A stretch of 64,000 nucleotides of DNA. Source: Terriglobus sp. TAA 43. GTDB lineage: Bacteria > Acidobacteriota > Terriglobia > Terriglobales > Acidobacteriaceae. How positions within the stretch are numbered: position 1 is the stretch's first letter; every line of letters begins with the position of its first letter. The stretch covers positions 992,001-1,056,000 of the forward strand of contig NZ_JUGR01000001.1 of the NCBI RefSeq assembly GCF_000800015.1, written 5' to 3'. This document shows positions 1-64,000 of the stretch, piece by piece. Under the pieces are notes generated by a model. The model did no database searches. It was not told the DNA's origin and worked only from the letters and a program-made list of their open reading frames with translations. A program made the position numbers and the translations under genes.

Positions 1-2
1 TG

Positions 3-542
3 GCCGGCGAGTATTACGTGAAGAGCTTCTGGCACGTATATGGACTGGAAGGCGTCTGCCTGCGTTACTTCAATGTCTTCGGACCGCGGCAGGGTTCTGA
101 CTCACCGTACTCTGGCGTCATTGCGAAGTTCGCTTCTGAAATTCTGAAGGGCAACACGCCGCTCATCTTCGGTGACGGACACCAGAGCCGCGACTTCACG
201 TACATCGACAATGTCGTATCGGCCAACATGCTGGCATGCATGGCTCCGGCAACAGATGTAGCAGGACGCGTATTCAACGTCGGTACGGGCCAGAGCCATT
301 CCCTGAACCAGACCTACGACCTCATGGCGCACTATCTCTCCTTCAAGAAGGCGCCTCTCTACACCGCGCCGCGTCTGGGCGATGTATTGCATTCGGAGGC
401 GGATCTTACCCTGTCGCGCAAGACGCTCGGGTATGAACCGATTCACAGTTTCAAAGACGGCCTGGCAAAGACAGTGGGATGGTTCCTGGAGCAGGAAGCT
501 TCAGCCATTACCAAGTCCGCCCAGTACCGTATGGTGGGCTAA
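3..542 (+). CDS. NAD-dependent sugar-nucleotide epimerase (GalE/WbpP-like), 5' end outside window
   Basis: C-terminal 179 codons of an extended short-chain dehydrogenase; the frame is open to the left edge, so the NAD-binding Rossmann half and the active-site YxxxK lie outside. What remains is diagnostic of UDP-glucose/UDP-GlcNAc 4-epimerase relatives: AGEYYVK just after the active site, RYFNVFGPRQ, the sugar-binding stretch GDGHQSRDFTYIDN and RVFNVGTG. These enzymes invert C4 of nucleotide sugars in the cytoplasm for envelope polysaccharide. The stop is 37 bp before glmS on the same strand, so the two are probably co-transcribed, which fits an amino-sugar role. Exact substrate cannot be told from this half. 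Confidence 0.88.
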   Translation, partial: AGEYYVKSFWHVYGLEGVCLRYFNVFGPRQGSDSPYSGVIAKFASEILKGNTPLIFGDGHQSRDFTYIDNVVSANMLACMAPATDVAGRVFNVGTGQSHSLNQTYDLMAHYLSFKKAPLYTAPRLGDVLHSEADLTLSRKTLGYEPIHSFKDGLAKTVGWFLEQEASAITKSAQYRMVG

Positions 543-579
543 CTCCTCAGTGACTTCTTGAACGAAAGGCATCCCAGCT

Positions 580-2463
580 ATGTGCGGAATCGTGGGTTAC
601 ATCGGCACCAAACCAGTAGTTCCAGTCATCCTGAATGGACTGAAGCGTCTGGAATATCGCGGTTACGACTCGGCTGGCATCGCGCTGGGTGGAGGGGAGA
701 GTGGACTCTCCATCCGGCGCGCTTCGGGCAAGCTACGCAACCTTGAAGCTCTCTTGGCAGATGATCCTCTGCGTGGCGACTACGGCATCGGTCACACGCG
801 CTGGGCAACGCACGGCAGGCCGTCGGAAACAAACGCCCACCCGCACCGTGACTGCACGGGCTCGTTGGTCGTGGTCCATAACGGGATCATCGAGAACTAT
901 CGTGCGCTGAAAGAAGAATTATCCGCGCAGGGTCACGTCTTCCTTACGGAGACCGACACGGAGATCATCGCTCATCTCATCGAAGAGGAAAACACCAACG
1001 CGCGATGCAACGAGGATGTAGACATCCCGCTGGAAGAAGCGGTGCGTCGCGCCGTCCTCAAACTCACCGGTGCCTTCGCCATTGGCGTCATCTCGCATGA
1101 AGACCCAGGCAAACTGGTCGCCGCCAGAAGTGGACCGCCCGCCATCGTTGGCTTTGGCGACAACGAATACTTCCTCGCTTCTGACGTACCCGGCATCCTC
1201 CATTACACGCGCGAAATCGTCTTCCTTCAGGACGGAGATCTTGCCGTTCTAACGAAGTCCGGTGTCCGCTTCACGGACTTTGAAGGAAAGCCCATTGTCC
1301 GATCGCCGCAGCACATCACGTGGGATCCGGCACAGGCAGAGAAGAATGGCTACGCCCACTTCATGCTGAAAGAGATTTACGAGCAGCCGCGTGCCGTGCG
1401 CGACACGCTCGCAGGTCGACTCTGCAACGCATCGGGTGTCATTGAATTACCAGAGATCAACATAAGCCCCGAGACATTCCAATCGGCGCAGCGCATCCTC
1501 ATCGCATCCTGCGGTACAAGCTGGCATGCAGGTCTCGCTGCAAAATTCCTATTGGAACGTATGGCCCGCATCCCTGTGGAAGTGGATTACGCCAGCGAAT
1601 TTCGCTATCGCGATCCGCTCGTAAGCGGCAGTGACATCGGTCTGCTCATCAGTCAGTCCGGAGAAACTGCGGATACGCTGGCCGCACAGGCAGAGATGAT
1701 GTCAAAGGGCGCGCAGACCGTGGCCATCTGCAACGTGGTTGGCGCTGCTCTCACTCGCAAAGCCGTCGGCACCATCACCACCAATGCCGGACCGGAAATC
1801 GGTGTGGCCAGCACCAAGGCATTCACCGCACAACTCGCGGCACTGCTTGCATTCAGCCTGTACGCAGCGCAAAGCCGCGGCACCATGACCGCGGAAGAAA
1901 TCCAAACACTCTCGCACGATCTGCAGCAGCTGCCTGCACTCATGGAGAGCGCGCTGCGTTCCTGCCAACCCGTCTGCGAATCTCTTGCGGAGATCTTTGC
2001 CGACGCAAGCGACTTCCTCTTCCTCGGACGTGGCATTCACTACCCCATCGCTTTGGAAGGTGCATTAAAGCTGAAGGAAATCAGCTACGTCCACGCAGAA
2101 GGCTATCCGGCAGGTGAGATGAAGCACGGGCCCAACGCCCTCGTCGATGAGACGTTGCCAGTCGTCTGCGTAGCCACCAAGGACATCCACGACCCGTCAA
2201 GCGTACTGAAGTACGAAAAGACCCTGAGCAATATCCAGGAAGTGACCGCACGCGGGGGGCGTGTGATCGCAATCGCCGCAGAGGGCGATAACGAAATCGC
2301 GAAGCTGGTCGAGCACACCATCTACGTGCCGCAGGCTCGCGAAGTATTACTGCCATTACTTGAAGTCATTCCGTTGCAGCTGCTCGCGTACCATATCGCG
2401 GTCAAGCGGGGTTGCGACGTCGATCAACCGAGAAACCTCGCAAAGAGCGTTACGGTTGAATAG
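580..2463 (+). CDS. glmS: Glutamine--fructose-6-phosphate aminotransferase (isomerizing)
   Basis: Makes glucosamine-6-phosphate from fructose-6-phosphate and glutamine, the entry to UDP-GlcNAc for peptidoglycan and lipid A; cytoplasmic. The 627-aa protein starts MCGIVGYIG, so Cys2 becomes the N-terminal nucleophile of a class II glutaminase domain (about residues 2-225). Two SIS domains follow (about 290-430 and 465-610) with SCGTSWHAG and SQSGETADT, and it ends with the family's LAKSVTVE. Length is slightly above the usual 610. The MCGI motif fixes the start. Only 37 bp separate it from the epimerase, leaving no room for a glmS ribozyme. A strong terminator follows. Confidence 0.97.
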   Translation: MCGIVGYIGTKPVVPVILNGLKRLEYRGYDSAGIALGGGESGLSIRRASGKLRNLEALLADDPLRGDYGIGHTRWATHGRPSETNAHPHRDCTGSLVVVHNGIIENYRALKEELSAQGHVFLTETDTEIIAHLIEEENTNARCNEDVDIPLEEAVRRAVLKLTGAFAIGVISHEDPGKLVAARSGPPAIVGFGDNEYFLASDVPGILHYTREIVFLQDGDLAVLTKSGVRFTDFEGKPIVRSPQHITWDPAQAEKNGYAHFMLKEIYEQPRAVRDTLAGRLCNASGVIELPEINISPETFQSAQRILIASCGTSWHAGLAAKFLLERMARIPVEVDYASEFRYRDPLVSGSDIGLLISQSGETADTLAAQAEMMSKGAQTVAICNVVGAALTRKAVGTITTNAGPEIGVASTKAFTAQLAALLAFSLYAAQSRGTMTAEEIQTLSHDLQQLPALMESALRSCQPVCESLAEIFADASDFLFLGRGIHYPIALEGALKLKEISYVHAEGYPAGEMKHGPNALVDETLPVVCVATKDIHDPSSVLKYEKTLSNIQEVTARGGRVIAIAAEGDNEIAKLVEHTIYVPQAREVLLPLLEVIPLQLLAYHIAVKRGCDVDQPRNLAKSVTVE

Positions 2464-2473
2464 GTTTCACCGC

Positions 2474-2521
2474 GCGTGGGGAGAGCAACGTGCAATGCGT
2501 TGCACTCCCCACGCTTTTTTT
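2474..2521 (+). terminator. Intrinsic terminator of glmS
   Basis: Ten-bp perfect stem (GCGTGGGGAG at 2474-2483 with CTCCCCACGC at 2505-2514), an inner GCAACG/CGTTGC stem, and seven T residues directly after. It lies 10 bp past the glmS stop. Confidence 0.9.
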
Positions 2522-2670
2522 GCGCATCTGTTGCCCTGACAACATGCATAGAGAGCGATTCGCTTTCGACGTGCGAACTTCGCCGTAATGCCTCCACCTG
2601 AATCCCCCACTGGAAAAACCTGTCACATCGATTGCGGCTGCCCGATCACGCAATGAATGCCTTAGTCGAA

Positions 2671-2708
2671 GACAAAAGAGCGGCATGTCATCCACTGACA
2701 TGCCGCTC
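2671..2708 (-). terminator. Intrinsic terminator of the TonB-dependent receptor gene
   Basis: Thirteen-bp perfect inverted repeat (2678-2690 with 2696-2708, 5-nt loop), followed on the minus strand by TTTTGTC. It sits 24 bp beyond the receptor stop, in the gap between convergent genes. Confidence 0.85.
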
Positions 2709-2731
2709 CCGTTTGTAAGGGTAAGTAGGTC

Positions 2732-5700
2732 TTAGAACAGGATTCGACCACCGATCTGAATGATGCGGTTATCACCACCAGTTCCGGTAACCTTGCCAAA
2801 GTTCGCGTTGTTCATGGTAGCCGTTGGTGTGCCGAGGTTGGTCAGGTTAAACACGTTGCGGAACTCACCGCGTAGCTGGAAGCGCAGCTCATGATAGATG
2901 CTGAAGTCGCGAAACAGCGAAGCATCCACATTCCGATACCCCGGTGCATCCAGCGTATACGGACGTGTATTACCCAGCAGGTTCAGCGGCCCAACGCCCG
3001 GACAGCCGTTCACACCCGCAGTGCAATACGCGCTCGTATCGAACCACTGGTTCATCGCAGCCACACGTGATCCGTTGTTCGGCAACACGCGCTCCACTTT
3101 GCCCGCAACAACGCTAGGACGGTTATTGCCGTTGCCGGAGAAGTAGTTGTCCACACCGGTAGTGATGGTGAAAGGCTGACCACTATTCGCCGTCCAGATC
3201 GCCGTAATCTTCCACCCATTAAGCGCATTGCGGACGAAGAAGTTATAGCTGCTGAAGTAGTCCGGCTCCCATACAAACGATGCAGTCATCATGTGGCGAC
3301 GATCCTGATCCGAACGCTGACGATACTCCAGCTGTGGATAGTTCGAATCCACAAAGATGCCGTTTGTACTACCTGTGCTGTCCAGGAAGTTCGACTGTAG
3401 CGTCTTGCTCCACGAGTAGTAACCGCGAGCACTGATGTGCTTCACAATCCGCTGCTCCACAGACACCTGCAAGCCGTTGTAATTAGAATTCTGGTTCGAA
3501 CGAATGATCCACACGTTGCTGTAGATCGGGCTCGCTGCAGAAGCGCCATACATGGCATTCAGAGGACGACGGTTGTTCACCGTGCCACTGGTATTGGCAT
3601 AGCCGCAGGTCTGCGCCAGATTCGTGCAGCTTGCGCCGCTGGCACCCGCCGCATTGATGTTGAACACCGGCCCGTTAATGTCGTTGTAGATGGGCGATTT
3701 GCGGTTATACGAACCCACAAAGTTGATGGATACTGCAGTGTTGCGCAGCAACTGGTGCTGCACACCAAAGTTCACCTGCATCGCATACGGCCAGCGGAAG
3801 TTCGGATCAAACGCCACGACCTGGTTCAGCGGCAGGAAGGTCGCTGTCTTGGTTGCGTAATTGAACACCAGGCCAGGATACGGATTCGTGCCTGTTGGGA
3901 ATTCCGTCGGATCGTTCTGATACGGATGCGTCAGTGAGTTCACCTTTGCATAGCCGCTGTTACGCACGGCGTACGGAGCATAGTTCGATGGGTACTCCCA
4001 CATGTTGCCGGAGATACCGCCAAAGAACAGACCCGCCGCTCCATGGAACACCGTCTTGCCATTGCCCAATGGGTCGTACGCAAATCCAACACGCGGCGAC
4101 ACATGGTTCATCGGCGAGAACACACCGCCCTTCGGCACGCCCGGATCGCCCGGGAACAACATACCGACAGGAGCAAGGTTCGATCCCGGCTTACCCAGGA
4201 TGCTTGCATTAAACGCGTGCGACTGCACACCCGGTGTAAAGTTCGTCTGCATCCGCTGCGGATCGGTTGGCGCTTGCTGGAAGTCATACCGAACGCCAAG
4301 ATTCACCGTTAGATTCGGAATGATCTTCCAATCATCCTGCGCGAACAACCCATAGCTGTACCAGCTCGCGTTGGCATACAGCGGCGTGTCCTGCCCCATG
4401 CCCGAAGGAATGCCCGCCACAAAATCTGACGTTGCATTGCCCGTACGCTGGCCCGGCGATGTAGCGAACGAGAACGTTCCGTAGTTGTTCAGCAACGTCT
4501 GCTGGAAGTCCTTTTCCAATCCTGCTTCGCCACCCAGATACAGCGAGTGCTTGCCACGCGTGGTGCTGAATACGTCACGAATGCCGTACACGTTCGCACC
4601 AGCCTTGGGCCCCGTAATGGATTGACCCAGCGTGAATGCTTCCACACCAGCGACCGAGATATTCGGCCGCGAGGGCGTTCCTACTACACCAAGGTCGGAA
4701 CCAAAATCGGCCAGCGTAGACGCCGGTACCGCGGTACGTCCGCCGTACTGCCGCGTATACGTCACCCAGAACTGGTTCACAGAGCGGTTGCTCACTGTCC
4801 ACGTATCGCTGATGCTCGCATTCTGCTGTCTATTCGTGTAATTCGAATACGACCAGATCTGTGCAAACGTACTGGGAACAACGCGTACGCGATAGTTCAA
4901 CAGGAAGTACGACAGCGTCAGGCGATGCGCCTGTGTAAGCTGATGATCCGTCTTGCCCAGGTACTCTTCGTTTTGCTCCGGCAACGGGGACCGCGTGCGG
5001 TAGGTGTAGCGGGTATCGCCGAACTGTGCGGGCTGCTGCGCAGGCAGATTCGCCTTCAAAAACTTAACGATGTTAACTGCTGTCGCGTCCACACCGGGCA
5101 GCTTGTTGCCCGCATAAGGCGTAGAGGTTGCGGATGCCGCACCCGTCGTCGGAGAGAAGATCGTTGGGCGACAAACCAGGAAGTGAATCGCTGTATTCGC
5201 GGCGGCAGTCGGCGTCGCCGTGCAGCTCGCCTGCTCAGCAGCAGTCGGAAGATTTTCTGAGAAGTCACCGGCCATCTGTGCATCGCTTGGAAGACTCCCG
5301 GTGTAACCCGCGCTCTGGATAAAGCGGAATCCGCCGAAGCTCGCAAAGAAGAAGTCTTTATCCCGCCGAATCGGTCCGCCCAAAGTAGCACCGAAACGGT
5401 GTTGGTTATAGGCGTTCTTCACATTCGAGTTGTGCGCATTCGCATTGAAATTACGATCGCGGAAGAACTCGAACACGGAACCATGAAACTTGTTCGTACC
5501 GCCCTTGGTCACGATGCTCACCACGGCAGACGAATAGCGCCCAAGCTGCGCGCTGTAGTTATTCGTCACCACGTTGAACTGGTTGATCGCATCCGGGTTC
5601 GGCACCTGGTTACCCGTATTACGCAGGCCAGTCATATTCAGCGTGCCATCCAGGTAGTACGAGGTCTGGCCAACAATGCTGTCCGGCGCGCCGTTCACGA

Positions 5701-6241
5701 TCACGTGCAATTCCTGGAAGCCCAGGCTGTTCACCGTCTGCACGTTCTGTACACCCGGCACCAACTGCAGCAGACGAGTCACATCGCGGTTGATCAGCGG
5801 CAGGTTATCAATCTCGCGATTCTCCACTGTGTTGCCCAGCGTAGAGTTCGCCAGATTCACCAGCGGCGTATCCGCTGTTACTTCCACTGTCTCTGCACCG
5901 CCACCAGCCGTAACGGTCAGCTTCAGTTCCGCAGACTCCAGCACGCTCAGCGTCACGCCAGTCTGTTCCAGCGTTTTGAAGCCTGGAGCATTGACGACGA
6001 TCTTGTACGAACCCACCGGAAGGAATTCCTGGCGGTAGCTACCGTCGGCCTTCGTCTGAAAGGTACGTGTGAAGTTCGTCTGCGTGTTCGTCAACGTGAT
6101 CGAAGCATTAGGTACAACGGCGCCGTCCGCATCCACCACCGTACCGGAAAGAGTCGCGGTACTCAGCTGGGCAGAAGCAGAGAGCGTGCATGCCAACGAC
6201 AGCACACATGCAGCAATAGGGATACGTGACCGATTCGTCAT
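2732..6241 (-). CDS. TonB-dependent receptor, Oar-like, with carboxypeptidase-regulatory domain
   Basis: Outer-membrane active transporter, 1169 aa. The start at 6241 (MTNRSRIPIA) is preferred over an upstream in-frame ATG at 6310, because GGAGGA lies 9 bp before it and a clean signal peptide ending ASA|Q follows. Order: signal peptide (1-27), a beta-sandwich carboxypeptidase-regulatory-like domain (about 29-110, LSGTVVDADGAVVPNA), plug (about 120-230, with NREIDNLPLINRDVTRLL), then a very large beta-barrel ending in aromatic Phe (GGRILF). Such Oar-type receptors are strongly expanded in Terriglobia and are often linked to plant or microbial polymers; the substrate is not evident here. No partner SusD, TonB or ExbB gene is adjacent. 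Upstream DNA carries LacI-like palindromes. Confidence 0.93.
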   Translation of the reverse strand: MTNRSRIPIAACVLSLACTLSASAQLSTATLSGTVVDADGAVVPNASITLTNTQTNFTRTFQTKADGSYRQEFLPVGSYKIVVNAPGFKTLEQTGVTLSVLESAELKLTVTAGGGAETVEVTADTPLVNLANSTLGNTVENREIDNLPLINRDVTRLLQLVPGVQNVQTVNSLGFQELHVIVNGAPDSIVGQTSYYLDGTLNMTGLRNTGNQVPNPDAINQFNVVTNNYSAQLGRYSSAVVSIVTKGGTNKFHGSVFEFFRDRNFNANAHNSNVKNAYNQHRFGATLGGPIRRDKDFFFASFGGFRFIQSAGYTGSLPSDAQMAGDFSENLPTAAEQASCTATPTAAANTAIHFLVCRPTIFSPTTGAASATSTPYAGNKLPGVDATAVNIVKFLKANLPAQQPAQFGDTRYTYRTRSPLPEQNEEYLGKTDHQLTQAHRLTLSYFLLNYRVRVVPSTFAQIWSYSNYTNRQQNASISDTWTVSNRSVNQFWVTYTRQYGGRTAVPASTLADFGSDLGVVGTPSRPNISVAGVEAFTLGQSITGPKAGANVYGIRDVFSTTRGKHSLYLGGEAGLEKDFQQTLLNNYGTFSFATSPGQRTGNATSDFVAGIPSGMGQDTPLYANASWYSYGLFAQDDWKIIPNLTVNLGVRYDFQQAPTDPQRMQTNFTPGVQSHAFNASILGKPGSNLAPVGMLFPGDPGVPKGGVFSPMNHVSPRVGFAYDPLGNGKTVFHGAAGLFFGGISGNMWEYPSNYAPYAVRNSGYAKVNSLTHPYQNDPTEFPTGTNPYPGLVFNYATKTATFLPLNQVVAFDPNFRWPYAMQVNFGVQHQLLRNTAVSINFVGSYNRKSPIYNDINGPVFNINAAGASGASCTNLAQTCGYANTSGTVNNRRPLNAMYGASAASPIYSNVWIIRSNQNSNYNGLQVSVEQRIVKHISARGYYSWSKTLQSNFLDSTGSTNGIFVDSNYPQLEYRQRSDQDRRHMMTASFVWEPDYFSSYNFFVRNALNGWKITAIWTANSGQPFTITTGVDNYFSGNGNNRPSVVAGKVERVLPNNGSRVAAMNQWFDTSAYCTAGVNGCPGVGPLNLLGNTRPYTLDAPGYRNVDASLFRDFSIYHELRFQLRGEFRNVFNLTNLGTPTATMNNANFGKVTGTGGDNRIIQIGGRILF

Positions 6242-6256
6242 CTGGGTGTTTCCTCC

Positions 6257-6268
6257 GGAAGCGCTTCC
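6257..6268. promoter_or_regulatory. LacI-family-like operator copy 1 (GGAAGCGCTTCC)
   Basis: Perfect 12-bp palindrome with central CG, abutting the receptor's Shine-Dalgarno sequence. It fits the GGAANCGNTTCC pattern typical of LacI-family regulators. No lacI-type gene is in the window. Confidence 0.45.
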
Positions 6269-6282
6269 CATCATGGAAAGGA

Positions 6283-6296
6283 TTCCGAATTCGGAA
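6283..6296. promoter_or_regulatory. Perfect 14-bp palindrome in receptor leader
   Basis: TTCCGAATTCGGAA is self-complementary. It lies between, and overlaps the edge of, the two GGAANCGNTTCC sites, so the leader could form alternative operators or hairpins. Function is inferred from symmetry only. Confidence 0.35.
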
Positions 6297-6304
6297 CCGC
6301 TTCC
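6293..6304. promoter_or_regulatory. LacI-family-like operator copy 2 (GGAACCGCTTCC)
   Basis: Second GGAANCGNTTCC site (10 of 12 positions symmetric), 36 bp from copy 1 and just downstream of the predicted transcription start. Confidence 0.4.
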
Positions 6305-6327
6305 AGTCATGATGGTTGGACCACGGA

Positions 6328-6357
6328 ATATAAACAGATTTTCGGAAAGCTTTGCAA
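6328..6357 (-). promoter_or_regulatory. Candidate sigma-70 promoter of the receptor
   Basis: On the minus strand TTGCAA (6357-6352), an 18-bp spacer, then TTATAT (6333-6328). Transcription would start near 6321 and both LacI-like sites would lie downstream, a roadblock arrangement. Confidence 0.4.
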
Positions 6358-6400
6358 CAGGTCGGGTGTAGAAATCTGTCAGTTTTTCGCCATTTGTGGC

Positions 6401-6432
6401 AAAAAAGGTTCCTGAAACGTTTCAGGAACCTT
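6401..6432 (-). terminator. Intrinsic terminator of the lytic transglycosylase gene
   Basis: A 28-bp perfect palindrome (6405-6432), followed on the minus strand by a T run (6406-6401). It lies 28 bp past the stop. Its core, TGAAACGTTTCA, also resembles a LacI-type operator, so a dual role is possible. Confidence 0.8.
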
Positions 6433-6460
6433 AAGACCTGTCCTACACCTTTCGGAAACG

Positions 6461-8821
6461 CTACCGATAAAGCTGCCGATACAACTCGCGGTTGCGCAGG
6501 ATACTCTGCACATACTCACGCGTTTCTGTATACGGAATCGACTCCACAAACTCCGGCAGGTCCTTGTAATTCCCTTCACCCACCCAGTTCCGCACAGGCA
6601 CATCGCCAGCGTTATATGCAGCCAGCGCATACTCCGGCGTGTTGTTCCAGCGACCCAGTACTTCGCGCAAATTCATCGTGCCCAGCTTCAGATTGGTCGA
6701 CGGATTCAGCAGCATCGGCGCGGTGAACTTCTTAATTCCCGCACGCTTCGCCTCCTGCTTGCCAACGCCCGGCAGCAACTGCATCAACCCCATCGCATTC
6801 GCACGCGAAATCGCACCGGGGTTAAACTCGCTCTCCTGCCGGATCAGCGAAGCCACCAGATAAGGATCAAGCCCCTGCGCCTCAGCATTCGCCGTCAGGT
6901 CACTCCAGTAAGGACGCGGGAACAGCAACGTCCAATACGCATTCGGTACTTCGCTTACTGGCAACGTATACAGACCAGAACCACTACGCTTCACCGCCTG
7001 CAACGCACGCACATTCTCGCCGTAGCTGGAGTAGATCTCCGCCTCTGCCAGTGCGCCCCATTGCGACGCCGTGCCGCTCGCCTGAATCTCAGGCCCGATG
7101 TATTCGTTCAACGCCGCATTCGCCAGCAGCCGAGCCTTGATCAGATGCGGATCATTCTCCGGCAGCGCATCCACCAGCGTTGGCGCAGGTGGTGTCTTCA
7201 CATAACCCAGCGCATCCGCAGGAGCCGTCTGTGTCTGCGCTCCCATCTGCTGCAACTGCTGCCGCGCCAGGTTCGCGTAATAGTAGTTGCGATACGTGTT
7301 CGAGAGCACAGTGAAGTAGTTCGCAGCCTGTGCCGGATTCTTCTCCACATCGCGGAGCAAACGGCCGCGCCAATACAGCGCGGTCGGCACCTCCTGCCCC
7401 AGCGGGAAGCGCATGATCTGCTCATCCATCAACCGCGCCGCTTCGGAGTAATTCCGTTGGCGATAGTTCAACCACGCCGAACGCCAGTGCGCACTCGGCG
7501 CATACGTGCTGTTCGGGAACATCTCAAACAGCTTCCCGTAATGCGCAATCGCTTGCGTCGAGTCGCGTTTGATCAGATACATATTGCCGCCGGAATACAG
7601 CGCCTCTTCCAGCCAGCGGCTCTTCGGAAACCGCTGTTCCATCTGCTGCAGAATCGACGCGTGTCCCGCGGTATCGCCTTCGTTACGCGAAATCTCCGCC
7701 AGGATATACAGCTTCAACGCCGCACTATCATCGCCCGTGTCCGGCAGCTTCTCCGCCTCACGTCGCGACAGATGCTTCAACTTCAAATCGCAAATCGCAC
7801 CGTAGATATCCAGCGCATCACGATCCGCCTGCGACAGCGATGGATCATTCTTGATCGCGTCATACTCCGCGCCAGCCTCGCCATAGCGCTTTGCATTGAA
7901 CAGCGCATCCGCATGCAGCTTGCGCTCGCCCGCGGTCGGTCCAGCATTCAGCTGCTGCAACGCCACGCGCGACTGCTGCGCCTCAGGCGAAAACGGCAAA
8001 CGAACAAAAATCTGCCGATAGATCGACACCGCAGCAGCCGTATCGCCTGCCATCTGGTGCGCCTTCGCCTCGGTAATCAAGTAGTCGGCACTCTGCGCCT
8101 TCGGCTGTCCCATCAGGATCGCCAACGACCGCAACGCGTTATTCGCATCGTTATTTAAGAGGTAGGCATTCGCCAGCGCCACCGGCGCACTCGCCACAAA
8201 AATGCTCGCCGGATACTTCTGCGCAAAGTTGGTCAGCAGAGTAATGGCTGTAGAAGCATCACGATTGTTCAATGCCGCCTGCGCCGCCAGGTAGTCAGCG
8301 TAATCACGCAGCGCACTTCCCTGCGCCGCTGCCTGCTTGTACGCGGTCACCGAATCGCCATAGTGACGATCCGCGGCATACGCATGCCCCATCGCCAGGT
8401 AAGCCGCAGCAGCACCCTCGCCCGGATGCGCAGCCGCATAGTTCTGCACACCTGCAAACGCCGCTGTCGAACGTCCCGCCGCAAGTTGTTGCGCCATCGG
8501 CCGCAACGTCGAACTCTCAACAAATGCCGTATGCAATGACTTCGACTGGACCGTCGGTTCCGAAACCACACGGGTCGTCTTCGCATGCGTTCCGCTCTTC
8601 AACGCATGGCTACTCGAGGCCTTGCTGCTCTTCGCATGACTCGTTGTGGACTTGCTCTTGGCAGTGGCACTGCTTTTCGCAGTGCTGTGCGTCGACGAGG
8701 CAGTCGAATGCGTTGCCTTTTTCTTCTGCGCCGCGGCGTGCACCGCGTCAGCAAACACCAAAGGCAAAGACAAAACCGCAACAGCGGCCAGAGCAGAACC
8801 GGATCGGAAGAAAACCCTCAC
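6461..8821 (-). CDS. Soluble lytic murein transglycosylase (Slt70-like) with helical repeats
   Basis: Exported enzyme cleaving peptidoglycan glycan strands to 1,6-anhydro products in the periplasm; 786 aa. GTG start at 8821. A signal peptide (about 1-30) is followed by a Ser/Thr/Lys/Ala/His-rich low-complexity stretch (about 33-85), then long TPR-like alpha-helical repeats forming the Slt superhelix. The catalytic SLT domain begins near residue 655: IRQESEFNP holds the catalytic Glu, followed by AMGLMQLLP and ALAAYNAGDVPVRNW, all family-1 hallmarks. Slt70 is usually about 620 aa; the extra length is the linker and additional repeats. Monocistronic, divergent from the next gene. The ribosome site before the GTG is weak. 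Confidence 0.92.
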   Translation of the reverse strand: MRVFFRSGSALAAVAVLSLPLVFADAVHAAAQKKKATHSTASSTHSTAKSSATAKSKSTTSHAKSSKASSSHALKSGTHAKTTRVVSEPTVQSKSLHTAFVESSTLRPMAQQLAAGRSTAAFAGVQNYAAAHPGEGAAAAYLAMGHAYAADRHYGDSVTAYKQAAAQGSALRDYADYLAAQAALNNRDASTAITLLTNFAQKYPASIFVASAPVALANAYLLNNDANNALRSLAILMGQPKAQSADYLITEAKAHQMAGDTAAAVSIYRQIFVRLPFSPEAQQSRVALQQLNAGPTAGERKLHADALFNAKRYGEAGAEYDAIKNDPSLSQADRDALDIYGAICDLKLKHLSRREAEKLPDTGDDSAALKLYILAEISRNEGDTAGHASILQQMEQRFPKSRWLEEALYSGGNMYLIKRDSTQAIAHYGKLFEMFPNSTYAPSAHWRSAWLNYRQRNYSEAARLMDEQIMRFPLGQEVPTALYWRGRLLRDVEKNPAQAANYFTVLSNTYRNYYYANLARQQLQQMGAQTQTAPADALGYVKTPPAPTLVDALPENDPHLIKARLLANAALNEYIGPEIQASGTASQWGALAEAEIYSSYGENVRALQAVKRSGSGLYTLPVSEVPNAYWTLLFPRPYWSDLTANAEAQGLDPYLVASLIRQESEFNPGAISRANAMGLMQLLPGVGKQEAKRAGIKKFTAPMLLNPSTNLKLGTMNLREVLGRWNNTPEYALAAYNAGDVPVRNWVGEGNYKDLPEFVESIPYTETREYVQSILRNRELYRQLYR

Positions 8822-9094
8822 GTTACCAATCTAGGATGCAGAGGCCCCTTCGCGCCTGTACCTATGCAATTTGGACGAACCAAGCAAGGTAACGATCCGC
8901 ATTCCTCATTCTTGTGGTCCCAAAAAGAAGGCATCTCTTCCGCACCAATCGCGTTTTCGATTACGCATCGCGAGTCGCCATTTCACGTCATGCCTTTAAG
9001 GAACACCATCCGCAAGGAGCGCCTTTGATACATTGGGGGAGTTTTGCCCCTTCGACAAGATCAAAAAAAATCTGGCAGGAGTTAAAAGTCCCCC

Positions 9095-9940
9095 ATGTCC
9101 CAGTCGTACGCCAATAAAGTCACTTATGGAAAAGCTCTCTCAGTCCTGGCACTCGCATTAAGCCTGGCACCTGCTTCCTTCGCACAAGACACACTTGTCT
9201 CAGCGCTGAAGCAGAAGTACCGCCTCTCCGAAATCAACTCCCAGGGAGTCGTCGCAAATCCTGGAACTGTATTGACGATTGAGGCCGACGGCATCAATGC
9301 CGAGCCCTACCCCACAATGATCACGTTTGAGAATCCGGTCGTCGATGGACAGGTGAAGCAGCGGTCCAAGGGCCTCGGCTTTCTCAAGAGCTCGAACCTG
9401 CAGATTCTGCAGCCGGGCCAGAAGGTGTACATCACCAAAATCAATGACAGCGCGGACTCCAAAGAGGATTCGCTGAAGGTCACGATTTTGACGACCGACG
9501 CTGTTCTGGCCACATTTGGCAGCGGATACGGTCAATACCGCACTTCCAAGCGCTACTCCACCACGTTGGCGTTCAAGCTCCCCTCCGGAACCATTGCTCA
9601 CATGTCTCCGGACGATGCCTCCAAACTGATTGAAGCCGTTCTGTCCGTGAATCAAGCCGATCAGGTCCGCGCACGCGATTCCGGCACGGTGGCCCGCTCG
9701 TGCGAACCGCATTGTGCTGTTTCCACAACCACAGGCACAGTCGTTGGCAATGCAGTGGTTGCGCCAGCTGCCGCTCCTGCCGCCGCCGCTCCGACCATTG
9801 GACTCGGACAGACGCCCGATCAAGTCACTGCAATCCTGGGTGCGCCCAGCCAGATCATCGACCTTGGCGCAAAGAAGATTTACAAGTATCCCGACATGAA
9901 GATCATCTTCACCGGCGGTAAAGTCAGCGACGTTCAGTAG
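9095..9940 (+). CDS. Exported protein with C-terminal BamE/SmpA-like segment
   Basis: 281-aa protein of unknown function. ATG preceded by GGAG 13 bp upstream; signal peptide about residues 1-30 ending ASFAQ. The middle (about 35-180) is a beta-rich domain without a named motif. A short Cys pair and an Ala/Pro-rich linker (about 205-236) precede a C-terminal 45-residue segment with GQTPDQVTAILGAP and IYKYPDMKIIF. That pattern resembles the small BamE/SmpA-like fold found in many secreted acidobacterial proteins. No operon partner; a hairpin follows the stop. Role in envelope assembly is only a guess. Confidence 0.75.
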   Translation: MSQSYANKVTYGKALSVLALALSLAPASFAQDTLVSALKQKYRLSEINSQGVVANPGTVLTIEADGINAEPYPTMITFENPVVDGQVKQRSKGLGFLKSSNLQILQPGQKVYITKINDSADSKEDSLKVTILTTDAVLATFGSGYGQYRTSKRYSTTLAFKLPSGTIAHMSPDDASKLIEAVLSVNQADQVRARDSGTVARSCEPHCAVSTTTGTVVGNAVVAPAAAPAAAAPTIGLGQTPDQVTAILGAPSQIIDLGAKKIYKYPDMKIIFTGGKVSDVQ

Positions 9941-9964
9941 CGCTCCGGCTCAATCACCAGCGGC

Positions 9965-9998
9965 ATTCAGGGCACTTTCGCAAGAGAGTGCCCTGAAT
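9965..9998 (+). terminator. Stem-loop after the BamE-like gene
   Basis: Twelve-bp perfect stem (ATTCAGGGCACT with AGTGCCCTGAAT, 10-nt loop). The following tract TACTTTCT is only moderately T-rich. Confidence 0.6.
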
Positions 9999-10151
9999 AC
10001 TTTCTGCAGAAATCCACACCCCAATCGCTAAAAAAATCAAGCCTAATTTCCCACCACCATTTCCACCTCGCACAGGCGTAAAGTGAAATTTCGGTGGCTG
10101 TTTGGGCAACCTTTCCAGAACCACAAGAGCCCGCCGACGACCTGCACCTCT

Positions 10152-10167
10152 GCCCTACATCTTGTGC
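10152..10167. promoter_or_regulatory. NrdR box 1 candidate upstream of nrdA
   Basis: GCCCTACATCTTGTGC matches 11 of 16 positions of the NrdR consensus (acaCwAtATaTwGtgt) as I recall it. It lies just before the -35 element. Confidence 0.45.
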
Positions 10168-10196
10168 TTGCGCACACCCTCTGGGCAAGCTACAGT
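10168..10196 (+). promoter_or_regulatory. Candidate sigma-70 promoter of nrdAB
   Basis: TTGCGC (10168-10173), 17-bp spacer, TACAGT (10191-10196). The -10 element lies inside NrdR box 2, the usual geometry for NrdR repression. Predicted start near 10204. Confidence 0.45.
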
Positions 10197-10198
10197 GT
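10183..10198. promoter_or_regulatory. NrdR box 2 candidate upstream of nrdA
   Basis: GGGCAAGCTACAGTGT matches 10 of 16 consensus positions, including the terminal GTGT. It begins 31 bp after box 1, three helical turns, which is the spacing known for paired NrdR boxes. Confidence 0.4.
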
Positions 10199-10272
10199 TC
10201 CTACTTCAGATGTGACGTCACCCTCGTATGCCCAATGAGCTGCGCGCCTGGCGAAAAGAAAGCGTAAAATGG

Positions 10273-10360
10273 AAGAGGCGGCGGAAGCCTCTTTCGCCCA
10301 CGAAATACAGGAGTCGCGAGCCCCCAAAAACGCGACCCAGAACGGCGCCCCTGCGGGCGC
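10273..10360 (+). promoter_or_regulatory. Structured nrdA leader: three consecutive stem-loops
   Basis: Stem 1 AAGAGGC/GCCTCTT (10273-10293), stem 2 GTCGCG/CGCGAC (10313-10336) and stem 3 GCGCCC/GGGCGC with a 4-nt loop (10345-10360). The last ends 6 nt before the AAGGAG ribosome site of nrdA. No known riboswitch class was recognised. Confidence 0.4.
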
Positions 10361-10378
10361 AAAAGCAAGGAGCCCCCA

Positions 10379-12844
10379 TTGGCGACAACGGCACAAACAA
10401 GCCTCTCTGACATCACTCCCGGATTCCCCGTCCGTGACGAAACCCCTGTCATGCACGTGAAGAAGCGCAACGGCTCGCTTGAAGCCGTCGACGTAAACAA
10501 GATCGTCCGTGCTGTGCAGCGTTCGTCGCAGAGCCTGCCGCACGTCGATGCCATGCGCATCGCCTCCAAGACCATCGGCGGCCTGTACGACGGCGCCACC
10601 ACGCGCGAGCTGGACGCCATCTCCATTGACACCGCGGCATCGCTCATCGCGGAAGAGCCGCAGTACTCCAAGCTGGCCGCGCGCCTGCTCCTGGCCACCA
10701 TCCTGAAGGAAGTCGCCGGGCAGAACCTGCACTCCTTCTCGCAGTCCATCGAGTACGGTTTCCAGCAGGGCGTCGTTGGCCCGGCCGTGGCAGAGTTCGT
10801 CTCCGTCCACGCTCGCAAGCTGAACCACGCCATCGATGAGAACTTCTCGGACCGTTTCGAATACTTCGGCCTGCGCACCGTATATGACCGCTACCTGCTC
10901 CGCGATCCCCTCTCGCGCAAGGTCATTGAAACGCCGCAGCACTTCTTCCTGCGCGTAGCCTGTGGTCTGGCCGGAACGCCGCACGAAGCCATCGAGTTCT
11001 ATCAGCTCATCGCCGCGCATGACTACATGCCGTCGTCGCCCACGCTGTTCAACAGCGGCACCAAGCATCCGCAGATGTCCAGCTGCTACCTGCACGATTC
11101 CCCGCAGGACTCGCTGGAATCCATCTACGACTCCTATAAGGACGTCGCTCTGTTGTCCAAGTTCTCCGGCGGCATCGGCCTCGCCTTCCACCGCGTCCGC
11201 AGCGAAGGTTCGCTTATCCGCGCTACCAACGGCCTCAGCAACGGCATCATCCCATGGCTGCGCACGCTGGACTCGTCCGTCGCTGCCGTTAACCAGGGCG
11301 GCAAGCGCAAGGGCGCATGCTGCGTCTACCTGGAGCCGTGGCACGCTGACATTGAGAGCTTCCTCGAACTCCGCGAAAACACCGGCGATCTTTCCCGCCG
11401 CACCTACAACCTGAATACCGCCAACTGGATCCCCGACCTCTTCATGAAGCGCGTGGACGAGGATGGCATGTGGTCGCTCTTCGACCCCAAGCTCGTTCCC
11501 AACTTCCCCGATCTCTACGGCGAAGAGTTTGAGCAGGCTTACCTGCAGGCAGAAGAAGGCAAGATCTACCACCGCCAGGTGAAGGCACGCGACCTTTACG
11601 CCCGCATGATGCGTTCGCTCGCGGAAACCGGCAACGGCTGGATGACCTTCAAGGACGCCTGCAACGTCAAGAACAACCAGACCGGCGCACCCGGCAACGT
11701 GATCCATCTGTCGAACCTCTGCACAGAGATCACGGAAGTCACCAGCAAGGACGAAACCGCGGTCTGCAACCTGGGTTCCGTCAACCTGGGCCGCCACGTC
11801 AAGCTCGACGAAAACAACAACGTCGTCTTCGACTTCGAAAAGCTGGCCAACACCGTACGCATTGCCGTGCCCATGCTGGACCGCGTCATCGACATCAACT
11901 TCTACCCTGTGCAGCAGGCCGCCAAGGCAAACAGCCGTTGGCGCCCTGTGGGTCTCGGTGTCATGGGTCTGCAGGACGTCTTCTTCCAGATGCGTCTTCC
12001 CTTCGACTCGCCCGAAGCACAGGCGCTGTCCACGAAGATTCAGGAAGAGATCTACTACTACGCCATGCTGGCCACCACGGAGCTTGCTGAAAAGAACGGC
12101 GCGCACGCCAGCTTCGACGAAACCCGTCTCGCCCACGGCCAGTTCCAGTTTGATCTCTGGAAGGTCACGCCCTCTGAACCGGCACGTTGGGACGCGCTCC
12201 GTGAGCGCATCCTGAAAGCAGGTGTGCGCAACTCGCTGGTCATCGCGATTGCCCCCACCGCCACCATCGCTTCCATCGTCGGCTGCTACGAGTGCATCGA
12301 GCCGCAGATCAGCAACCTCTTCAAGCGCGAAACCCTCTCAGGCGAGTTCCTGCAGGTGAACCGCTATCTCATCAACGAGCTCAAAGCACTTGGCATGTGG
12401 AATGAAGAGATGCGCATGAAGCTCAAGATGAGCGAGGGTTCCGTCCAGAACATCGAAGAACTCACCGACGAGCTCAAGGCCATCTACCGCACCGTCTGGG
12501 AAGTCCCCATGCGTTCGCTCATTGATATGGCCGCAGCCCGCAACGCCTACATCGATCAGGCGCAGTCGCTGAACCTTTTCAGCGAGTCGCCCAACATCGG
12601 CCGCCTCTCCTCCATGTACATGCACGCCTGGAAGAAGGGCCTCAAGACCACCTACTACCTGCGCTCGCGCCCGGCAACGAAGATTGCCAAGGCCACCGTG
12701 CAGAAGGGCTCCATGGTCGCAGCCACGCCGTCGCAGCAGTTGCAGAACGTCCCGGTGCCCACACCGGAACAGCAGCCGCTGGACGCCTCCGCTGCCATCG
12801 CCTGCTCTCTCGAAAACCCTGAGAGCTGCGAAGCCTGCCAGTAA
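10379..12844 (+). CDS. nrdA: Class I ribonucleoside-diphosphate reductase, alpha subunit
   Basis: Reduces ribonucleoside diphosphates to deoxy forms together with NrdB; cytoplasmic. 821 aa. Start is TTG at 10379, chosen because AAGGAG lies 6 bp upstream and no better codon is near. An ATP-cone (about 22-110, KKRNGSLEAVDVNKIVRAV) provides allosteric control. The barrel holds SSCYLHDSPQDSLESIY, FSGGIGLAFHRVR, the active-site NLCTE near residue 445 and the partner Cys in AVCNLGSVNL. The tail ENPESCEACQ supplies the C-terminal redox Cys pair reduced by thioredoxin. nrdB follows after 194 bp. Regulation: NrdR-like boxes and a hairpin-rich leader upstream. Confidence 0.95.
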   Translation: MATTAQTSLSDITPGFPVRDETPVMHVKKRNGSLEAVDVNKIVRAVQRSSQSLPHVDAMRIASKTIGGLYDGATTRELDAISIDTAASLIAEEPQYSKLAARLLLATILKEVAGQNLHSFSQSIEYGFQQGVVGPAVAEFVSVHARKLNHAIDENFSDRFEYFGLRTVYDRYLLRDPLSRKVIETPQHFFLRVACGLAGTPHEAIEFYQLIAAHDYMPSSPTLFNSGTKHPQMSSCYLHDSPQDSLESIYDSYKDVALLSKFSGGIGLAFHRVRSEGSLIRATNGLSNGIIPWLRTLDSSVAAVNQGGKRKGACCVYLEPWHADIESFLELRENTGDLSRRTYNLNTANWIPDLFMKRVDEDGMWSLFDPKLVPNFPDLYGEEFEQAYLQAEEGKIYHRQVKARDLYARMMRSLAETGNGWMTFKDACNVKNNQTGAPGNVIHLSNLCTEITEVTSKDETAVCNLGSVNLGRHVKLDENNNVVFDFEKLANTVRIAVPMLDRVIDINFYPVQQAAKANSRWRPVGLGVMGLQDVFFQMRLPFDSPEAQALSTKIQEEIYYYAMLATTELAEKNGAHASFDETRLAHGQFQFDLWKVTPSEPARWDALRERILKAGVRNSLVIAIAPTATIASIVGCYECIEPQISNLFKRETLSGEFLQVNRYLINELKALGMWNEEMRMKLKMSEGSVQNIEELTDELKAIYRTVWEVPMRSLIDMAAARNAYIDQAQSLNLFSESPNIGRLSSMYMHAWKKGLKTTYYLRSRPATKIAKATVQKGSMVAATPSQQLQNVPVPTPEQQPLDASAAIACSLENPESCEACQ

Positions 12845-12849
12845 TCCGA

Positions 12850-12879
12850 AGGCGCTCCGTTCTTTCGACCGGAGCGCCT
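12850..12879 (+). terminator. Intercistronic stem-loop between nrdA and nrdB
   Basis: Ten-bp perfect stem (AGGCGCTCCG with CGGAGCGCCT, 10-nt loop) followed by CCTCTTTA. The weak T tract suggests partial termination or mRNA protection rather than a full stop, which could set the NrdA:NrdB ratio. Confidence 0.5.
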
Positions 12880-12897
12880 CCTCTTTAGTTCGCCATC

Positions 12898-13025
12898 TTA
12901 AGCGGAGCGCAGTGAAGTCGAAGGACCTGCATTCCTTCAACTCAGCCCGAAAACTTCCATCGGCCACGAGACACACTCAGCCGACGACACATTGCGAAGC
13001 AATGTCGAGAACAGTACGAAGTACT
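12898..13025. repeat. Intergenic repeat-like stretch with two GAA-loop mini-hairpins before nrdB
   Basis: A sequence around 12901-12930 (AGCGGAGCGCAGTGAAGTCG then AAGGACCTGC) has the look of a dispersed intergenic element. It is followed by two small hairpins with identical GAA loops: ACATTGC/GCAATGT (12989-13005) and AGTAC/GTACT (13013-13025), the latter touching the AGGAG ribosome site of nrdB. Only one copy seen in this window. Confidence 0.4.
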
Positions 13026-13038
13026 AGGAGAACCACCG

Positions 13039-14085
13039 ATGTCCACCGAAACCCTCACGCACGGATCATCCGTTGCCGTTCCCGACACCATCCTCGATCC
13101 GGGCCTATGCCTCACGCTTCGCCCCATGAAGTACCCGCAGTTCTACGACATGTTCCGCGATGGCATCAAGAACACGTGGACCGTAGAAGAAGTGGACTTC
13201 TCCACCGACCTGGTCGATCTGCGCGCCAAGATCACGCCTGCGGAAATCCACACGATCAAGCGTCTCGTCGCTTTCTTCGCCACCGGCGACTCCATCGTGT
13301 CGAACAACCTTGTGCTCAACCTCTACAAGCACATCAACTCGCCGGAAGCGCGCCTGTATCTCTCGCGCCAGCTCTACGAAGAGGCCGTGCACGTGCAGTT
13401 CTACCTCACGCTGCTCGACAACTACGTTCCCGACCCCAACGAGCGCGCCGAAGCCTTCGCCGCCGTTGAAAACATCCCGTCCATCAACAAAAAAGCCGAC
13501 TTCTGCATGAAGTGGATGGACAGCATCCAGCAGTTGGATCATCTGGAAACCAAGGCCGACCGCCGCAACTTTCTGCTGAACCTCATCTGCTTCGCTGCCT
13601 GCATCGAGGGCCTGTTCTTCTTCGCAGCGTTCGCATACGTCTACTTCTTCCGCTCGAAGGGCTTGCTCCACGGCCTCGCATCGGGCACCAACTGGGTCTT
13701 CCGCGACGAAAGCTGCCACATCGAATTCGCCTTCGAAGTCGTCCGCGTCGTCCGCGAACAGGAACCCGATCTCTGGGATGCCCAGCTGGAAGACCAGATC
13801 CGCGAGATGATGGCCGAAGCCATCGACGCCGAAGCGCAGTTTGCCGAAGACCTGCTCTCGGGTGGCGTCGCCGGTCTCTCCGTGCGTGACATGCGTGCCT
13901 ACCTCGGCTACGTGGCTGACTCCCGCCTCGTTCGCCTCGGCATCGAGCCGCACTTCAAAACGAAGAATCCGTTCTCATTCATGGAACTGCAGGACGTGCA
14001 GGAGCTCACCAACTTCTTCGAGCGCCGCGTCTCCGCATACCAGACCGCAGTCGGCGGCGAGGTTGCCTTCGAAGACGATTTCTAA
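13039..14085 (+). CDS. nrdB: Class I ribonucleoside-diphosphate reductase, beta (radical) subunit
   Basis: Di-metal ferritin-like protein that generates the radical used by NrdA; 348 aa, normal length. Carboxylate and His ligands appear as D in TDLVDLRAK, then EAVHVQFY, where E and H are ligands and the following Tyr sits at the radical position, and ESCHIEFAFEV (ExxH). The intact Tyr argues for an ordinary tyrosyl-radical enzyme (class Ia or Ib-like pairing with this NrdA), not the Tyr-less class Ic. AGGAG lies 8 bp before ATG. Probably transcribed with nrdA through the intervening hairpin. Confidence 0.95.
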   Translation: MSTETLTHGSSVAVPDTILDPGLCLTLRPMKYPQFYDMFRDGIKNTWTVEEVDFSTDLVDLRAKITPAEIHTIKRLVAFFATGDSIVSNNLVLNLYKHINSPEARLYLSRQLYEEAVHVQFYLTLLDNYVPDPNERAEAFAAVENIPSINKKADFCMKWMDSIQQLDHLETKADRRNFLLNLICFAACIEGLFFFAAFAYVYFFRSKGLLHGLASGTNWVFRDESCHIEFAFEVVRVVREQEPDLWDAQLEDQIREMMAEAIDAEAQFAEDLLSGGVAGLSVRDMRAYLGYVADSRLVRLGIEPHFKTKNPFSFMELQDVQELTNFFERRVSAYQTAVGGEVAFEDDF

Positions 14086-14105
14086 ATTTTCATCCTCTTT
14101 CTCAA

Positions 14106-14152
14106 TGCAAACGACAGAAGCTGCCATTTTCAGGCAGCTTCTGTCGTTTGCA
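14106..14152. repeat. 20-bp perfect inverted repeat between nrdB and the XRE regulator
   Basis: Arms 14106-14125 and 14133-14152 are perfectly complementary with a 7-nt loop (ATTTTCA). No T run follows on either strand, so it is not a standard intrinsic terminator; it may stop or stabilise nrdAB mRNA or bind a regulator. Confidence 0.6.
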
Positions 14153-14168
14153 CGCCATCGAACACTTT

Positions 14169-14804
14169 ATGAATGTCGATGAGGATAAACAATCCGCTGA
14201 ATTCGACGTAGTGGAGCCCGAACAGGCAGAAGCAGTCATTGAGCAGAAATCCCTGGGCGAGCGCATCCGGCGTCTGCGCATGAAACGCTCCATGGGCCTG
14301 GTGGAACTCGGAAAAAAGACAGACCTCTCTGCATCCTTCCTCTCTCAGCTTGAAACCGGCCGCGTGGTTCCCACCGTACGCAACCTCGCCCGCATCGCTA
14401 TGGCATTCCAGAAGGACCTCTCCTACTTCTTCCATGACGATGCCCCCATCACCTTCCGCATCCTTCGCCGACAGGAACGTGTGCGTCTGCAGCGCAACGC
14501 CAACGCCACCGCAAACTTCGTCACGGACAGCCTTTCCGCCCTCATCTCCGACTCCAGCATGAGCCCCTGCATCGCCGATTTCCGCGCACTGGAAGAGGAA
14601 GTGTCATTCCAGCCGCGCCTCTTCGAAGGCATCGAGTTCACACTCGTCATGGAAGGCCGCCTCACGCTCGTATCAGAAAACGAAACGCGCACACTCGAAT
14701 CCGGCGATGTCGCATGGCTCGACGGCGTCCGCCGCCGTCGTTACACCTGCGAAGCAGGCCACACCGCGCGCGCCATGTTCATCACCCGCCACCGCCGCAA
14801 CTAG
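14169..14804 (+). CDS. XRE-family transcriptional regulator with C-terminal cupin domain
   Basis: Predicted DNA-binding regulator, 211 aa. A Cro/C1-type helix-turn-helix occupies about residues 26-80 (LGERIRRLRMKR...LSASFLSQLETGRVVPTVRNL). A cupin-like sensor domain follows (about 110-205) with EGIEFTLVMEGRLTLV and LESGDVAWLDGVRRRRYTC. ATG 14169 is preferred over a TTG at 14148, which lies inside the 20-bp hairpin; no strong ribosome site is visible for either. The gap to pabBC is only 24 bp, so it may be co-transcribed with, and control, that gene. Relatives often sense small metabolites; the ligand is unknown. Confidence 0.85.
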   Translation: MNVDEDKQSAEFDVVEPEQAEAVIEQKSLGERIRRLRMKRSMGLVELGKKTDLSASFLSQLETGRVVPTVRNLARIAMAFQKDLSYFFHDDAPITFRILRRQERVRLQRNANATANFVTDSLSALISDSSMSPCIADFRALEEEVSFQPRLFEGIEFTLVMEGRLTLVSENETRTLESGDVAWLDGVRRRRYTCEAGHTARAMFITRHRRN

Positions 14805-14828
14805 CCGCATCTGCGAGACACTGAAGAG

Positions 14829-16706
14829 GTGTCCGCATCTTCAAATCCGTGGTCGCCACTTCCCTCTGCGTGGCGCACCCGTGCGTTCGCAAATCCCGGA
14901 AGCATCCTGCTCGAATCCTCGTTGCCCTCCGCAACTGAGCACACATCCCTGCTCTTTGAAGACCCCTTCGAGATCCTCACGGCCAACGCGCCAAATGATC
15001 TCCCCGCACTCTTCGCAGCCATCGAAGACGCATCGCAAAACGGCTACTGGGTAGCCGGATGGATGGCCTACGAAGCAGGCGCACACTTCCTCCAACTCCC
15101 CGCGCGCGCAACATCAGGCCCCGTGGCCATCTTCGGCATCTATCGCCAGCCGCAAACCTTCGATCACACCGCACACCACGAACCTGAAACAACACCACAA
15201 ACACAGCCGCTACAACTCGCGCTGATGCCCACCATCACGCCAGCGCAATACACTCCCGCCATCGACCGCATCCAGCAATGGATCGCCGCCGGCGACACCT
15301 ACCAGGTCAACTTCACCACGCCGCTCACCACGCCCTGCCCCCACACACCGCAGCAGGTGTACGACGCCCTGCACGCGCAGCAGCCATGCAGCTTCGGCGC
15401 CATCCTCAACCTGCGCCCCAACAGCACCATCCTCTCCTTCTCACCCGAACTCTTCTTCAACGTCGACGCCGCAGGCAACATCGCCACCCGCCCCATGAAG
15501 GGCACATCACCGCGCAGCGCGAATCCAGCAGAAGATCACGCCCTCGCAGAAGCCCTGCAACACGACGAAAAGAACCGCGCAGAACACGTCATGATCGTCG
15601 ACCTCCTGCGCAACGACATGAACCGCATCTGTCGCATCGGCAGCGTCCACGCAGCCAGTCTCTTCGACGTCGAAAGCCTCTCCACGGTCCATCAGATGAC
15701 CTCCACCATCCGCGGCCAGTTATCCGCAGACACACCGTGGTACGAAGTCTTCCGCGCACTCTTCCCCGGAGGCTCCATCACCGGCGCCCCCAAGCGCCAC
15801 ACCGTCGAGCTCATTCAACAACTCGAAGCATACCCACGCGGCGTCTACACCGGAGCCATCGGCTATTTCGCGCCCGACCGCAGCGCCTGCTTCAACATCG
15901 CCATCCGCACCGCCGTTCTCGAAGACAACACACTCACACTCGGCGCAGGCGGAGGCATCGTCGCTGACTCCACAGCCACCTCCGAGTACCGCGAGATGCT
16001 GCTCAAGGCCTCCTTCGTGCAACGCGCCTCGCAGCCCATCCAACTCATCGAAACCATGCGCGCAGAGAACGGAAGCGTCCCGCTGTTGCAACATCATCTG
16101 CAACGCCTGCAATCCTCAGCAGAAGCGCTCGGCTTCACATGCGACACAAAGCAAATCGAAGCCTCCATCCACGCAGCAATCAATAAAGCAACACCGCAAC
16201 GCGTGCGTCTCCTACTGCACCGCAACGGCGAAGCAGAAATCACCATCGCCGAAGCACCATCATGGCCGCAGGAACTGCGCCTTCGCCTAAGCCACCAACA
16301 AACACGCGCAGACAGCCCACACCTGCGCCACAAGACCAACTTCCGCCCCGAGTACCAGCCGGAGCTCGAAGCCGCGCTCACCAACGGCTTCCACGACACA
16401 CTCTTCCTCAACACCGCAGGCGAAGTCACAGAAACCTGCATCGCGACGTTGCTCGCAAAGATTGACGACCGCTGGTTCACACCACCGCTCCGCAGCGGCG
16501 TACTCCCCGGCGTCTATCGCGAACAACTCATCGCCACCGGCCAGATCGCTGAACGCACACTCACCCTCAACGACCTGCGCAACGCCACATCCATCGCACT
16601 CTGCAACGCCCTGCGAGGCACCGCCCCCGTCACTTCCCTGCAACTTCCTGACGGCGAAATCATCCATTGGAAGTCCCCCTCGGACCTCCCATCCCTCCCT
16701 GCGTGA
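14829..16706 (+). CDS. pabB-pabC: Fused aminodeoxychorismate synthase component I / aminodeoxychorismate lyase
   Basis: Two consecutive steps of p-aminobenzoate synthesis for folate on one 625-aa chain. Residues 1-400 are the chorismate-binding PabB domain: GDTYQVNFT, TRPMKGTSPR, EHVMIVDLLRNDMNRI, GGSITGAPKRH, and GAGGGIVADSTATSEYREM. Residues 400-620 are a class IV PLP aminotransferase-fold PabC domain; HKTNFR carries the probable PLP Lys and GEVTETCIATLL the catalytic Glu region. GTG start at 14829, 24 bp after the XRE gene. The amidotransferase PabA is not in the window. Such PabB-PabC fusions are known in several phyla. Confidence 0.9.
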   Translation: MSASSNPWSPLPSAWRTRAFANPGSILLESSLPSATEHTSLLFEDPFEILTANAPNDLPALFAAIEDASQNGYWVAGWMAYEAGAHFLQLPARATSGPVAIFGIYRQPQTFDHTAHHEPETTPQTQPLQLALMPTITPAQYTPAIDRIQQWIAAGDTYQVNFTTPLTTPCPHTPQQVYDALHAQQPCSFGAILNLRPNSTILSFSPELFFNVDAAGNIATRPMKGTSPRSANPAEDHALAEALQHDEKNRAEHVMIVDLLRNDMNRICRIGSVHAASLFDVESLSTVHQMTSTIRGQLSADTPWYEVFRALFPGGSITGAPKRHTVELIQQLEAYPRGVYTGAIGYFAPDRSACFNIAIRTAVLEDNTLTLGAGGGIVADSTATSEYREMLLKASFVQRASQPIQLIETMRAENGSVPLLQHHLQRLQSSAEALGFTCDTKQIEASIHAAINKATPQRVRLLLHRNGEAEITIAEAPSWPQELRLRLSHQQTRADSPHLRHKTNFRPEYQPELEAALTNGFHDTLFLNTAGEVTETCIATLLAKIDDRWFTPPLRSGVLPGVYREQLIATGQIAERTLTLNDLRNATSIALCNALRGTAPVTSLQLPDGEIIHWKSPSDLPSLPA

Positions 16707-16727
16707 TAGAACCGAAAGGGCAACATT

Positions 16728-16746
16728 CTTAAGCACAACGCTTAAG
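16728..16746. promoter_or_regulatory. Dyad CTTAAGC-N5-GCTTAAG before the ZIP transporter
   Basis: Perfect 7-bp inverted repeat with 5-nt spacer, 68 bp before the transporter start and downstream of pabBC. It could be a metalloregulator operator, but it does not match a Zur box I know. Confidence 0.35.
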
Positions 16747-16814
16747 CAGAACGAAGATCCGCGCCATCAGCCTGAACAACAGAAACTCAGACGCAAGTAC
16801 GAAAGGAAAGTTTT

Positions 16815-17597
16815 TTGGAAGCAGCAATCGCAGTCGCCGCCATTCAGGCCATCGCCATCGCCGCGGCCCTGTGGCTCAGCGCGCGCCATCGACTGCTCGA
16901 TCGCGGCCTGCCTTACCTCGTCTCGCTAGCGGTCGGCGTTCTTCTTGCGACAGCATTGCTACACATCCTTCCGGACTCCATTGCGACGCTCGGGAACACG
17001 CCCGCGCTCTGGCTCGTCTTCGCAGGAACGCTCTTCGCCATGTTCTGCTTCGAGCGCATCTTCGCCACGCTCACAGGCCACCCGGTAGAAACACCCGCCG
17101 CAGGCGAATCCGATTGCGGCCCGCACCATCACCACGGCTCGCGCCCGCTCTCACTCATCTTCGGCGGCACACTCCACAGCTTCGTCGATGGCGTAGCCGT
17201 CGCCGCTGCCTTCCACACCGGCCGACGCATCGGCTGGCTCACCGCCGTCGCCATCACCTTGCATGAAGTCCCGCATCGCATGGGCGACTACGCCTTGCTC
17301 ACGCACCTCAAGGTAGGCCGAGGCCGCGCCATCCGCCTCATCACCATCGTTGGCATCGCAGCCCTGCTCGGCGTAGCGCTCGTCCTCGCGGCAGGCCATC
17401 TGCAGCTGGGCGGAGCAGTCTCCGCAACAGACTGGCTACTCCCCATCAGCGCCGCCAGCTTCGTCTACATCGCCATGGTCAACCTCATGCCGGAACTCGC
17501 CAGCGAAGCCACCCTCAGCGGCGTCCTCCTGCAACTCCTCAGCATGCTCGGCGGAGCCACTCTCGTGGCCCTCATCATCCGCCTCCCCGGCGCCTGA
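16815..17597 (+). CDS. ZIP-family divalent metal transporter
   Basis: Inner-membrane importer of zinc or related divalent metals, 260 aa with about eight hydrophobic helices. TTG start at 16815 with AAGGAAAG about 5 bp upstream. The metal path is visible: LHILPDSI in an early helix, HSFVDGVAVAAAF (helix 4) and the diagnostic HEVPHRMGDY (helix 5). A short His-rich loop (GPHHHHGS) lies between helices 3 and 4, as in other ZIP proteins. The gap after pabBC is 108 bp with a dyad that might regulate it. Convergent with the cupredoxin gene, 25 bp apart. Confidence 0.88.
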   Translation: MEAAIAVAAIQAIAIAAALWLSARHRLLDRGLPYLVSLAVGVLLATALLHILPDSIATLGNTPALWLVFAGTLFAMFCFERIFATLTGHPVETPAAGESDCGPHHHHGSRPLSLIFGGTLHSFVDGVAVAAAFHTGRRIGWLTAVAITLHEVPHRMGDYALLTHLKVGRGRAIRLITIVGIAALLGVALVLAAGHLQLGGAVSATDWLLPISAASFVYIAMVNLMPELASEATLSGVLLQLLSMLGGATLVALIIRLPGA

Positions 17598-17622
17598 TCC
17601 ATAGCCACTCGCAGAATCTGCT

Positions 17623-17994
17623 TCACTTATCTGTCGGCTTCTTCGGACGAACAATCAAAGTCCCAGCCATGTTGGGATGAAGCGTACACAGGTAGTGAAA
17701 AGTGCCGGGTGTTTTCGCCACCAGCTTCCATGAAGCGCCAGGGGCAAGCGTGCCAGAGTCAAAAGCGCCACCCTGGTCGGTCACAGTATGCGGAACAATG
17801 TCGCTATTCACCCAAACGACCGTGTCGTCCACGTCAACTGAGGTGGAAAGCGCCTGGAACGCGAAGCGATTGATTTCCACTCGATGCGTCGCGTGCGGTT
17901 CCACAGCAGCGGGCTGAGCGCGAAGCTCCGCCGCCATGGAACCAGCTCGCAGACAAAGCAGGAGTGAAGCAAGCAGAGAAACATGCTGTCGCAT
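17623..17994 (-). CDS. Secreted plastocyanin/azurin-like cupredoxin
   Basis: Small exported blue-copper-type protein, 123 aa: signal peptide about 1-27 and one cupredoxin beta-sandwich. Type 1 copper ligands are visible: His in IVPHTV, then Cys, His and Met in CTLHPNM. Expected role is periplasmic electron transfer or copper handling. It lies 10 bp downstream of the DUF4142 gene on the same strand and is almost certainly its operon partner. Both are divergent from an ECF sigma factor, which may control them. Confidence 0.88.
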   Translation of the reverse strand: MRQHVSLLASLLLCLRAGSMAAELRAQPAAVEPHATHRVEINRFAFQALSTSVDVDDTVVWVNSDIVPHTVTDQGGAFDSGTLAPGASWKLVAKTPGTFHYLCTLHPNMAGTLIVRPKKPTDK

Positions 17995-18004
17995 AAGAAT
18001 TGCC

Positions 18005-18529
18005 TTAGTGCAGCGAGGTCTGGATCATCTGCGCGTGCTTCAGATGTCCTTGAAAAGCGGGCGCTGCGCCCACAAGCGCATTCTTTAGTTCTGCATTCTG
18101 CGCATTCGGAATCAGCACGTTGCTGACGGCATCAATCACCGCCTGGTGATACGCCACTTCGTTGTCGATATAGGCCTTGTCGTACGCATCACCATGAAGC
18201 GTTTTCAAACGTGCAGCCGTAGTCGCGGCCTGGCTCTTCAGCGAAGCTGCGGTTGGGCTGGGTGCCGGTACAACATGCAGCTTCGCGCCTAATTCTTTGA
18301 CTGACTTCTGCAAAGCAGAATGATCCGTCACCATCTGTTGTGCGAACGCCTTCACCTCAGGGCTATGAGCCTTCGCCAGCGCAGCATTCCCGGCATCAAT
18401 GTCAATCTGGTTGGCCGCCAGAACAATGCCAACAATCTGTGGATCGGTAGGAGCCTGCGCACGCGCCGATGCTCCCAGTGTTGCCGTAACTCCCGCAAGC
18501 ACGCCTGCTAGAACGATACGTACTGTCAT
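18005..18529 (-). CDS. Exported DUF4142 family protein
   Basis: 174-aa periplasmic helical-bundle protein. Start at 18529 (MTVRIVLAG) is favoured over an in-frame ATG at 18601, because GGAGAG lies 7 bp upstream and a proper signal peptide (to about ARAQA) follows. The mature part matches DUF4142, a ferritin-like helical family: ANQIDIDAGNAALAKAHSPEVKAF split by QQMVTDHSALQK, then DKAYIDNEVAYHQAVID. Function is not established; members are often linked to stress genes and copper proteins. First gene of a two-gene unit with the cupredoxin. Confidence 0.85.
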   Translation of the reverse strand: MTVRIVLAGVLAGVTATLGASARAQAPTDPQIVGIVLAANQIDIDAGNAALAKAHSPEVKAFAQQMVTDHSALQKSVKELGAKLHVVPAPSPTAASLKSQAATTAARLKTLHGDAYDKAYIDNEVAYHQAVIDAVSNVLIPNAQNAELKNALVGAAPAFQGHLKHAQMIQTSLH

Positions 18530-18547
18530 AACCACTCTCCCCGGCAA

Positions 18548-18618
18548 AATAAATTCTTGCCGCTGTCCTGATGAGTCGCGAAGAGCGCATCGGTTACGCA
18601 TTATCGAAAGAATTTATT
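18548..18618. promoter_or_regulatory. Divergent control region: 11-bp inverted repeat and GTAACC motifs
   Basis: AATAAATTCTT (18548-18558) is repeated inverted as AAGAATTTATT (18608-18618). GTAACC, like the -35 of some ECF promoters, occurs facing each gene: minus strand at 18597-18592 and plus strand at 18634-18639, the latter followed by CGTTA after 18 bp. A clear -10 is missing on the minus side. Confidence 0.35.
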
Positions 18619-18682
18619 TCTTCCTCTCTGGATGTAACCTTTCCTCACCTCGTCCATCGTTAGGGATAGGGAGCATGTTCGA

Positions 18683-19351
18683 ATGACGCCGGCAACACCC
18701 GTTTCATTGCTCGCAAACATTTCCATCAGCGACGAAGAGGTTGTAACTCGCGTGCTGGCGGGTGAAACCGCGCTCTTTGAGATCCTGATGCGCCGCCACA
18801 ATCAAAGGGTCTATCGCATCGTGCGCGGTATCGTGCGCAATGACACGCAGTCAGAAGACATCATGCAGGATGCCTACGTCCGGGCCTACGAGCACCTCTC
18901 CCAGTACCGTGGGCAAGCTGCCTTTGGTGCATGGTTAACGCGCATTGCTGTGAACGAAGCACTCGGACGACTCAGAGGCGTAACTCGATTCGAGGAACTC
19001 AACGAAGGAGACGACAGCATGGATCGATTTCCTGCCTCCCAGCCCACGCCAGAGCAGGCGGCGATCCACGCGGAAATGCTTCGCTTGCTGGAAACCCTTG
19101 TCGACGCGTTGCCCGACGGAAATCGCGTCGTCTTCATGATGAGAGAAGTCGAAGGCATGGATACGACCGAAACTGCCCACGCACTGTCCATCACAGAAGA
19201 CAACGTCAAAGTCCGCTTGCATCGTGCTCGTGCGGCTCTGCGTCAGGGACTGTCTGACCTTGCAGACAATCGTGTCCGCAGCGCATTCCAGTTCCACGCC
19301 ACGCGTTGCGACCGCGTTGTTCATGGCGTTTTCGAACGATTGGCGAACTAA
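18683..19351 (+). CDS. ECF-type RNA polymerase sigma factor
   Basis: 222-aa sigma-70 family factor of the extracytoplasmic-function group. Region 2 (about 20-95) has ALFEILMRRHNQRVYRIV and the core-binding DIMQDAYVRAYEHL; region 4 (about 125-190) has LPDGNRVVFMMREVEGM and the DNA-recognition helix ITEDNVKVRLHRARAALR. A C-terminal tail with FHATRCDRVVHGVF is a Cys/His signature shared with one sigma subfamily. AGGGAG lies 9 bp before ATG. No zinc-finger anti-sigma gene is adjacent; the tail may itself sense a signal. It probably drives itself and the divergent DUF4142-cupredoxin unit. Confidence 0.9.
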   Translation: MTPATPVSLLANISISDEEVVTRVLAGETALFEILMRRHNQRVYRIVRGIVRNDTQSEDIMQDAYVRAYEHLSQYRGQAAFGAWLTRIAVNEALGRLRGVTRFEELNEGDDSMDRFPASQPTPEQAAIHAEMLRLLETLVDALPDGNRVVFMMREVEGMDTTETAHALSITEDNVKVRLHRARAALRQGLSDLADNRVRSAFQFHATRCDRVVHGVFERLAN

Positions 19352-19471
19352 AACTTCTACTTCAAGCCTCTCAGAACAACTATCGCGCTTTGAGCCGCCA
19401 CCTGTAAAAACCATCAGTTGTTGGTTGAAACAGCGCGCACTAGCGTTTCCGTGAAGGGACGACGGAAACCC

Positions 19472-21805
19472 ATGGCGAAATCGAAGACGCAAGCGAGCGC
19501 AACTCCTGAACCGGCTGCTGTAGGCACCCCCAACATCCTTCCACGACCTGACTTTCATTTCCCCGGCGAGATTGGCCGCACCTATCTCGACTCCGATCCG
19601 GCCAAATTCCCCAAGCCTGTACAAGCTCCGGAAGGCGCTCCAAACATCCTTCTCATCCTCATTGACGATTGCGGCTTCGGTGAATTCAGTACCTTCGGCG
19701 GCGGCATCCCCTCGCCCACCATGGATCGCCTCGCCGGTGAAGGACTGCGCTACAACTGCTTCCACACCACGGCTCTCTGCAGTCCCACGCGCGCCTCCAT
19801 CATCACGGGCCGCAATCATCACGACGCAGCTTTCGCGGGCATCACTGAGATCGCCACCGGCTACGACGGCTACACCTGCATCCTGCCAAAGTCTTGCGGC
19901 ACCATCGGTGAAGTCCTGCGCCAGAACGGCTATATGACCGCATGGATCGGCAAGAATCACAACACGCCGCCATGGGACACCAGCGCCGCCGGGCCATTTG
20001 ATCGCTGGGCCAACGGGCACGGCTTCGATTACTTCTACGGCTTCAACGCCGGAGACATGAATCACTGGGACCCCATCCTGTACGAGAATCGCAATCTCGT
20101 CCCTCGCTCCACCGATCCCGACTACCACCTCACCGTAGACATCGCAGATAAGTCCATCGCTTGGGTTCGACAGGCCACAAGCATTGCGCCAAGCCGCCCC
20201 TTCTTCCTCTACGTCGCACCCGGCGCCACTCACGCTCCGCATCACGCACCCAAAGAGTGGATCGATAAATTCAAAGGCAAGTTCGATGAAGGATGGGATA
20301 AGTACCGCGAACAAACACTCGAACGCCAGAAGAAACTCGGTGTCGTCCCCAAGGACACCAAACTCACCGAACGCTCCAAAGGCCTTCCCGCATGGAGCTC
20401 TCTCAATGCCGATCAGAAACGCCTCTACGCACGCATGATGGAGGTCTTCGCTGGTTACGGCGCTCAGTGCGACTACGAACTAGGCCGCATCGTTGACGCC
20501 GTAAAAGCACTGCCCGGCAGCGACAACACCATCATCATTTACATCGCAGGCGATAACGGAGCCAGCGCCGAAGGCGGCCTCGATGGCTCACTCTGCGAGA
20601 ACCTGTTCTTCAATGGCTTCTCAGAAAAATGGCAGGACAACATCAAGGTCATTGACGAGCTCGGTGGCCCCAAGCACTTCAACCACTTCCCGGCAGCATG
20701 GGCGCACGCCATGAACGCGCCGTTCCAATGGACCAAGCAGGTGGCCAGCCACTTTGGGGGCACGCGCAATCCCATGATCATCTCCTGGCCCGACCGCATC
20801 AAGGATAAAGGCGGTGTGCGCTCGCAATTCACACACGTGATCGACATCGTGCCAACGCTCTATGAGGTCTGCGGAATCACCGCACCACGCGAGCTGAATG
20901 GCGTTGCGCAAAAACCAATCGAAGGTGTCAGCTTCGCCTTCACATTTGAAGATGCAAAGGCTCCAAGCCACCATAAAACGCAATACTTTGAAATCGGCTG
21001 CAATCGTGGTCTCTATCACGATGGTTGGATCGCATCATCACCTTCATTCGTTCCCTGGGAATCGAATCGTCCTAACTGGGATCCTGATACAGCTCCATGG
21101 GAGCTCTATAAGCTCGATGAGGACTTCTCCCAGGCAAACGATCTCGCCAAGAAATACCCTGAAAAGCTGCGCCAACTACAGGATCTGTGGTGGGTAGAAG
21201 CTGCCAAATACAGCGTCCTTCCGCTGGATTGGCGAGCCACAGAGCGGTTCAACTCCGAAGCGATGGGTAGACCCAGCCTGATCGCCGGACGCACCACCAT
21301 GACCTACTACCCCGGCACCATCGGTCTGCCCGACGCGGCATCGCCACCCATGCTCAACAAATCCTGGACGATCACTGCCGACGTGGAACTCACCGGCGAC
21401 AAGACGAACGGCATGGTTGTTACCCACGGAGGACTCGAAGGCGGCTACGGCCTCTACCTTCGCGACAATGTCCCCACCTTTGTCTACAACTTCCTCTCTC
21501 TCGATCGCCCAACCTTCACCGCGAAGGCCCCATTGCCAAAAGGCAAAACAAAGTTGGTCGTTGACTTCGCATACGACGGCGGCGGCATCGGCAAGGGAGG
21601 CAAGATCACCATGTCAGCCAACGGCAAGAAGATCGCCGAAGGCCGTCTTGAAAAGACCGTCCCCATGCAGTTCTCGCTTGGAGAAGGTCTCGACGTCGGC
21701 TGCGACATCGGCTCGCCGGTCGACTTCACCTACGAGTTGCCATTCGTCTTCACCGGCAAGATCGACAAGGTCACCATCGAACTCAAACCCAAGGCAACCG
21801 TTTAG
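19472..21805 (+). CDS. AtsA-type arylsulfatase (first of a tandem pair)
   Basis: Formylglycine-dependent sulfate-ester hydrolase, 777 aa. Metal-binding motif near the start (ILLILIDDCGFGEFSTFGG); the modifiable Cys sits in LCSPTRAS (CxPxR), followed by TGRNHH. The rest has GKNHNTPPW, THAPHHAPKEW, GDNGAS and a C-terminal beta domain (about 620-777). ATG 19472 is preferred over a TTG at 19418: the sister enzyme has the same N-terminal layout. No signal peptide is visible, so it is probably cytoplasmic, as for other large AtsA proteins. A formylglycine-generating enzyme is required but absent from the window. 42 bp before its paralogue, so likely co-transcribed. Confidence 0.92.
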   Translation: MAKSKTQASATPEPAAVGTPNILPRPDFHFPGEIGRTYLDSDPAKFPKPVQAPEGAPNILLILIDDCGFGEFSTFGGGIPSPTMDRLAGEGLRYNCFHTTALCSPTRASIITGRNHHDAAFAGITEIATGYDGYTCILPKSCGTIGEVLRQNGYMTAWIGKNHNTPPWDTSAAGPFDRWANGHGFDYFYGFNAGDMNHWDPILYENRNLVPRSTDPDYHLTVDIADKSIAWVRQATSIAPSRPFFLYVAPGATHAPHHAPKEWIDKFKGKFDEGWDKYREQTLERQKKLGVVPKDTKLTERSKGLPAWSSLNADQKRLYARMMEVFAGYGAQCDYELGRIVDAVKALPGSDNTIIIYIAGDNGASAEGGLDGSLCENLFFNGFSEKWQDNIKVIDELGGPKHFNHFPAAWAHAMNAPFQWTKQVASHFGGTRNPMIISWPDRIKDKGGVRSQFTHVIDIVPTLYEVCGITAPRELNGVAQKPIEGVSFAFTFEDAKAPSHHKTQYFEIGCNRGLYHDGWIASSPSFVPWESNRPNWDPDTAPWELYKLDEDFSQANDLAKKYPEKLRQLQDLWWVEAAKYSVLPLDWRATERFNSEAMGRPSLIAGRTTMTYYPGTIGLPDAASPPMLNKSWTITADVELTGDKTNGMVVTHGGLEGGYGLYLRDNVPTFVYNFLSLDRPTFTAKAPLPKGKTKLVVDFAYDGGGIGKGGKITMSANGKKIAEGRLEKTVPMQFSLGEGLDVGCDIGSPVDFTYELPFVFTGKIDKVTIELKPKATV

Positions 21806-21847
21806 AAATCAAGCGGCGATTCAGTCCAAACGAAAGGGATCTTAGTC

Positions 21848-24244
21848 ATGGCAGTTGCCAAGAAAAAAAGCGTCGCCCGTAAACGCACCGCAACGAAGGA
21901 TCAGGTCGACCGGTCCTCTCTTCCCTTACCTGAATCGAAGTTCAAAGGCGTTGTCGCCAAGACCTATGTCAACTCCATACCGGATTGGCCGCAGGTACCT
22001 AAGCCACCGGATGGCGCGCCTAACGTGCTCGTCATCCTTCTTGACGACGTAGGCTTTGGCCAGGTCAGCACATTCGGCGGTCCGGTTCCTACGCCTTCAC
22101 TCGACAGGCTGGCCTCTCGTGGTCTTCGCTACAACCGCTTCCACACAACCGCCATCTGCGGACCATCACGCGCTGCACTCCTCACAGGGCGCAACCATCA
22201 CAACTGCGGCGTCGGTTTTCTCGCAGAGTGGGCTACGGGCTTTCCCAGCTACAACAACATGATCCCGAAGAGCACTGCCACAGTAGGCGCACTCCTCAAG
22301 GGCAACGGCTATAACACCGGCTGGTTCGGCAAGAATCACAACACCCCCGACTGGGAGAGTAGCGTCGCCGGACCATTCGATCGCTGGCCCACCGGCATGG
22401 GGTTCGATTACTTCTATGGCTTCATCGGCGGCGAAACGAATCAGTACTACCCCGTGCTGTTCGAAAACACAGTCGCCGTAGAACCGGGCAAGTCACCCGA
22501 AGAGGGCTATCACTTCCTCACCGACATGACGGACCGCGCTATCAACTGGATCCACTACGGAAAATCAGTCGCACCGCAGAAGCCATTCTTCTGCTATTTC
22601 GCACCCGGCGCCGCCCACGCACCACATCACTCGCCCAAAGAGTGGAAGGCCAAGTTCAAAGGCAAGTTCGACGCGGGCTGGGACGCAGTGCGCGAAGCAA
22701 CGTATAAACGCCAACTCAAACTAGGCGTCATCCCGCCCGATACCGAACTCACCCCGCGCCCCGAGTGGGTCGAGCCATGGGATTCGCTCTCCAAAAACGA
22801 GAAGAAACTCTACGCCGCATTCATGGAAAACTACGCCGGTTACCTCTCCTTCACTGATCACGAGTGCGGACGATTGCTCAAGGCAGTGCAGGAATTACCG
22901 GATGCCGATAACACGCTGATCTTCTTCATCGTGGGTGATAACGGCGCCAGCTCAGAAGGCGGCTTCTCCGGAACCGTGAATGAGGTGATGAACCTCAACG
23001 GCATACCTTCCAGCCTTCAAGAGAACATGAAAATCCTCAAAGACATCGGTGGCCCCGACACCGAACCGCACTATCCGCTCGGATGGGCATGGTCTGGCAA
23101 CGCACCATTCCAGTGGGTGAAACAGGTCGCATCGCACTTGGGTGGATCGCGCAACCCAATGGTCGTAGCGTGGCCAGCAAAGATCAAAGACCACGGAGGA
23201 GTACGAACCCAGTTCACACACCTCATCGACGTGGTGCCAACGATTCTCAATGTAGCTGGCATCCCTCAACCCAAATCAGTCGATGGCGTAAAACAGAAAC
23301 CAATGGACGGTGTTTCCATCGCGTCCACCTTCGCTAGCCCAGACGCGAAGCCCGTGCGCGAACGCCAGTACTTCGAAATCTTCACCAACCGCGCCATCTA
23401 CGACAAAGGATGGATCGCCTGCGCGCAACACACGCTGCCATGGCGACAGGACGTAGCGCCGGGTCATTGGGAGAAGGATCGCTGGGAACTCTACAACCTC
23501 GACGAAGATTACAGCGAAGCCAACGACCTCGCAGCCCGATATCCCGCAAGGCTCGCGAAGATGAAGAAAATCTTCGACGAAGAGGCCCGCAAGAACCATG
23601 TCTATCCGTTCGACGATCGCGGTGCAGAGCGCCTGTCTGTTCCCAAGCCCTCGCCCGGCGGCGCCGATCCAAACCGAACAAAGTTCACTTATTACGCCAA
23701 CGCATCGCGTCTTCCTGAAACGGCTGCGCCCAACACGAAGAATCGCTCCCATCGCATCACTGCTGTCATCGAGATGCCAGCAAGAGGCGGCGAAGGTGTC
23801 ATCGTAGCGGAAGGCGGTAAATCAGCGGGCTTCGCGCTGTATGTACAAAAGGGCAGGCTCGTCTACCACTACAACTACTTCGAGCGAGTACGAACCAATC
23901 TCGTATCAAGTATTCCACTGCCAGTTGGCAAATCCACGGTCACCATGGAGTTCGCTTATGACGGAGGCGGTCTCGGCAAAGGCGGCGAAGTAACGATTGC
24001 CATCAACAAGAAAGTCGTCGGCAAAACGCGCATTGAGAACACGGTAGCTGGCCGCTTCGGTATCGACACATTCGGTGTCGGCTCCGACACCGGCTCACCG
24101 GTGACAGATACCTATAAACCGCCATACCCCTTCACTGGCAAAATCGACCGTGTCGACATTCAGTTGGGACCCATGAAGCTCAGCCCAGCCGACGAAACCA
24201 AACTGCACGAAATGCACACGGCATTCGCCGGATCACACGAATAA
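21848..24244 (+). CDS. AtsA-type arylsulfatase (second of a tandem pair)
   Basis: 798-aa paralogue of the preceding gene, aligned along its whole length. Active-site Cys in ICGPSRAALLTG (CxPxR); metal-site VILLDDVGFGQVSTFGG; GKNHNTPDW, HAPHHSPKEW, GDNGAS, and the same C-terminal beta domain with EFAYDGGGLGKGG. The N-terminus (about 1-25) is Lys/Arg-rich and not a signal peptide. AAAGGGA lies about 6 bp before the ATG. Differences around the active site (CGPSR versus CSPTR) suggest different substrates. The pair is followed by a hairpin and a convergent LysR gene. Confidence 0.92.
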   Translation: MAVAKKKSVARKRTATKDQVDRSSLPLPESKFKGVVAKTYVNSIPDWPQVPKPPDGAPNVLVILLDDVGFGQVSTFGGPVPTPSLDRLASRGLRYNRFHTTAICGPSRAALLTGRNHHNCGVGFLAEWATGFPSYNNMIPKSTATVGALLKGNGYNTGWFGKNHNTPDWESSVAGPFDRWPTGMGFDYFYGFIGGETNQYYPVLFENTVAVEPGKSPEEGYHFLTDMTDRAINWIHYGKSVAPQKPFFCYFAPGAAHAPHHSPKEWKAKFKGKFDAGWDAVREATYKRQLKLGVIPPDTELTPRPEWVEPWDSLSKNEKKLYAAFMENYAGYLSFTDHECGRLLKAVQELPDADNTLIFFIVGDNGASSEGGFSGTVNEVMNLNGIPSSLQENMKILKDIGGPDTEPHYPLGWAWSGNAPFQWVKQVASHLGGSRNPMVVAWPAKIKDHGGVRTQFTHLIDVVPTILNVAGIPQPKSVDGVKQKPMDGVSIASTFASPDAKPVRERQYFEIFTNRAIYDKGWIACAQHTLPWRQDVAPGHWEKDRWELYNLDEDYSEANDLAARYPARLAKMKKIFDEEARKNHVYPFDDRGAERLSVPKPSPGGADPNRTKFTYYANASRLPETAAPNTKNRSHRITAVIEMPARGGEGVIVAEGGKSAGFALYVQKGRLVYHYNYFERVRTNLVSSIPLPVGKSTVTMEFAYDGGGLGKGGEVTIAINKKVVGKTRIENTVAGRFGIDTFGVGSDTGSPVTDTYKPPYPFTGKIDRVDIQLGPMKLSPADETKLHEMHTAFAGSHE

Positions 24245-24250
24245 ACACAC

Positions 24251-24293
24251 GAGCGGTTCTTGGGAGAAGAACGAACAATTCCCTGAACCGCTC
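24251..24293 (+). terminator. Stem-loop after the sulfatase pair
   Basis: GAGCGGTTC (24251-24259) pairs with GAACCGCTC (24285-24293), with an inner GGGA/TCCC. No T run, so termination is uncertain. Confidence 0.4.
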
Positions 24294-24319
24294 ACCCCCG
24301 CCTCACCATCGCCTGATCA

Positions 24320-25252
24320 TTACCTGTCGACTCTGGCCTGCGCTGCGACGTCGGCCGTTAGTTCATTCAAGCGCGACAGGAACACTTTCAGAATGGGAGA
24401 CGGATTCGCTTTGCGATAACCGATCGAAAGATCGATTTTGGGGCCGCTTCCCTCCAGCGGGCGAGTCGTCACCGCATCAGGAAGAAAGGTCTTCGCATAC
24501 ACGGGCAGCAGAGCAATGCCACGGGTCGACGCAATCAGCGACACCACGCCACCCAGATTGTCGACCTCATGGCTGGGCCGTATCTCCATGTCATTCTCAT
24601 GCATGAATCGATCAATCGCGCGACGTAGAGCAGGCTGTTTGCCTGAGATGCTGAGAGCGGTCCCGGAAACACTGATAAATGTTTGATTCGCAATATCCGC
24701 GAGACTGACCGCGCTCTTGGCCGCAAGAGGATGATCTGCAGGTAGAAAAACTTCGAATGGCTCATCCACCAAAGTTCTGAAAGCCAGGTCATCGCTGCCG
24801 TCTTCTCTGCGTAGAAACGCCACGTCAATCCCGCCGTGTAAAAGAGCGGTGGCAAGCTGTGGAGAGTTCTGTGTCGAAATCACGATATGAATATTCGGCA
24901 GATCATCCCGAAGAAGCCTGAGCGCACCCGGTAACCACGTGGTGTCATGGCCAATCATGAATCCCAAAGCAAACGACGGCTTCGTCGGATAGGCAATTTG
25001 CCGCGCCGATTGCACCGCGACTTCAGCCTGCGAAAGCATTACGCGCGCATGGTCCAGAAACACTCGGCCCGCCGGAGTTAGCTCAACGCCCTTCGATCCT
25101 CTTACAAAAAGCGAAGCGCCGACCTCCTCTTCCAGGTCACGAATCTGGCGGCTAAGCGAAGGCTGTGTTGTGTTCAGCTTGTTTTCGGCTGCCAGCTTCA
25201 GACTTCGCGCTTCTGCCACCGCAACGAAGTATCGGAGATGTCTCAGTTCCAA
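24320..25252 (-). CDS. LysR-family transcriptional regulator
   Basis: 310-aa regulator: winged helix-turn-helix (about 3-62, LRHLRYFVAVAEARSLKLAA and LNTTQPSLSRQIRDLE), then a two-lobed effector-binding domain (about 90-300). A TTG at 25252 is proposed as start, because it gives the typical MELRHLRYF opening and has AGAGGTGG just upstream; an ATG 24 bp further up (25276) is the alternative. It is divergent from the first SDR gene, 181 bp apart, the usual layout for a LysR protein controlling a neighbour. It may also respond to a metabolite of the sulfatase or SDR reactions. Confidence 0.9.
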   Translation of the reverse strand: MELRHLRYFVAVAEARSLKLAAENKLNTTQPSLSRQIRDLEEEVGASLFVRGSKGVELTPAGRVFLDHARVMLSQAEVAVQSARQIAYPTKPSFALGFMIGHDTTWLPGALRLLRDDLPNIHIVISTQNSPQLATALLHGGIDVAFLRREDGSDDLAFRTLVDEPFEVFLPADHPLAAKSAVSLADIANQTFISVSGTALSISGKQPALRRAIDRFMHENDMEIRPSHEVDNLGGVVSLIASTRGIALLPVYAKTFLPDAVTTRPLEGSGPKIDLSIGYRKANPSPILKVFLSRLNELTADVAAQARVDR

Positions 25253-25433
25253 GTGCCACCTCTGCACAAAAAGCATAGCCCCTCAGCCTACAAAGCAATT
25301 CCTCTGGCGACGTTTCGGCGCTATTTTTGCAAAACAGGTCCTTGGATAATGGCGGTCTTGCCCCTGAAACTCAGGGTCTCTCGCTTTCTCCTGATCTTGA
25401 AGGACATCACGGGTTATCAGAAAGGTAAGGAAC

Positions 25434-26177
25434 ATGCCTCATTCTCTTGAAGGAAAGATCGCGCTGGTCACAGGCGGATCACGCGGCATCGGCGCTGCAA
25501 TTGCCAAACGTCTCGCTTCCGATGGAGCCAGCGTAGCCATCACCTACGCAAAGGACGCGAACGCGGCTGCTGTCGTGGTCAAAGCGATTCAGGACGCAGG
25601 CGGAAAGGCCATCGCAATTCAGGCAGACGCAGTCAATCCCGAAGCAAGCGTGGCAGCGGTTGAAAAAGCAGTAAGCGAACTCGGCAAGCTCGACATCCTC
25701 GTCAACAACGCCGGCACGGCAATCCCGAAGCCATTCGAAGAGACATCGCTGGAAGAGATGGAACATGTCATCAACCTCAATATCCGCGGCGTCTTCGTCA
25801 CCACCCAGGCAGCATTGAAACGCATGAATGACAACGGCCGCATCATCATGGTCGGCTCGTGTGTCGGAGAGCGAAACCTCACGCCTGGGCTGGCTGCGTA
25901 TGCAGCAACAAAGGGCGCCGTGAAAATGTTCGCGCAAAGCTTATCGCGAGAGGTTGGTACGCGCGGTATCACCGTCAACAACGTGCAGCCCGGCCCCATC
26001 GACACCGATCTCAATCCCGCAGATGGCGACTGGGCAACACCTCAGATCGCTGTCACAGGTCTCAAGCGCTACGGACATGTGGACGAGGTCGCAGCTCTCG
26101 TCGCATTTGTCGCCAGTTCGGAATCGTCCTACATCACCGGAGCGAATTTGACCGTAGATGGTGGTACCAACGCTTAG
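25434..26177 (+). CDS. SDR-family oxidoreductase (FabG-like)
   Basis: 247-aa NAD(P)-dependent classical short-chain dehydrogenase. Cofactor loop TGGSRGIGAAIAKRL at the N-terminus, NNAG at about residue 89, catalytic Ser in MVGSCVGE, YAATKGAVK (YxxxK) and PGPIDTDL near the C-terminal third. AAGGTAAGGA lies upstream of the ATG. Resemblance to 3-oxoacyl-ACP reductases is general and does not prove fatty-acid synthesis; the setting beside a LysR gene suggests a catabolic or detoxifying role. A second SDR follows after 63 bp. Confidence 0.9.
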   Translation: MPHSLEGKIALVTGGSRGIGAAIAKRLASDGASVAITYAKDANAAAVVVKAIQDAGGKAIAIQADAVNPEASVAAVEKAVSELGKLDILVNNAGTAIPKPFEETSLEEMEHVINLNIRGVFVTTQAALKRMNDNGRIIMVGSCVGERNLTPGLAAYAATKGAVKMFAQSLSREVGTRGITVNNVQPGPIDTDLNPADGDWATPQIAVTGLKRYGHVDEVAALVAFVASSESSYITGANLTVDGGTNA

Positions 26178-26240
26178 TAAACAGCGGCCTCATCAGGCAT
26201 CGAGTCTGGAGGCCGCTGAACTGTTTCAACGGAATCGCAA

Positions 26241-27005
26241 ATGATATTGAAGAACAAGGTTGCTCTCGTAACAGGCGCTTCAAGAGGAATCGGACGCGCC
26301 ACAGCCATTGCCCTCGCTGAGGCTGGCGCGCGCGTTCTCGTTCACTACGGTCGGTCCGCACAGGAAGCCGAATCGGTTGTCGCAGCCATCCGTTCCAAAG
26401 GCGGACAGGCGGAGGCCTTGGCATCGGACCTGGCTACGCCTAGCGGAGCAGCCCAGATTGCAACGCAGGTGGGTTCACTCACCGAAGGCCACCTCGACAT
26501 CGTGGTTTTGAACGCGGGTATCAGCAAGGCGGCACGCATCGCCGACTACAGCGCAGAGGATCTTGACGCTCTCTTTGCGACAAACGTTCGCGGACCATTT
26601 CTGCTCGTCCAGCAACTGCTCCCGTTCCTTCGCGAAGGTTCAAGTGTCATCGCCATCACTTCCGTCGTGGCTCGCGAGGTCGTCGGCAATCTCGCACCGG
26701 ACAAGCCTTCGATCCTCGCCTACGCCTCCACCAAGGGAGCACTCGAAACCCTGGTGAAGAATTGGGCTGCCATGCTGGGCCCACAGGGCATTCGCGTCAA
26801 TGCCGTAGCGCCGGGTGTGATCGACACGGATATGTCGAACTTTACAAAGACAGAAGCCGGAAGAGAGATCACCCTCCAAATGCAGGCGCTCAAACGCATC
26901 GGCAAACCGGAAGACGTAGCCGACGTAGTCGCCTTCCTGGCCTCTGACGCTGCTCGCTGGATCACTGGTGCCAGCATCCCCGTGGATGGCGGATCGAAGT
27001 TGTAG
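26241..27005 (+). CDS. SDR-family oxidoreductase (second of pair)
   Basis: 254-aa classical short-chain dehydrogenase: TGASRGIGRATAIAL for NAD(P), NAG at about residue 90, AITSVVAREV, YASTKGALE (YxxxK) and the C-terminal ITGASIPVDGGSKL. It is related to but clearly distinct from the upstream SDR, and is probably transcribed with it (63-bp gap). ATG 26241 is the first codon that includes the whole nucleotide-binding strand. Substrate unknown. Confidence 0.88.
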   Translation: MILKNKVALVTGASRGIGRATAIALAEAGARVLVHYGRSAQEAESVVAAIRSKGGQAEALASDLATPSGAAQIATQVGSLTEGHLDIVVLNAGISKAARIADYSAEDLDALFATNVRGPFLLVQQLLPFLREGSSVIAITSVVAREVVGNLAPDKPSILAYASTKGALETLVKNWAAMLGPQGIRVNAVAPGVIDTDMSNFTKTEAGREITLQMQALKRIGKPEDVADVVAFLASDAARWITGASIPVDGGSKL

Positions 27006-27021
27006 CGGTGCCGGAAATGGC

Positions 27022-27262
27022 TGTCAAGCCCCAAACCGACTCAACCCCAACAAACCAAAAGAAATACAGTTGGCATGGTATTTCCGCCGAACGACTAGAA
27101 TAGAAACAGAAGAGAAAGGGGCCGCGCCGAGCGCGGCCCTAACTCGTTTAGAAAGACGATTTTGCCTCTAAACCCAATGGGCAGACGATTTTACAGCCAC
27201 CCAATCCGTAACCCCAATAGAAAGACGATTTTAGAAAACAAGGGGGAGGGGGTGGGTATACC
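27022..27262. repeat. Composite intergenic element with AGACGATTTT repeats and GC hairpin
   Basis: Begins TGTCAAGCCCC and ends in a G-rich run before GGTATACC. Inside are a hairpin GGGCCGCG/CGCGGCCC (27119-27139, 5-nt loop) and three direct copies of AGACGATTTT (27154-27163, 27183-27192, 27223-27232), two within AGAAAGACGATTTT. The layout resembles dispersed intergenic elements I recall from Terriglobia genomes. Only one copy is in this window. Confidence 0.5.
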
Positions 27263-27321
27263 ACGCACCCAATCAGATTCCACAAACTTCATCGCAGAAT
27301 TCCGTGCAAATCTGGTCAAAA

Positions 27322-27332
27322 TCTGACATAAT
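27322..27332 (+). promoter_or_regulatory. Candidate extended -10 promoter of rpmB-rpmG
   Basis: TGACATAAT (27324-27332) is a TGn-extended -10 element; the matching -35 is weak. It lies 46 bp before the rpmB start. Confidence 0.35.
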
Positions 27333-27377
27333 CGTAGGGTTGGTCTGAAACATCGGACCCGGCATCAGGAGATCGTC

Positions 27378-27599
27378 ATGGCAAAGGTATGCCCCATCAC
27401 CGGCAAGCGTCCGATGAGCGGAAACAAAGTGTCGCACGCGAATAACAAGACGCGTCGTCGCTGGGAGCCGAACCTGCAGTGGAAGCGCATTTGGGTTCCT
27501 TCAGAGAAGAAGTTTGTGCGTATGCGCGTGTCCGCGCGTGGTCTGCGCATCATTAACAAGATCGGCGCTGACGCCGCTCTGCTCCAGGCGAAGGGATAA
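27378..27599 (+). CDS. rpmB: 50S ribosomal protein L28
   Basis: 73-aa ribosomal protein with the family opening [19 protein letters not shown] and basic body [11 protein letters not shown]. It stabilises the large subunit near the exit-tunnel rim. AGGAG lies about 6 bp before ATG. rpmG follows 9 bp after the stop, the common rpmB-rpmG pairing. Only one Cys is present, so this is the non-zinc form. Confidence 0.97.
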
Positions 27600-27608
27600 G
27601 ACACAAAC

Positions 27609-27761
27609 ATGCGTACCCTCATCAAGCTCGTCTCCTCCGCTGGCACCGGTCACTTCTACACCACCAGCAAGAACCCCAAGACCACCAGCGCTAAGCTGGA
27701 GTTCAAGAAGTACGATCCGGTCGTGCGCAAGCACGTTTCCTACCGCGAAGCCAAGATCTAA
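27609..27761 (+). CDS. rpmG: 50S ribosomal protein L33
   Basis: 50-aa protein, easily missed because of its length. It begins [17 protein letters not shown] and contains [15 protein letters not shown], the L33 signature. It lacks the two CxxC pairs of the zinc form, so it is a Cys-free L33. ATG 27609 is 9 bp after rpmB; the two are co-transcribed. Confidence 0.97.
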
Positions 27762-27791
27762 CTCTACTTCGCAACTCGTACCAGGAAACTG

Positions 27792-27820
27792 ATGCCGCGA
27801 TACCGAATGGTTCGCGGCAT
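27792..27820 (+). terminator. Stem-loop after rpmG
   Basis: ATGCCGCGA (27792-27800) pairs perfectly with TCGCGGCAT (27812-27820), followed by TCGTGTTTCC. Moderate terminator candidate. Confidence 0.5.
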
Positions 27821-28051
27821 TCGTGTTTCCGCATGGCATCGCAAGCTTCCACCACGAGACTCCCATCCTTCAACGGAGGCTGAGCACGGTGCTTCACACG
27901 CTCCTGCAATCTCCATAGAAACCAGCGGGTTGTCTCCGATGAGTGGAAATCCTGCAGCTTAGAGGCGACACGAACCGCCAGTATGCATCTCACGGTATTG
28001 ACACCGCGCTATCCCCCAGCACGAAGCGGTTGGTTCAGGAGGTCCATCCGG

Positions 28052-28927
28052 ATGCCAGCATCTGTTCGTTCCTTTGCACTCTGTGCCACACTTTCCATCG
28101 GCCTGCTTGCGGGCTGCCATTCGAACGATGCCAGTGCAACTGGCGCAACCACAGTCCGCCTGCCCGACGGCACCACACAGGTCATTCCTCCCGGTAAACC
28201 CCTGCCCGTAGGTTCCACCGTCGTAGCGGTGGGCAACGGCAGCGCTCCCATCTCCCCGGCAACCGGTACACCGGTGAACCCATCCACCGGAACACCAGCG
28301 CCGGCTACAGCCACCACACCCGCCGCAGTTCCGGTGCCCGCGCCTGTCGCCACGACGCCCGTCGCTCCGGTAGCAACACCAGCCGCTCCGGCGGTTGCAG
28401 CGGCACCTGCACCTCCACCGGAACCCGCACCACTGATAGTCCCCTCCGGCATCACCGTGACCATCCGCACCACCGAGTCCCTCTCGGCAGAACATAGCGG
28501 TGGAGTAGGAACGCCGTTCTCCGGCTCCCTCAACAGCGCCATCGTCGTCAAGGGTGTTACGGCCTTCCCGCGCGGAACAGCGGTCAAGGGCGAGATCACC
28601 AGCGCCAAGGGCCGTGGCCGCATCAAGGGCGAGGGTAACCTCGGCATCGCTCTGACTGCCATCGGCAACCACAGCGTCCAGACCAGCGAGTACGTTGCTG
28701 TGGCTAAGGGTCGCGGCAAACGCTCTGCCGGCTTCATCGGTGGCGGCGCAGGCGCAGGCGCCCTCATCGGCGGTCTGGCCGGTGGTGGCAAAGGTGCCCT
28801 CATCGGTGGTCTGGCAGGTGCGGGTGCAGGCACAGCAGCCGGAGCCTATACCGGAAGCCGTGATGTCACCATCCCCGCAGAGAGCGTGGTCAGCTTCACC
28901 CTCCGCTCATCCATCAAGGTGCGCTAA
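28052..28927 (+). CDS. Lipoprotein with Pro/Ala-rich linker and C-terminal glycine zipper
   Basis: 291-aa predicted lipoprotein. Start 28052 is preferred over 27983: AGGAGG lies 8 bp upstream and a lipobox (GLLAGC) follows at residues 18-22. After a short N-terminal part (RLPDGTTQVIPPGKPLP) comes an 80-residue Ala/Pro/Thr linker, then a beta-rich domain (about 130-215) and a Gly-zipper (GGGAGAGALIGGLAGGGKG and a second GALIGGLAGAGAG, about 223-270). Glycine zippers usually insert in or associate with membranes. The layout is known in acidobacterial proteins of unknown function. Monocistronic, closed by a bidirectional terminator. Confidence 0.8.
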   Translation: MPASVRSFALCATLSIGLLAGCHSNDASATGATTVRLPDGTTQVIPPGKPLPVGSTVVAVGNGSAPISPATGTPVNPSTGTPAPATATTPAAVPVPAPVATTPVAPVATPAAPAVAAAPAPPPEPAPLIVPSGITVTIRTTESLSAEHSGGVGTPFSGSLNSAIVVKGVTAFPRGTAVKGEITSAKGRGRIKGEGNLGIALTAIGNHSVQTSEYVAVAKGRGKRSAGFIGGGAGAGALIGGLAGGGKGALIGGLAGAGAGTAAGAYTGSRDVTIPAESVVSFTLRSSIKVR

Positions 28928-29015
28928 TAAGCCCACTTGACACGGCGGCAACCCCACACCCCTCCCCCATTACAAAGGGCCACCCACCGGGTGATCCTTC
29001 CTACTACCGAACAAA

Positions 29016-29056
29016 AGAAGAAGCCCCGACGCTGCAATCGTCGGGGCTTCTTCTTA
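29016..29056. terminator. Bidirectional intrinsic terminator
   Basis: Seventeen-bp perfect stem (29016-29032 with 29040-29056, 7-nt loop). Both arms carry AAGAAGAAG/CTTCTTCTT ends, giving T-rich 3' ends on both strands. It serves the convergent lipoprotein and aminotransferase genes. Confidence 0.88.
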
Positions 29057-29075
29057 TCACCTGCAAGTAGCAGGG

Positions 29076-30338
29076 TTACGCACGATCAAGCTCGTGCGGA
29101 ATGTCGTACTCATGCAGCATCGCATGCGCGACTGTCGGTTCGTTCATCACCTTGTGGAACGCCACCTGGAACTTCTTCATCTCGTCCGGTGTGCCAACGG
29201 TGACGCGAACGTAAGTAGGCATGATGGGCCATACACGACCGATCGCCACCTTCTCCTGCATCATCATCTTCTGCACTTCCATACCCGGCCGCTTCACGTC
29301 CACCATGAACATATTGGCCTGGGCACCCGGTACAAAGGTGTAGTTGTTCTTCTGGAGGAACGCCAGGGTGTCGTCCAGTACGTCGCGGTTGATCTTGCGA
29401 CGCAGCGGCACCAGGTTCGGATCGGTCAGGCTGGCTGCGGCAGCGGAGGCCGAGGTCAGCGAGATGGAACCAATCTGGCGATTGTTAACGGTGACATTCT
29501 CGAAGCGTGCCAGCAGGTCAGGACGACCGAAGGCGAAGCCTGCGCGAACGCCAGCCATACCGTAGATCTTGGAGAACGTGCGCAGCACGATAATGTCCTG
29601 ATCCTGCGCGACCAGATCGAGTACCGAATCCTGATTGGAGAAGTGGTGGTAGGCCTCATCCACGATCACGACGGAACCCGCAGGCTTGTTCTTTACCAGC
29701 CAGGCGATGTCTTCCTTCGGAGTGATGGTGCCGGTGGGATTGTTGGGATTCACGATGTAGTAGGCGCCGGGCTTGGGGTCGGCAGCGAGCATCGCCTTCA
29801 CGTCATACTTGTAAGTCGTCTTGTCGAGCGGGATCATATGACACTTGGCTTTACAAGTCGCTGCAGCGCGGAAGCCCTGCTCATACGAAGGATCGCCCAC
29901 AACGAGCGGCTTATCCGGACCGATGTTGGAATACAGTGCGAGATCCAGCGGACCACCCGAACCTGGGTACACGCGAACGTAACCGGGCTTGAGCTGGAAC
30001 TGATCGCTGATGGCCTTCGTCATTGCAGAAGAGTATTCACGGTCATAGCGGCCACCCTTCTTGGCAGCAGCACCGATCGCTTCCAACGCGACGGGAGCCG
30101 GTCCAAGCGGATTCTCGTTAGAGGAAATGATGACGGTGTCAGCAGCCATCGGCATGCGCATGCCACCACGCTGACGGCCGTTCGGGCCATCTACCGGAGC
30201 CTGTGCGGCAGCCTGCTGGCTCATGGCTTTTGCAAAGGACGGCATCGCTGCAGCTGCAGCCGATGCGATACCCGCGTTACGCATGAACGAACGACGGGAA
30301 AAGTACTGCTGGGCGGAAGCGAAGTTCTTCAAATCCAT
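29076..30338 (-). CDS. Tat-exported class I/II aminotransferase (HisC-like)
   Basis: 420-aa fold-type I PLP enzyme. Unusually, it has a twin-arginine signal (SRRSFMRNAGIASAAAA, about residues 14-38, ending AKAMSQQA), so export of a folded, cofactor-loaded enzyme is predicted. The aminotransferase core resembles histidinol-phosphate aminotransferase: SSNENPLGPAP, GSGGPLDLAL, VNPNNPTGTIT, VDEAYHHF and FSKIYGMAGVRAGF with the PLP Lys. GAGGAGAG lies upstream of ATG. No histidine genes are near, so it is not assigned to histidine synthesis; its extracytoplasmic substrate is unknown. Confidence 0.88.
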   Translation of the reverse strand: MDLKNFASAQQYFSRRSFMRNAGIASAAAAAMPSFAKAMSQQAAAQAPVDGPNGRQRGGMRMPMAADTVIISSNENPLGPAPVALEAIGAAAKKGGRYDREYSSAMTKAISDQFQLKPGYVRVYPGSGGPLDLALYSNIGPDKPLVVGDPSYEQGFRAAATCKAKCHMIPLDKTTYKYDVKAMLAADPKPGAYYIVNPNNPTGTITPKEDIAWLVKNKPAGSVVIVDEAYHHFSNQDSVLDLVAQDQDIIVLRTFSKIYGMAGVRAGFAFGRPDLLARFENVTVNNRQIGSISLTSASAAAASLTDPNLVPLRRKINRDVLDDTLAFLQKNNYTFVPGAQANMFMVDVKRPGMEVQKMMMQEKVAIGRVWPIMPTYVRVTVGTPDEMKKFQVAFHKVMNEPTVAHAMLHEYDIPHELDRA

Positions 30339-30846
30339 TTACGACTCTCCTCAGGGTGAACTGCGGTGTTCGAATCGGAGGTACACGTCGGTGAAGCCAA
30401 CGCGGCTCTGCGTTTGCAAAGAAAACCTGTGTTTGAAGCGGACTCCGACACACAGGACGGCTGATTTGTATGTCGATGTGTAATCACAATAGCGTGAATC
30501 CGGCGATTCGTGGAGAGGGATTTCTAAAAAATTTTCTGGAAAGTTCACTTTCCTTACAAACTGGCGTTCTGCCCGCAGTGAAGTTTCGCTCTTTTGCGAG
30601 CACATTCCGTCACCACTCACCCGCCGCTGCAGATGCGCATGTGGTTGATTTCACTGCATAAACGAATGCTCGACGACATAGATAGGAGCCTTCAAAACGT
30701 CGTATGCGTCTACGTCGAAGCAGATCGCTCGCAGTCCCAAAAGAAATTAGTTTGGTATCCAAACCATCTCGGTGTGCGCGAAATCGGCGTCGCTATTGCG
30801 GAGCCCGCGATCAAATTCCCGGCAATCCAACGCAAGAGGAGTTCTT
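30339..30846. other. 508-bp intergenic region
   Basis: Carries the leader of the aminotransferase gene on its left, a small GGAAAG/CTTTCC hairpin (30539-30554) and, on its right, the terminator of the next minus-strand gene (30739-30764). No ORF with coding features was seen. Confidence 0.5.
30739..30764 (-). terminator. Terminator downstream of the 176-aa exported protein gene
   Basis: On the minus strand GTTTGG-ATA-CCAAAC is followed by TAATTTCTTTT. It lies 82 bp past the stop. The short symmetrical site could instead be an operator. Confidence 0.5.
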
Positions 30847-31377
30847 TCAGGGCACATCGACTCGGGGATTCTGATTCAGCTTTTCGTACCATCGTTCTGC
30901 TCGAACGAACAAAATCAGTTCACCAGGAGTTGCGCGCGTAGCGGCATCACCACAGGTATTCTCTGCAGCAATTCCCTTCGCCGCGATATCGGCAAGGTTG
31001 TAGCCAACCGGCGGACCATAGCGTTGAGCACGCCGGCAATCTACTGCACCATCGCTACGCACAAGGATGCGCACGGGCTCTCCAATCGGAGCCGGCATCA
31101 GAGCAACGCCACGCCCATTGGTCGCCAGGATGTATCCGTTGCCGGACGGTTCGTCGTACCACAGCTTGACGTGTCCGCCCGCAATAGGACTACCGTTGCG
31201 GCCATCCAGCAAACGAATGCGGAAAGAATGTGAGTAGGGTGCTGCGCTCTCCGGAACTGGAATCGCAGTAGAAGATTGCGGCACAGGAGCCACGGCAATA
31301 CCACCGGAAGCGCCTGCCTGCTGCTGTGCATGAGCCAGCGTAACCATTCCCAACGCAACCATCGCCAACAACTTCAC
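30847..31377 (-). CDS. Small exported protein of unknown function
   Basis: 176 aa; GTG start at 31377 with AGGAG about 7 bp upstream. Signal peptide MKLLAMVALGMVTLAHAQ, a Gly/Ala/Pro/Ser-rich spacer to about residue 45, then a compact domain beginning FRIRLLDGRNGSPIAGGHVKL, which looks like a carboxypeptidase-regulatory-type beta-sandwich. Two Cys (in DCRRAQR and ENTCGD) could form a disulfide. Monocistronic. I do not recognise a named family. Confidence 0.7.
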   Translation of the reverse strand: MKLLAMVALGMVTLAHAQQQAGASGGIAVAPVPQSSTAIPVPESAAPYSHSFRIRLLDGRNGSPIAGGHVKLWYDEPSGNGYILATNGRGVALMPAPIGEPVRILVRSDGAVDCRRAQRYGPPVGYNLADIAAKGIAAENTCGDAATRATPGELILFVRAERWYEKLNQNPRVDVP

Positions 31378-31451
31378 TGCCTACTCCTGTCCAAGTGATG
31401 CATGTACGACTCTATCGCGTTGCTGGAACATCAACCTTTCTACTGCAAAGA

Positions 31452-31489
31452 CAAAACCGCCTCCTGCACAGTCAACGAGTGCAGGAGGC
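31452..31489 (-). terminator. Intrinsic terminator of the MetA-like outer-membrane protein gene
   Basis: Eleven-bp perfect stem (31459-31469 with 31479-31489, 9-nt loop), followed on the minus strand by GGTTTTGTC. 29 bp past the stop. Confidence 0.8.
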
Positions 31490-31517
31490 TAATCCGAAAT
31501 AGGGTTGTTGCGATGGA

Positions 31518-32501
31518 CTACTTGGAAGGTCTTGGCGGTGTCAGTTTGAGATACGTGATGCTGAAAACGACAATACGTCCGGATGTTCGTAGCTGCATGC
31601 CATACTGCTGTTCAAAGCGGACGTCATAAGCTAGGCGGTGTTTGATATCAGTGAACTTCCATTCACCCCCCGCACCGAATCCACGATCGCGATAGCCTCG
31701 CGTCAGAGGACTCACCGCAGACCCCGTATCAGCCGATAGTTTCTGCGAAGCGTAGCCAACGAATCCAGCATTCATCTGGTACTTGAAAAACCGATGGCCA
31801 AAACTATATTCGCCATTGAAAATCGGCCCAGGCTTTAAATCTTCACCCAGCTTCGAATGATTGAATTCCCAGATGGTAAGCGCAGATGCATTCCACAGTT
31901 TCTTCTTATCCAGACTGATAGACATGCCGCCCGAAACCTGATGCTCCCAGAAGCCCAGTCCTGGATTCAGCGGGGAACTTGGATCAAAGTCTCCCGTGGG
32001 TGCATAAAAGGCATAGTTCAGCGTGTAGTTTGCAGCACCCTTCGCCCATCCAAGGTTCACTGGCTCAAACAAGATATCGGAGACACCGGCCGACTGCGCC
32101 GATTTATCAAACAAGTTCGAGTTGAAGCGAGTATTGAGCACGGGCACCATGAAGGCCACGCCATACTCGCCGCCCAATATTTTCTTCTGCGATATATAGC
32201 TATACGCAGCAATCGCTCCGCCCACATTAATGTCCGGCTTCAACACGGTATTGCCATTGGGCCCCTTGATGCTGCTCACCGGTTCTACAAGCCCGAATCC
32301 CGCCGCATAAAATCCCGGGGGCGCGGATGTGCCATTGTCCAGGCCAGTAAACCCACCGATGTAGTGGCCGACCTGCTGCGCCCCGGCACATGACACAAAG
32401 AGCGAAATCGCCAAGGCAGTGGTCAGGAATGCGAGGCGCGCTTCTGTACGCACGCTCGTTGCAAATACCCTATTCCTCGTCAAGGACGCGTCTCTGTGCA
32501 T
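31518..32501 (-). CDS. Outer-membrane beta-barrel protein, phenol-degradation meta-pathway (MetA/SphA) family
   Basis: 327 aa. Signal peptide with a basic N-terminus (to about CAGAQQ, residue 42), then repeating amphipathic strands rich in Gly and aromatics: GHYIGGFTGLDNGTSAPPGFY, LNYAFYAPTGDFDPSSPLNPGLG cut by WEHQVSGG, FNGEYSFGHRF and GAGGEWKFTD. This is the pattern of the putative meta-pathway phenol-degradation (SphA-like) barrel family, thought to pass aromatic compounds; direct function is unproven. GAGGATTTGAG precedes the ATG. Divergent from the fucosidase gene. Confidence 0.82.
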   Translation of the reverse strand: MHRDASLTRNRVFATSVRTEARLAFLTTALAISLFVSCAGAQQVGHYIGGFTGLDNGTSAPPGFYAAGFGLVEPVSSIKGPNGNTVLKPDINVGGAIAAYSYISQKKILGGEYGVAFMVPVLNTRFNSNLFDKSAQSAGVSDILFEPVNLGWAKGAANYTLNYAFYAPTGDFDPSSPLNPGLGFWEHQVSGGMSISLDKKKLWNASALTIWEFNHSKLGEDLKPGPIFNGEYSFGHRFFKYQMNAGFVGYASQKLSADTGSAVSPLTRGYRDRGFGAGGEWKFTDIKHRLAYDVRFEQQYGMQLRTSGRIVVFSITYLKLTPPRPSK

Positions 32502-32647
32502 CTCAAATCCTCTGCATCAAGCAGACCGCGCCCTGTAATTTGAAACAACTGTCAGTTCCTGCAGGTGCGCATTACAATCCTCCGGGGTTTGCACGCTGGC
32601 TTTTGCCGTTGCGAACCTCAAGCTTGATGCCAGGGAGAACGGTCAGA

Positions 32648-34090
32648 ATGATGCGTTGGAAGTCAGTGGTTGCAGCGGGATGTGTAGCAGCTTTGAGTGT
32701 GTGTGCACAGGCACAGCTTGAAGGATCGCGAATCGACACCGCAAGTGTGAACCATCCTGTAAAGGCCATCCAGGACACGGAAACGCCCGCACAACGCGAT
32801 GCACGCATGGCATGGTGGCGCGACGCACGCTTCGGCATGTTTATTCACTGGGGCCTATACTCCATCCCCGCAGGCACGTGGAATGGCAAACAGATTCCCG
32901 GCATTGGCGAATGGATCATGAACAACGCCAGCATCCCGGTAGCTGATTACAAGGCGCTCGCGTCACAATTCAATCCCACGGGCTTCAACGCACACGACAT
33001 CGTCGCGCTGGCAAAAGCCGCAGGCATGAAATACATCGTCATCACATCAAAGCATCATGATGGCTTCGCGATGTTCGACTCCAAGGCCGATCCCTTCAAC
33101 ATCGTTGCCGCCACTCCATTCCATCGCGATCCATTGAAAGAACTCGCAGAAGAGTGCCGCAAGCAGGGTGTGAAGCTCGGCTTCTATTATTCGCAGTCGC
33201 AGGACTGGACAGCGCCCGGTGGTGGAGCGTCGATGCGTCCCGGACACGACCCCAAGACACATCATTGGGACAAGGCGCAGGATGGCAGCTTTGATGAATA
33301 CCTGCACAAGAAAGCCATTCCGCAGTTGACGGAACTGCTGACGAATTACAAGGACTATCCCGTAGTTGTGTGGTTTGACACTCCTGGAGATGCGATGACG
33401 CCGGAGCGTTCCGCGGAGATCGTTAAGCTTCTTAACAAATACCCGAAACTGATCTGGAACAACCGCCTTGGAGGAAAGTATCAAGGTGATACGGAAACAC
33501 CCGAACAGTTCATTCCGCCGCAGGGATATCCCGGTCGCGACTGGGAATCGTGCATGACCATGAACGACACATGGGGCTACAAGTCGTACGACAACAACTT
33601 CAAGTCCACCGAAACGCTGGTGCGCAATCTGGTCGATATCGCCAGCAAGGGCGGCAATTACCTGCTGAACATTGGACCAGACTCGCATGGCATTGTTCCT
33701 TCTGCAGAAGTAGAACGCCTGCAACAAGTGGGCAAGTGGATGAGCGTGAATGGCGAAGCCATCTATGGCACCTCGCCCACACTCTTCGGGCCGGAAGCAG
33801 GTAGCTTCAGCAAAACGGAGATCAACGAGAAGACCAAGCAGCCCAAGTGGATTCCGTCGTGGGAATGGCGCTCTACCACCAAGGCTGACAAGGTCTACAT
33901 AGAAATCTTCAAGTGGCCCGGCACCACGCTGCACCTGGACAAGATGCCGCGCAAGGTCACTGGCGCCTATCTGCTTGCGACGAAGAAGCCGCTCACGTTC
34001 AAGCAGAACGGTGACTCGGTGGACGTGACACTACCAGCGAACGCAATCGACCCGATCGCAAGTGTCGTGGTGTTGAAGACAGCGAAGTAA
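32648..34090 (+). CDS. Alpha-L-fucosidase, GH29
   Basis: Secreted glycosidase releasing fucose from polysaccharide or glycoconjugates, 480 aa. Start 32648 is chosen because GGGAGA lies about 9 bp upstream and a signal peptide (VVAAGCVAALSVCAQAQ) follows; the frame is open much further up, but without coding features. GH29 motifs: RFGMFIHWGLYSIPAGTW, SKHHDGFAMFDS, LGFYYSQSQDW and VVWFDTPGD, where Asp is the expected nucleophile; also GNYLLNIGPDSHG. A C-terminal beta domain occupies about 390-480. Terminated by a strong hairpin. Its neighbours are not obviously a fucose operon. Confidence 0.93.
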   Translation: MMRWKSVVAAGCVAALSVCAQAQLEGSRIDTASVNHPVKAIQDTETPAQRDARMAWWRDARFGMFIHWGLYSIPAGTWNGKQIPGIGEWIMNNASIPVADYKALASQFNPTGFNAHDIVALAKAAGMKYIVITSKHHDGFAMFDSKADPFNIVAATPFHRDPLKELAEECRKQGVKLGFYYSQSQDWTAPGGGASMRPGHDPKTHHWDKAQDGSFDEYLHKKAIPQLTELLTNYKDYPVVVWFDTPGDAMTPERSAEIVKLLNKYPKLIWNNRLGGKYQGDTETPEQFIPPQGYPGRDWESCMTMNDTWGYKSYDNNFKSTETLVRNLVDIASKGGNYLLNIGPDSHGIVPSAEVERLQQVGKWMSVNGEAIYGTSPTLFGPEAGSFSKTEINEKTKQPKWIPSWEWRSTTKADKVYIEIFKWPGTTLHLDKMPRKVTGAYLLATKKPLTFKQNGDSVDVTLPANAIDPIASVVVLKTAK

Positions 34091-34110
34091 TTCGCTCACG
34101 GAAGATGACT

Positions 34111-34150
34111 CGCCAGTAAGCGCTCTGCTTACTGGCGATTTCTTATTTTT
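34111..34150 (+). terminator. Intrinsic terminator of the fucosidase gene
   Basis: CGCCAGTAAGC (34111-34121) pairs with GCTTACTGGCG (34127-34137), then ATTTCTTATTTTT. The T tract runs into the stop region of the convergent VWFA gene. Confidence 0.9.
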
Positions 34151-35897
34151 CCGCAGCATGTAACGGAGTAAGTGTGCGGACGCTATCGATTGGTACTTCG
34201 ATCGCGCCCATCTTGTCCGTTGCGACGTCATGCACCACAATGCGCAGAAAATAATCTCCCTTGGCGGGAACACTGATCTCCTCGTGAAACTGGATCCCCT
34301 GCTGCATGTCCTTCTGCAACTCCTGCTGCGTGGCAGACGCGTGAAGCTGGTTGATCAAGTGATTCATCAACACGCCCTCGGCACTGTATACAAGCACGGC
34401 AACATCAAAGCTGGCGCGGACGTTATCGTCGTCGCCGTGTTCGAACGCCAAGTCAGTGGGGTTCACAATGGTGTCGATCGTGTAGCGCTGGAATGGGCCG
34501 GCAACATTGGCTGCCAGAAGATTGTGGGGAGCTGCCTCAGCTTCTTCCGGATTGCCTGCACTAGCCGGGAAGACCGCCGACTTCAGGAATATCTCCGTCG
34601 GTTCAGGTGCACCAAGTGAAGTTGCTCCAAGCATGGCCGCAGAAGTTTGTGCCGCAACGTTGGTAGATGACGCAAAGTAGCCACGCCGGTAACGCAACGT
34701 GTAGGCGGAATTCGCAAGCTGTAGCTTGATCTTGCGATAGCCACCATCAGTCTTTGTATTCGTCGGGGTGTACGTCAGCGTGTAGTAATCGGCGCCATCT
34801 GTGAGCGCGGAAGCGACAGCCTCGGCAAGACCATTCGTGTCGTGAAAGGCCCGTCCTCCGGTGGATTCTGCCATTTGGTTCATCGTGTCGTTTTCGGCAA
34901 CAATGGTCGCCTGAAAATCCGAATTATCGATTGCAGCGCGGCTGGGTTGAGAGCTATGCAAGCGATTCGCATAGCTCTTGTTGTTCTCTGCTTCAAAGAC
35001 AGGTGATACACGCAGCCCAGCGGCACCCACTGGGTAGACTGCGACCTGTGCCTGCGCCAGCAGACTGGTTGTCTTACGAAGTTCGGATTCGTAGTTTGCC
35101 ATGGTAACGAAGGGATTGTCGGGTAACTGAATACTGCTGGGAAAGACATTCAGTGGGAACGAGCCCGAGAGCCATACCAGATTCTTACGTCCTGGTAGGC
35201 CAGAGAGATAGCGGCCCAACTGGTTCATAGCTGCCAGTGTCAACTTCACGCGAAGATCCAACTGATTCGCATTCGTTTGAGCTTCAAACTGTCGCAGTGA
35301 TGCCACGACCGCCGGAGATGCACCCATATTCTCCATCTGGTCAGCAAAGGAGTCGTGCAGTTGGTCGGGCTTCAGGATTGTTTCCCTTGTTCTAGCGGAC
35401 TGCATCACGGCGCGCAGTTTTGTCAGGTCCGTTATAGGTCCCTGCAACATGGAAAGCTGCGATCCGAGAACGAAAATGCCGATGCGCGTGCCGTTAGTGG
35501 CCCCTTTCAGAAACGTCACTAATTGCCGGTGCAGATGGACTTGATCGATCTGATCGGTATTGAGGCGGTCAATCAGCAGGATGTTGGTTACGTTATCCGG
35601 CGGTGTCGTCGTGAAGTTTGTGAACATGCCGGGGGGCATCTGAATCCTGGCCACCTGATCCGATGAACCAGCGACGTGTTCTTCAAAGTTACGTGGCACC
35701 TGTGGCGCATTGTCTTCCGTCAGGCGAAAATCCGTTGCCTTCAGGCCATGAACCACCTTGCCGTTGTGATCGGTAACCACAACGTCGACCAGAACAAGTC
35801 GTGCTGCTGTCTTTAGAGTTGGCGTGTCAGTGGAAGGCTTCTGCGCCAGTAGAGGCATGACAATAAATGCTGCAAGGTATTTGAGCGCGCGCGGCAT
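34143..35897 (-). CDS. Secreted VWFA-related protein, acidobacterial type
   Basis: 584 aa. Start 35897 (MPRALKYLAAF) has AAGGAA 7 bp upstream; signal peptide ends near LLAQK. An N-terminal segment VLVDVVVTDHNGKVVHGL precedes a von Willebrand type A-like domain (about 70-330): ILLIDRLNTD, IGIFVLGSQL and LPGRKNLVWLSGSFP. This matches the VWFA-related family that is expanded in Acidobacteria. The MIDAS residues are not perfectly canonical. The C-terminal 250 residues are beta-rich. Function unknown; adhesion or protein interaction is presumed. The esterase gene lies upstream on the same strand, 48 bp away. Confidence 0.85.
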   Translation of the reverse strand: MPRALKYLAAFIVMPLLAQKPSTDTPTLKTAARLVLVDVVVTDHNGKVVHGLKATDFRLTEDNAPQVPRNFEEHVAGSSDQVARIQMPPGMFTNFTTTPPDNVTNILLIDRLNTDQIDQVHLHRQLVTFLKGATNGTRIGIFVLGSQLSMLQGPITDLTKLRAVMQSARTRETILKPDQLHDSFADQMENMGASPAVVASLRQFEAQTNANQLDLRVKLTLAAMNQLGRYLSGLPGRKNLVWLSGSFPLNVFPSSIQLPDNPFVTMANYESELRKTTSLLAQAQVAVYPVGAAGLRVSPVFEAENNKSYANRLHSSQPSRAAIDNSDFQATIVAENDTMNQMAESTGGRAFHDTNGLAEAVASALTDGADYYTLTYTPTNTKTDGGYRKIKLQLANSAYTLRYRRGYFASSTNVAAQTSAAMLGATSLGAPEPTEIFLKSAVFPASAGNPEEAEAAPHNLLAANVAGPFQRYTIDTIVNPTDLAFEHGDDDNVRASFDVAVLVYSAEGVLMNHLINQLHASATQQELQKDMQQGIQFHEEISVPAKGDYFLRIVVHDVATDKMGAIEVPIDSVRTLTPLHAAEK

Positions 35898-35945
35898 GAA
35901 CGTTCCTTTGTGTGGAACATTGAAGCACACATCGCCAACAACGCT

Positions 35946-36656
35946 TCAGACGTAGGTTTGCACCATCCGGCGCCACCACGGCCAGTCGTGCCCCGTGTTG
36001 TCTCCCCACACATCCAACCGCACAGGAACGTCCTTGTTACGCATGATTGCTGCCAGGCGCTCATTGTCATTCCAGTACTGGTCGTGGTGTCCTGTCGCCA
36101 GAATATAAGTGTTGTGACGATAGCGATCCAGATACCAGTGATCGTGCAGGTTTGGAAGAAAATCCATAGGCAGCGTGAAGTACAGGTCGTCGCAATAGTA
36201 GCCGTGGAGGAAGCGACCAACATCAAACGCACCGCCCATGGACAGCGCCGCATTGATCTTGTCCGGATGGCGCAGAGCCATGCTCATGCTGTGAAACCCG
36301 CCGAAGGAGCATCCCATCGCCGCCAGCATCTTGTTCCGATTGCGCGTCCGGATGTACGGAAGCAGTTCGTCCAAAATGTGATGCTCATACTGCAGATGCC
36401 GTGCAACACACCAACTTCCCTCAGCACCGTCGGAAAACCAGCTCTCGTGGTTGACCGAATCAGCGCACCATAGTTGAATTTGGCCGCGATTGATCTTGCT
36501 CTCCAGCGCACCTACCATTCCCTGATCTTCAAATTCGTAAAACCGGCCACGGGAGGTAGGAAAAACAATCACCGGCAAACCATCCTGCCCAAAGACCAGC
36601 CACTCCATGGAACGCCCCAGGGACTGGGAGTAGTCGACGTGGTATTCGCGGTGCAT
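35946..36656 (-). CDS. Putative esterase (esterase D/PHB-depolymerase-like alpha/beta hydrolase)
   Basis: 236-aa alpha/beta hydrolase. ATG 36656 has GGAGG 8 bp upstream and is chosen over an ATG 75 bp earlier (36731). The nucleophile elbow is AMGCSFGGFHSM (GxSxG); DVWGDNTGHDWPWW near the end supplies the catalytic His. No signal peptide, so cytoplasmic. The PF00756-type fold acts on short esters or feruloyl-like groups; here substrate is unknown. It precedes the VWFA gene by 48 bp on the same strand and could be its operon partner. Confidence 0.82.
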   Translation of the reverse strand: MHREYHVDYSQSLGRSMEWLVFGQDGLPVIVFPTSRGRFYEFEDQGMVGALESKINRGQIQLWCADSVNHESWFSDGAEGSWCVARHLQYEHHILDELLPYIRTRNRNKMLAAMGCSFGGFHSMSMALRHPDKINAALSMGGAFDVGRFLHGYYCDDLYFTLPMDFLPNLHDHWYLDRYRHNTYILATGHHDQYWNDNERLAAIMRNKDVPVRLDVWGDNTGHDWPWWRRMVQTYV

Positions 36657-37089
36657 GGTGCGGCCCTCCGGGTAGTAGGTGGGATGCCGTGCTCTATCGA
36701 TATGGACGCATAGTACAGTCTTCGGACGCACTTACGGCGCGGAAAGACGAATCGTCTGGCATCCTTCGCAGGAAGAATACTCGATGGGTTTCGCTATAAC
36801 GGTGAATACCTTCTAACGACTCTGGCAGGTTGCTGCTTCGGCCTCATCCGCGATTTTTTAACGTGCAGGGGCCAAGAAGCCCGTGTTCAGCAACGTGAAA
36901 AGATATCGGAATGACGGTTTATGGAGGATCTTACCCATCCCCTTCTTGTATTTTTAGCCCCAATAGCCCACAATAGATAGGTTGGAATGTGTTGCGCGCA
37001 CCGCCGTCGGTGGCAGACATTGCGCAATTTCCGCTGCCCTGTGCACCGGCCATCACCAAGACATTGTTTGTGAGTGAGGAAGTAACCAA
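36657..37089. other. 433-bp intergenic region before rpsP
   Basis: Includes a weak promoter-like pair (TTGTAT at 36946-36951 and CACAAT at 36969-36974). Further down is a nested dyad in the rpsP leader: TTGCGC (36992) pairs with GCGCAA (37022) and CACCG with CGGTG inside. This may be the leader of the ribosomal-protein operon. No ORF seen. Confidence 0.35.
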
Positions 37090-37344
37090 GTGGTCATGAT
37101 TCGTTTGGCGCGCGTTGGAGCGCGTAAGCAGCCCTACTACCGCATCGTTGTGATCGAAAAGGACCGCGCCCGCAATGGCCGTTCCATCGAAGTGGTTGGT
37201 ACCTACAACCCGCGTACCGAACCCGCAACGGTCAGCCTGAAGCGCGACCGCATCGACTACTGGACCGGCGTTGGCGCCCAGATGTCGGATATTGTTGCGA
37301 AGCTCGTCAAGAACGCGCCGGCGACCGAAGCAGTGGCTGCTTAA
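37090..37344 (+). CDS. rpsP: 30S ribosomal protein S16
   Basis: 84 aa with the family signature MIRLARVGARKQPYYRIV and NPRTEPATVSLKRDRIDYW. It binds 16S rRNA early in 30S assembly. GTG start at 37090 (giving MVMIRLARV) has GAGGAAG about 8 bp upstream. First gene of the rpsP-khpA-rimM-trmD-rplS cluster; ffh, often upstream, is absent. Confidence 0.97.
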   Translation: MVMIRLARVGARKQPYYRIVVIEKDRARNGRSIEVVGTYNPRTEPATVSLKRDRIDYWTGVGAQMSDIVAKLVKNAPATEAVAA

Positions 37345-37370
37345 ACCACTGTAAGGACGTTCAACCTCGG

Positions 37371-37412
37371 GCCGCGGTCCTATGCGCTCAATATCCTGCA
37401 TAGTTCCGCGGC
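37371..37412 (+). terminator. Stem-loop between rpsP and khpA
   Basis: GCCGCGG (37371-37377) pairs with CCGCGGC (37406-37412), and TATGC with GCATA inside, followed by TGTCTTATTTC. It may partly terminate after rpsP or process the mRNA; the downstream genes are expected to be read through. Confidence 0.5.
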
Positions 37413-37531
37413 TGTCTTATTTCAGTCACTTCTGGCGGTACAGGATCATCTAAGTTCGGAAGAGTCTCGCTGCCCGGCGTAGTGTATGGTTGCTGAGCGG
37501 GTGTGAAATCTCATTCCCTTCCAAGGTACGT

Positions 37532-37801
37532 ATGACGGACCATTCCTCCCCTGAATCTGTGAACCACATCTCTGAGCTTCTTACCGGGATTGCGAAAGCC
37601 CTAGTAGACCACCCGGAAAACCTGCGGGTAGAATCAGAAGCTTTTGAATCCGAAACCGTTATCCGCCTCTTCGTTCATCCAGACGATTTGGGCAAGGTCA
37701 TAGGCAAGCAAGGGCGTACGGCAAGGTCGCTGCGAACCATCCTCAGCGCCGCCGGAAGTAAGGCACAGCATCGCTACAGCCTGGACGTGCAGTCGGAGTA
37801 A
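37532..37801 (+). CDS. khpA: KhpA, KH-domain RNA-binding protein
   Basis: 89 aa with a single KH domain; the GxxG loop is visible as GKVIGKQGRT. Acts as RNA chaperone with KhpB in bacteria that carry both. Start 37532 (MTDHSSPES) has AAGG 7 bp upstream; an earlier in-frame start at 37490 lacks support. Standard place between rpsP and rimM, 10 bp before rimM. Confidence 0.93.
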   Translation: MTDHSSPESVNHISELLTGIAKALVDHPENLRVESEAFESETVIRLFVHPDDLGKVIGKQGRTARSLRTILSAAGSKAQHRYSLDVQSE

Positions 37802-37811
37802 GGCAGGGCCT

Positions 37812-38372
37812 ATGGCAGTGGAATGGAGCACGCTCGCGCGCGTGGTACGTCCGCAGGGACGGCGAGGCGAAGTACTGGCCGACCTGAAAACGGACTTTCC
37901 GGATCATTTTCGCCAATATCCCAATATCTTCCTTCGCCTTCCAGAGGGTGAGCCTCAACCCACCGTGGTGGAAGACTCGTGGCTCCCCACGGGGCGAAGT
38001 GCTGGACGCATCGTGCTGAAACTGCGCGGTGTCGATTCCATTTCCGATGCCGAAAAACTACTGAATGCAACAATTGAAATATCTTCAGATCAGCGACTTA
38101 CACTCACAGATGGAAACTATTACGTGAGCGATTTGATCGGCTGCCAGATGGTGCACCATGGCGATATGGTGGGCACCGTCGTTGACATGCACTTCCCGCA
38201 GGATCCCACTGGGAAGCGCATTGAAGATGCCGCGGCCCTCTTCGTGGTGGAGCGTGCCAATGGAGACGAAGTACTGATACCGTTCGCCAACGCCTTTGTC
38301 GCCAGCATTGACACAACGGCTCGCAAAATCGAAATGAACCTGCCGGATGGCCTGCTGGAGATGAACGGCTAG
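37812..38372 (+). CDS. rimM: 16S rRNA processing protein RimM
   Basis: 186-aa assembly factor for the 30S head that binds S19. N-terminal RimM barrel (LARVVRPQGRRGEVLADLKTD, residues 7-27 of it) and a C-terminal PRC-barrel (GDEVLIPFANAFVASID). Start just 10 bp after khpA. Part of the S16-RimM-TrmD-L19 cluster. Confidence 0.96.
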   Translation: MAVEWSTLARVVRPQGRRGEVLADLKTDFPDHFRQYPNIFLRLPEGEPQPTVVEDSWLPTGRSAGRIVLKLRGVDSISDAEKLLNATIEISSDQRLTLTDGNYYVSDLIGCQMVHHGDMVGTVVDMHFPQDPTGKRIEDAAALFVVERANGDEVLIPFANAFVASIDTTARKIEMNLPDGLLEMNG

Positions 38373-38407
38373 CGCCTCCGTTTACGCTGAGGAATAGCGA
38401 CTCCATC

Positions 38408-39217
38408 ATGGCCCTGCAAGTCGACATTGTGACGATCTTCCCTGCTTTCCTGGAAAGCACACTGCGTTATGGCGTGGTGGCGCGGGCACTGTCCGCCGGG
38501 ATTGCCTCGGTAAACTGCATCGATCTGCGGAGCTTCACCCACGATCGGCATCGCACCGTAGATGACCGCCCCTTTGGCGGGGGCGAAGGGATGGTTTTAA
38601 AGCCAGAACCGCTAAGCGAAGCCATTGAATCCCTCGGCATTACCCCAAAGCCAAATCGCGACACGCAGAAAGAGTCCGTGGTCCTGCTCTCGGCCCAGGG
38701 TCGCCCATTCACCCAGTCTGTTGCCCAGGAACTGAAGTCTCTGGATCGCCTTGTGCTGATCTGCGGGCGTTACGAAGGCGTGGACGAACGCGTGAATGCG
38801 CTTTACTGCGACCGCGAAATCTCCATTGGCGATTACGTGCTTTCCGGCGGCGAACTGGGTGCGGCGGTCATCGTGGACTCGGTCGTCCGGTTGCTACCAG
38901 GCGTACTCGGTAATCCCGATTCCGCGCATTATGAAAGCTTCGGCCACGCGCATGACAGCGAACAGGCCGAAGACGCTCCGCCACTGGCCATGTCGCCTTC
39001 AGCGGGGCTTCTCGATTACCCGCACTACACGCGTCCCGCCGAGTTTCGCGGCATCACCATTCCCGAGGTTTTGGCAGGCGGCGACCACACCGCTATCCGC
39101 AAATGGCGTCGGCAGCAGGCATTGCGCAAAACGGCCGCGAATCGACCGGATCTTCTGGAAACTGCGGCTCTATCACCGGACGACAGGCGATTCCTCGCAA
39201 CATTGCGTGAGAATTGA
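38408..39217 (+). CDS. trmD: tRNA (guanine-37-N1)-methyltransferase TrmD
   Basis: 269 aa; methylates G37 of tRNAs to prevent frameshifting. SPOUT knot methyltransferase: IVTIFPAFLESTLRYGV at the start, DRPFGGGEGMVLKPEP, ICGRYEGVDERV and SIGDYVLSGGE, which form the SAM-binding knot. Thirty-five bp after rimM; co-transcribed. Confidence 0.97.
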   Translation: MALQVDIVTIFPAFLESTLRYGVVARALSAGIASVNCIDLRSFTHDRHRTVDDRPFGGGEGMVLKPEPLSEAIESLGITPKPNRDTQKESVVLLSAQGRPFTQSVAQELKSLDRLVLICGRYEGVDERVNALYCDREISIGDYVLSGGELGAAVIVDSVVRLLPGVLGNPDSAHYESFGHAHDSEQAEDAPPLAMSPSAGLLDYPHYTRPAEFRGITIPEVLAGGDHTAIRKWRRQQALRKTAANRPDLLETAALSPDDRRFLATLREN

Positions 39218-39323
39218 CGAAAGCTGCAACGCGAATGCACCAACGCACACGCGATTTATGCCCACTTTTCCAGATTTTTGCGGTACACTGGTAAACGATT
39301 ACTAAGTAAGGAATTCAGGCATC

Positions 39324-39683
39324 ATGTCCATTCATCCCATCATGCAGAAGCTCGCAGCTAAGCTGGAGCGTACCGACCTTCCGGAGTTTGCGCCGGGTGA
39401 CACCGTTCGCGTGCAGGTCAAGATCAAAGAAGGCGACAAAGAGCGTCTTCAGGCGTTTGAGGGCATGTGCATCGCTCGCAAGAACGGACCTCAGGGGTCC
39501 TTTACCGTCCGTAAGATGAGCTTCGGTCAGGGTGTTGAGCGTATCTTCCCCTTCAACTCGAAGGTTGTCGACAAGGTTGAGAAGATTCGTTCGTACGAAG
39601 TGCGTCGCGCCAAGCTGTTCTACCTGCGCGGTCTGCGTGGCAAGGCTGCCCGTCTGCGCGAGGTTGCACGCACCAACGCGTAA
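39324..39683 (+). CDS. rplS: 50S ribosomal protein L19
   Basis: 119 aa with [30 protein letters not shown] and [14 protein letters not shown], the L19 hallmarks; sits at the 30S-50S interface. AAGGA lies upstream of ATG. Last gene of the cluster; a hairpin with a TTCG loop follows. Confidence 0.97.
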
Positions 39684-39705
39684 CCAATTCCCCAATCGGA
39701 ATTTT

Positions 39706-39737
39706 AAGGAGGCGAGTGCTTCGGCGCTCGCCTCCTT
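39706..39737 (+). terminator. Intrinsic terminator of the rpsP-rplS operon
   Basis: Fourteen-bp stem with one G-U pair (39706-39719 with 39724-39737) closed by a TTCG tetraloop, followed by CATTT. Confidence 0.82.
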
Positions 39738-39755
39738 CATTTGCACTTCCCTGCA

Positions 39756-39789
39756 TAACAAAGGGGCATGACGAATCGCCATGCCCCTT
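39756..39789 (-). terminator. Intrinsic terminator of pruA
   Basis: AAGGGGCATG (39761-39770) and CATGCCCCTT (39780-39789); on the minus strand followed by TGTTATG. 20 bp past the pruA stop. Confidence 0.7.
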
Positions 39790-39808
39790 GTATGACTCGG
39801 AAGCAGAG

Positions 39809-41446
39809 CTAAATGCCGTTTGGCTTCGACATCTGGTCTGACTCGTCAATGACACCCTGCTTCTCCGCAATCGACTTCGCCTGCGTGAATAGAAGAAGGT
39901 AATCGCCTCCACCCGCCTTGGAATCTGTTCCGCTCATGTTGAATCCGCCGAACGGATGCGCGCCCACCATGGCTCCGGTGCACTTGCGATTCAGGTACAG
40001 GTTGCCTACGTGGAATTCCTTTGCAGCGCGGTCCAGCCGCTCGCGCGACATGGAGTAGATCGCGCCAGTTAGGCCGTATTCTGTGCCGTTGACGATATCC
40101 AGCGCTTCATCAAAGTTCTGAGACTTGATCACCGCCAGCACAGGTCCGAAGATCTCTTCCTGCGCAATGCGTGCGTTCGGGGCAATGTCCGCAAATACGG
40201 TCGGCTTCACATAATAGCCACCTGTTTCGTTCGCAAACGCCTCGCCACCAGTCAGTAGCCGGCCTTCCGTCTTGCCGGTCTCAATGGCATTCAACACGCG
40301 ATCAAACGCGATCTTGTTCACAACCGGGCCCATTGCGAAGTTCTCTACCGGATCGCCAACTTTGATCTTCTCCACGCGTTCCACGAGACGGTCGCAGAAA
40401 ACGTCGTAAATACGAGCATCCACCACCGCGCGCGAACACGCCGAACACTTTTGGCCGCTGAAGCCGAATGCGCTGGCCACAACGCCTTCTACCGCTGCGT
40501 CGATGTCCGCATCCGCATCGACGAGAATGGCGTCCTTGCCACCCATCTCCAGAATCGTGCGCTTGATGAAGTGCTGTCCTGGCTGCGTCTTCGCGGCGGT
40601 CTCATGCACGATGAGCCCCACCTTCTTCGAGCCGGTAAAGGCGATGAAGCGAATCTTCGGGTTAGCAACGAGAGCGGCGCCAACGCGGTCGCCCGTGCCC
40701 TGACATAGGTTCACCACGCCTTCCGGCATGCCCGCCTCTTCCAGCAACGCAAAGAAGCGTGAAGCGATGGTGCCCGCATCGGGCGAGGGCTTCAGCACCA
40801 CGGTGTTGCCGCTGACGACAGCAGCCATGGTCATGCCAGCCATGATGGCCAGCGGGAAGTTCCACGGTGGAATCACCGCTCCAACACCCACCGGAATGTA
40901 ACGCAGCGTGTTCTTCTCTCCAGGAAACTGGATGGGCGTGGTTGCGCGGTCCAGCTTCAGCGCCTCGCGCGCGTAAAACTCCAAAAAGTCGATGCACTCG
41001 GCCACGTCGGCATCTGCCTCAGCCCAGTTCTTGCCGACCTCATACGTCAACCATGCGCAGAGTTCGTTCTTGCGCTGCTGTACCAGCATCGAAATATCCA
41101 GCAACAACTGGACACGCTGCTGTACCGGCACGCGGCTCCACGTCTTGAACGCCTTCTCACCAGCAGCAACAGCCTGCTCCACATGCGCCAGCTCTGCTTC
41201 CTGGTGGACGCCAATTTTCTGCGCGGGCTTCGCGGGATTAGTAGAGACAATCTTCTCCGCGGCATACACTCGTTCACCGCCGAGGATGAGCGGGTACTCC
41301 TTACCCAGTTCACCTTCCACCAGGCGCAGCGCTTCCTGCATGTTTGCCTTCACATCGGAGTCTGTGAAGTTCTGGAAAGCCTCATTGACGAAGGTCTTCA
41401 GCGGAGCCTGAGGCTCGCGCACGGTGGGAATTGCATTCGTTGCCAT
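39809..41446 (-). CDS. pruA: L-glutamate gamma-semialdehyde (1-pyrroline-5-carboxylate) dehydrogenase
   Basis: Oxidises glutamate semialdehyde to glutamate with NAD in proline or arginine breakdown; 545 aa, stand-alone form (no fused PutA proline dehydrogenase). Aldehyde-dehydrogenase motifs: PWNFPLAI, FTGSKKVG, LEMGGKDAILVDADAD with the catalytic Glu, and FSGQKCSACSR with the catalytic Cys. ATG 41446 has AAGGAT upstream. The polysaccharide-enzyme gene ends 43 bp upstream on the same strand; they may share a transcript but are functionally unrelated. Proline dehydrogenase not in window. Confidence 0.94.
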   Translation of the reverse strand: MATNAIPTVREPQAPLKTFVNEAFQNFTDSDVKANMQEALRLVEGELGKEYPLILGGERVYAAEKIVSTNPAKPAQKIGVHQEAELAHVEQAVAAGEKAFKTWSRVPVQQRVQLLLDISMLVQQRKNELCAWLTYEVGKNWAEADADVAECIDFLEFYAREALKLDRATTPIQFPGEKNTLRYIPVGVGAVIPPWNFPLAIMAGMTMAAVVSGNTVVLKPSPDAGTIASRFFALLEEAGMPEGVVNLCQGTGDRVGAALVANPKIRFIAFTGSKKVGLIVHETAAKTQPGQHFIKRTILEMGGKDAILVDADADIDAAVEGVVASAFGFSGQKCSACSRAVVDARIYDVFCDRLVERVEKIKVGDPVENFAMGPVVNKIAFDRVLNAIETGKTEGRLLTGGEAFANETGGYYVKPTVFADIAPNARIAQEEIFGPVLAVIKSQNFDEALDIVNGTEYGLTGAIYSMSRERLDRAAKEFHVGNLYLNRKCTGAMVGAHPFGGFNMSGTDSKAGGGDYLLLFTQAKSIAEKQGVIDESDQMSKPNGI

Positions 41447-41489
41447 AATTCCATTTTATCCTTTTGCAAAAGACCGTTATACGTGCGCG

Positions 41490-44400
41490 CTACTTTGGCG
41501 ACGGCGCACCATTCAGCATCTGGTCTGTTGATTTGCTCATCTGCGCGGTGCGCTCCAGTTTGTCCCAACTGAAGGGGCGGCCATCGATCACACGCTTGAT
41601 CGTCTTGAACAGCACCACGCTGAACACCTGGCGATACGTAAATCTCTGGATCCAGATATGCATCAGCAGCCACATATCGCCTTTGCTGGCAGGATGCTTC
41701 CTCTCCAGCAGGAAGGCCAACGCCGACGCTGAGAAATCAATCACCATAAACGCCAGAAAGAAGTACAGCAGCTTCACAAAACTGGCGCTTGAAGCCGATT
41801 CCGGATGGAAATGGTGGTCATAGAGAAACTTCAGGAAGCTGGCGACAAACATCAGGTCAATCAACGGTGACACGAGCGGCAACAGAATCTGAAAGATGAT
41901 GATGTTTGGCAAAGCAAACAGCCCCATCGCACGACGCTTGGTAACCGCACCAATGTGCTTGAACACCGCCTGCATGATGCCAAACGACCAGCGGAAACGC
42001 TGCCGCATCAACCCATTCATGTTGATTGGAGCTTCCGTAAATGCCAGTGCGCGGTCCTCGTAGATCACGCTAAGCCCCTGCTCCAGCAGGATCATCGTCA
42101 GATCAGCATCTTCCGCAACGGTGTTGGAGTGATAACCGCCGCCCTTGTGAACCGCCTCTGTGCGCCATGCACCGATGGCCCCTGGCACAACGACAACGAC
42201 ATCGAACAGATCCAATGCACGGCGCTCAAAGTTTTGGCTGGTAATGTATTCGAGCGCCTGCCAGCGCGTCCACAGGTTGACGCGATTGCCTACCTTCGCA
42301 TTGCCTGCCACCGCGCCGATCTGCGGATTAGCAAAGTGAGGAACCAACCGTGCGATGGCATCGTGTGCAATTACTGTGTCTGCATCGATGCCCACGTAGA
42401 TTTCTTCGTGAACATAGTTTTGCAGCGCATAGTTGAGAGCCTCTGCTTTGCCCGCATTTTCCTTCTTCACTACGGTCAAACGTCCGCTGGCAATGTCCTC
42501 GGGGTACGCTTCGCGCGCGATCTCTGCCGTGCGATCTTTTGATCCGTCATCAATCACGATGATGTGCAGGTTCTTGTACGTGCTCATCATCACGCTGCGG
42601 ATGGTGCGAACAATCACCTTCTCTTCGTTGTACGCAGGAATCAACACGGCAACGCGAGGCTGATAGTCCGGCCCCGCAAAGTTCTTCCTGCGACGGAAGC
42701 GATCAATGATGGCGAAGAGACCGATGATGATGAGGCGACCGCTCATTAGGATGTCGCCAATGAAGAAGACAGCAACGACGAAATGATTGAACGTTGCCAG
42801 CCCGAAGAAAGCCAGCGAATCCACCTGCGCCAGGAACTTGTTGCGCCATCCCTTAATGGGCGGCATCACCTGCTCACGGCTCTTGCCTACAAGATCTGCC
42901 ACAGTGACAAATTCATAGCCCTTCGCACGCAGAGTCGTAATCAACAGCGGCAGCGACGCCACCGTCACAGAACGATCACCACCACCGTCATGCATCAGGA
43001 TGATGGAACCCGCCTTATCCGGGCGATCCTTCATGTCATCCAGTTGCTGGAGCACACTGTCGACAACCTCTTGCGGTGTCTTCTTTGGTGTCTCCTGCCA
43101 ATCATTTGTGTCAATCTTGTTGCCCACCACAATGTAGCCACGAGCCTGCACGCGCTCCATCGGCGCGGCCTGATCATTGGTATCCGGCTGCTCGTCGATG
43201 TCATAGGGCGGACGGAAGTACAGGGGCTGCACGCCGAGCTTTGCAGCAAACAACCGCTCCGTCAGATTCATCTGCACGTCTACTTCGCGATTGCTAATGG
43301 CCGAGATATCGGGATGCGTGAATGTGTGATTGCCGATTTCGTGACCTTCGCGATACACGCGTTGCATCACGCCGACGTTGTTATCCGCTTCTTCTCCAAT
43401 CATGAAGAAGACGCCCTTTACGCCGTACTTGTTCAGCACATCGAGAATGCGCGGCGTCCATACAGGATCGGGACCATCGTCGAAAGAAATCACCAGCTTC
43501 TTTGGGTGATAGCCAAAGTAATCCACCGAATACGAAAGCGGATAACTCGTCAACGTCTCGCTGTCGACAAGCTTGGAGTCATCGTCGATCGTCATCGTGC
43601 GGCGGCCGTTCTTCGGCCTGCCAGAGACGTGCATGATGTCGCCCATGCCTTCAATATCCAGGTCGTATCCCGGTGCAACATCGGCAAGCTCAACCAACGG
43701 ATTCGATCGCATCGGCTGATCCCAGATCTTCCATAGTGACTGATCTTCCGATCCCAATCGCCACAATGAGAATGTCTGCAGTCCAAGCCGTCGTGCCGCG
43801 CGCATCTCGTTCAAGATCGTTACACCATCAAGGAACCAAACCTGATGACGCTGGTGCTGATCTTCATCGTCGTAAGTGATGTGTGGATTCAGCGACGCAT
43901 CATCCAGATCGACATATGACCCTGAGTCGGATGCTGTTTGCCATATCCCCTGCAAGGACATGTTATCGACGCGCACCAACTCCGGCTTTACCGGCCCGGT
44001 TTTCTTCGCGCGATGGCCCTTCTTCGCTGGCTGATCTGCGGACGGCAACGTCGTAATCCAGTCATAGCCATAGCTACCGATGTCGACGATGATTTTGTCC
44101 TTTGGCACCTGCTTTAGGACATCCTGCAGGTTTTTCACAAACCAGTCCTGTCCTGCAATCGGTCCGGCCTCGCTCTCCGATTGATGCTGGTCATAGTTCA
44201 TCAGCAACAGTCCGTCAGAGTGCGCGGCCATGTACTTCAGGTCCCAGTCATCGTCGGCAACAGGGGTATTGATATACAACTTCAGGCCCCGCACGTGAAG
44301 AGCGATGTAGGCGTCGCTGATCAGTTGCCGATAGCCGGGCTGTGCCTCAGCAGGCATGCTTTCAAAGTCGAACGAAATACCGCGATAGCGCGGATTCGAC

Positions 44401-45071
44401 GTCACAAACCGCATCAACTGATCCAGAAAATGCTGGCGTGCGGTAGGGCTCTCAAGAAACGCCCCAACGGTATCCGAGAAGTCCGCATTAATGACGGAGT
44501 TGCTGACCATCGGGAACAACTCTGTACCCGATGCGGCGGCTGTCAACGTCCGCTCTACCTTGCGGCCAATGTCCACCGGATGCACGCCGGACGAATCGAT
44601 TACGTCAAACTTCTGAAACTCGCTGTTGTAGCCGGTCAGTTTGCCATCTGGCGTAATGACGTGGAGCCAGTCCGCGAACACCATGTCGAGCTGTTTGGCA
44701 TGAGCCTTCAGCGAACTGTAACTGGCCGGGTCCCATTCGACGTAGAACGCGGCACGCAGACCTTCATCCGAGTTCAGCGTAATGTCGGAAGCGTTACGGT
44801 CTGTTTTGCGGTGCGCCGAACGCACCTTCTTTGCCTTGTCATCGGACAGGATGTTCCGCGAGTTCTGCGCGCGATAATTGTGTTTCGCCGGCTCCAGCAA
44901 TAGCTCAGGCAGGGGCCGCATCCGGATCACGCCCAGCACGAACACGATGAACGTCAGTAGTCCGACGGCCGCGGAGATGTCCAGAACTCGCCGCAGCCGC
45001 TTCCACCGGCGTCGTTTCTCATCGTAAAAAATCGGCTTCTGTTCTCGCGTACCTGGTTCTGCCATATCCAT
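41490..45071 (-). CDS. Three-domain polysaccharide enzyme: GH18-like + NodB deacetylase + processive GT2
   Basis: 1193-aa inner-membrane protein. A TM helix (about 30-50) leads to an extracytoplasmic GH18-like domain (about 105-470; GISFDFESMP near residue 233 keeps the catalytic Glu but not all Asp of DxxDxDxE). Next is a NodB polysaccharide deacetylase domain (about 520-735; ISFDDGPD, HTFTHPD metal-binding, RPPYD, ILMHDGGG). Then come TM helices (about 755-787), a cytoplasmic GT2 domain (about 805-1030; IPAYNEE, IDDGSKDRT, GIDADT, EDADL, QRFRW) and further TM helices. The QxxRW motif marks processive synthases such as PgaC or NodC. Likely makes and partially deacetylates a beta-GlcNAc polymer, combining PgaC- and PgaB-like roles. 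Confidence 0.9.
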   Translation of the reverse strand: MDMAEPGTREQKPIFYDEKRRRWKRLRRVLDISAAVGLLTFIVFVLGVIRMRPLPELLLEPAKHNYRAQNSRNILSDDKAKKVRSAHRKTDRNASDITLNSDEGLRAAFYVEWDPASYSSLKAHAKQLDMVFADWLHVITPDGKLTGYNSEFQKFDVIDSSGVHPVDIGRKVERTLTAAASGTELFPMVSNSVINADFSDTVGAFLESPTARQHFLDQLMRFVTSNPRYRGISFDFESMPAEAQPGYRQLISDAYIALHVRGLKLYINTPVADDDWDLKYMAAHSDGLLLMNYDQHQSESEAGPIAGQDWFVKNLQDVLKQVPKDKIIVDIGSYGYDWITTLPSADQPAKKGHRAKKTGPVKPELVRVDNMSLQGIWQTASDSGSYVDLDDASLNPHITYDDEDQHQRHQVWFLDGVTILNEMRAARRLGLQTFSLWRLGSEDQSLWKIWDQPMRSNPLVELADVAPGYDLDIEGMGDIMHVSGRPKNGRRTMTIDDDSKLVDSETLTSYPLSYSVDYFGYHPKKLVISFDDGPDPVWTPRILDVLNKYGVKGVFFMIGEEADNNVGVMQRVYREGHEIGNHTFTHPDISAISNREVDVQMNLTERLFAAKLGVQPLYFRPPYDIDEQPDTNDQAAPMERVQARGYIVVGNKIDTNDWQETPKKTPQEVVDSVLQQLDDMKDRPDKAGSIILMHDGGGDRSVTVASLPLLITTLRAKGYEFVTVADLVGKSREQVMPPIKGWRNKFLAQVDSLAFFGLATFNHFVVAVFFIGDILMSGRLIIIGLFAIIDRFRRRKNFAGPDYQPRVAVLIPAYNEEKVIVRTIRSVMMSTYKNLHIIVIDDGSKDRTAEIAREAYPEDIASGRLTVVKKENAGKAEALNYALQNYVHEEIYVGIDADTVIAHDAIARLVPHFANPQIGAVAGNAKVGNRVNLWTRWQALEYITSQNFERRALDLFDVVVVVPGAIGAWRTEAVHKGGGYHSNTVAEDADLTMILLEQGLSVIYEDRALAFTEAPINMNGLMRQRFRWSFGIMQAVFKHIGAVTKRRAMGLFALPNIIIFQILLPLVSPLIDLMFVASFLKFLYDHHFHPESASSASFVKLLYFFLAFMVIDFSASALAFLLERKHPASKGDMWLLMHIWIQRFTYRQVFSVVLFKTIKRVIDGRPFSWDKLERTAQMSKSTDQMLNGAPSPK

Positions 45072-45154
45072 TCGTTATGGTATCCATCCTTGCGAAAAAC
45101 TGCGCGCCCGTAATGGACTCTTTCCGCAGAAGATAACCGTTATGATGCAAAGCG

Positions 45155-46585
45155 ATGCACGCCGCGCTGACAGACATTTCGGACAAGCAGCGCCACCGCG
45201 GTCTCGTTGCGGCATTCCTTCTCGCTTGCGGGTTCCTGCTGCGCTTCTATTTCCTGCAAAAACACGCGTTCCTTGCTGCCGACTCGATTCTTTATCAAGA
45301 CATTGCGCTCAACTGGCTGCACCACCACATCTATGGCCTGACTGAGGGTGTGCAGATACGGGCCACGTTGATCCGTCTTCCCGGCTATCCGTCCATACTG
45401 GCTGCACTTTCGTGGCTCTTTGACCGTTTTCTCCACGCCACGCCCGGCACGCTGCGCAGCTTTCTGCCACTGCTGTGGCTACAGATTGCCGCAGACCTCG
45501 CTACCTGCTGCATCGTTGCCATCATGGCTCGAAAGATCGGTGGAACCGCCTGCGGCCTGGCAGCGCTGGCACTTGCCTGCCTCTGCCCGTTCACTGCCAA
45601 CTACGCGGTCGCCCCGCTCACCGAGACCTTCACGCTCTTCTTCCTCGCGCTGGCGTTTTATCTGCTTCAGCACTGGCTTGACGACCGTCGCACACGCTGG
45701 GTTGTTCCACTGGCGTTTGCCTTATCCTGCAGTGTCCTGCTGCGACCAGACGAAGGACTGCTCGCGGTCGCCCTCCTGCCCGTACTTCTCATGGGAGGCA
45801 GGCACAAGCCTCTATTGCAGCGTCTGCAGCCTGCGACGCTGTGCGTTGTCCTGACCGCACTCCCCTTCGTGCCGTGGACCATTCGCAACTACAGCACCTT
45901 CCACGTGTTCCAGCCGATCGCACCCAAACAGGCTGTGGACCCGGGCGAACCGGCTCCCATTCATTTTGAACGCTGGTTCCGTACCTGGGGGGTCGACTTC
46001 ACGGCGACGCAGGATGCTTATTGGAACTACCCGGAAGATCTCATCAACACCGCCGATCTCCCCGACCGTGCCTTCGACAGCCCTTCACAGCGTCAACAGA
46101 CCGAGAAGCTGCTCCAACAGGCTGGTTACGAGGGCAAGCTGAATCCACAGGTGGAGGCGGGCTTTGAGACTCTTGCGCGGGAACGCGTCGCAACACATCC
46201 TTTGCGCTATTACCTTGTGCTGCCTCTTGCGCGCCTGACCAACATGCTGTTCCATCCGCGCACGGAAATGTTGCCCGTCGCTGAACGCTGGTGGCAATTC
46301 AGCAAACATCCTTGGCAAACCATATTTGCGCTGGCTTATGGGGCGCTGAATCTCGCTTATTTCTTCGCGGCTATCGCAGGACTCCGCAGCGCGCTGAAAC
46401 GCGAAAGGCTGCTCGTGTTGTCGATGGCTGGATACATCGCTCTGCGATGCCTCCTTCTTCTCACCCTCGACAACCCTGAGCAGCGCTATACGCTGGAGTT
46501 TTTTCCGTTGCTGATCGTCTTCGCTGCGTGCCTCTGGATGAATCCACGTCAGCCGCCGAAAGGCTCGTCAGCGGATGGTCCGTAG
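45155..46585 (+). CDS. Polytopic membrane glycosyltransferase, GT39/ArnT-like
   Basis: 476 aa with about ten hydrophobic helices. The first periplasmic loop, ADSILYQDIALNWLHHHIYG, has the Asp-containing signature of lipid-linked sugar transferases (PMT/ArnT fold), and IRLPGYPSILA follows. Expected to transfer a sugar from a polyprenyl carrier to a periplasmic acceptor. Divergent from the GH18-NodB-GT2 gene, 83 bp apart, so the two could form one envelope-glycan locus. The 3' end overlaps the convergent DinB gene by 37 bp. Confidence 0.8.
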   Translation: MHAALTDISDKQRHRGLVAAFLLACGFLLRFYFLQKHAFLAADSILYQDIALNWLHHHIYGLTEGVQIRATLIRLPGYPSILAALSWLFDRFLHATPGTLRSFLPLLWLQIAADLATCCIVAIMARKIGGTACGLAALALACLCPFTANYAVAPLTETFTLFFLALAFYLLQHWLDDRRTRWVVPLAFALSCSVLLRPDEGLLAVALLPVLLMGGRHKPLLQRLQPATLCVVLTALPFVPWTIRNYSTFHVFQPIAPKQAVDPGEPAPIHFERWFRTWGVDFTATQDAYWNYPEDLINTADLPDRAFDSPSQRQQTEKLLQQAGYEGKLNPQVEAGFETLARERVATHPLRYYLVLPLARLTNMLFHPRTEMLPVAERWWQFSKHPWQTIFALAYGALNLAYFFAAIAGLRSALKRERLLVLSMAGYIALRCLLLLTLDNPEQRYTLEFFPLLIVFAACLWMNPRQPPKGSSADGP

Positions 46586-47052
46586 ATACCTGGCACCTTA
46601 ACGTCCAGCAACCGCAGATACACCGTCAACTGTCCGCGATGATGAATCAGGTGGTTGAAGAACATGGAGCGGTAAAGCTGCAACCGCGGCGCGTCTGCAA
46701 TCAGCATGTCACCAAACAGAAGCTTCCAGTGCTCCTGAAATTGGTCGTCCGACGTCACTGCCAAAGCACCACGAACCTTCTCGAAGGCGTCCGCAGCGAC
46801 CTGCACGGCCTCTTCCGACGTGGTGAAAACATACTTCGGGAACTTGTCCGTCTGCATGTTCATCTGCGGCGTCGTCAGGATCACATGACCGAAATGCGCC
46901 AACCCTGCAACGTGGGCGGCCAGCGCACCAAGCTTCATGGATTTATCGTGCGGTTTCCAATCAGCCTTATCCGCAGGAACACGCTCCAGAATGCGGCGTG
47001 TGTTCGCCGCCTCCGGAGCGAGATCCGCCAGCAATACTTCTGCGATGGTCAT
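46549..47052 (-). CDS. DinB-family four-helix-bundle protein
   Basis: 167-aa putative metal-dependent protein of the DinB/YfiT fold. Candidate metal-binding His: AAHVAGLAHFGH and NHLIHHRGQL (the typical HxxxH near the C-terminus). Some members are thiol-dependent transferases; most, like this, are uncharacterised. GGAGAG lies 6 bp before ATG. It follows fabI by 20 bp and is probably in its operon. Overlaps the convergent GT39-like gene by 37 bp. Confidence 0.8.
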   Translation of the reverse strand: MTIAEVLLADLAPEAANTRRILERVPADKADWKPHDKSMKLGALAAHVAGLAHFGHVILTTPQMNMQTDKFPKYVFTTSEEAVQVAADAFEKVRGALAVTSDDQFQEHWKLLFGDMLIADAPRLQLYRSMFFNHLIHHRGQLTVYLRLLDVKVPGIYGPSADEPFGG

Positions 47053-47072
47053 GTTCTCTCCGAGCTTCGGTC

Positions 47073-47840
47073 TTACATGCCGGTGACGTTATAACCGCAG
47101 TCCACGTACGTGATTTCGCCAGTGATACCGCTGGCCAACGGCGACAGAAGGAATGCAGCGGTGTTACCTACTTCCACCGTCTCCACGTTGCGGTGCAACG
47201 GAGCGCGCTCTGTCACAGTATCCAGAATCTTGTTGAAGTCGCCGATGCCGCGTGCGGCAAGCGTCTTGATGGGGCCTGCAGAAATCGCGTTCACACGAAT
47301 GCCTTTCGGTCCCAGCGATGCCGCAAGGTAACGCACTGTGGCTTCCAGAGCGGCCTTCGCCACACCCATCACGTTGTAGTTCGGGAAGACCTTTTCGCTA
47401 CCGTAGTAGGTCAGCGTCAGAATGCTGCCGCCCTCGTTCATGATCGGAGCCAGCGCGCGCGACACAGCAACGAGAGAGTATGCGCTCACATCCAGCGCAA
47501 TGCGGAAGTCTTCACGCTTCGTCAGCAAGAAATCGCTCTTGATGGCATCCGGCGGCGCAAATGCAACCGAGTGCACGATGATATCCACAGTGCCGTAAGC
47601 CGCCTTCAACTCTTCCGCGACACGATCAATCTCAGCATCGATGGACACGTCGCATTGGAAGCTCTTCGCATCCTTCAGTTCCGGAATCAGCCCGTCGGCT
47701 TCCTTCTTCAGGCGCTCGTTCTGGTAGCAGATGGCCACCTTAGCACCGGCATCGCTCAGCTTCTGCGCAATAGCCCATGCAATGGAACGCTTGTTCGCCA
47801 GCCCGAATACAACCGCGGTCTTACCCTGCAGATCAATCAT
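47073..47840 (-). CDS. fabI: Enoyl-[acyl-carrier-protein] reductase (NADH)
   Basis: Last reduction step of fatty-acid elongation; 255-aa atypical SDR. GLANKRSIAWAIAQKL is the FabI form of the nucleotide loop; LTYYGSEKVFPNYNVMGVAK gives the Tyr-x6-Lys catalytic pair that separates FabI from ordinary SDRs; SAGPIKTLAARGI follows. GAGGTTTGG precedes ATG. Co-transcribed with the dinB-like gene. Target family of triclosan and diazaborines. Confidence 0.95.
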   Translation of the reverse strand: MIDLQGKTAVVFGLANKRSIAWAIAQKLSDAGAKVAICYQNERLKKEADGLIPELKDAKSFQCDVSIDAEIDRVAEELKAAYGTVDIIVHSVAFAPPDAIKSDFLLTKREDFRIALDVSAYSLVAVSRALAPIMNEGGSILTLTYYGSEKVFPNYNVMGVAKAALEATVRYLAASLGPKGIRVNAISAGPIKTLAARGIGDFNKILDTVTERAPLHRNVETVEVGNTAAFLLSPLASGITGEITYVDCGYNVTGM

Positions 47841-47918
47841 TTTCCAAACCTCTTTCCTTACAGCCAGGTCATCCCAGGCAATGCGGGATTCCCCGACAAA
47901 ATTTCATATCGTGACAAG

Positions 47919-48299
47919 CTATCCGTGGATCAGCCAGTCGTACTGCTCATCGGTCAGCGGCACAACGCTCAGCCGAAATTGCCGGAACATGATGCTGCCC
48001 TGAAACACACCGGCATCACGAATCTCAGCCAACGGCTTGGGCCGTTTGAGTCGTTTGCCCACTTTCAGCTTTACGATTGGATTCTTCGGATCGCTGGCAT
48101 CCACACTTTGCACGGTGGCCGTGCCCACGGCTTCCTTGCCAACGTTGGAGTGATAGATGACCGCGTGCTCGCCTTTTTTCATGTTGCGAAGCGTCATGAG
48201 CGCCTGCGGATTCTTGATGCCGTCCCAATCGGTTTCGCCATCGCGCAGCAGGTCGTCGTAGGAATACTTGTCCGGTTCTGACTTCAGCAGATAGTTCAT
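47919..48299 (-). CDS. EVE-domain protein
   Basis: 126 aa, a single EVE domain, a PUA-like fold that binds modified nucleotides in RNA or DNA. Features: YLLKSEPDKYSYDDL, DWDGIKNPQALMTLRNMKKGE and YHSNVGKEAVG. A 12-bp stem-loop abuts the ATG (48300-48336) and may mask the ribosome site. msrA lies upstream on the same strand, 61 bp away. Confidence 0.9.
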   Translation of the reverse strand: MNYLLKSEPDKYSYDDLLRDGETDWDGIKNPQALMTLRNMKKGEHAVIYHSNVGKEAVGTATVQSVDASDPKNPIVKLKVGKRLKRPKPLAEIRDAGVFQGSIMFRQFRLSVVPLTDEQYDWLIHG

Positions 48300-48336
48300 C
48301 GCGTCCCGTGGATGAGGATATCAGCCACGGGGCGCG
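48300..48336 (-). promoter_or_regulatory. Hairpin abutting the EVE start codon
   Basis: CGCGTCCCGTGG (48300-48311) pairs with CCACGGGGCGCG (48325-48336) with one mismatch on the minus strand. It ends directly at the EVE ATG, so it could block initiation, or mark the 3' end of msrA mRNA. Confidence 0.4.
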
Positions 48337-48360
48337 ATGAGGGTGGGAACGGTAATCCTG

Positions 48361-48837
48361 TTAAATGTGACAGGCCACCATGCCGCGTTTTTCGAGATAG
48401 CGCTGGTGGTACTCTTCGGCTTTCCAGAAGCTGGAGGCGGACTCCACCACGGTGGCAATCGGCCCACGGAAAACCCCGGCAGCATTGAGTTCAGCGATCT
48501 TTGCTTTCGCCTCGCGATCTTGCTCCTCATTGTGGGTGAAGATAACGCTGCGATACTGCGTTCCCCAGTCCGGACCCTGCCGGTTGAGCTGCGTGGGGTC
48601 GTGCAGTGCAAAAAAATGATCGAGCAACGCGTCATAACTCACGCGGCTGGGATCGAATGTGACCTCAACCACCTCCGCATGACCTGTCTGATCGGTACAG
48701 ACATCCTTGTAAGTTGGGTTGTTTAAAGTACCACCCTCGTATCCAACGGCCGTTTCCAAAACCCCGGAAATCTCTGCCAAACGGGCTTCTACGCCCCAGA
48801 AACAACCTGCTGCAAATGTTGCTTTTGCCTTTGCCAC
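48361..48837 (-). CDS. msrA: Peptide-methionine (S)-S-oxide reductase
   Basis: 158-aa cytoplasmic repair enzyme that reduces the S-epimer of methionine sulfoxide. The signature AGCFWGVEARL carries the catalytic Cys, with VGYEGG, GHAEVVEV and YRSVIF. GTG start at 48837 with a strong AGGAGGT. Together with msrPQ at 60 kb it covers protein methionine repair in two compartments. Confidence 0.95.
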   Translation of the reverse strand: MAKAKATFAAGCFWGVEARLAEISGVLETAVGYEGGTLNNPTYKDVCTDQTGHAEVVEVTFDPSRVSYDALLDHFFALHDPTQLNRQGPDWGTQYRSVIFTHNEEQDREAKAKIAELNAAGVFRGPIATVVESASSFWKAEEYHQRYLEKRGMVACHI

Positions 48838-49020
48838 TACTTTTTACCTCCTGCCCTGGTAACTACCCGCGGACAGTTCCTGAGCACACGCATTTTGATG
48901 CCTGAAGGGCAGGTTTGTCACCATGGGCGAACATGAAAAGTCGATGACCGCACGGACGTATTTAATTTGCTATGGTGAGCAGTGCAGAGAATCGGGGAAC
49001 GATTCCCGGAGGTAACCACA

Positions 49021-49806
49021 TTGAACCGGCGCAACTTTATTGCAAGCGCGGCAGCAGGCATGACGGCCATGGCAACAGATTCACTTCCCGCAGCAGCACA
49101 GACTGCAAAAGCCTCCACAGAGTTCTACCAGCTGCGCCGCTACAGCCTGCGCAACGGCCCAGAGCTGATGCTGATGCAGGATTACCTGGAACATGCCCTC
49201 ATTCCCGCGCTCAACCGCATGGGCATTGCCAAGGTAGGGACCTTTCTACTCTCCATCGGCCCGGAGACGCCCACTTACTACGCACTGATCCCTTCCACCT
49301 CCGCAGAACAATTGCTTACGCTGGACCTGCATTTGGGAGATGACGCGGAGTTCGCCAAAGCAGCCAATGCCTTTTGGACTGCTCCCGCGTCAGCACCCGC
49401 ATTTCAACGCTCGGAAGTGCGCATGTTGTCAGCTTTTGGCGGCTTCCCAAAACTTGTCGCCCCCAAACCCGGCAAGCGCATGTTCCAGCTCCGTACCTAT
49501 GAGAGCCCGAGCATGGCCGCACACATGAAGAAGGTTGAGATGTTCGAGTCCGCGGAGATCGGCATCTTCCAACGCACGGGGCTCACGCCTGTTTTCTTTG
49601 CACACGACCTTACCGGGGAGCGCCTGCCCAGCCTCACCTACATGCTCACCTTTACTGACGTCGCGGAACTGACGGAACATTGGTCCGTCTTCGGCAAAGA
49701 TCCGCAGTGGAAAGAGTTGTCCCACAAGCCCGGCTACACGGATCCAGAGATCGTCAGCAACATCACGAACCTCTATCTGAATCCGCTGCCCAGCTCGCAA
49801 ATTTAA
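49021..49806 (+). CDS. Exported NIPSNAP-family protein
   Basis: 261 aa. A TTG at 49021 is the proposed start: GGAGG lies 7 bp upstream and it opens a Tat-like signal (NRRNFIASAAAGMTAMA, cleavage near AAAQ). The earlier ATG at 48982 has no such site. Two ferredoxin-like NIPSNAP repeats follow: FYQLRRYSLRNGPELMLMQ and MFQLRTYESPSM. Bacterial function is unknown; many acidobacterial and planctomycete copies are Tat-exported. Confidence 0.85.
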   Translation: MNRRNFIASAAAGMTAMATDSLPAAAQTAKASTEFYQLRRYSLRNGPELMLMQDYLEHALIPALNRMGIAKVGTFLLSIGPETPTYYALIPSTSAEQLLTLDLHLGDDAEFAKAANAFWTAPASAPAFQRSEVRMLSAFGGFPKLVAPKPGKRMFQLRTYESPSMAAHMKKVEMFESAEIGIFQRTGLTPVFFAHDLTGERLPSLTYMLTFTDVAELTEHWSVFGKDPQWKELSHKPGYTDPEIVSNITNLYLNPLPSSQI

Positions 49807-49881
49807 GTCGTTTCACAGAGCATCACAGGCTGCATCGCATCGGTGCAGCCTGTATGTGTTTTAAGCGTCTAACTCACTGAG

Positions 49882-50913
49882 ATGAAGTACGCCCGCATCT
49901 GTACGCTGATTGCTTTGTCGCTTCTGCCCTATGCATCGCTCCATGCACAGGGGTCGGCCCCCTTGCAGCGTGAAACCTCGCCTGGGGAAGGCCTCCGTCG
50001 CACCCGCCTCTATCTGAAAGACGGCACGTTCCAGGTGGTGCTCTCGTACACAGTGAAAGGCGACTACGTGTACTACCTCTCCGCCGAACGCGGAGCCCAG
50101 CAGGAAGCCATTCCCGTACGTCTCGTTGATCTGGACGCGACGCACCAATGGGAACAGCGTAGCGACGCGCAACGCAACGGCGTTCCCGCCGTACAAATTG
50201 ACCCCGAACTAGCCAAAGAAGAGGCAGACCGCGCGGCGCGAACGCCGGAAGTGGCAAAAGACCTGCATCTGCCTGAGGCCGATTCCGTTCTTGCGCTGGA
50301 CACGTATCATGGCCAACCACAGCTCGCCATCCTGCAGCAGACAGACGGTGAATTGAATCGGCAAACAGCACACAACATTCTGCGCCAGACCATCAATCCC
50401 CTCTCGCACGCGCACCAGCTCATCGAAATCAAAAGCCAGAGCGCGCCGGTACAGCTCCACGTAAACGACCCTGAGTTCTATGTCCGCATGGACGACGAAG
50501 ACCCGACTTATAACGGCGGCGGGGCCTTCCACGTGGACACAGACAGCAGCAAGGGCCGCAAGGCGGATGCACCGTCGCCCAGAAGCCAGTACGTCATCGT
50601 GGCCGTGGACGTGCGCCGAGACGTTCGTGTGGTCACGAGCTTCTCCATCGGTCTTCTGGGAAGCGCCAGGCAGCAAGCAGACATCGTAGAAACCACAACA
50701 TCACTGCTGCCCGGAGGCCATTGGCTGAAGATCGTCCCCAGGCAACCGCTTCGTATGGGTGAATTCGCGCTGATGGAAGTGATCGACGAGAAGACCGTGA
50801 ATACCGGCGTATGGGACTTTGGTGTACATCCCATGGCACCTGTTAATCGCGATGCGATCCTGCCGGAAGCGCGACATGCTCCCGTGCTGGCTCCACGGCG
50901 TTCCGGACCTTAG
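49882..50913 (+). CDS. Exported protein of unknown function
   Basis: 343 aa with signal peptide (to about ASLHAQ). An early beta segment LYLKDGTFQVVLSYTVKGD and a later beta domain (about 180-320) are visible; there is no metal or catalytic motif. Its last 71 bp overlap the convergent GAF-GGDEF gene. A possible alternative start is not supported. I do not recognise a family; many acidobacterial genomes have similar-looking secreted proteins. Confidence 0.7.
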   Translation: MKYARICTLIALSLLPYASLHAQGSAPLQRETSPGEGLRRTRLYLKDGTFQVVLSYTVKGDYVYYLSAERGAQQEAIPVRLVDLDATHQWEQRSDAQRNGVPAVQIDPELAKEEADRAARTPEVAKDLHLPEADSVLALDTYHGQPQLAILQQTDGELNRQTAHNILRQTINPLSHAHQLIEIKSQSAPVQLHVNDPEFYVRMDDEDPTYNGGGAFHVDTDSSKGRKADAPSPRSQYVIVAVDVRRDVRVVTSFSIGLLGSARQQADIVETTTSLLPGGHWLKIVPRQPLRMGEFALMEVIDEKTVNTGVWDFGVHPMAPVNRDAILPEARHAPVLAPRRSGP

Positions 50914-52006
50914 ACTCGCGCATACTCAGTTCTCCGTCTTTGAGGATGGAACCGATACCGGCGATAGCAAGATTGTTACGCGTCGTTCCCTTTACGTGAT
51001 ACATCATGTCGTCGGCGGCCTTGATGATGCCTTCCACGGTGAGCGCATCGTCCGGGTATGTTGCCATGCCGAACGAGCCGCGAAGACGCAGGAAAAGGCC
51101 TTTATCTTCCACAAACGAACGCTCACGCAACGCACGGAAAAGCTGCATGGCCATGTCGCGTCCTTTCAGACGATCATGGTTCGGAAGCAGCACCACAAAC
51201 TCATCACCGCCATAGCGGAACGCTGGTATATCAGGCCCGATTACGCTGCGAATCATCTCGCCCACTTCCGACAGCAAACGACTACCGATCAGGTGACCGT
51301 GCGTATCATTCACGCTCTTAAAATGGTCCAAATCGATAAAGAGCAGGCTGAAGGGTGCCTTGTCTGTTCGCGAAAGCTGTTCTTCCAGCAGCGTGTACAG
51401 ATGACGCGCATTAAACAAACCAGTGCAATCATCCGTGATCGACAGCAGGTGAATGCGCTTCATGTCGGCCGCGTTACGAATCGCAATCGCGCTGAAATCG
51501 CACAACACGCGCAAAAACTGGATGGAAAAGTCACTCAGCAGATCCACCTTGCTGTTCAGCAACTGGATCACACCCAGCACGCCTTCAGAAGAACGGACCG
51601 GAACGCAGGCAATCGACTGGATATTTAAGGTTGGATTTCGCTTCGAAAAGTCCTGCCATTGCGGATCGATCGATGTATCCGGAACCACGACAGGGTTTCC
51701 AGAATGGGCCACCCAGCCAGCAACGCCCTCGCCCATGGGAACTCGAAGCCCTCGCAGGCTGTTGGAATCTTCTCCGGCCGCGATTGCATAAAAGAGATCG
51801 TTCTTTTCCTTGTCCACCAGCATCATCGACCAGCGCTCAGGCTGGAAGACCTGGGCCATCTTGGTCATGACCGTGGTAAGGACAATCTCCAGTTCGAGCG
51901 TGGAGGTTAGCGCCCGCGCAACATCATGAAACAGGCGCGTATAGTCCTGCTGCCATGCCTGCGCAAACTCGAGTTCAAGATCTTTCTGTGATTTTCTTCC
52001 TATCAT
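50843..52006 (-). CDS. Diguanylate cyclase with GAF sensor domain
   Basis: 387-aa cytoplasmic signalling protein. GAF domain at about 25-175 (MMLVDKEKNDLFYA, GEGVAGWVAHSGNPVVV), then GGDEF domain (about 185-350): DDCTGLFNARHL, LLFIDLDHFKSVNDTHGH and the intact catalytic RYGGDEFVVLLP. So it should make c-di-GMP in response to a small ligand. An RxxD inhibitory site is not clearly present. The C-terminal 30 residues overlap a convergent gene. Confidence 0.93.
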   Translation of the reverse strand: MIGRKSQKDLELEFAQAWQQDYTRLFHDVARALTSTLELEIVLTTVMTKMAQVFQPERWSMMLVDKEKNDLFYAIAAGEDSNSLRGLRVPMGEGVAGWVAHSGNPVVVPDTSIDPQWQDFSKRNPTLNIQSIACVPVRSSEGVLGVIQLLNSKVDLLSDFSIQFLRVLCDFSAIAIRNAADMKRIHLLSITDDCTGLFNARHLYTLLEEQLSRTDKAPFSLLFIDLDHFKSVNDTHGHLIGSRLLSEVGEMIRSVIGPDIPAFRYGGDEFVVLLPNHDRLKGRDMAMQLFRALRERSFVEDKGLFLRLRGSFGMATYPDDALTVEGIIKAADDMMYHVKGTTRNNLAIAGIGSILKDGELSMRESKVRNAVEPAREHVALPAGSHRD

Positions 52007-52144
52007 CCTGGGCCTGGGTTGCTGCTCAATGGGATTCCCTTAGCCGCGTTTCGCCGCGCAACACAATTGTTCAATGAGTAAAACACGCATCAGCGTTCCA
52101 GTGAAACGACGCAAATTGTTGCATTCGCGACATATGCATACAGA

Positions 52145-53227
52145 TCATCCGCCGATCTGCACCATGGAACGAGATGGTTTTTCAAATCCTGCTTCGCCAA
52201 TGTGGTGTCGCTCTTCTTTTCCACGCACCACACTTCGAATGTACGCTTCTAATTCCGTATCTGCGACTCCCTCTTCCATCTTCCTGTAAAGATCGTAATC
52301 AACCTGTGAGAACAGGCAGGTCCGCAGCTTGCCATCGCTAGTCAACCGCAGACGTGAACAGTGTCCACAAAACGGCCGCGACACCGGCGCAATGATCCCG
52401 ATCTCTCCACGCCCATCGGCAAATCCGTAGCGGCGTGCCGTTTCACTGACGCTGTTCGGTGGCAACGGAACCAGTGGCCACACCGCGCCCAGCCGTTCCA
52501 GAATTTCTGCCTCTGTTACGACGGCATCGCGGGACCATGTGCGATCTTCCTCCAGCGGCATGAACTCGATAAACCGCAAAACCACATCTTCGCGGCGTGC
52601 AAACCCGGCAAAGGCTTCCACCTGATTGTCGTTCCAGCCGCGCAGCAGAACGCAATTCACCTTCACTGGCGCCAGTCCGGCATCCTGCGCCGCATGAATG
52701 CCGTCGAGGACACGCCCAAAGGCCCGAGGCACCCGCGTCACACGTGCAAATGTCTCCTCATCAACGGCATCCATGCTCACCGTGATGCGATCCAGTCCCG
52801 CCGCCTTCAGGTCCTTCGCGATGGGCGCCAGTAGATGGCCGTTGGTTGTCAGAGCGATATCCAGGGGTCCGCCGTCGGAGGTCGGCAGTCCCGCATCATC
52901 GAAGGCGCGCCGCATTGCCCTGACACTGCGAATGAGCTCGGGCAAATCCTCACGTAACAGCGGCTCGCCACCCGTCAGGCGTATTTTCTCTATCCCGAGG
53001 CCGACCAGAAGCCGCACCATGTGCGCATAGTCCGCCAGCGGCAATTCTGAGTACCCACCACCAGAAGAGTTCCCTGTACGGCAGTAGACGCAACGATAGT
53101 TGCAGCGATCCGTTACGGCGACACGCAGATCGGTAATAACTCTACCGAAACTGTCGCGCAATCGCTCCTCGGTTCCCACAAGTCGTGAGACTGTTGCCAT
53201 GTCCGGAATGATGTGCGCCAGAGCCAC
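52145..53227 (-). CDS. moaA: GTP 3',8-cyclase (molybdenum cofactor biosynthesis)
   Basis: First step of molybdopterin synthesis; radical-SAM enzyme with two 4Fe-4S clusters. N-terminal CNYRCVYC (CxxxCxxC), GGEPLLR, and C-terminal cluster Cys in FCGHCSRLRLTSDGKLRTC; the chain ends in Gly-Gly, as MoaA should. 360 aa from GTG 53227; an ATG 27 bp downstream (53200) is an equally possible start. No other moa or moe gene is adjacent, but MsrP in this window needs the cofactor. Confidence 0.95.
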   Translation of the reverse strand: MALAHIIPDMATVSRLVGTEERLRDSFGRVITDLRVAVTDRCNYRCVYCRTGNSSGGGYSELPLADYAHMVRLLVGLGIEKIRLTGGEPLLREDLPELIRSVRAMRRAFDDAGLPTSDGGPLDIALTTNGHLLAPIAKDLKAAGLDRITVSMDAVDEETFARVTRVPRAFGRVLDGIHAAQDAGLAPVKVNCVLLRGWNDNQVEAFAGFARREDVVLRFIEFMPLEEDRTWSRDAVVTEAEILERLGAVWPLVPLPPNSVSETARRYGFADGRGEIGIIAPVSRPFCGHCSRLRLTSDGKLRTCLFSQVDYDLYRKMEEGVADTELEAYIRSVVRGKEERHHIGEAGFEKPSRSMVQIGG

Positions 53228-53257
53228 GATGAACTCATCCCAAGAGAAGAATTGCGT

Positions 53258-53287
53258 TCAAAAAGCAAACCCGTGCCAGAGCACGGG
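53258..53287 (-). terminator. Intrinsic terminator of the 95-aa membrane protein gene
   Basis: CCCGTGC (53270-53276) pairs with GCACGGG (53281-53287) across a CAGA loop; the minus strand continues TTTGCTTTTTG. Confidence 0.72.
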
Positions 53288-53313
53288 CCGCCGAAGTCAC
53301 CGGGGGATTACGC

Positions 53314-53601
53314 CTAGTAGCTGGTGAACTCGTGGAATCCACGGCGCAGGCTCATTCCCCGCAGCAGGCACACGATCGACACGGTACCGGTGAGGCAAGC
53401 CCAATAAAAGATCGGGTGTGACCATCCTGGCGACTGCGCCAGGTCCTGACCAACCCACAGAACGCTTACCAGAGCTGTCACAATCATCGTCTGCAGACCG
53501 ATGATCAGCAGCAGGTGACCGCGGCGACGGCGGCGATCCAGCGCTTCTACTTCTTCCGTGGTCAGGTGGCGCTCGGAAACGACAACAGGTGCGTGGCTCA
53601 T
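53314..53601 (-). CDS. Small two-helix inner-membrane protein
   Basis: 95 aa: a charged N-terminus (TTEEVEALDRRRRRGH), two TM helices (about 29-50 and 63-82) and a basic tail RGMSLRRGFHEFTSY. AGGAG lies upstream of the ATG. Closed by its own terminator, so it is a single gene. No family recognised. Confidence 0.65.
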   Translation of the reverse strand: MSHAPVVVSERHLTTEEVEALDRRRRRGHLLLIIGLQTMIVTALVSVLWVGQDLAQSPGWSHPIFYWACLTGTVSIVCLLRGMSLRRGFHEFTSY

Positions 53602-53681
53602 CGGAACTTGGTTCTCCTGCGGAAATCTACGTGTTTATTACACCACATCCAGTGCAATGCGTCTTGCAAAGCTGTTATTAG

Positions 53682-53957
53682 CTAGTCGATAAACGCCATT
53701 GTCTTTATCCCGGCGATCTCAAACCGCTTACGGCACCGCGGATTCGAACAGTTCGCCGTGTCATCCCGGAGCACCATGTAATTCTGGGCCTTGGCAAAGC
53801 GCGCACGGTCTCGATCATCTGCCCGTCCAGACAACTGCCGCTTTTTTCGCCGCACCAGCCAGTTCAACTGGTACTCACCAGCTACACCGCACTTTGAGCA
53901 GACCAGCGTATGTGTCCGCGGCTCCGTCCGTTCATCAAAAAAATCGCGTTCTTCCAT
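53682..53957 (-). CDS. Small zinc-ribbon-like protein
   Basis: 91 aa from ATG 53957, which has GGAGG 5 bp upstream; the open frame above it looks non-coding. Two Cys pairs, CSKCG (near 20) and CSNPRC (near 70), suggest one structural zinc; the rest is charged (RRKKRQ, DRDRARF). Divergent from the 60-aa ORF at 54047. Possible nucleic-acid binding, unproven. Confidence 0.65.
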   Translation of the reverse strand: MEERDFFDERTEPRTHTLVCSKCGVAGEYQLNWLVRRKKRQLSGRADDRDRARFAKAQNYMVLRDDTANCSNPRCRKRFEIAGIKTMAFID

Positions 53958-54046
53958 GCGGTCCTCCAACGGTAAATGAATCGATTCACCATCATGAAGA
54001 ATAATCCTTTCATCCCGCAGAGTGCATCTTTGTATGAGAGACAACG

Positions 54047-54229
54047 ATGAGCAAGGCAAAGAAAGAAGTGTTCTCCGCCACAAAAGCGGTCAAGGCGAAC
54101 GCGCGCGAACGCGTCGGCACACCACCACCGGAAATAGTTTTGCCAGACGACAAGACGCGCTCCCAACGACGTACGTCCAAGCACAAAGAAACGTTGCAGA
54201 AGCTTCTGCAGCGGGAGGAAGAAGCATGA
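54047..54229 (+). CDS. Small basic 60-aa protein coupled to the SIMPL gene
   Basis: MSKAKKEVFSATKAV opening, KTRSQRRTSKHKETLQKLLQ near the end; highly charged, probably helical. Its stop overlaps the SIMPL start as ATGA (54226-54229), implying translational coupling, and the SIMPL ribosome site lies inside it. That geometry is the main evidence for a real gene. No family recognised. Confidence 0.5.
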   Translation: MSKAKKEVFSATKAVKANARERVGTPPPEIVLPDDKTRSQRRTSKHKETLQKLLQREEEA

Positions 54230-54954
54230 GAACGACCATGATTGCCGCCGTTGCCGCAACCCTGTTTGCCGCCACGTCTTTTGCGCAGGTCAACCAGACG
54301 TTGTCCGTCAATAAAGACAATCGCAGCATCACCGTCAGCGCCACCGATAGCGCCTTCGCCATGGCCGATCAGGCCGTCGTCAACATTGGCTACCAGGCTT
54401 ACGGAGAAGATGAACAGGGTGCCTACGCCGAAGGCTCGCGCCGCTCCAACGCGATTAGCGACGCCCTGGCTGCAGCACATATTCCTGCTGACACGATCGA
54501 AAGCCAGGACCAGAATCTTCAACCGCTCAATGAATATGAATTGAAGAATCTTCCCGCGTCGCTGAAGAACGTGAAGTTCCGCATCACGCAAAGCTGGACC
54601 GTCCGCACAACACCGAACGACGCGGCACACGTGCTCGACGTGGCGGTGAAGGCTGGTGCCAACCAGAGCGGCAGCATTGGCTGGGAGATGAAGGACCCGT
54701 CATCCCTTGAAGCTGCCGCGTCAGCTAAGGCTCTCGCTCATGCACAGGCCATCGCTGCACGTATGGCAGAAGGCCTACACATCAAAGTCGGATCGCTGCT
54801 CTACGCCTCCAACCAGCCACAGGAAATCGTTCGTCCCATGCCGATGATGGCGATGGCTGCACGTGCCAAAACAGCTGACACAAAGCAGTTGAGCATCTCC
54901 GCCCGCCGCGTGGAGCGCTCTTCCACTGTTTTCGCAATCTTCTCCATCGAATAG
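54226..54954 (+). CDS. Exported SIMPL-domain protein
   Basis: 242-aa periplasmic protein. ATG 54226 is fixed by GGAGG 7 bp upstream and a signal peptide (MIAAVAATLFAATSFAQ). The SIMPL domain, a beta-rich dodecamer-forming fold, spans about 25-240: ITVSATDSAFAMADQAVV, TQSWTVRT and ALAHAQAIAARMAEGLHIKVG. Role is unknown; some members relate to oxidative or envelope stress. Start overlaps the 60-aa ORF by 4 bp. MBL hydrolase gene follows after 19 bp. Confidence 0.88.
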   Translation: MRTTMIAAVAATLFAATSFAQVNQTLSVNKDNRSITVSATDSAFAMADQAVVNIGYQAYGEDEQGAYAEGSRRSNAISDALAAAHIPADTIESQDQNLQPLNEYELKNLPASLKNVKFRITQSWTVRTTPNDAAHVLDVAVKAGANQSGSIGWEMKDPSSLEAAASAKALAHAQAIAARMAEGLHIKVGSLLYASNQPQEIVRPMPMMAMAARAKTADTKQLSISARRVERSSTVFAIFSIE

Positions 54955-54973
54955 CGCAGCACAGAAGAGCAGA

Positions 54974-55663
54974 GTGCCAATGAAGACAACTTCCGTTGGA
55001 CAGCACGGTCTGCAACTTACACGCGCTTTGCTCTTCAATTGCTTCCTGGTGAGGGAAGACGACGGATGGACACTGATCGACGCCAACCTTAAAGGAACCG
55101 GCGCGGATATTATCCGCGCCGCAGGCGCCTTGGCCATCCGTCGCATCCTGCTTACGCATCCACATGTCGACCATGTTGGCAGCGTGGACGAACTGGCCGC
55201 GGCTATCCCCGACGTCATCGTGGCCACGTCGCAGCGCAGCATTCCCATGATGCACATCCCGCCGGATCGCAGCCTGCTGCCCGGTGAAGGAAGTCATCCC
55301 ATCAAAGGAGCAACGCCCGGAGTACGAACGCCAGTCAGCCTGCTGCTAGAGAACGGTCAGCGAGTCGGTTCTCTGTTGGCTGTCGCCACGCCCGGTCACA
55401 TCCCCGGCCACTTGTCATTTCTGGATGAGCGGGACGGCACGCTGTACGCCGGGGATGCCATGGGCAATTTGGGCAAACTCTGTGTGAGCGGCTTCACGCC
55501 GTGGTGGTTTCCTCTCAACAAGTGTTGGGACAAAGAGATCGCGCGTAGAAGCGTGCAGGCACTTCGAAACCTTCCCATCCGCCGTATCGCATGCGGACAC
55601 GGCAAAACGATCGAAGGCGGACTTCCGCTACTGGAAGAGGCTCTTGCCCGCGCTCGTCCCTGA
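54974..55663 (+). CDS. Metallo-beta-lactamase-fold hydrolase
   Basis: 229-aa cytoplasmic MBL-fold protein. Zinc-binding THPHVDHVGS (HxHxDH), TPGHIPGHLSF, YAGDAMG and ACGHGKTIEGG are all in order. GTG 54974 or ATG 54980 are both possible starts. Co-directional with SIMPL, 19 bp away. Its stop is 5 bp from the convergent sulfatase. Substrate could be a lactone, thioester or phosphoester; not resolved. Confidence 0.88.
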   Translation: MPMKTTSVGQHGLQLTRALLFNCFLVREDDGWTLIDANLKGTGADIIRAAGALAIRRILLTHPHVDHVGSVDELAAAIPDVIVATSQRSIPMMHIPPDRSLLPGEGSHPIKGATPGVRTPVSLLLENGQRVGSLLAVATPGHIPGHLSFLDERDGTLYAGDAMGNLGKLCVSGFTPWWFPLNKCWDKEIARRSVQALRNLPIRRIACGHGKTIEGGLPLLEEALARARP

Positions 55664-55668
55664 TTCGC

Positions 55669-57249
55669 TTATCCCACGGGCCACTGACTCACCGGTTTCT
55701 CCGCAACACTCTCCGGAATGTACTTCGCCGTAATGCGATGCAGCGCATCGAGGTCCTGCGTCACACCCTTGGCCGTATTGACGATGTTGCGATCCTTCGT
55801 CCACCGCTCATACCAACTGCAGGCTTCGAATGTGTCGTTCTGCTCCTTGCGCCACTGCTTCGAAACCTCACGATAGTGACGTAAAGTAGCATCGGCCCCA
55901 CGATCCTCCGCCAGATTCACCGTCTGATAGGGATCGCGCCGATTGTGGAACAACAGTTCCTTTCCATCTTTGCGATACACAGCATAGGTGTACTCGTTAT
56001 CCCGCAACGCACGCCACTCCGAACCATCCGTCCATGCCGCTGTCGCGCCCATACCCTGCATATGCGCAACGTCCTTCACGCCCGATTTACCTTGCAATAA
56101 AGCAGCACTCAAGTCCTGCCCTTCAACCGTGTCGGGGATAGATAAGCCCATCATCGACAGCAGCGTCGGCATAATGTCCGGCGTGCACAGCGGCACATCC
56201 GTGACAGACTTCTTCGAGATTTTCTTCGGCCATCGCACCAGGAAAGGAATACGCGCTGCCTCTTCGTAGAAGATGAGTTTCGCCTGTCTTCCATGTGATC
56301 CAAACATCTCGCCATGGTCTGAGGTGAAGACGAAAACGGTATCGTCCGCGATGCCAGCCGCCTCCACTGCACGCATCAATCGGCCAAGATTCGCATCCAG
56401 ACTCGCCGTCTGCGCGTAGTAGGTGCGCATCCAGTCATGAATGTTCTTTTCGAAGTCCTTTGGCAGCTTCTGCCATGCATCGCAATACGGATCTTCTTGG
56501 GTGGAGTAATTCGGCGACAGAGGAATATTCACATCGCGAAACTGCTCACTCCACTTCGGATCAACGTTGTCCAAACCCCACGGATAATGCGGCGGTCCCC
56601 ACGAAAGAAATAGAGCAAACGGTTCGTCGCCGTGCGCATGGCGCTTCACATAATCAATCGCCATGTCAGTCTGCCCATCCGGCTCATAACCCTGCCGGAT
56701 ATGTGGCTCTGCATTGTTCAGAAAATACGGTGAGTGAAGGTAAAAATGGTTGAAGTTATAAGCAGCCCACTCACCATCAAAGCCCAAGCGATACGGCCCC
56801 GGCGGCGTGAATCCATTCTTGATCAGGTTGTGATGGCCAAGCTGATTGGCCCATAAGTGCCACTTACCGATATATCCGGTCTTATAACCGCTCTGCGTGA
56901 GCACATGGCCAAAACACTTATGTTCAGGGCTAAGTCGAATCTCATTGATGACCATGCCTGTACTCGACTGATACTTCCCTGTCATAAGTGAAGCGCGATA
57001 TGGCGCGCACACCGGCGTGGAAGACACCGCTTGATGCACGTTGCAGCTTTCAGCCGCCAGCCGATCCATGTTGGGAGTCCGTGCATACTCGTCGCCCGCA
57101 TAGCCGCAGGACTGATACCGTAGCTGGTCGGCGAACACATAAATCAAGTTCGGCTTTCGTGGCTCTTTGGCCACTGTGGCGCCATGTGCGCCGACACTTG
57201 CGGCTCCCACGGCCGCCCCCAAACCCGATACGAATTCGCGTCGATTCAT
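55669..57249 (-). CDS. Tat-exported type I sulfatase
   Basis: 526 aa. Start 57249 (MNRREFVSGLGAAVG) has GGGAGC upstream and a Tat signal; two earlier in-frame codons are less likely. Active site: VCAPYRASLMTGKY (CxPxR), metal residues in YVFADQLRYQSCGY and TSDHGEMFGSHG, plus GKWHLW. Unlike the 19-24 kb pair it is exported, so it must be modified before translocation by a formylglycine enzyme not in the window. Acts on extracellular sulfate esters. Confidence 0.92.
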   Translation of the reverse strand: MNRREFVSGLGAAVGAASVGAHGATVAKEPRKPNLIYVFADQLRYQSCGYAGDEYARTPNMDRLAAESCNVHQAVSSTPVCAPYRASLMTGKYQSSTGMVINEIRLSPEHKCFGHVLTQSGYKTGYIGKWHLWANQLGHHNLIKNGFTPPGPYRLGFDGEWAAYNFNHFYLHSPYFLNNAEPHIRQGYEPDGQTDMAIDYVKRHAHGDEPFALFLSWGPPHYPWGLDNVDPKWSEQFRDVNIPLSPNYSTQEDPYCDAWQKLPKDFEKNIHDWMRTYYAQTASLDANLGRLMRAVEAAGIADDTVFVFTSDHGEMFGSHGRQAKLIFYEEAARIPFLVRWPKKISKKSVTDVPLCTPDIMPTLLSMMGLSIPDTVEGQDLSAALLQGKSGVKDVAHMQGMGATAAWTDGSEWRALRDNEYTYAVYRKDGKELLFHNRRDPYQTVNLAEDRGADATLRHYREVSKQWRKEQNDTFEACSWYERWTKDRNIVNTAKGVTQDLDALHRITAKYIPESVAEKPVSQWPVG

Positions 57250-57365
57250 CCTGCTCCCGCTCCCCATCCTCAAACGTCACCATCTTAACGTTGCATGAAA
57301 TCGGCAGATGAAACCGGACCAGACAAAGGCGTATAACGGTGGAGCGAAACTCAGGGAGCCAGCCA

Positions 57366-57947
57366 ATGACCACCGCCGCAGTGCAGGAACCACACCAAGA
57401 CACACAGTCCACCATTGAGATCCCCCGCCCCATGCCGGAAGCCGAAGCCATCTACCGGCGATGGGTGGCTCATCTGCACGCCGAGTTTTCACGGAACACC
57501 ACCTGCGTACGCCGCAGCGAAATCGTCCGCGACGAACTGCACATGCTCCTGCTTGGCCGTCCTCACGGCGGACGCATGAATGCTGCGCTTATCAGCGAAT
57601 TGCCTATGTCCGTCCTCGCTGAATCCATTGACCCGCGCAATGTCACATTGCCAGCAGAGATGGAAGAGGACCTAGATCGCGACCGCTTCAACCCCATCAA
57701 ACCGCTCATCTGGTTCTGGCGAGGATTTGACCGCACTGTGCTCGGCCAGAATCTTTGGCTGGGACTTCGTTTCCGCTCCATGCTGGGCCATCACATCTTC
57801 GCGGGCTTGGGCACTGGCGTTCGCTTTTATCGTGATGTGGTCTTCGAACGGGGCTACACGTTAACGTTTGCCGACAACACGACCGTCCGCCCCGGCACGC
57901 GCATCAACGATCGCGAACCCGTAACGCTGAGCGGCACCGTCTCGTAA
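57366..57947 (+). CDS. Unknown protein, possible left-handed-helix C-terminus
   Basis: 193 aa from ATG 57366 (GGGAG 8 bp upstream; the earlier ATG at 57339 is not supported). The N-terminal half is helical and charged (AIYRRWVAHLHAEFSRN); the C-terminal half has a short repeat-like GHHIFAGLGTGVRFYRDVVF and TVRPGTRIND reminiscent of hexapeptide acyltransferase coils. No catalytic His is secure. Monocistronic. Confidence 0.6.
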   Translation: MTTAAVQEPHQDTQSTIEIPRPMPEAEAIYRRWVAHLHAEFSRNTTCVRRSEIVRDELHMLLLGRPHGGRMNAALISELPMSVLAESIDPRNVTLPAEMEEDLDRDRFNPIKPLIWFWRGFDRTVLGQNLWLGLRFRSMLGHHIFAGLGTGVRFYRDVVFERGYTLTFADNTTVRPGTRINDREPVTLSGTVS

Positions 57948-58044
57948 GCCATTCTTTCTGTTCACGGAAGCCGGTGGCCCCGCCATCGGCTTCTTCACAT
58001 GCCGTTAGCACCCCTCGAAAACCGTTACACTGGAAACGCGCCAG

Positions 58045-58830
58045 ATGGAACGGACAGACCCTCTTTTTCGCCGCAAACGCGCCTTCATCCCCGAGGGCCA
58101 GACCAAGGAGCAGATGCTGCGCACCCTGGTCTGTTCGGACGCGCCGGAACAGGCTCTCCGTTACCACGGGTTCGTCTGCATCGCGGGCGTGGATGAAGTA
58201 GGCCGAGGTGCTCTCTTCGGCCCCGTCGTCGCTGGTGCGGTTGTCCTTCCGGAGCGCACCACGCGTCTGCAAAAGCTCGGCCTGCGCGACTCAAAACAAC
58301 TCACACGCGAAGAGCGCGAGAAGCTGCGCAAAGAAGTTGTGAAATGCGCCATTGCTTACGCTGTCGCGGAAGTAGATGCCGAAACGATTGATCGCATCAA
58401 CATCTACCAGGCCTCGCGTCTCGCAATGCGGCTTGCCGTCGACGCGCTCGGATGTACGCCGGACCATCTGCTGATCGACGCCATGCGCATCGACCATCCC
58501 AGCGCGCAGACGAAACTTATCTACGGCGATTCCCTGTCCATCTCCATTGCTGCCGCCAGCGTCCTTGCCAAGGTGCACCGCGACGCCATGATGCGGGAAA
58601 TGCACCTCGACAATCCGCAATATGGTTTGGACTCACACAAGGGATACGCCACACCGGAGCACCGACGCGCGCTTGAAGAACACGGCCCAACCAAGTGGCA
58701 TCGCCGCTCGTTCGCGCCCGTCGCGAAGTTCTTTGGCGATGATGCGCTGGAAGGCACCGTTGCCACTACCGGCCTGCTCTTTGACGACGCGGAATTTGCA
58801 GAGGAGATGGAACCATGCCAAAGCGCCTGA
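58045..58830 (+). CDS. rnhB: Ribonuclease HII
   Basis: 261-aa endonuclease removing ribonucleotides from DNA. Catalytic acid residues in AGVDEVGRGALFGPVVAG (Asp-Glu) and LLIDAMRID, with RDSKQLT and AAASVLAKVHRD. A 35-residue N-terminal extension precedes the core. Overlaps the PIG-L gene by 16 bp, so the two are translated together. Confidence 0.95.
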   Translation: MERTDPLFRRKRAFIPEGQTKEQMLRTLVCSDAPEQALRYHGFVCIAGVDEVGRGALFGPVVAGAVVLPERTTRLQKLGLRDSKQLTREEREKLRKEVVKCAIAYAVAEVDAETIDRINIYQASRLAMRLAVDALGCTPDHLLIDAMRIDHPSAQTKLIYGDSLSISIAAASVLAKVHRDAMMREMHLDNPQYGLDSHKGYATPEHRRALEEHGPTKWHRRSFAPVAKFFGDDALEGTVATTGLLFDDAEFAEEMEPCQSA

Positions 58831-59546
58831 TGTGCGTGATCGCACACCCGGACGATGAATGCTTCGCCTTTGGAGGAGCCTTGGCGCTCGCAGCAGACGC
58901 GGGCTGGGAGACATACGTGATCTGTCTCACCGACGGGCAAGCCGCAACCAATCGCGGCGTCTCCAATGACGGCTCGGATCTCGGCCGTATGCGCCGCGAC
59001 GAATTTGCACGCAGTTGCGATGTCCTTGGAGTAGCGAAACACGAGCTGCTCGACTATCACGACGGCAAACTTGAAACCGTTCCGCTGATCGACGCAGCAA
59101 AACGCCTCGTCGAACGCATGCGTACATGGAAGCCGGACGTCGTCCTTACCTTCGGCCTCGACGGCTCACTGAACGTCCACGCAGACCACACGGCCGTCTG
59201 CGCCTTCACCTCTGCAGCCTTCCACTGGTCGGCGCGCTCCAAGCGCTTCCCAGAACTCGGCCTGGAACCGTGGGTAGCACAGCGCCTCTACCACCAGAGT
59301 ACGGACTTCACCCTTCCCGATCGCGAGCCACAACAGCCCGCGCCATGGACGGTAGAACTGGACGTTTCATCCGTAAAGCAGCGGAAGTACGAAGCCTTTG
59401 AGCAGCACACCTCGCAACTTCCCGTGTTGGACAAAGTGCGTCCCTTCTGGGAAAAACATGGCCATCGCGAGCTTTATACCCTCGCTGCCGCGAACGATCC
59501 CCAGGCCGCTGCCATCACACACAGCCTCATCGAAGGCATCGACTAA
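58815..59546 (+). CDS. PIG-L/LmbE-family deacetylase
   Basis: 243-aa zinc amidohydrolase. Motifs AHPDDECFAFGG and HADHTAVC (HxxH region) bind zinc. Relatives deacetylate GlcNAc conjugates (for example bacillithiol BshB or mycothiol MshB). GAGGAG lies 8 bp before ATG, within the end of rnhB. Substrate is not evident. Confidence 0.88.
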   Translation: MPKRLMCVIAHPDDECFAFGGALALAADAGWETYVICLTDGQAATNRGVSNDGSDLGRMRRDEFARSCDVLGVAKHELLDYHDGKLETVPLIDAAKRLVERMRTWKPDVVLTFGLDGSLNVHADHTAVCAFTSAAFHWSARSKRFPELGLEPWVAQRLYHQSTDFTLPDREPQQPAPWTVELDVSSVKQRKYEAFEQHTSQLPVLDKVRPFWEKHGHRELYTLAAANDPQAAAITHSLIEGID

Positions 59547-59553
59547 AACGGGG

Positions 59554-60258
59554 TCAGACCGTCGTCTGCGCAGCGAGCCTACGCCGCGCAGTCATCCATT
59601 CCTGCAACCACTTCGTCGCGGGCCGAGCCAGTAGCAATAGCGCAAGCACGACGGTGTCCTTCATCGGTGCGTGATTGCCCTTCTTCACCAACCACCAGTA
59701 GTGAATGATGCCGAGCACCGCAGCGCCATACACCGTGCGATGCAGCGTCTGCCACGACTTGCCGCCCATCTTGCGCAACACCCACTGCGGCGATGTCACC
59801 GCAAGCGCCAGCAGAATCACATAGGCCAGCATGCCCACCTGGATGAAGCGACGCTTCTGAATGTCCTCCACCATGGTGGGCCACACGGCCTTCCAGTCCT
59901 CAACCACGGTATGGAGATCACCCGCACGTAAAGCCGTAAACGCACCGGGCAAATCGAACCCGGAGAACAGCAGCACATACGTCAACAAATGCAGCGTGGC
60001 CCAGAAGAAAGCCCAAAGCCCCAGCATCCGGCGGAAGCGAATCAACCAAGCCAGCTTTGGCGAAAGCCTTCGCAACGGCGTCACCGCCAGTGAAGCCAGC
60101 AGCATGTACACGGTCCAGTCGCCCGTCTCGTGCGTGAGCGTATTCACTGGATCGGCACCCAGGTTATTTGTCTGGAACTGCCAGATGATTCCCACCACCG
60201 GTACCAACGCGGCGAGGAATACAAGGACTTTCAGAATGCGAATCGTGCGATTGGACAT
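59554..60258 (-). CDS. msrQ: Heme-binding membrane subunit MsrQ (YedZ)
   Basis: 234-aa inner-membrane b-type cytochrome that passes electrons from quinol or NADH-linked systems to MsrP. About six TM helices; heme His in ATLHLLTYV, SWQTLHRTVYG and GIIHYWWL. Begins 3 bp after the msrP stop. Partner of MsrP in periplasmic methionine sulfoxide repair. Confidence 0.93.
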   Translation of the reverse strand: MSNRTIRILKVLVFLAALVPVVGIIWQFQTNNLGADPVNTLTHETGDWTVYMLLASLAVTPLRRLSPKLAWLIRFRRMLGLWAFFWATLHLLTYVLLFSGFDLPGAFTALRAGDLHTVVEDWKAVWPTMVEDIQKRRFIQVGMLAYVILLALAVTSPQWVLRKMGGKSWQTLHRTVYGAAVLGIIHYWWLVKKGNHAPMKDTVVLALLLLARPATKWLQEWMTARRRLAAQTTV

Positions 60259-60261
60259 GCG

Positions 60262-61224
60262 TTAGAAGTTTCGGTTCAGATCCATGCCGTTGTACAGACT
60301 GGCCACTTCATTGCCATAACCGTTGAATGGCAGCGTCGCAATCGTCTTTGGAAACACACTGGAATCAATACGTCGTTCATGCGCCTGGCTCCAACGTGGA
60401 TGGCTATGGCCCGGGTTCACATTCGAATAAAACCCGTACTCATTCGAAGCCATGTCGTTCCACGTAGTCGTCGGCTGCTTGTCTGTAAAACGAATCTTCA
60501 CGATCGACTTGGCCGACTTGAATCCATACTTCCACGGCACGATGACACGCACAGGCGCGCCCTGCTGGTTCTCCAGCGTCTGCCCATACGAGCCAAACGT
60601 CAGCAGCGCCAGTGGATTCATCGCCTCGTCCAGCCGCAAACCTTCCTTATACGGCCAATCAAACCCGCCCGGTAACTCCATCTGGGATCGGTCAGCCAGT
60701 GAGGTGAACTCCACAAACTTCGCCTGAGGTTTGGGGTCAGCAAACTTAATCAATTCCGCCAGTGGATATCCCACCCACGGAACGATCATGCTCCACGCCT
60801 CCACACAGCGGAAGCGATACGTGCGATCTTCCAGCGGCTTGAATTTCATTAGCGCATCAATGTCGACGGTCTTGGGGTTGTTGCACAGGCCTTCAATCTT
60901 GATCGTCCATGGACGCACGTGCATCTTGCCTGCGTTGGCTTTGGGGTCAGCCTTATCCGTGCCGAACTCATAGAAGTTGTTGTAGCTCGTGGCCTTGCCC
61001 TGCGGAGTCACAGGATCGCTCACCGGTGGAAATGTACCCGGCACCGTAGTCAGTTTGCTCGACGCCTCCACGGAAGGCGTATACAGCGGCGGCATTTTCT
61101 TATGCCACTCGTACGCCACGCCCGCCGCCGCCAACCCACCAAAGATGAGGTTGCGGCGGTTGAGAAACTTCTCGCGCGGAGTGATATCAGACGATTTAAA
61201 TTCCGGTGCTTTGCCAATCAGCAT
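60262..61224 (-). CDS. msrP: Protein-methionine-sulfoxide reductase catalytic subunit MsrP (YedY)
   Basis: 320-aa periplasmic molybdoenzyme reducing methionine sulfoxide in exported proteins. ATG 61224 (MLIGKAPEF) has AAGGGGAAG upstream; an earlier ATG at 61266 is less likely. A Tat-type signal (NRRNLIFGGLAAAG) follows; YRFRCVEAWSM carries the Cys ligand of Mo. KYGFKSAKSIVKI and GHSHPRWSQ are family hallmarks. msrQ follows 3 bp after. Needs moaA-derived cofactor. Confidence 0.95.
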   Translation of the reverse strand: MLIGKAPEFKSSDITPREKFLNRRNLIFGGLAAAGVAYEWHKKMPPLYTPSVEASSKLTTVPGTFPPVSDPVTPQGKATSYNNFYEFGTDKADPKANAGKMHVRPWTIKIEGLCNNPKTVDIDALMKFKPLEDRTYRFRCVEAWSMIVPWVGYPLAELIKFADPKPQAKFVEFTSLADRSQMELPGGFDWPYKEGLRLDEAMNPLALLTFGSYGQTLENQQGAPVRVIVPWKYGFKSAKSIVKIRFTDKQPTTTWNDMASNEYGFYSNVNPGHSHPRWSQAHERRIDSSVFPKTIATLPFNGYGNEVASLYNGMDLNRNF

Positions 61225-61372
61225 GGCTTCCCCTTGCCGTACGGACCACGATGCAGCCCTCATCATATGACGCTGTAATCACTGGAATGCATCGCAATCC
61301 GTTTGCACGAAAGATATTCGTGCGAAAGACTGAAAGAACAAACCGTAGTGGCATGAAAAGGATGGTCAGGAA

Positions 61373-62161
61373 ATGGCAATATCGGCAGCGCGCGAGGCAG
61401 TGTTACGACAGGCAGCAGACCATCTCCTGACAGCAAGGCGCACAGCCACCCCCATCCATTCCCTTCCAGAGGCAGTGGCGCCCACCACGGAGGAAGAATC
61501 CTTCGCCATTCAGGACATCCTCGCCCTAGCTTACGCCCCGATTGGCGGCTGGAAGGTCGGCGCGGCGTCGCCGGAAGGCGTTCCGTTCTTTTGCCCGCTG
61601 CCCGCAGCATGGATGGGCGCAAACGGCGCTGTCTTTCGCGGCATGACGCATCGTCTGCGTGGCATTGAAGCGGAGATTGCCTTTCGCGTGGGCACCTCAC
61701 TTCCGCCGCGCTCCACGCCTTACACGTGCGAAGAAGTCATCGCCGCCATGGACGGCGCCTATCCGGCGATCGAAGTCCTGGAATCTTCCTACATCGACCC
61801 GCTCGCCATGCCACGCGAACACATGCTGGCCGATCTGGCCATCCACGGTGGATTCGTCGCCGGTCCCCGTATTCCTGATTGGCAGGAGATTGACTGGTCA
61901 CAGGAACACGTCGTCGTCACCACAGACGGCGTGGTACGCATTGAAAACACCGGCTCCAACCCAGGTGGAACGGACTTGGTACGTCTGCTGGTCTACCTCG
62001 CAAACGAGGGCGCGGCTCGCACCGGCGGTCTTAAAGCCGGCGACTGGATCACCACGGGCAGTTGGACCGGCGTTACCTGGACCTCAGAGGGAACCGAAGT
62101 CGTCGTTCGTTTCAATAACGCGGGCGCGGTAAGCCTTCAGTTTGAACGCGTCACGTCGTAG
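61373..62161 (+). CDS. FAH-family hydratase/hydrolase (2-keto-4-pentenoate hydratase-like)
   Basis: 262 aa. The FAH/MhpD fold: YAPIGGWKVGAAS, HRLRGIEAEIAFRVG (Glu metal ligand) and YPAIEVLESSY (Glu), then GAARTGGLKAGDWITTGSWTG. Acts on 2-keto-enoate acids in aromatic breakdown; exact substrate unknown. TCAGGAA lies upstream of ATG. No aromatic pathway genes adjacent; the nearest possible link is the SphA-like barrel far away. Monocistronic. Confidence 0.85.
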   Translation: MAISAAREAVLRQAADHLLTARRTATPIHSLPEAVAPTTEEESFAIQDILALAYAPIGGWKVGAASPEGVPFFCPLPAAWMGANGAVFRGMTHRLRGIEAEIAFRVGTSLPPRSTPYTCEEVIAAMDGAYPAIEVLESSYIDPLAMPREHMLADLAIHGGFVAGPRIPDWQEIDWSQEHVVVTTDGVVRIENTGSNPGGTDLVRLLVYLANEGAARTGGLKAGDWITTGSWTGVTWTSEGTEVVVRFNNAGAVSLQFERVTS

Positions 62162-62274
62162 CAAACGTTGACTTTTCCGTTAATCACCAATCCATAACTG
62201 CATTGACATTGATGCAGTAAAGAGACATCCTGCCTGTGCCCGAACGGAATCAGACAACGCAGGAGTCTCTCGCA

Positions 62275-63273
62275 ATGGCGCGCCCTTATTGGTCAGGAAC
62301 CGTACAGATTTCGCTGGTGCAGTTTGCAGTAAAGTTCTTCGTCGCCACCGAAGCCAAAAGCCAGATTCGCTTTCACCAGGTGAGCCGCTCCACAGGCGAG
62401 CGCGTGCGGCATCAAAAGGTGCTGGAATCCACCATGGAAAACGGCGATGAGGACATGTCCGAACAATCCGCCACCGTGGGCAAGGACGACATCGTCAAAG
62501 GCTATGAATATGCCAAGGGCAAGTACGTCCTCATTGAGCCAAGCGAAATCGCCAACCTGCGTGTGCCTTCCAAACACAACATTGCCGTCGATCAATTCGT
62601 AGATGAGAGCGAAATCGATCCCGCTTTCTTTGAAAAACCGTACTTCGTCACGCCCGATGGCGATGCGCAGGCCGAAGCCTTCGCAGTGGTGCGCGAAGCC
62701 ATGCAGAAGGCAGGCAAGGTTGCTCTTGGGAAGATTGCTTTCGGTGGACGTGAACACATCGTCGCGCTCATGGCCAGCAAAGACGACGAAGGCCGCGGCC
62801 TGATGGCCTACACCATGCGTTACGCCGAAGAACTGCGCAAGCCGAAGGAGTACTTTTCCGATATCCCGAAGGTTGAAATCGACGAAGATCAGCTCGAACT
62901 TGCGGAACAGTTGATCCGCAAGAAGACCGCAAAGTTTAATCCGGAAAAATACAAGGATGGCTATGAAGTCGCGCTCAAGGAACTCGTTGACGCGAAGATT
63001 AACAACGAGCCTATCCCCGTGGATGAGCCACAGCCGAAACGCGCCAAGGTCATCAATCTGATGGACGCCCTGCGTAGCTCCCTCTCGGGCAAATCGACGG
63101 ACGAAGGCGAAGAAACACCACCTCCGGGCAAGAAGAGCACGAAGAAGGAACCTGCAAAAAAGCGCGCCGCCGTTGCCGAAATGCCCAAGCGCGAACAGCC
63201 ATCCGAACCGCAACGCAAGAAGGCATCTGCCAGCGCGAAACCGGCAAAGACAGCGCGGCGCAAGTCGGCTTAG
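62275..63273 (+). CDS. ku: Ku DNA-end-binding protein
   Basis: 332-aa bacterial Ku that rings DNA ends for non-homologous end joining. Start 62275 (MARPYWSGTVQISLVQF, the family opening) has AGGAG 10 bp upstream. The Ku core covers about 1-255 (LRKPKEYFSDIPKVEIDEDQ). A long Lys/Ala/Pro-rich tail (about 275-332, e.g. KKSTKKEPAKKR) is probably a DNA- or LigD-binding extension. ligD follows after 90 bp on the same strand. Confidence 0.96.
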   Translation: MARPYWSGTVQISLVQFAVKFFVATEAKSQIRFHQVSRSTGERVRHQKVLESTMENGDEDMSEQSATVGKDDIVKGYEYAKGKYVLIEPSEIANLRVPSKHNIAVDQFVDESEIDPAFFEKPYFVTPDGDAQAEAFAVVREAMQKAGKVALGKIAFGGREHIVALMASKDDEGRGLMAYTMRYAEELRKPKEYFSDIPKVEIDEDQLELAEQLIRKKTAKFNPEKYKDGYEVALKELVDAKINNEPIPVDEPQPKRAKVINLMDALRSSLSGKSTDEGEETPPPGKKSTKKEPAKKRAAVAEMPKREQPSEPQRKKASASAKPAKTARRKSA

Positions 63274-63291
63274 CTATCTCGAAACAGAAAT

Positions 63292-63325
63292 GCGAAAGGC
63301 GTGGCCCATCAGGCCGCGCCTTCGC
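63292..63325 (+). terminator. Stem-loop between ku and ligD
   Basis: GCGAA/TTCGC and GGCGTGGCC/GGCCGCGCC with a bulged A and 5-nt loop. No T run follows, so it may attenuate or shape, rather than end, the ku-ligD transcript. Confidence 0.45.
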
Positions 63326-63363
63326 TACTTGCAGGCATCCGTTCTCGTAGAAGGGCATGAAGC

Positions 63364-64000
63364 ATGGCAACGAAGAAAACAGCAAAGAAAACGGCTTCAA
63401 AGAAACAAACAAAGCCTACGGCTGGCGACGCGGTAGACGAGCAGCTTGCTCGCTATCGTTCCATGCGCGATTTCTCTGTGACTGCAGAACCCAGCGGCAA
63501 GCAGAAATCAACTTCCGCCGCGTCTCTTCCCTTCGTCATTCAGAAGCATGCAGCCACACGCCTGCATTATGACTTCCGTCTTGGCTGGAACGGAGTACTG
63601 AAAAGCTGGGCGGTCGCCAAAGGCCCCAGCTACGTCGTCGCGGATAAGCGGCTCGCCGTGCAGGTGGAAGATCACCCCATGGAATATGGCGGCTTCGAAG
63701 GCATCATCCCGCGCGGGCAGTACGGTGGTGGCACCGTGATGGTGTGGGACCAGGGCACATGGGAGCCGCACGTCGATGTAGAAGAAGGGCTGCGCAAAGG
63801 CTCGCTGAAATTCGCCCTGAACGGCACCAAGCTGCAGGGCAACTGGACACTCGTTCGCATGGGCGGTAAAGCCGCACAGGAAGCCAAGCCCAATTGGCTG
63901 CTGATTAAAGAACACGACGAATACGAACGCACACCGGATGATCCCGCCATCACCGAAGAGATGCCGGACTCCGCAGTCACAGGCCGCTCGCTTGAGCAGA
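63364..64000 (+). CDS. ligD: DNA ligase D, N-terminal part (3'-phosphoesterase domain); gene runs off the window
   Basis: First 212 codons of the NHEJ multifunctional ligase, which processes and seals ends held by Ku. ATG 63364; Lys/Ala/Thr-rich start (MATKKTAKKTASKKQ), then the 3'-phosphoesterase domain: FVIQKHAATRLHYDFRL, HPMEYGGFEGIIP, GGGTVMVWDQGTW and PNWLLIKEHD. Phosphoesterase-first order is that of the Pseudomonas-type enzyme (PE-LIG-POL), unlike the mycobacterial order. The ligase and polymerase domains should lie beyond base 64000. Confidence 0.95.
   Translation, partial: MATKKTAKKTASKKQTKPTAGDAVDEQLARYRSMRDFSVTAEPSGKQKSTSAASLPFVIQKHAATRLHYDFRLGWNGVLKSWAVAKGPSYVVADKRLAVQVEDHPMEYGGFEGIIPRGQYGGGTVMVWDQGTWEPHVDVEEGLRKGSLKFALNGTKLQGNWTLVRMGGKAAQEAKPNWLLIKEHDEYERTPDDPAITEEMPDSAVTGRSLEQ

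Follow-up and report, generated by a model that had tools for sequence, protein, structure and literature searches.

The block in the window

What is the intergenic block of about 235 bp that separates a group of regulatory and dehydrogenase-like genes from two ribosomal-protein-like genes in Terriglobus sp. TAA 43? Terriglobia are common soil bacteria whose RNA biology has been little studied. The block is apparently undescribed so far; we found no published description of it in the open-access literature. The window, meaning the whole stretch of 64,000 nucleotides that was analysed, is C1:992001-1056000 of a 4.95 Mb genome (G000). A preliminary description had listed a boundary word, a GC hairpin, three 10-mers at spacings of 29 and 40 and a G-rich run, and each of them lies where it was placed. 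The features are as follows.

24320..27005, left of the element: a LysR-type regulator and two short-chain dehydrogenase-like genes (named by eye)
27021..27255, plus strand: whole element, with limits set by a 43-copy profile and equal to L001:1516-1750; a copy in another genome of the genus (G003) is 92% identical and has the same right flank
27022..27032, plus strand: left-end word TGTCAAGCCCC, the left homology limit in many pairs with a differing left neighbour
27049..27069, plus strand: A-rich, UP-element-like stretch 5′ of the -35-like hexamer
27070..27075, plus strand: -35-like hexamer TTGGCA
27096..27101, plus strand: -10-like hexamer TAGAAT
27119..27139, plus strand: leader hairpin with nine GC pairs
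27140..27163, plus strand: unit 1, TAACTCGTTTAGAA followed by AGACGATTTT
27169..27192, plus strand: unit 2, TAAACCCAATGGGC followed by AGACGATTTT
27209..27232, plus strand: unit 3, TAACCCCAATAGAA followed by AGACGATTTT
27242..27256, plus strand: terminal G-run GGGGGAGGGGGTGGG
27378..27599, plus strand: right neighbour, a ribosomal protein L28-like gene (rpmB), in a right flank common to G003 and a third genome of the genus (G008)

The AGACGATTTT words start at 27154, 27183 and 27223, and the window has no other perfect copy. Allowing one mismatch raises the number of matches to 8 (3.3 expected), which was reached in 1 of 100 shuffles; TGTCAAGCCCC with up to one mismatch is at chance level in the window (1 found, 1.06 expected). 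The hairpin at 27119..27139, read on the minus strand, resembles a terminator stem and is followed by CTTTCTCTTC. No plus-strand terminator was found at the window element, a generic promoter scan called no promoter there, and no Rfam covariance model matched the window at gathering score. In a search of 10 loci at E <= 5, the sole match on an element was a weak minus-strand RefA5 match in L001 (25 bits, against a gathering score of 91).

Copies in the genome

G000 holds at least 47 copies of the element, all recognised by the profile; the set combines 30 BLAST loci with 13 and then 4 further stretches and is a lower bound. BLAST of the block against G000 gave 40 strong matches (E <= 2.6e-33) among the 40 of 55 candidates that were scored. 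The paired 10-mer pattern occurs 63 times and its reversed control 0 times; genome-wide counts are 124 against 1 for AGACGATTTT and 42 against 3 for TGTCAAGCCC. Only four of the 101 listed AGACGATTTT places fall outside the compiled elements, and there is no element at those four. The AGACGATTTT word is tied to the element, and the suspicion that the block is dispersed is borne out. We also considered a DNA uptake sequence and rejected it, since AGACGATTTT is almost confined to elements and the four isolated motifs look like chance.

Promoter-like region and leader

The order of parts was read from 102 copies in G000, G003 and G008, with 30 copies from G003 (perhaps a partial set) and 25 from G008 (part of its copies). 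It begins with CTGTCAAGCCCC, a poorly conserved and then A-rich stretch, and TTGGCA, followed by 20 bp, TAnnnT, a leader of about 40 nt, the three units and the G-run. A TTGGCA-like hexamer with TAnnnT 19-21 bp downstream is present in 100 of the 102 copies (the search required T, A and a closing T in the second hexamer). TTGGCA is exact in 90, and the gap is 20 bp in 96 of the 100. A -35/-10 spacing of 20, as in these Terriglobus copies, is not the standard sigma-70 spacing. A sigma-54 reading of TTGGCATGGTATTTCC was rejected because its -12 part misfits the consensus and the TAnnnT block follows at a fixed distance.

Promoter-like sequences differ in more distant relatives. All 11 fetched copies of G059 (of at least 23 matched) have TTGACA followed after 15-18 nt by a -10-like hexamer under a loose definition, and seven of the 11 have a strict consensus promoter. 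Outside Terriglobus the strict promoter was found at 9 of 86 loci (seven from G059 and two single loci), compared with 3 of 427 control windows on the same strand and 2 of 427 on the opposite strand. It was found in 0 of 48 tested copies from G065, G067 and G073 and is absent from most single loci. The TAnnnT..GAAnTAG block was seen at 35 of 98 other loci and in none of 389 control windows; upstream TGTCAAG was seen at 32 of the 98 loci and in 1 of the 389 windows. This contrast is partly circular, since the pattern, BLAST query or model that retrieved the loci already covered the 5′ module. Both are absent from all 19 G065 and 11 G059 copies.

The leader folds with z < -2 in 66 of 100 copies and does not reach this value in the other 34. 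Its stems vary in sequence among copies, with an entirely different stem in L023, and matching changes on both arms were seen by eye in L007, L008, L012 and L063. One locus in G018 (L077) carries the 5′ module and a hairpin immediately before an ORF but no units or G-run that could be recognised, and one of its genes is related to the right-hand gene of L021.

Three units and a species-specific word

Among copies with three perfect GACGATTTT words, the unit spacing is 29 in 58 of 60 and 40-42 in all 60, and the spacing is kept across genera. Each unit joins a half that is common to genera (TAAsYCCwwT, with exceptions) to a lineage-specific half. The word varies roughly by species: AGACGATTTT in G000, G003 and G008, TCTAATTTTT in G012 and G005, ACAGGATTTT in G006, and GAAGAACTTAC in G001. 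Most copies have little predicted RNA structure in the region of the units (median z -0.56, with z < -2 in 14 of 100 copies), and folding gives no support to reading the three units as structured RNA.

Some lineages depart from the pattern of three like units. In G065 (L252-L270) the third unit is mostly GAAGATTTTGC or GAAGAATTTGC and the first two mostly GAATATTTTGC, and the three positions may not be equivalent in this genome. The G073 copies (L291-L310) have other sequence in place of the third unit, and many of them carry a GGTAACGTTACC-like palindrome after the G-run. Two G001 copies (L104 and L107) lie less than 1 kb apart in opposite orientation, both with a 20-base insertion just after TGTCAAGCC.

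Conserved parts and a possible function

Flanking sequence pairs 28 of the 47 G000 copies with a G003 copy: 17 by both flanks, 11 by the right flank only and none by the left only. A further G003 copy (L167) has the right flank of an already paired G000 copy, and one G000/G008 hit (L197/L178) that joins a right to a left flank was left out. Over the 28 ortholog pairs, identity is 0.982 for the -35 hexamer, 0.968 for TGTCAAGCCC (the first ten bases), 0.957 for the motifs, 0.946 for the -10 hexamer and 0.939 for TATTTCC. It is 0.914 for the shared halves, 0.886 for the G-run, 0.802 for the unassigned remainder and 0.746 for the hairpin columns. The whole element, at 0.873, shows no extra conservation over 15 neighbouring spacers (0.870). 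Constraint therefore acts on parts and not on the whole: the promoter-like hexamers, the left-end word and the three motifs are conserved above the rest.

Our tentative preference, held at a little under an even chance, is that the block belongs to a multicopy set of small-RNA-like transcription units, in which the triple motif would bind a co-evolving partner. RNA polymerase would start just downstream of TAGAAT (27096-27101) and read rightwards. The predicted transcript would contain the leader hairpin and then a largely unstructured stretch with three motif copies at even spacing, ending near the G-run. A partner, most likely an RNA-binding protein, would recognise the shared and lineage-specific halves of the motif three times, and the transcripts could act as a scaffold or titrating decoy in the manner of CsrB-type RNAs. 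Copies would have spread within each genus, become fixed beside many core genes and been kept by selection on promoter and motifs. A non-coding RNA had been proposed for this block; the conserved promoter-like region and leader hairpins appear to agree with that proposal, and the triple-motif region, predicted to be unstructured as RNA, does not.

CsrB/RsmY-type RNAs act as sponges, and LhrC is a multicopy sRNA family. The element resembles these in its repeated linear motif, its own (here putative) promoter and its several copies. It differs in having dozens of copies per genome, no GGA in the G000 motif and no plus-strand terminator that we could see.

It is rather unlikely, in our estimate, that the units instead work as DNA, as operator-like or recombinase-arm-like sites for a lineage-specific DNA-binding protein, with the transcript an incidental or regulated product. 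Such sites would fit the perfect or near-perfect dyads of some G001 units (TAAGTTCC..GGAACTTA in L100) and of the L231 units in G103 (TAAATTC..GAATTTA), but no dyads were seen by eye in the G000 and T. roseus units. They would also fit the spacings of 29 and 40, whose difference of 11 is close to one helical turn; the mostly unstructured three-unit region; and a word that varies by species as operators do. DNA sites alone, however, need no conserved -35 and -10 hexamers or leader hairpins. We prefer a transcribed element because these two hexamers are among the most conserved bases; the lack of RNA structure in the units and of a plus-strand terminator keeps the preference tentative. No partner gene for the motif was found.

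On either account, a multicopy, promoter-bearing element with a species-specific triple motif points to an RNA- or DNA-binding partner. Since the word changes from species to species, the partner is expected to change with it, and this offers a ready assay for it.

Distribution among relatives and the question of mobility

In the genus, BLAST matched 7 of 18 other genomes, strongly only in G003 and G008, and several complete genomes gave no match; the element is thus not indispensable. G012, G001, G005 and G006 have homologous elements with another repeated word. A sequence-only model (cut-off E <= 0.001) found relatives in 39 of 80 sampled family genomes, the window's own included, or 38 of 79 genera; eight of the 39 have one weak match each (E 5.8e-5 to 9.0e-4). 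A model of the three units and G-run (cut-off E <= 1e-4) was positive in 17 of 101 genomes and 8 of 57 genera of the class. Six of the 17 belong to a second family, where two genomes have at least 30 and at least 9 matches and four have 1 or 2. The same model was positive in 7 of 119 genomes of a phylum sample, all 7 in the window's own family. Match counts from both models are minima, and the strict filters lose weak matches. The element is patchy, occurring in many but not all related genera. The similar blocks that had been mentioned for Terriglobia are real: many of the family's genera have relatives of the element, as do some in the wider class. The BLAST comparison proposed in the preliminary description returned neither a single copy nor a lack of relatives.

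Plasmids and phages gave no match. An exact search of GTDB contigs with the 5′ module returned 8 stretches, five from T. roseus and three from Bacteroidota; by eye, the latter contain nothing else of the element. A strict pattern from 5′ module to G-run matched only 2 of 29 relatives. Conservation of sites across genera was considered and rejected: two right-hand matches passed the filter (identity >= 38%, E <= 1e-10), about chance level by a rough estimate. They join L264 (G065) with L028/L189 (Terriglobus) at 55% and L268 (G065) with L292 (G073) at 39%.

Could the block be a selfish miniature mobile element, a promoter and three sites for a transposase encoded elsewhere, without host function? 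The high copy number and the patchiness in genus and family are in keeping with this. Sites are hardly common between genera, and each genus was probably populated separately; the words differ by lineage, as separate master copies predict. Of the 47 G000 copies, 19 are unpartnered among the 30 G003 copies compared, and 11 of those 19 are also unpartnered among the 25 G008 copies compared, both being partial sets. Against it stand functional parts that are 95-98% identical between orthologs, and a right flank that, for 29 of 30 G003 copies, matches that of a G000 copy. The ends also argue against it. We found no terminal inverted repeats in the 47 copies (left end compared with the reversed right end, local score 10.5 on average and 10.1 after shuffling) and no target duplication (mean longest shared word 3.72, null 3.83, sd 0.11, with an uncertain right boundary). 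We judge a selfish element unlikely, and the label of miniature element (MITE) that the block had been given is unearned. No autonomous partner with the same ends was noticed among the fetched loci.

Inverted repeats and TA duplications mark the ends of the Correia repeat enclosed elements of Neisseria. Like those elements, the present one is a short dispersed intergenic repeat with a promoter and protein-binding sites, both putative here, that may influence neighbours; unlike them, it has no inverted repeats or TA duplications and has three fixed-spacing, lineage-specific motifs and a G-run. REPs are 20-40 bp palindromes with GTAG or CGTC tags (PMC3733652). With REP/BIME sequences, whose transposases are of the RAYT (TnpA-REP) type, the element shares a dispersed extragenic position, often near gene 3′ ends, but it is about 235 bp long and not palindromic, although G000 has two Y1_Tnp matches over the cut-off; these do not imply a tie to the element. 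We found no REP/BIME palindrome with a GTAG or CGTC foot in it: the only hairpin is in the variable leader, and that hairpin is absent or weak in a third of copies.

Right-hand genes

Of the 47 right-hand genes in G000, as called by our own codon-based method, 28 face the element and 19 face away from it. Among the 28 convergent genes, 16 have their stop codon within 20 bp of the element. The right-hand proteins of the 47 copies are varied, many of them core or housekeeping by eye. In the window the L28-like gene is followed by an L33-like short ORF (by eye). The nearness to ribosomal genes that had been pointed out is real as a position, and it looks incidental in meaning, given the mixed right neighbours.

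The convergent genes would suit an element that serves, on its minus strand, to terminate or insulate the right-hand gene. In that direction the stop codon is closely followed by a C-rich tract (presumably Rho-site-like), then by a T-run, the GC stem and T-rich sequence (CTTTCTCTTC in the window). The right flank shared in 28 of 28 G000/G003 pairs, themselves matched by flank, would suit it too. This role is quite improbable, as 19 of 47 right genes, that of the window included, face away, predicted terminator matches show no excess (1 against 0.8 in shuffles), and the conservation of the -35, -10 and triple motif is left unexplained.

The left end as a junction

Right-only comparisons among the three genomes number 31 and are not independent. 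In 19 of them homology ends no more than 8 bp from the element's first base. Among the other 12, it extends a further 16-186 bp to the left in nine, mostly running into a second repeat, and begins within the element in three. The 11 right-only pairs supplied ten pairs of 18-kb windows, and in these the homology picks up again farther to the left. The DNA in between contains ordinary accessory genes with no obvious recombinase (by eye, first 60 residues), and no shared motif was noticed at its left borders (by eye, five pairs). The LysR-like and two dehydrogenase-like genes at 24320-27005 have no match in the corresponding 18-kb G003 window and are a left-hand cargo of this kind.

We compared these breaks with a baseline of 19 interruptions in about 114 kb, which is rough, having been counted by eye in windows chosen for a differing left flank. 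Against it the excess of left-end breaks (11 of 28) is modest, and the absence of right breaks (0 of 28) is the clearer signal; that absence may come partly from the small space between G-run and gene and from the matching of pairs by flank.

Ectopic recombination between copies, as a cause of the changed left flanks, was mostly rejected because bases 40-75 of the 11 right-only pairs are at ortholog level (0.886; paralogs 0.752). Against this rejection, the first 40 bases are at 0.793 in right-only pairs, compared with 0.841 in the 17 both-flank pairs and 0.71 in paralogs. In L014, L015, L021 and L063 they are near or below the paralog mean.

Integron attI and attC sites have core and accessory repeats, and the site stays while neighbours on one side change. 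The element resembles them in both respects. It differs in that copies are single and dispersed, no shared left-border motif was noticed and no integrase exceeds the cut-off: G000 has 11 matches to TIGR02249, the best at 62.6 bits and none over the 265-bit cut-off. Twenty 18-kb windows contained no cassette array, with one element per window (counting two adjoining pieces at L211 as one).

A more speculative scheme, and in our view an improbable one, is that one system spans the class: a dedicated trans-acting protein would co-evolve with the genome-specific word, present three times in each of dozens of RNA-gene-like elements. The left ends would then be precise entry points for new genes and the second repeat, making the elements landing platforms beside core genes. 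The repeated loss of left homology at CTGTCAAG offers a route to study how accessory genes enter these genomes.

The second dispersed repeat (..ACGCCGAAGGCGTCGAGAACGGCACGAAGTGC) abuts the left end of the element at L002, L004, L013, L153, L172, L173, L189, L198 and others. Its core lies within 45 bp left of the element in 19 of 102 copies, against 0.3 expected, and on the right side in 5 of 102. A Y1_Tnp (RAYT-like) gene at G000:C3:226007-226324 is 1.8 kb from element L027, and it may belong with the second repeat and not with the element. Another dispersed-looking sequence, CCGTCATCCTGAACGAAGCGAAGCGGAGCTGAAGGA, is present in the left flanks of two copies, at L206:15889-15929 and in L205 (oriented, ~15722-15761). 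The G057 locus L234 has two matches to Acido-Lenti-1 RNA (760-807 and 2335-2382), about 0.7 kb to each side of the element, one over and one below the gathering score.
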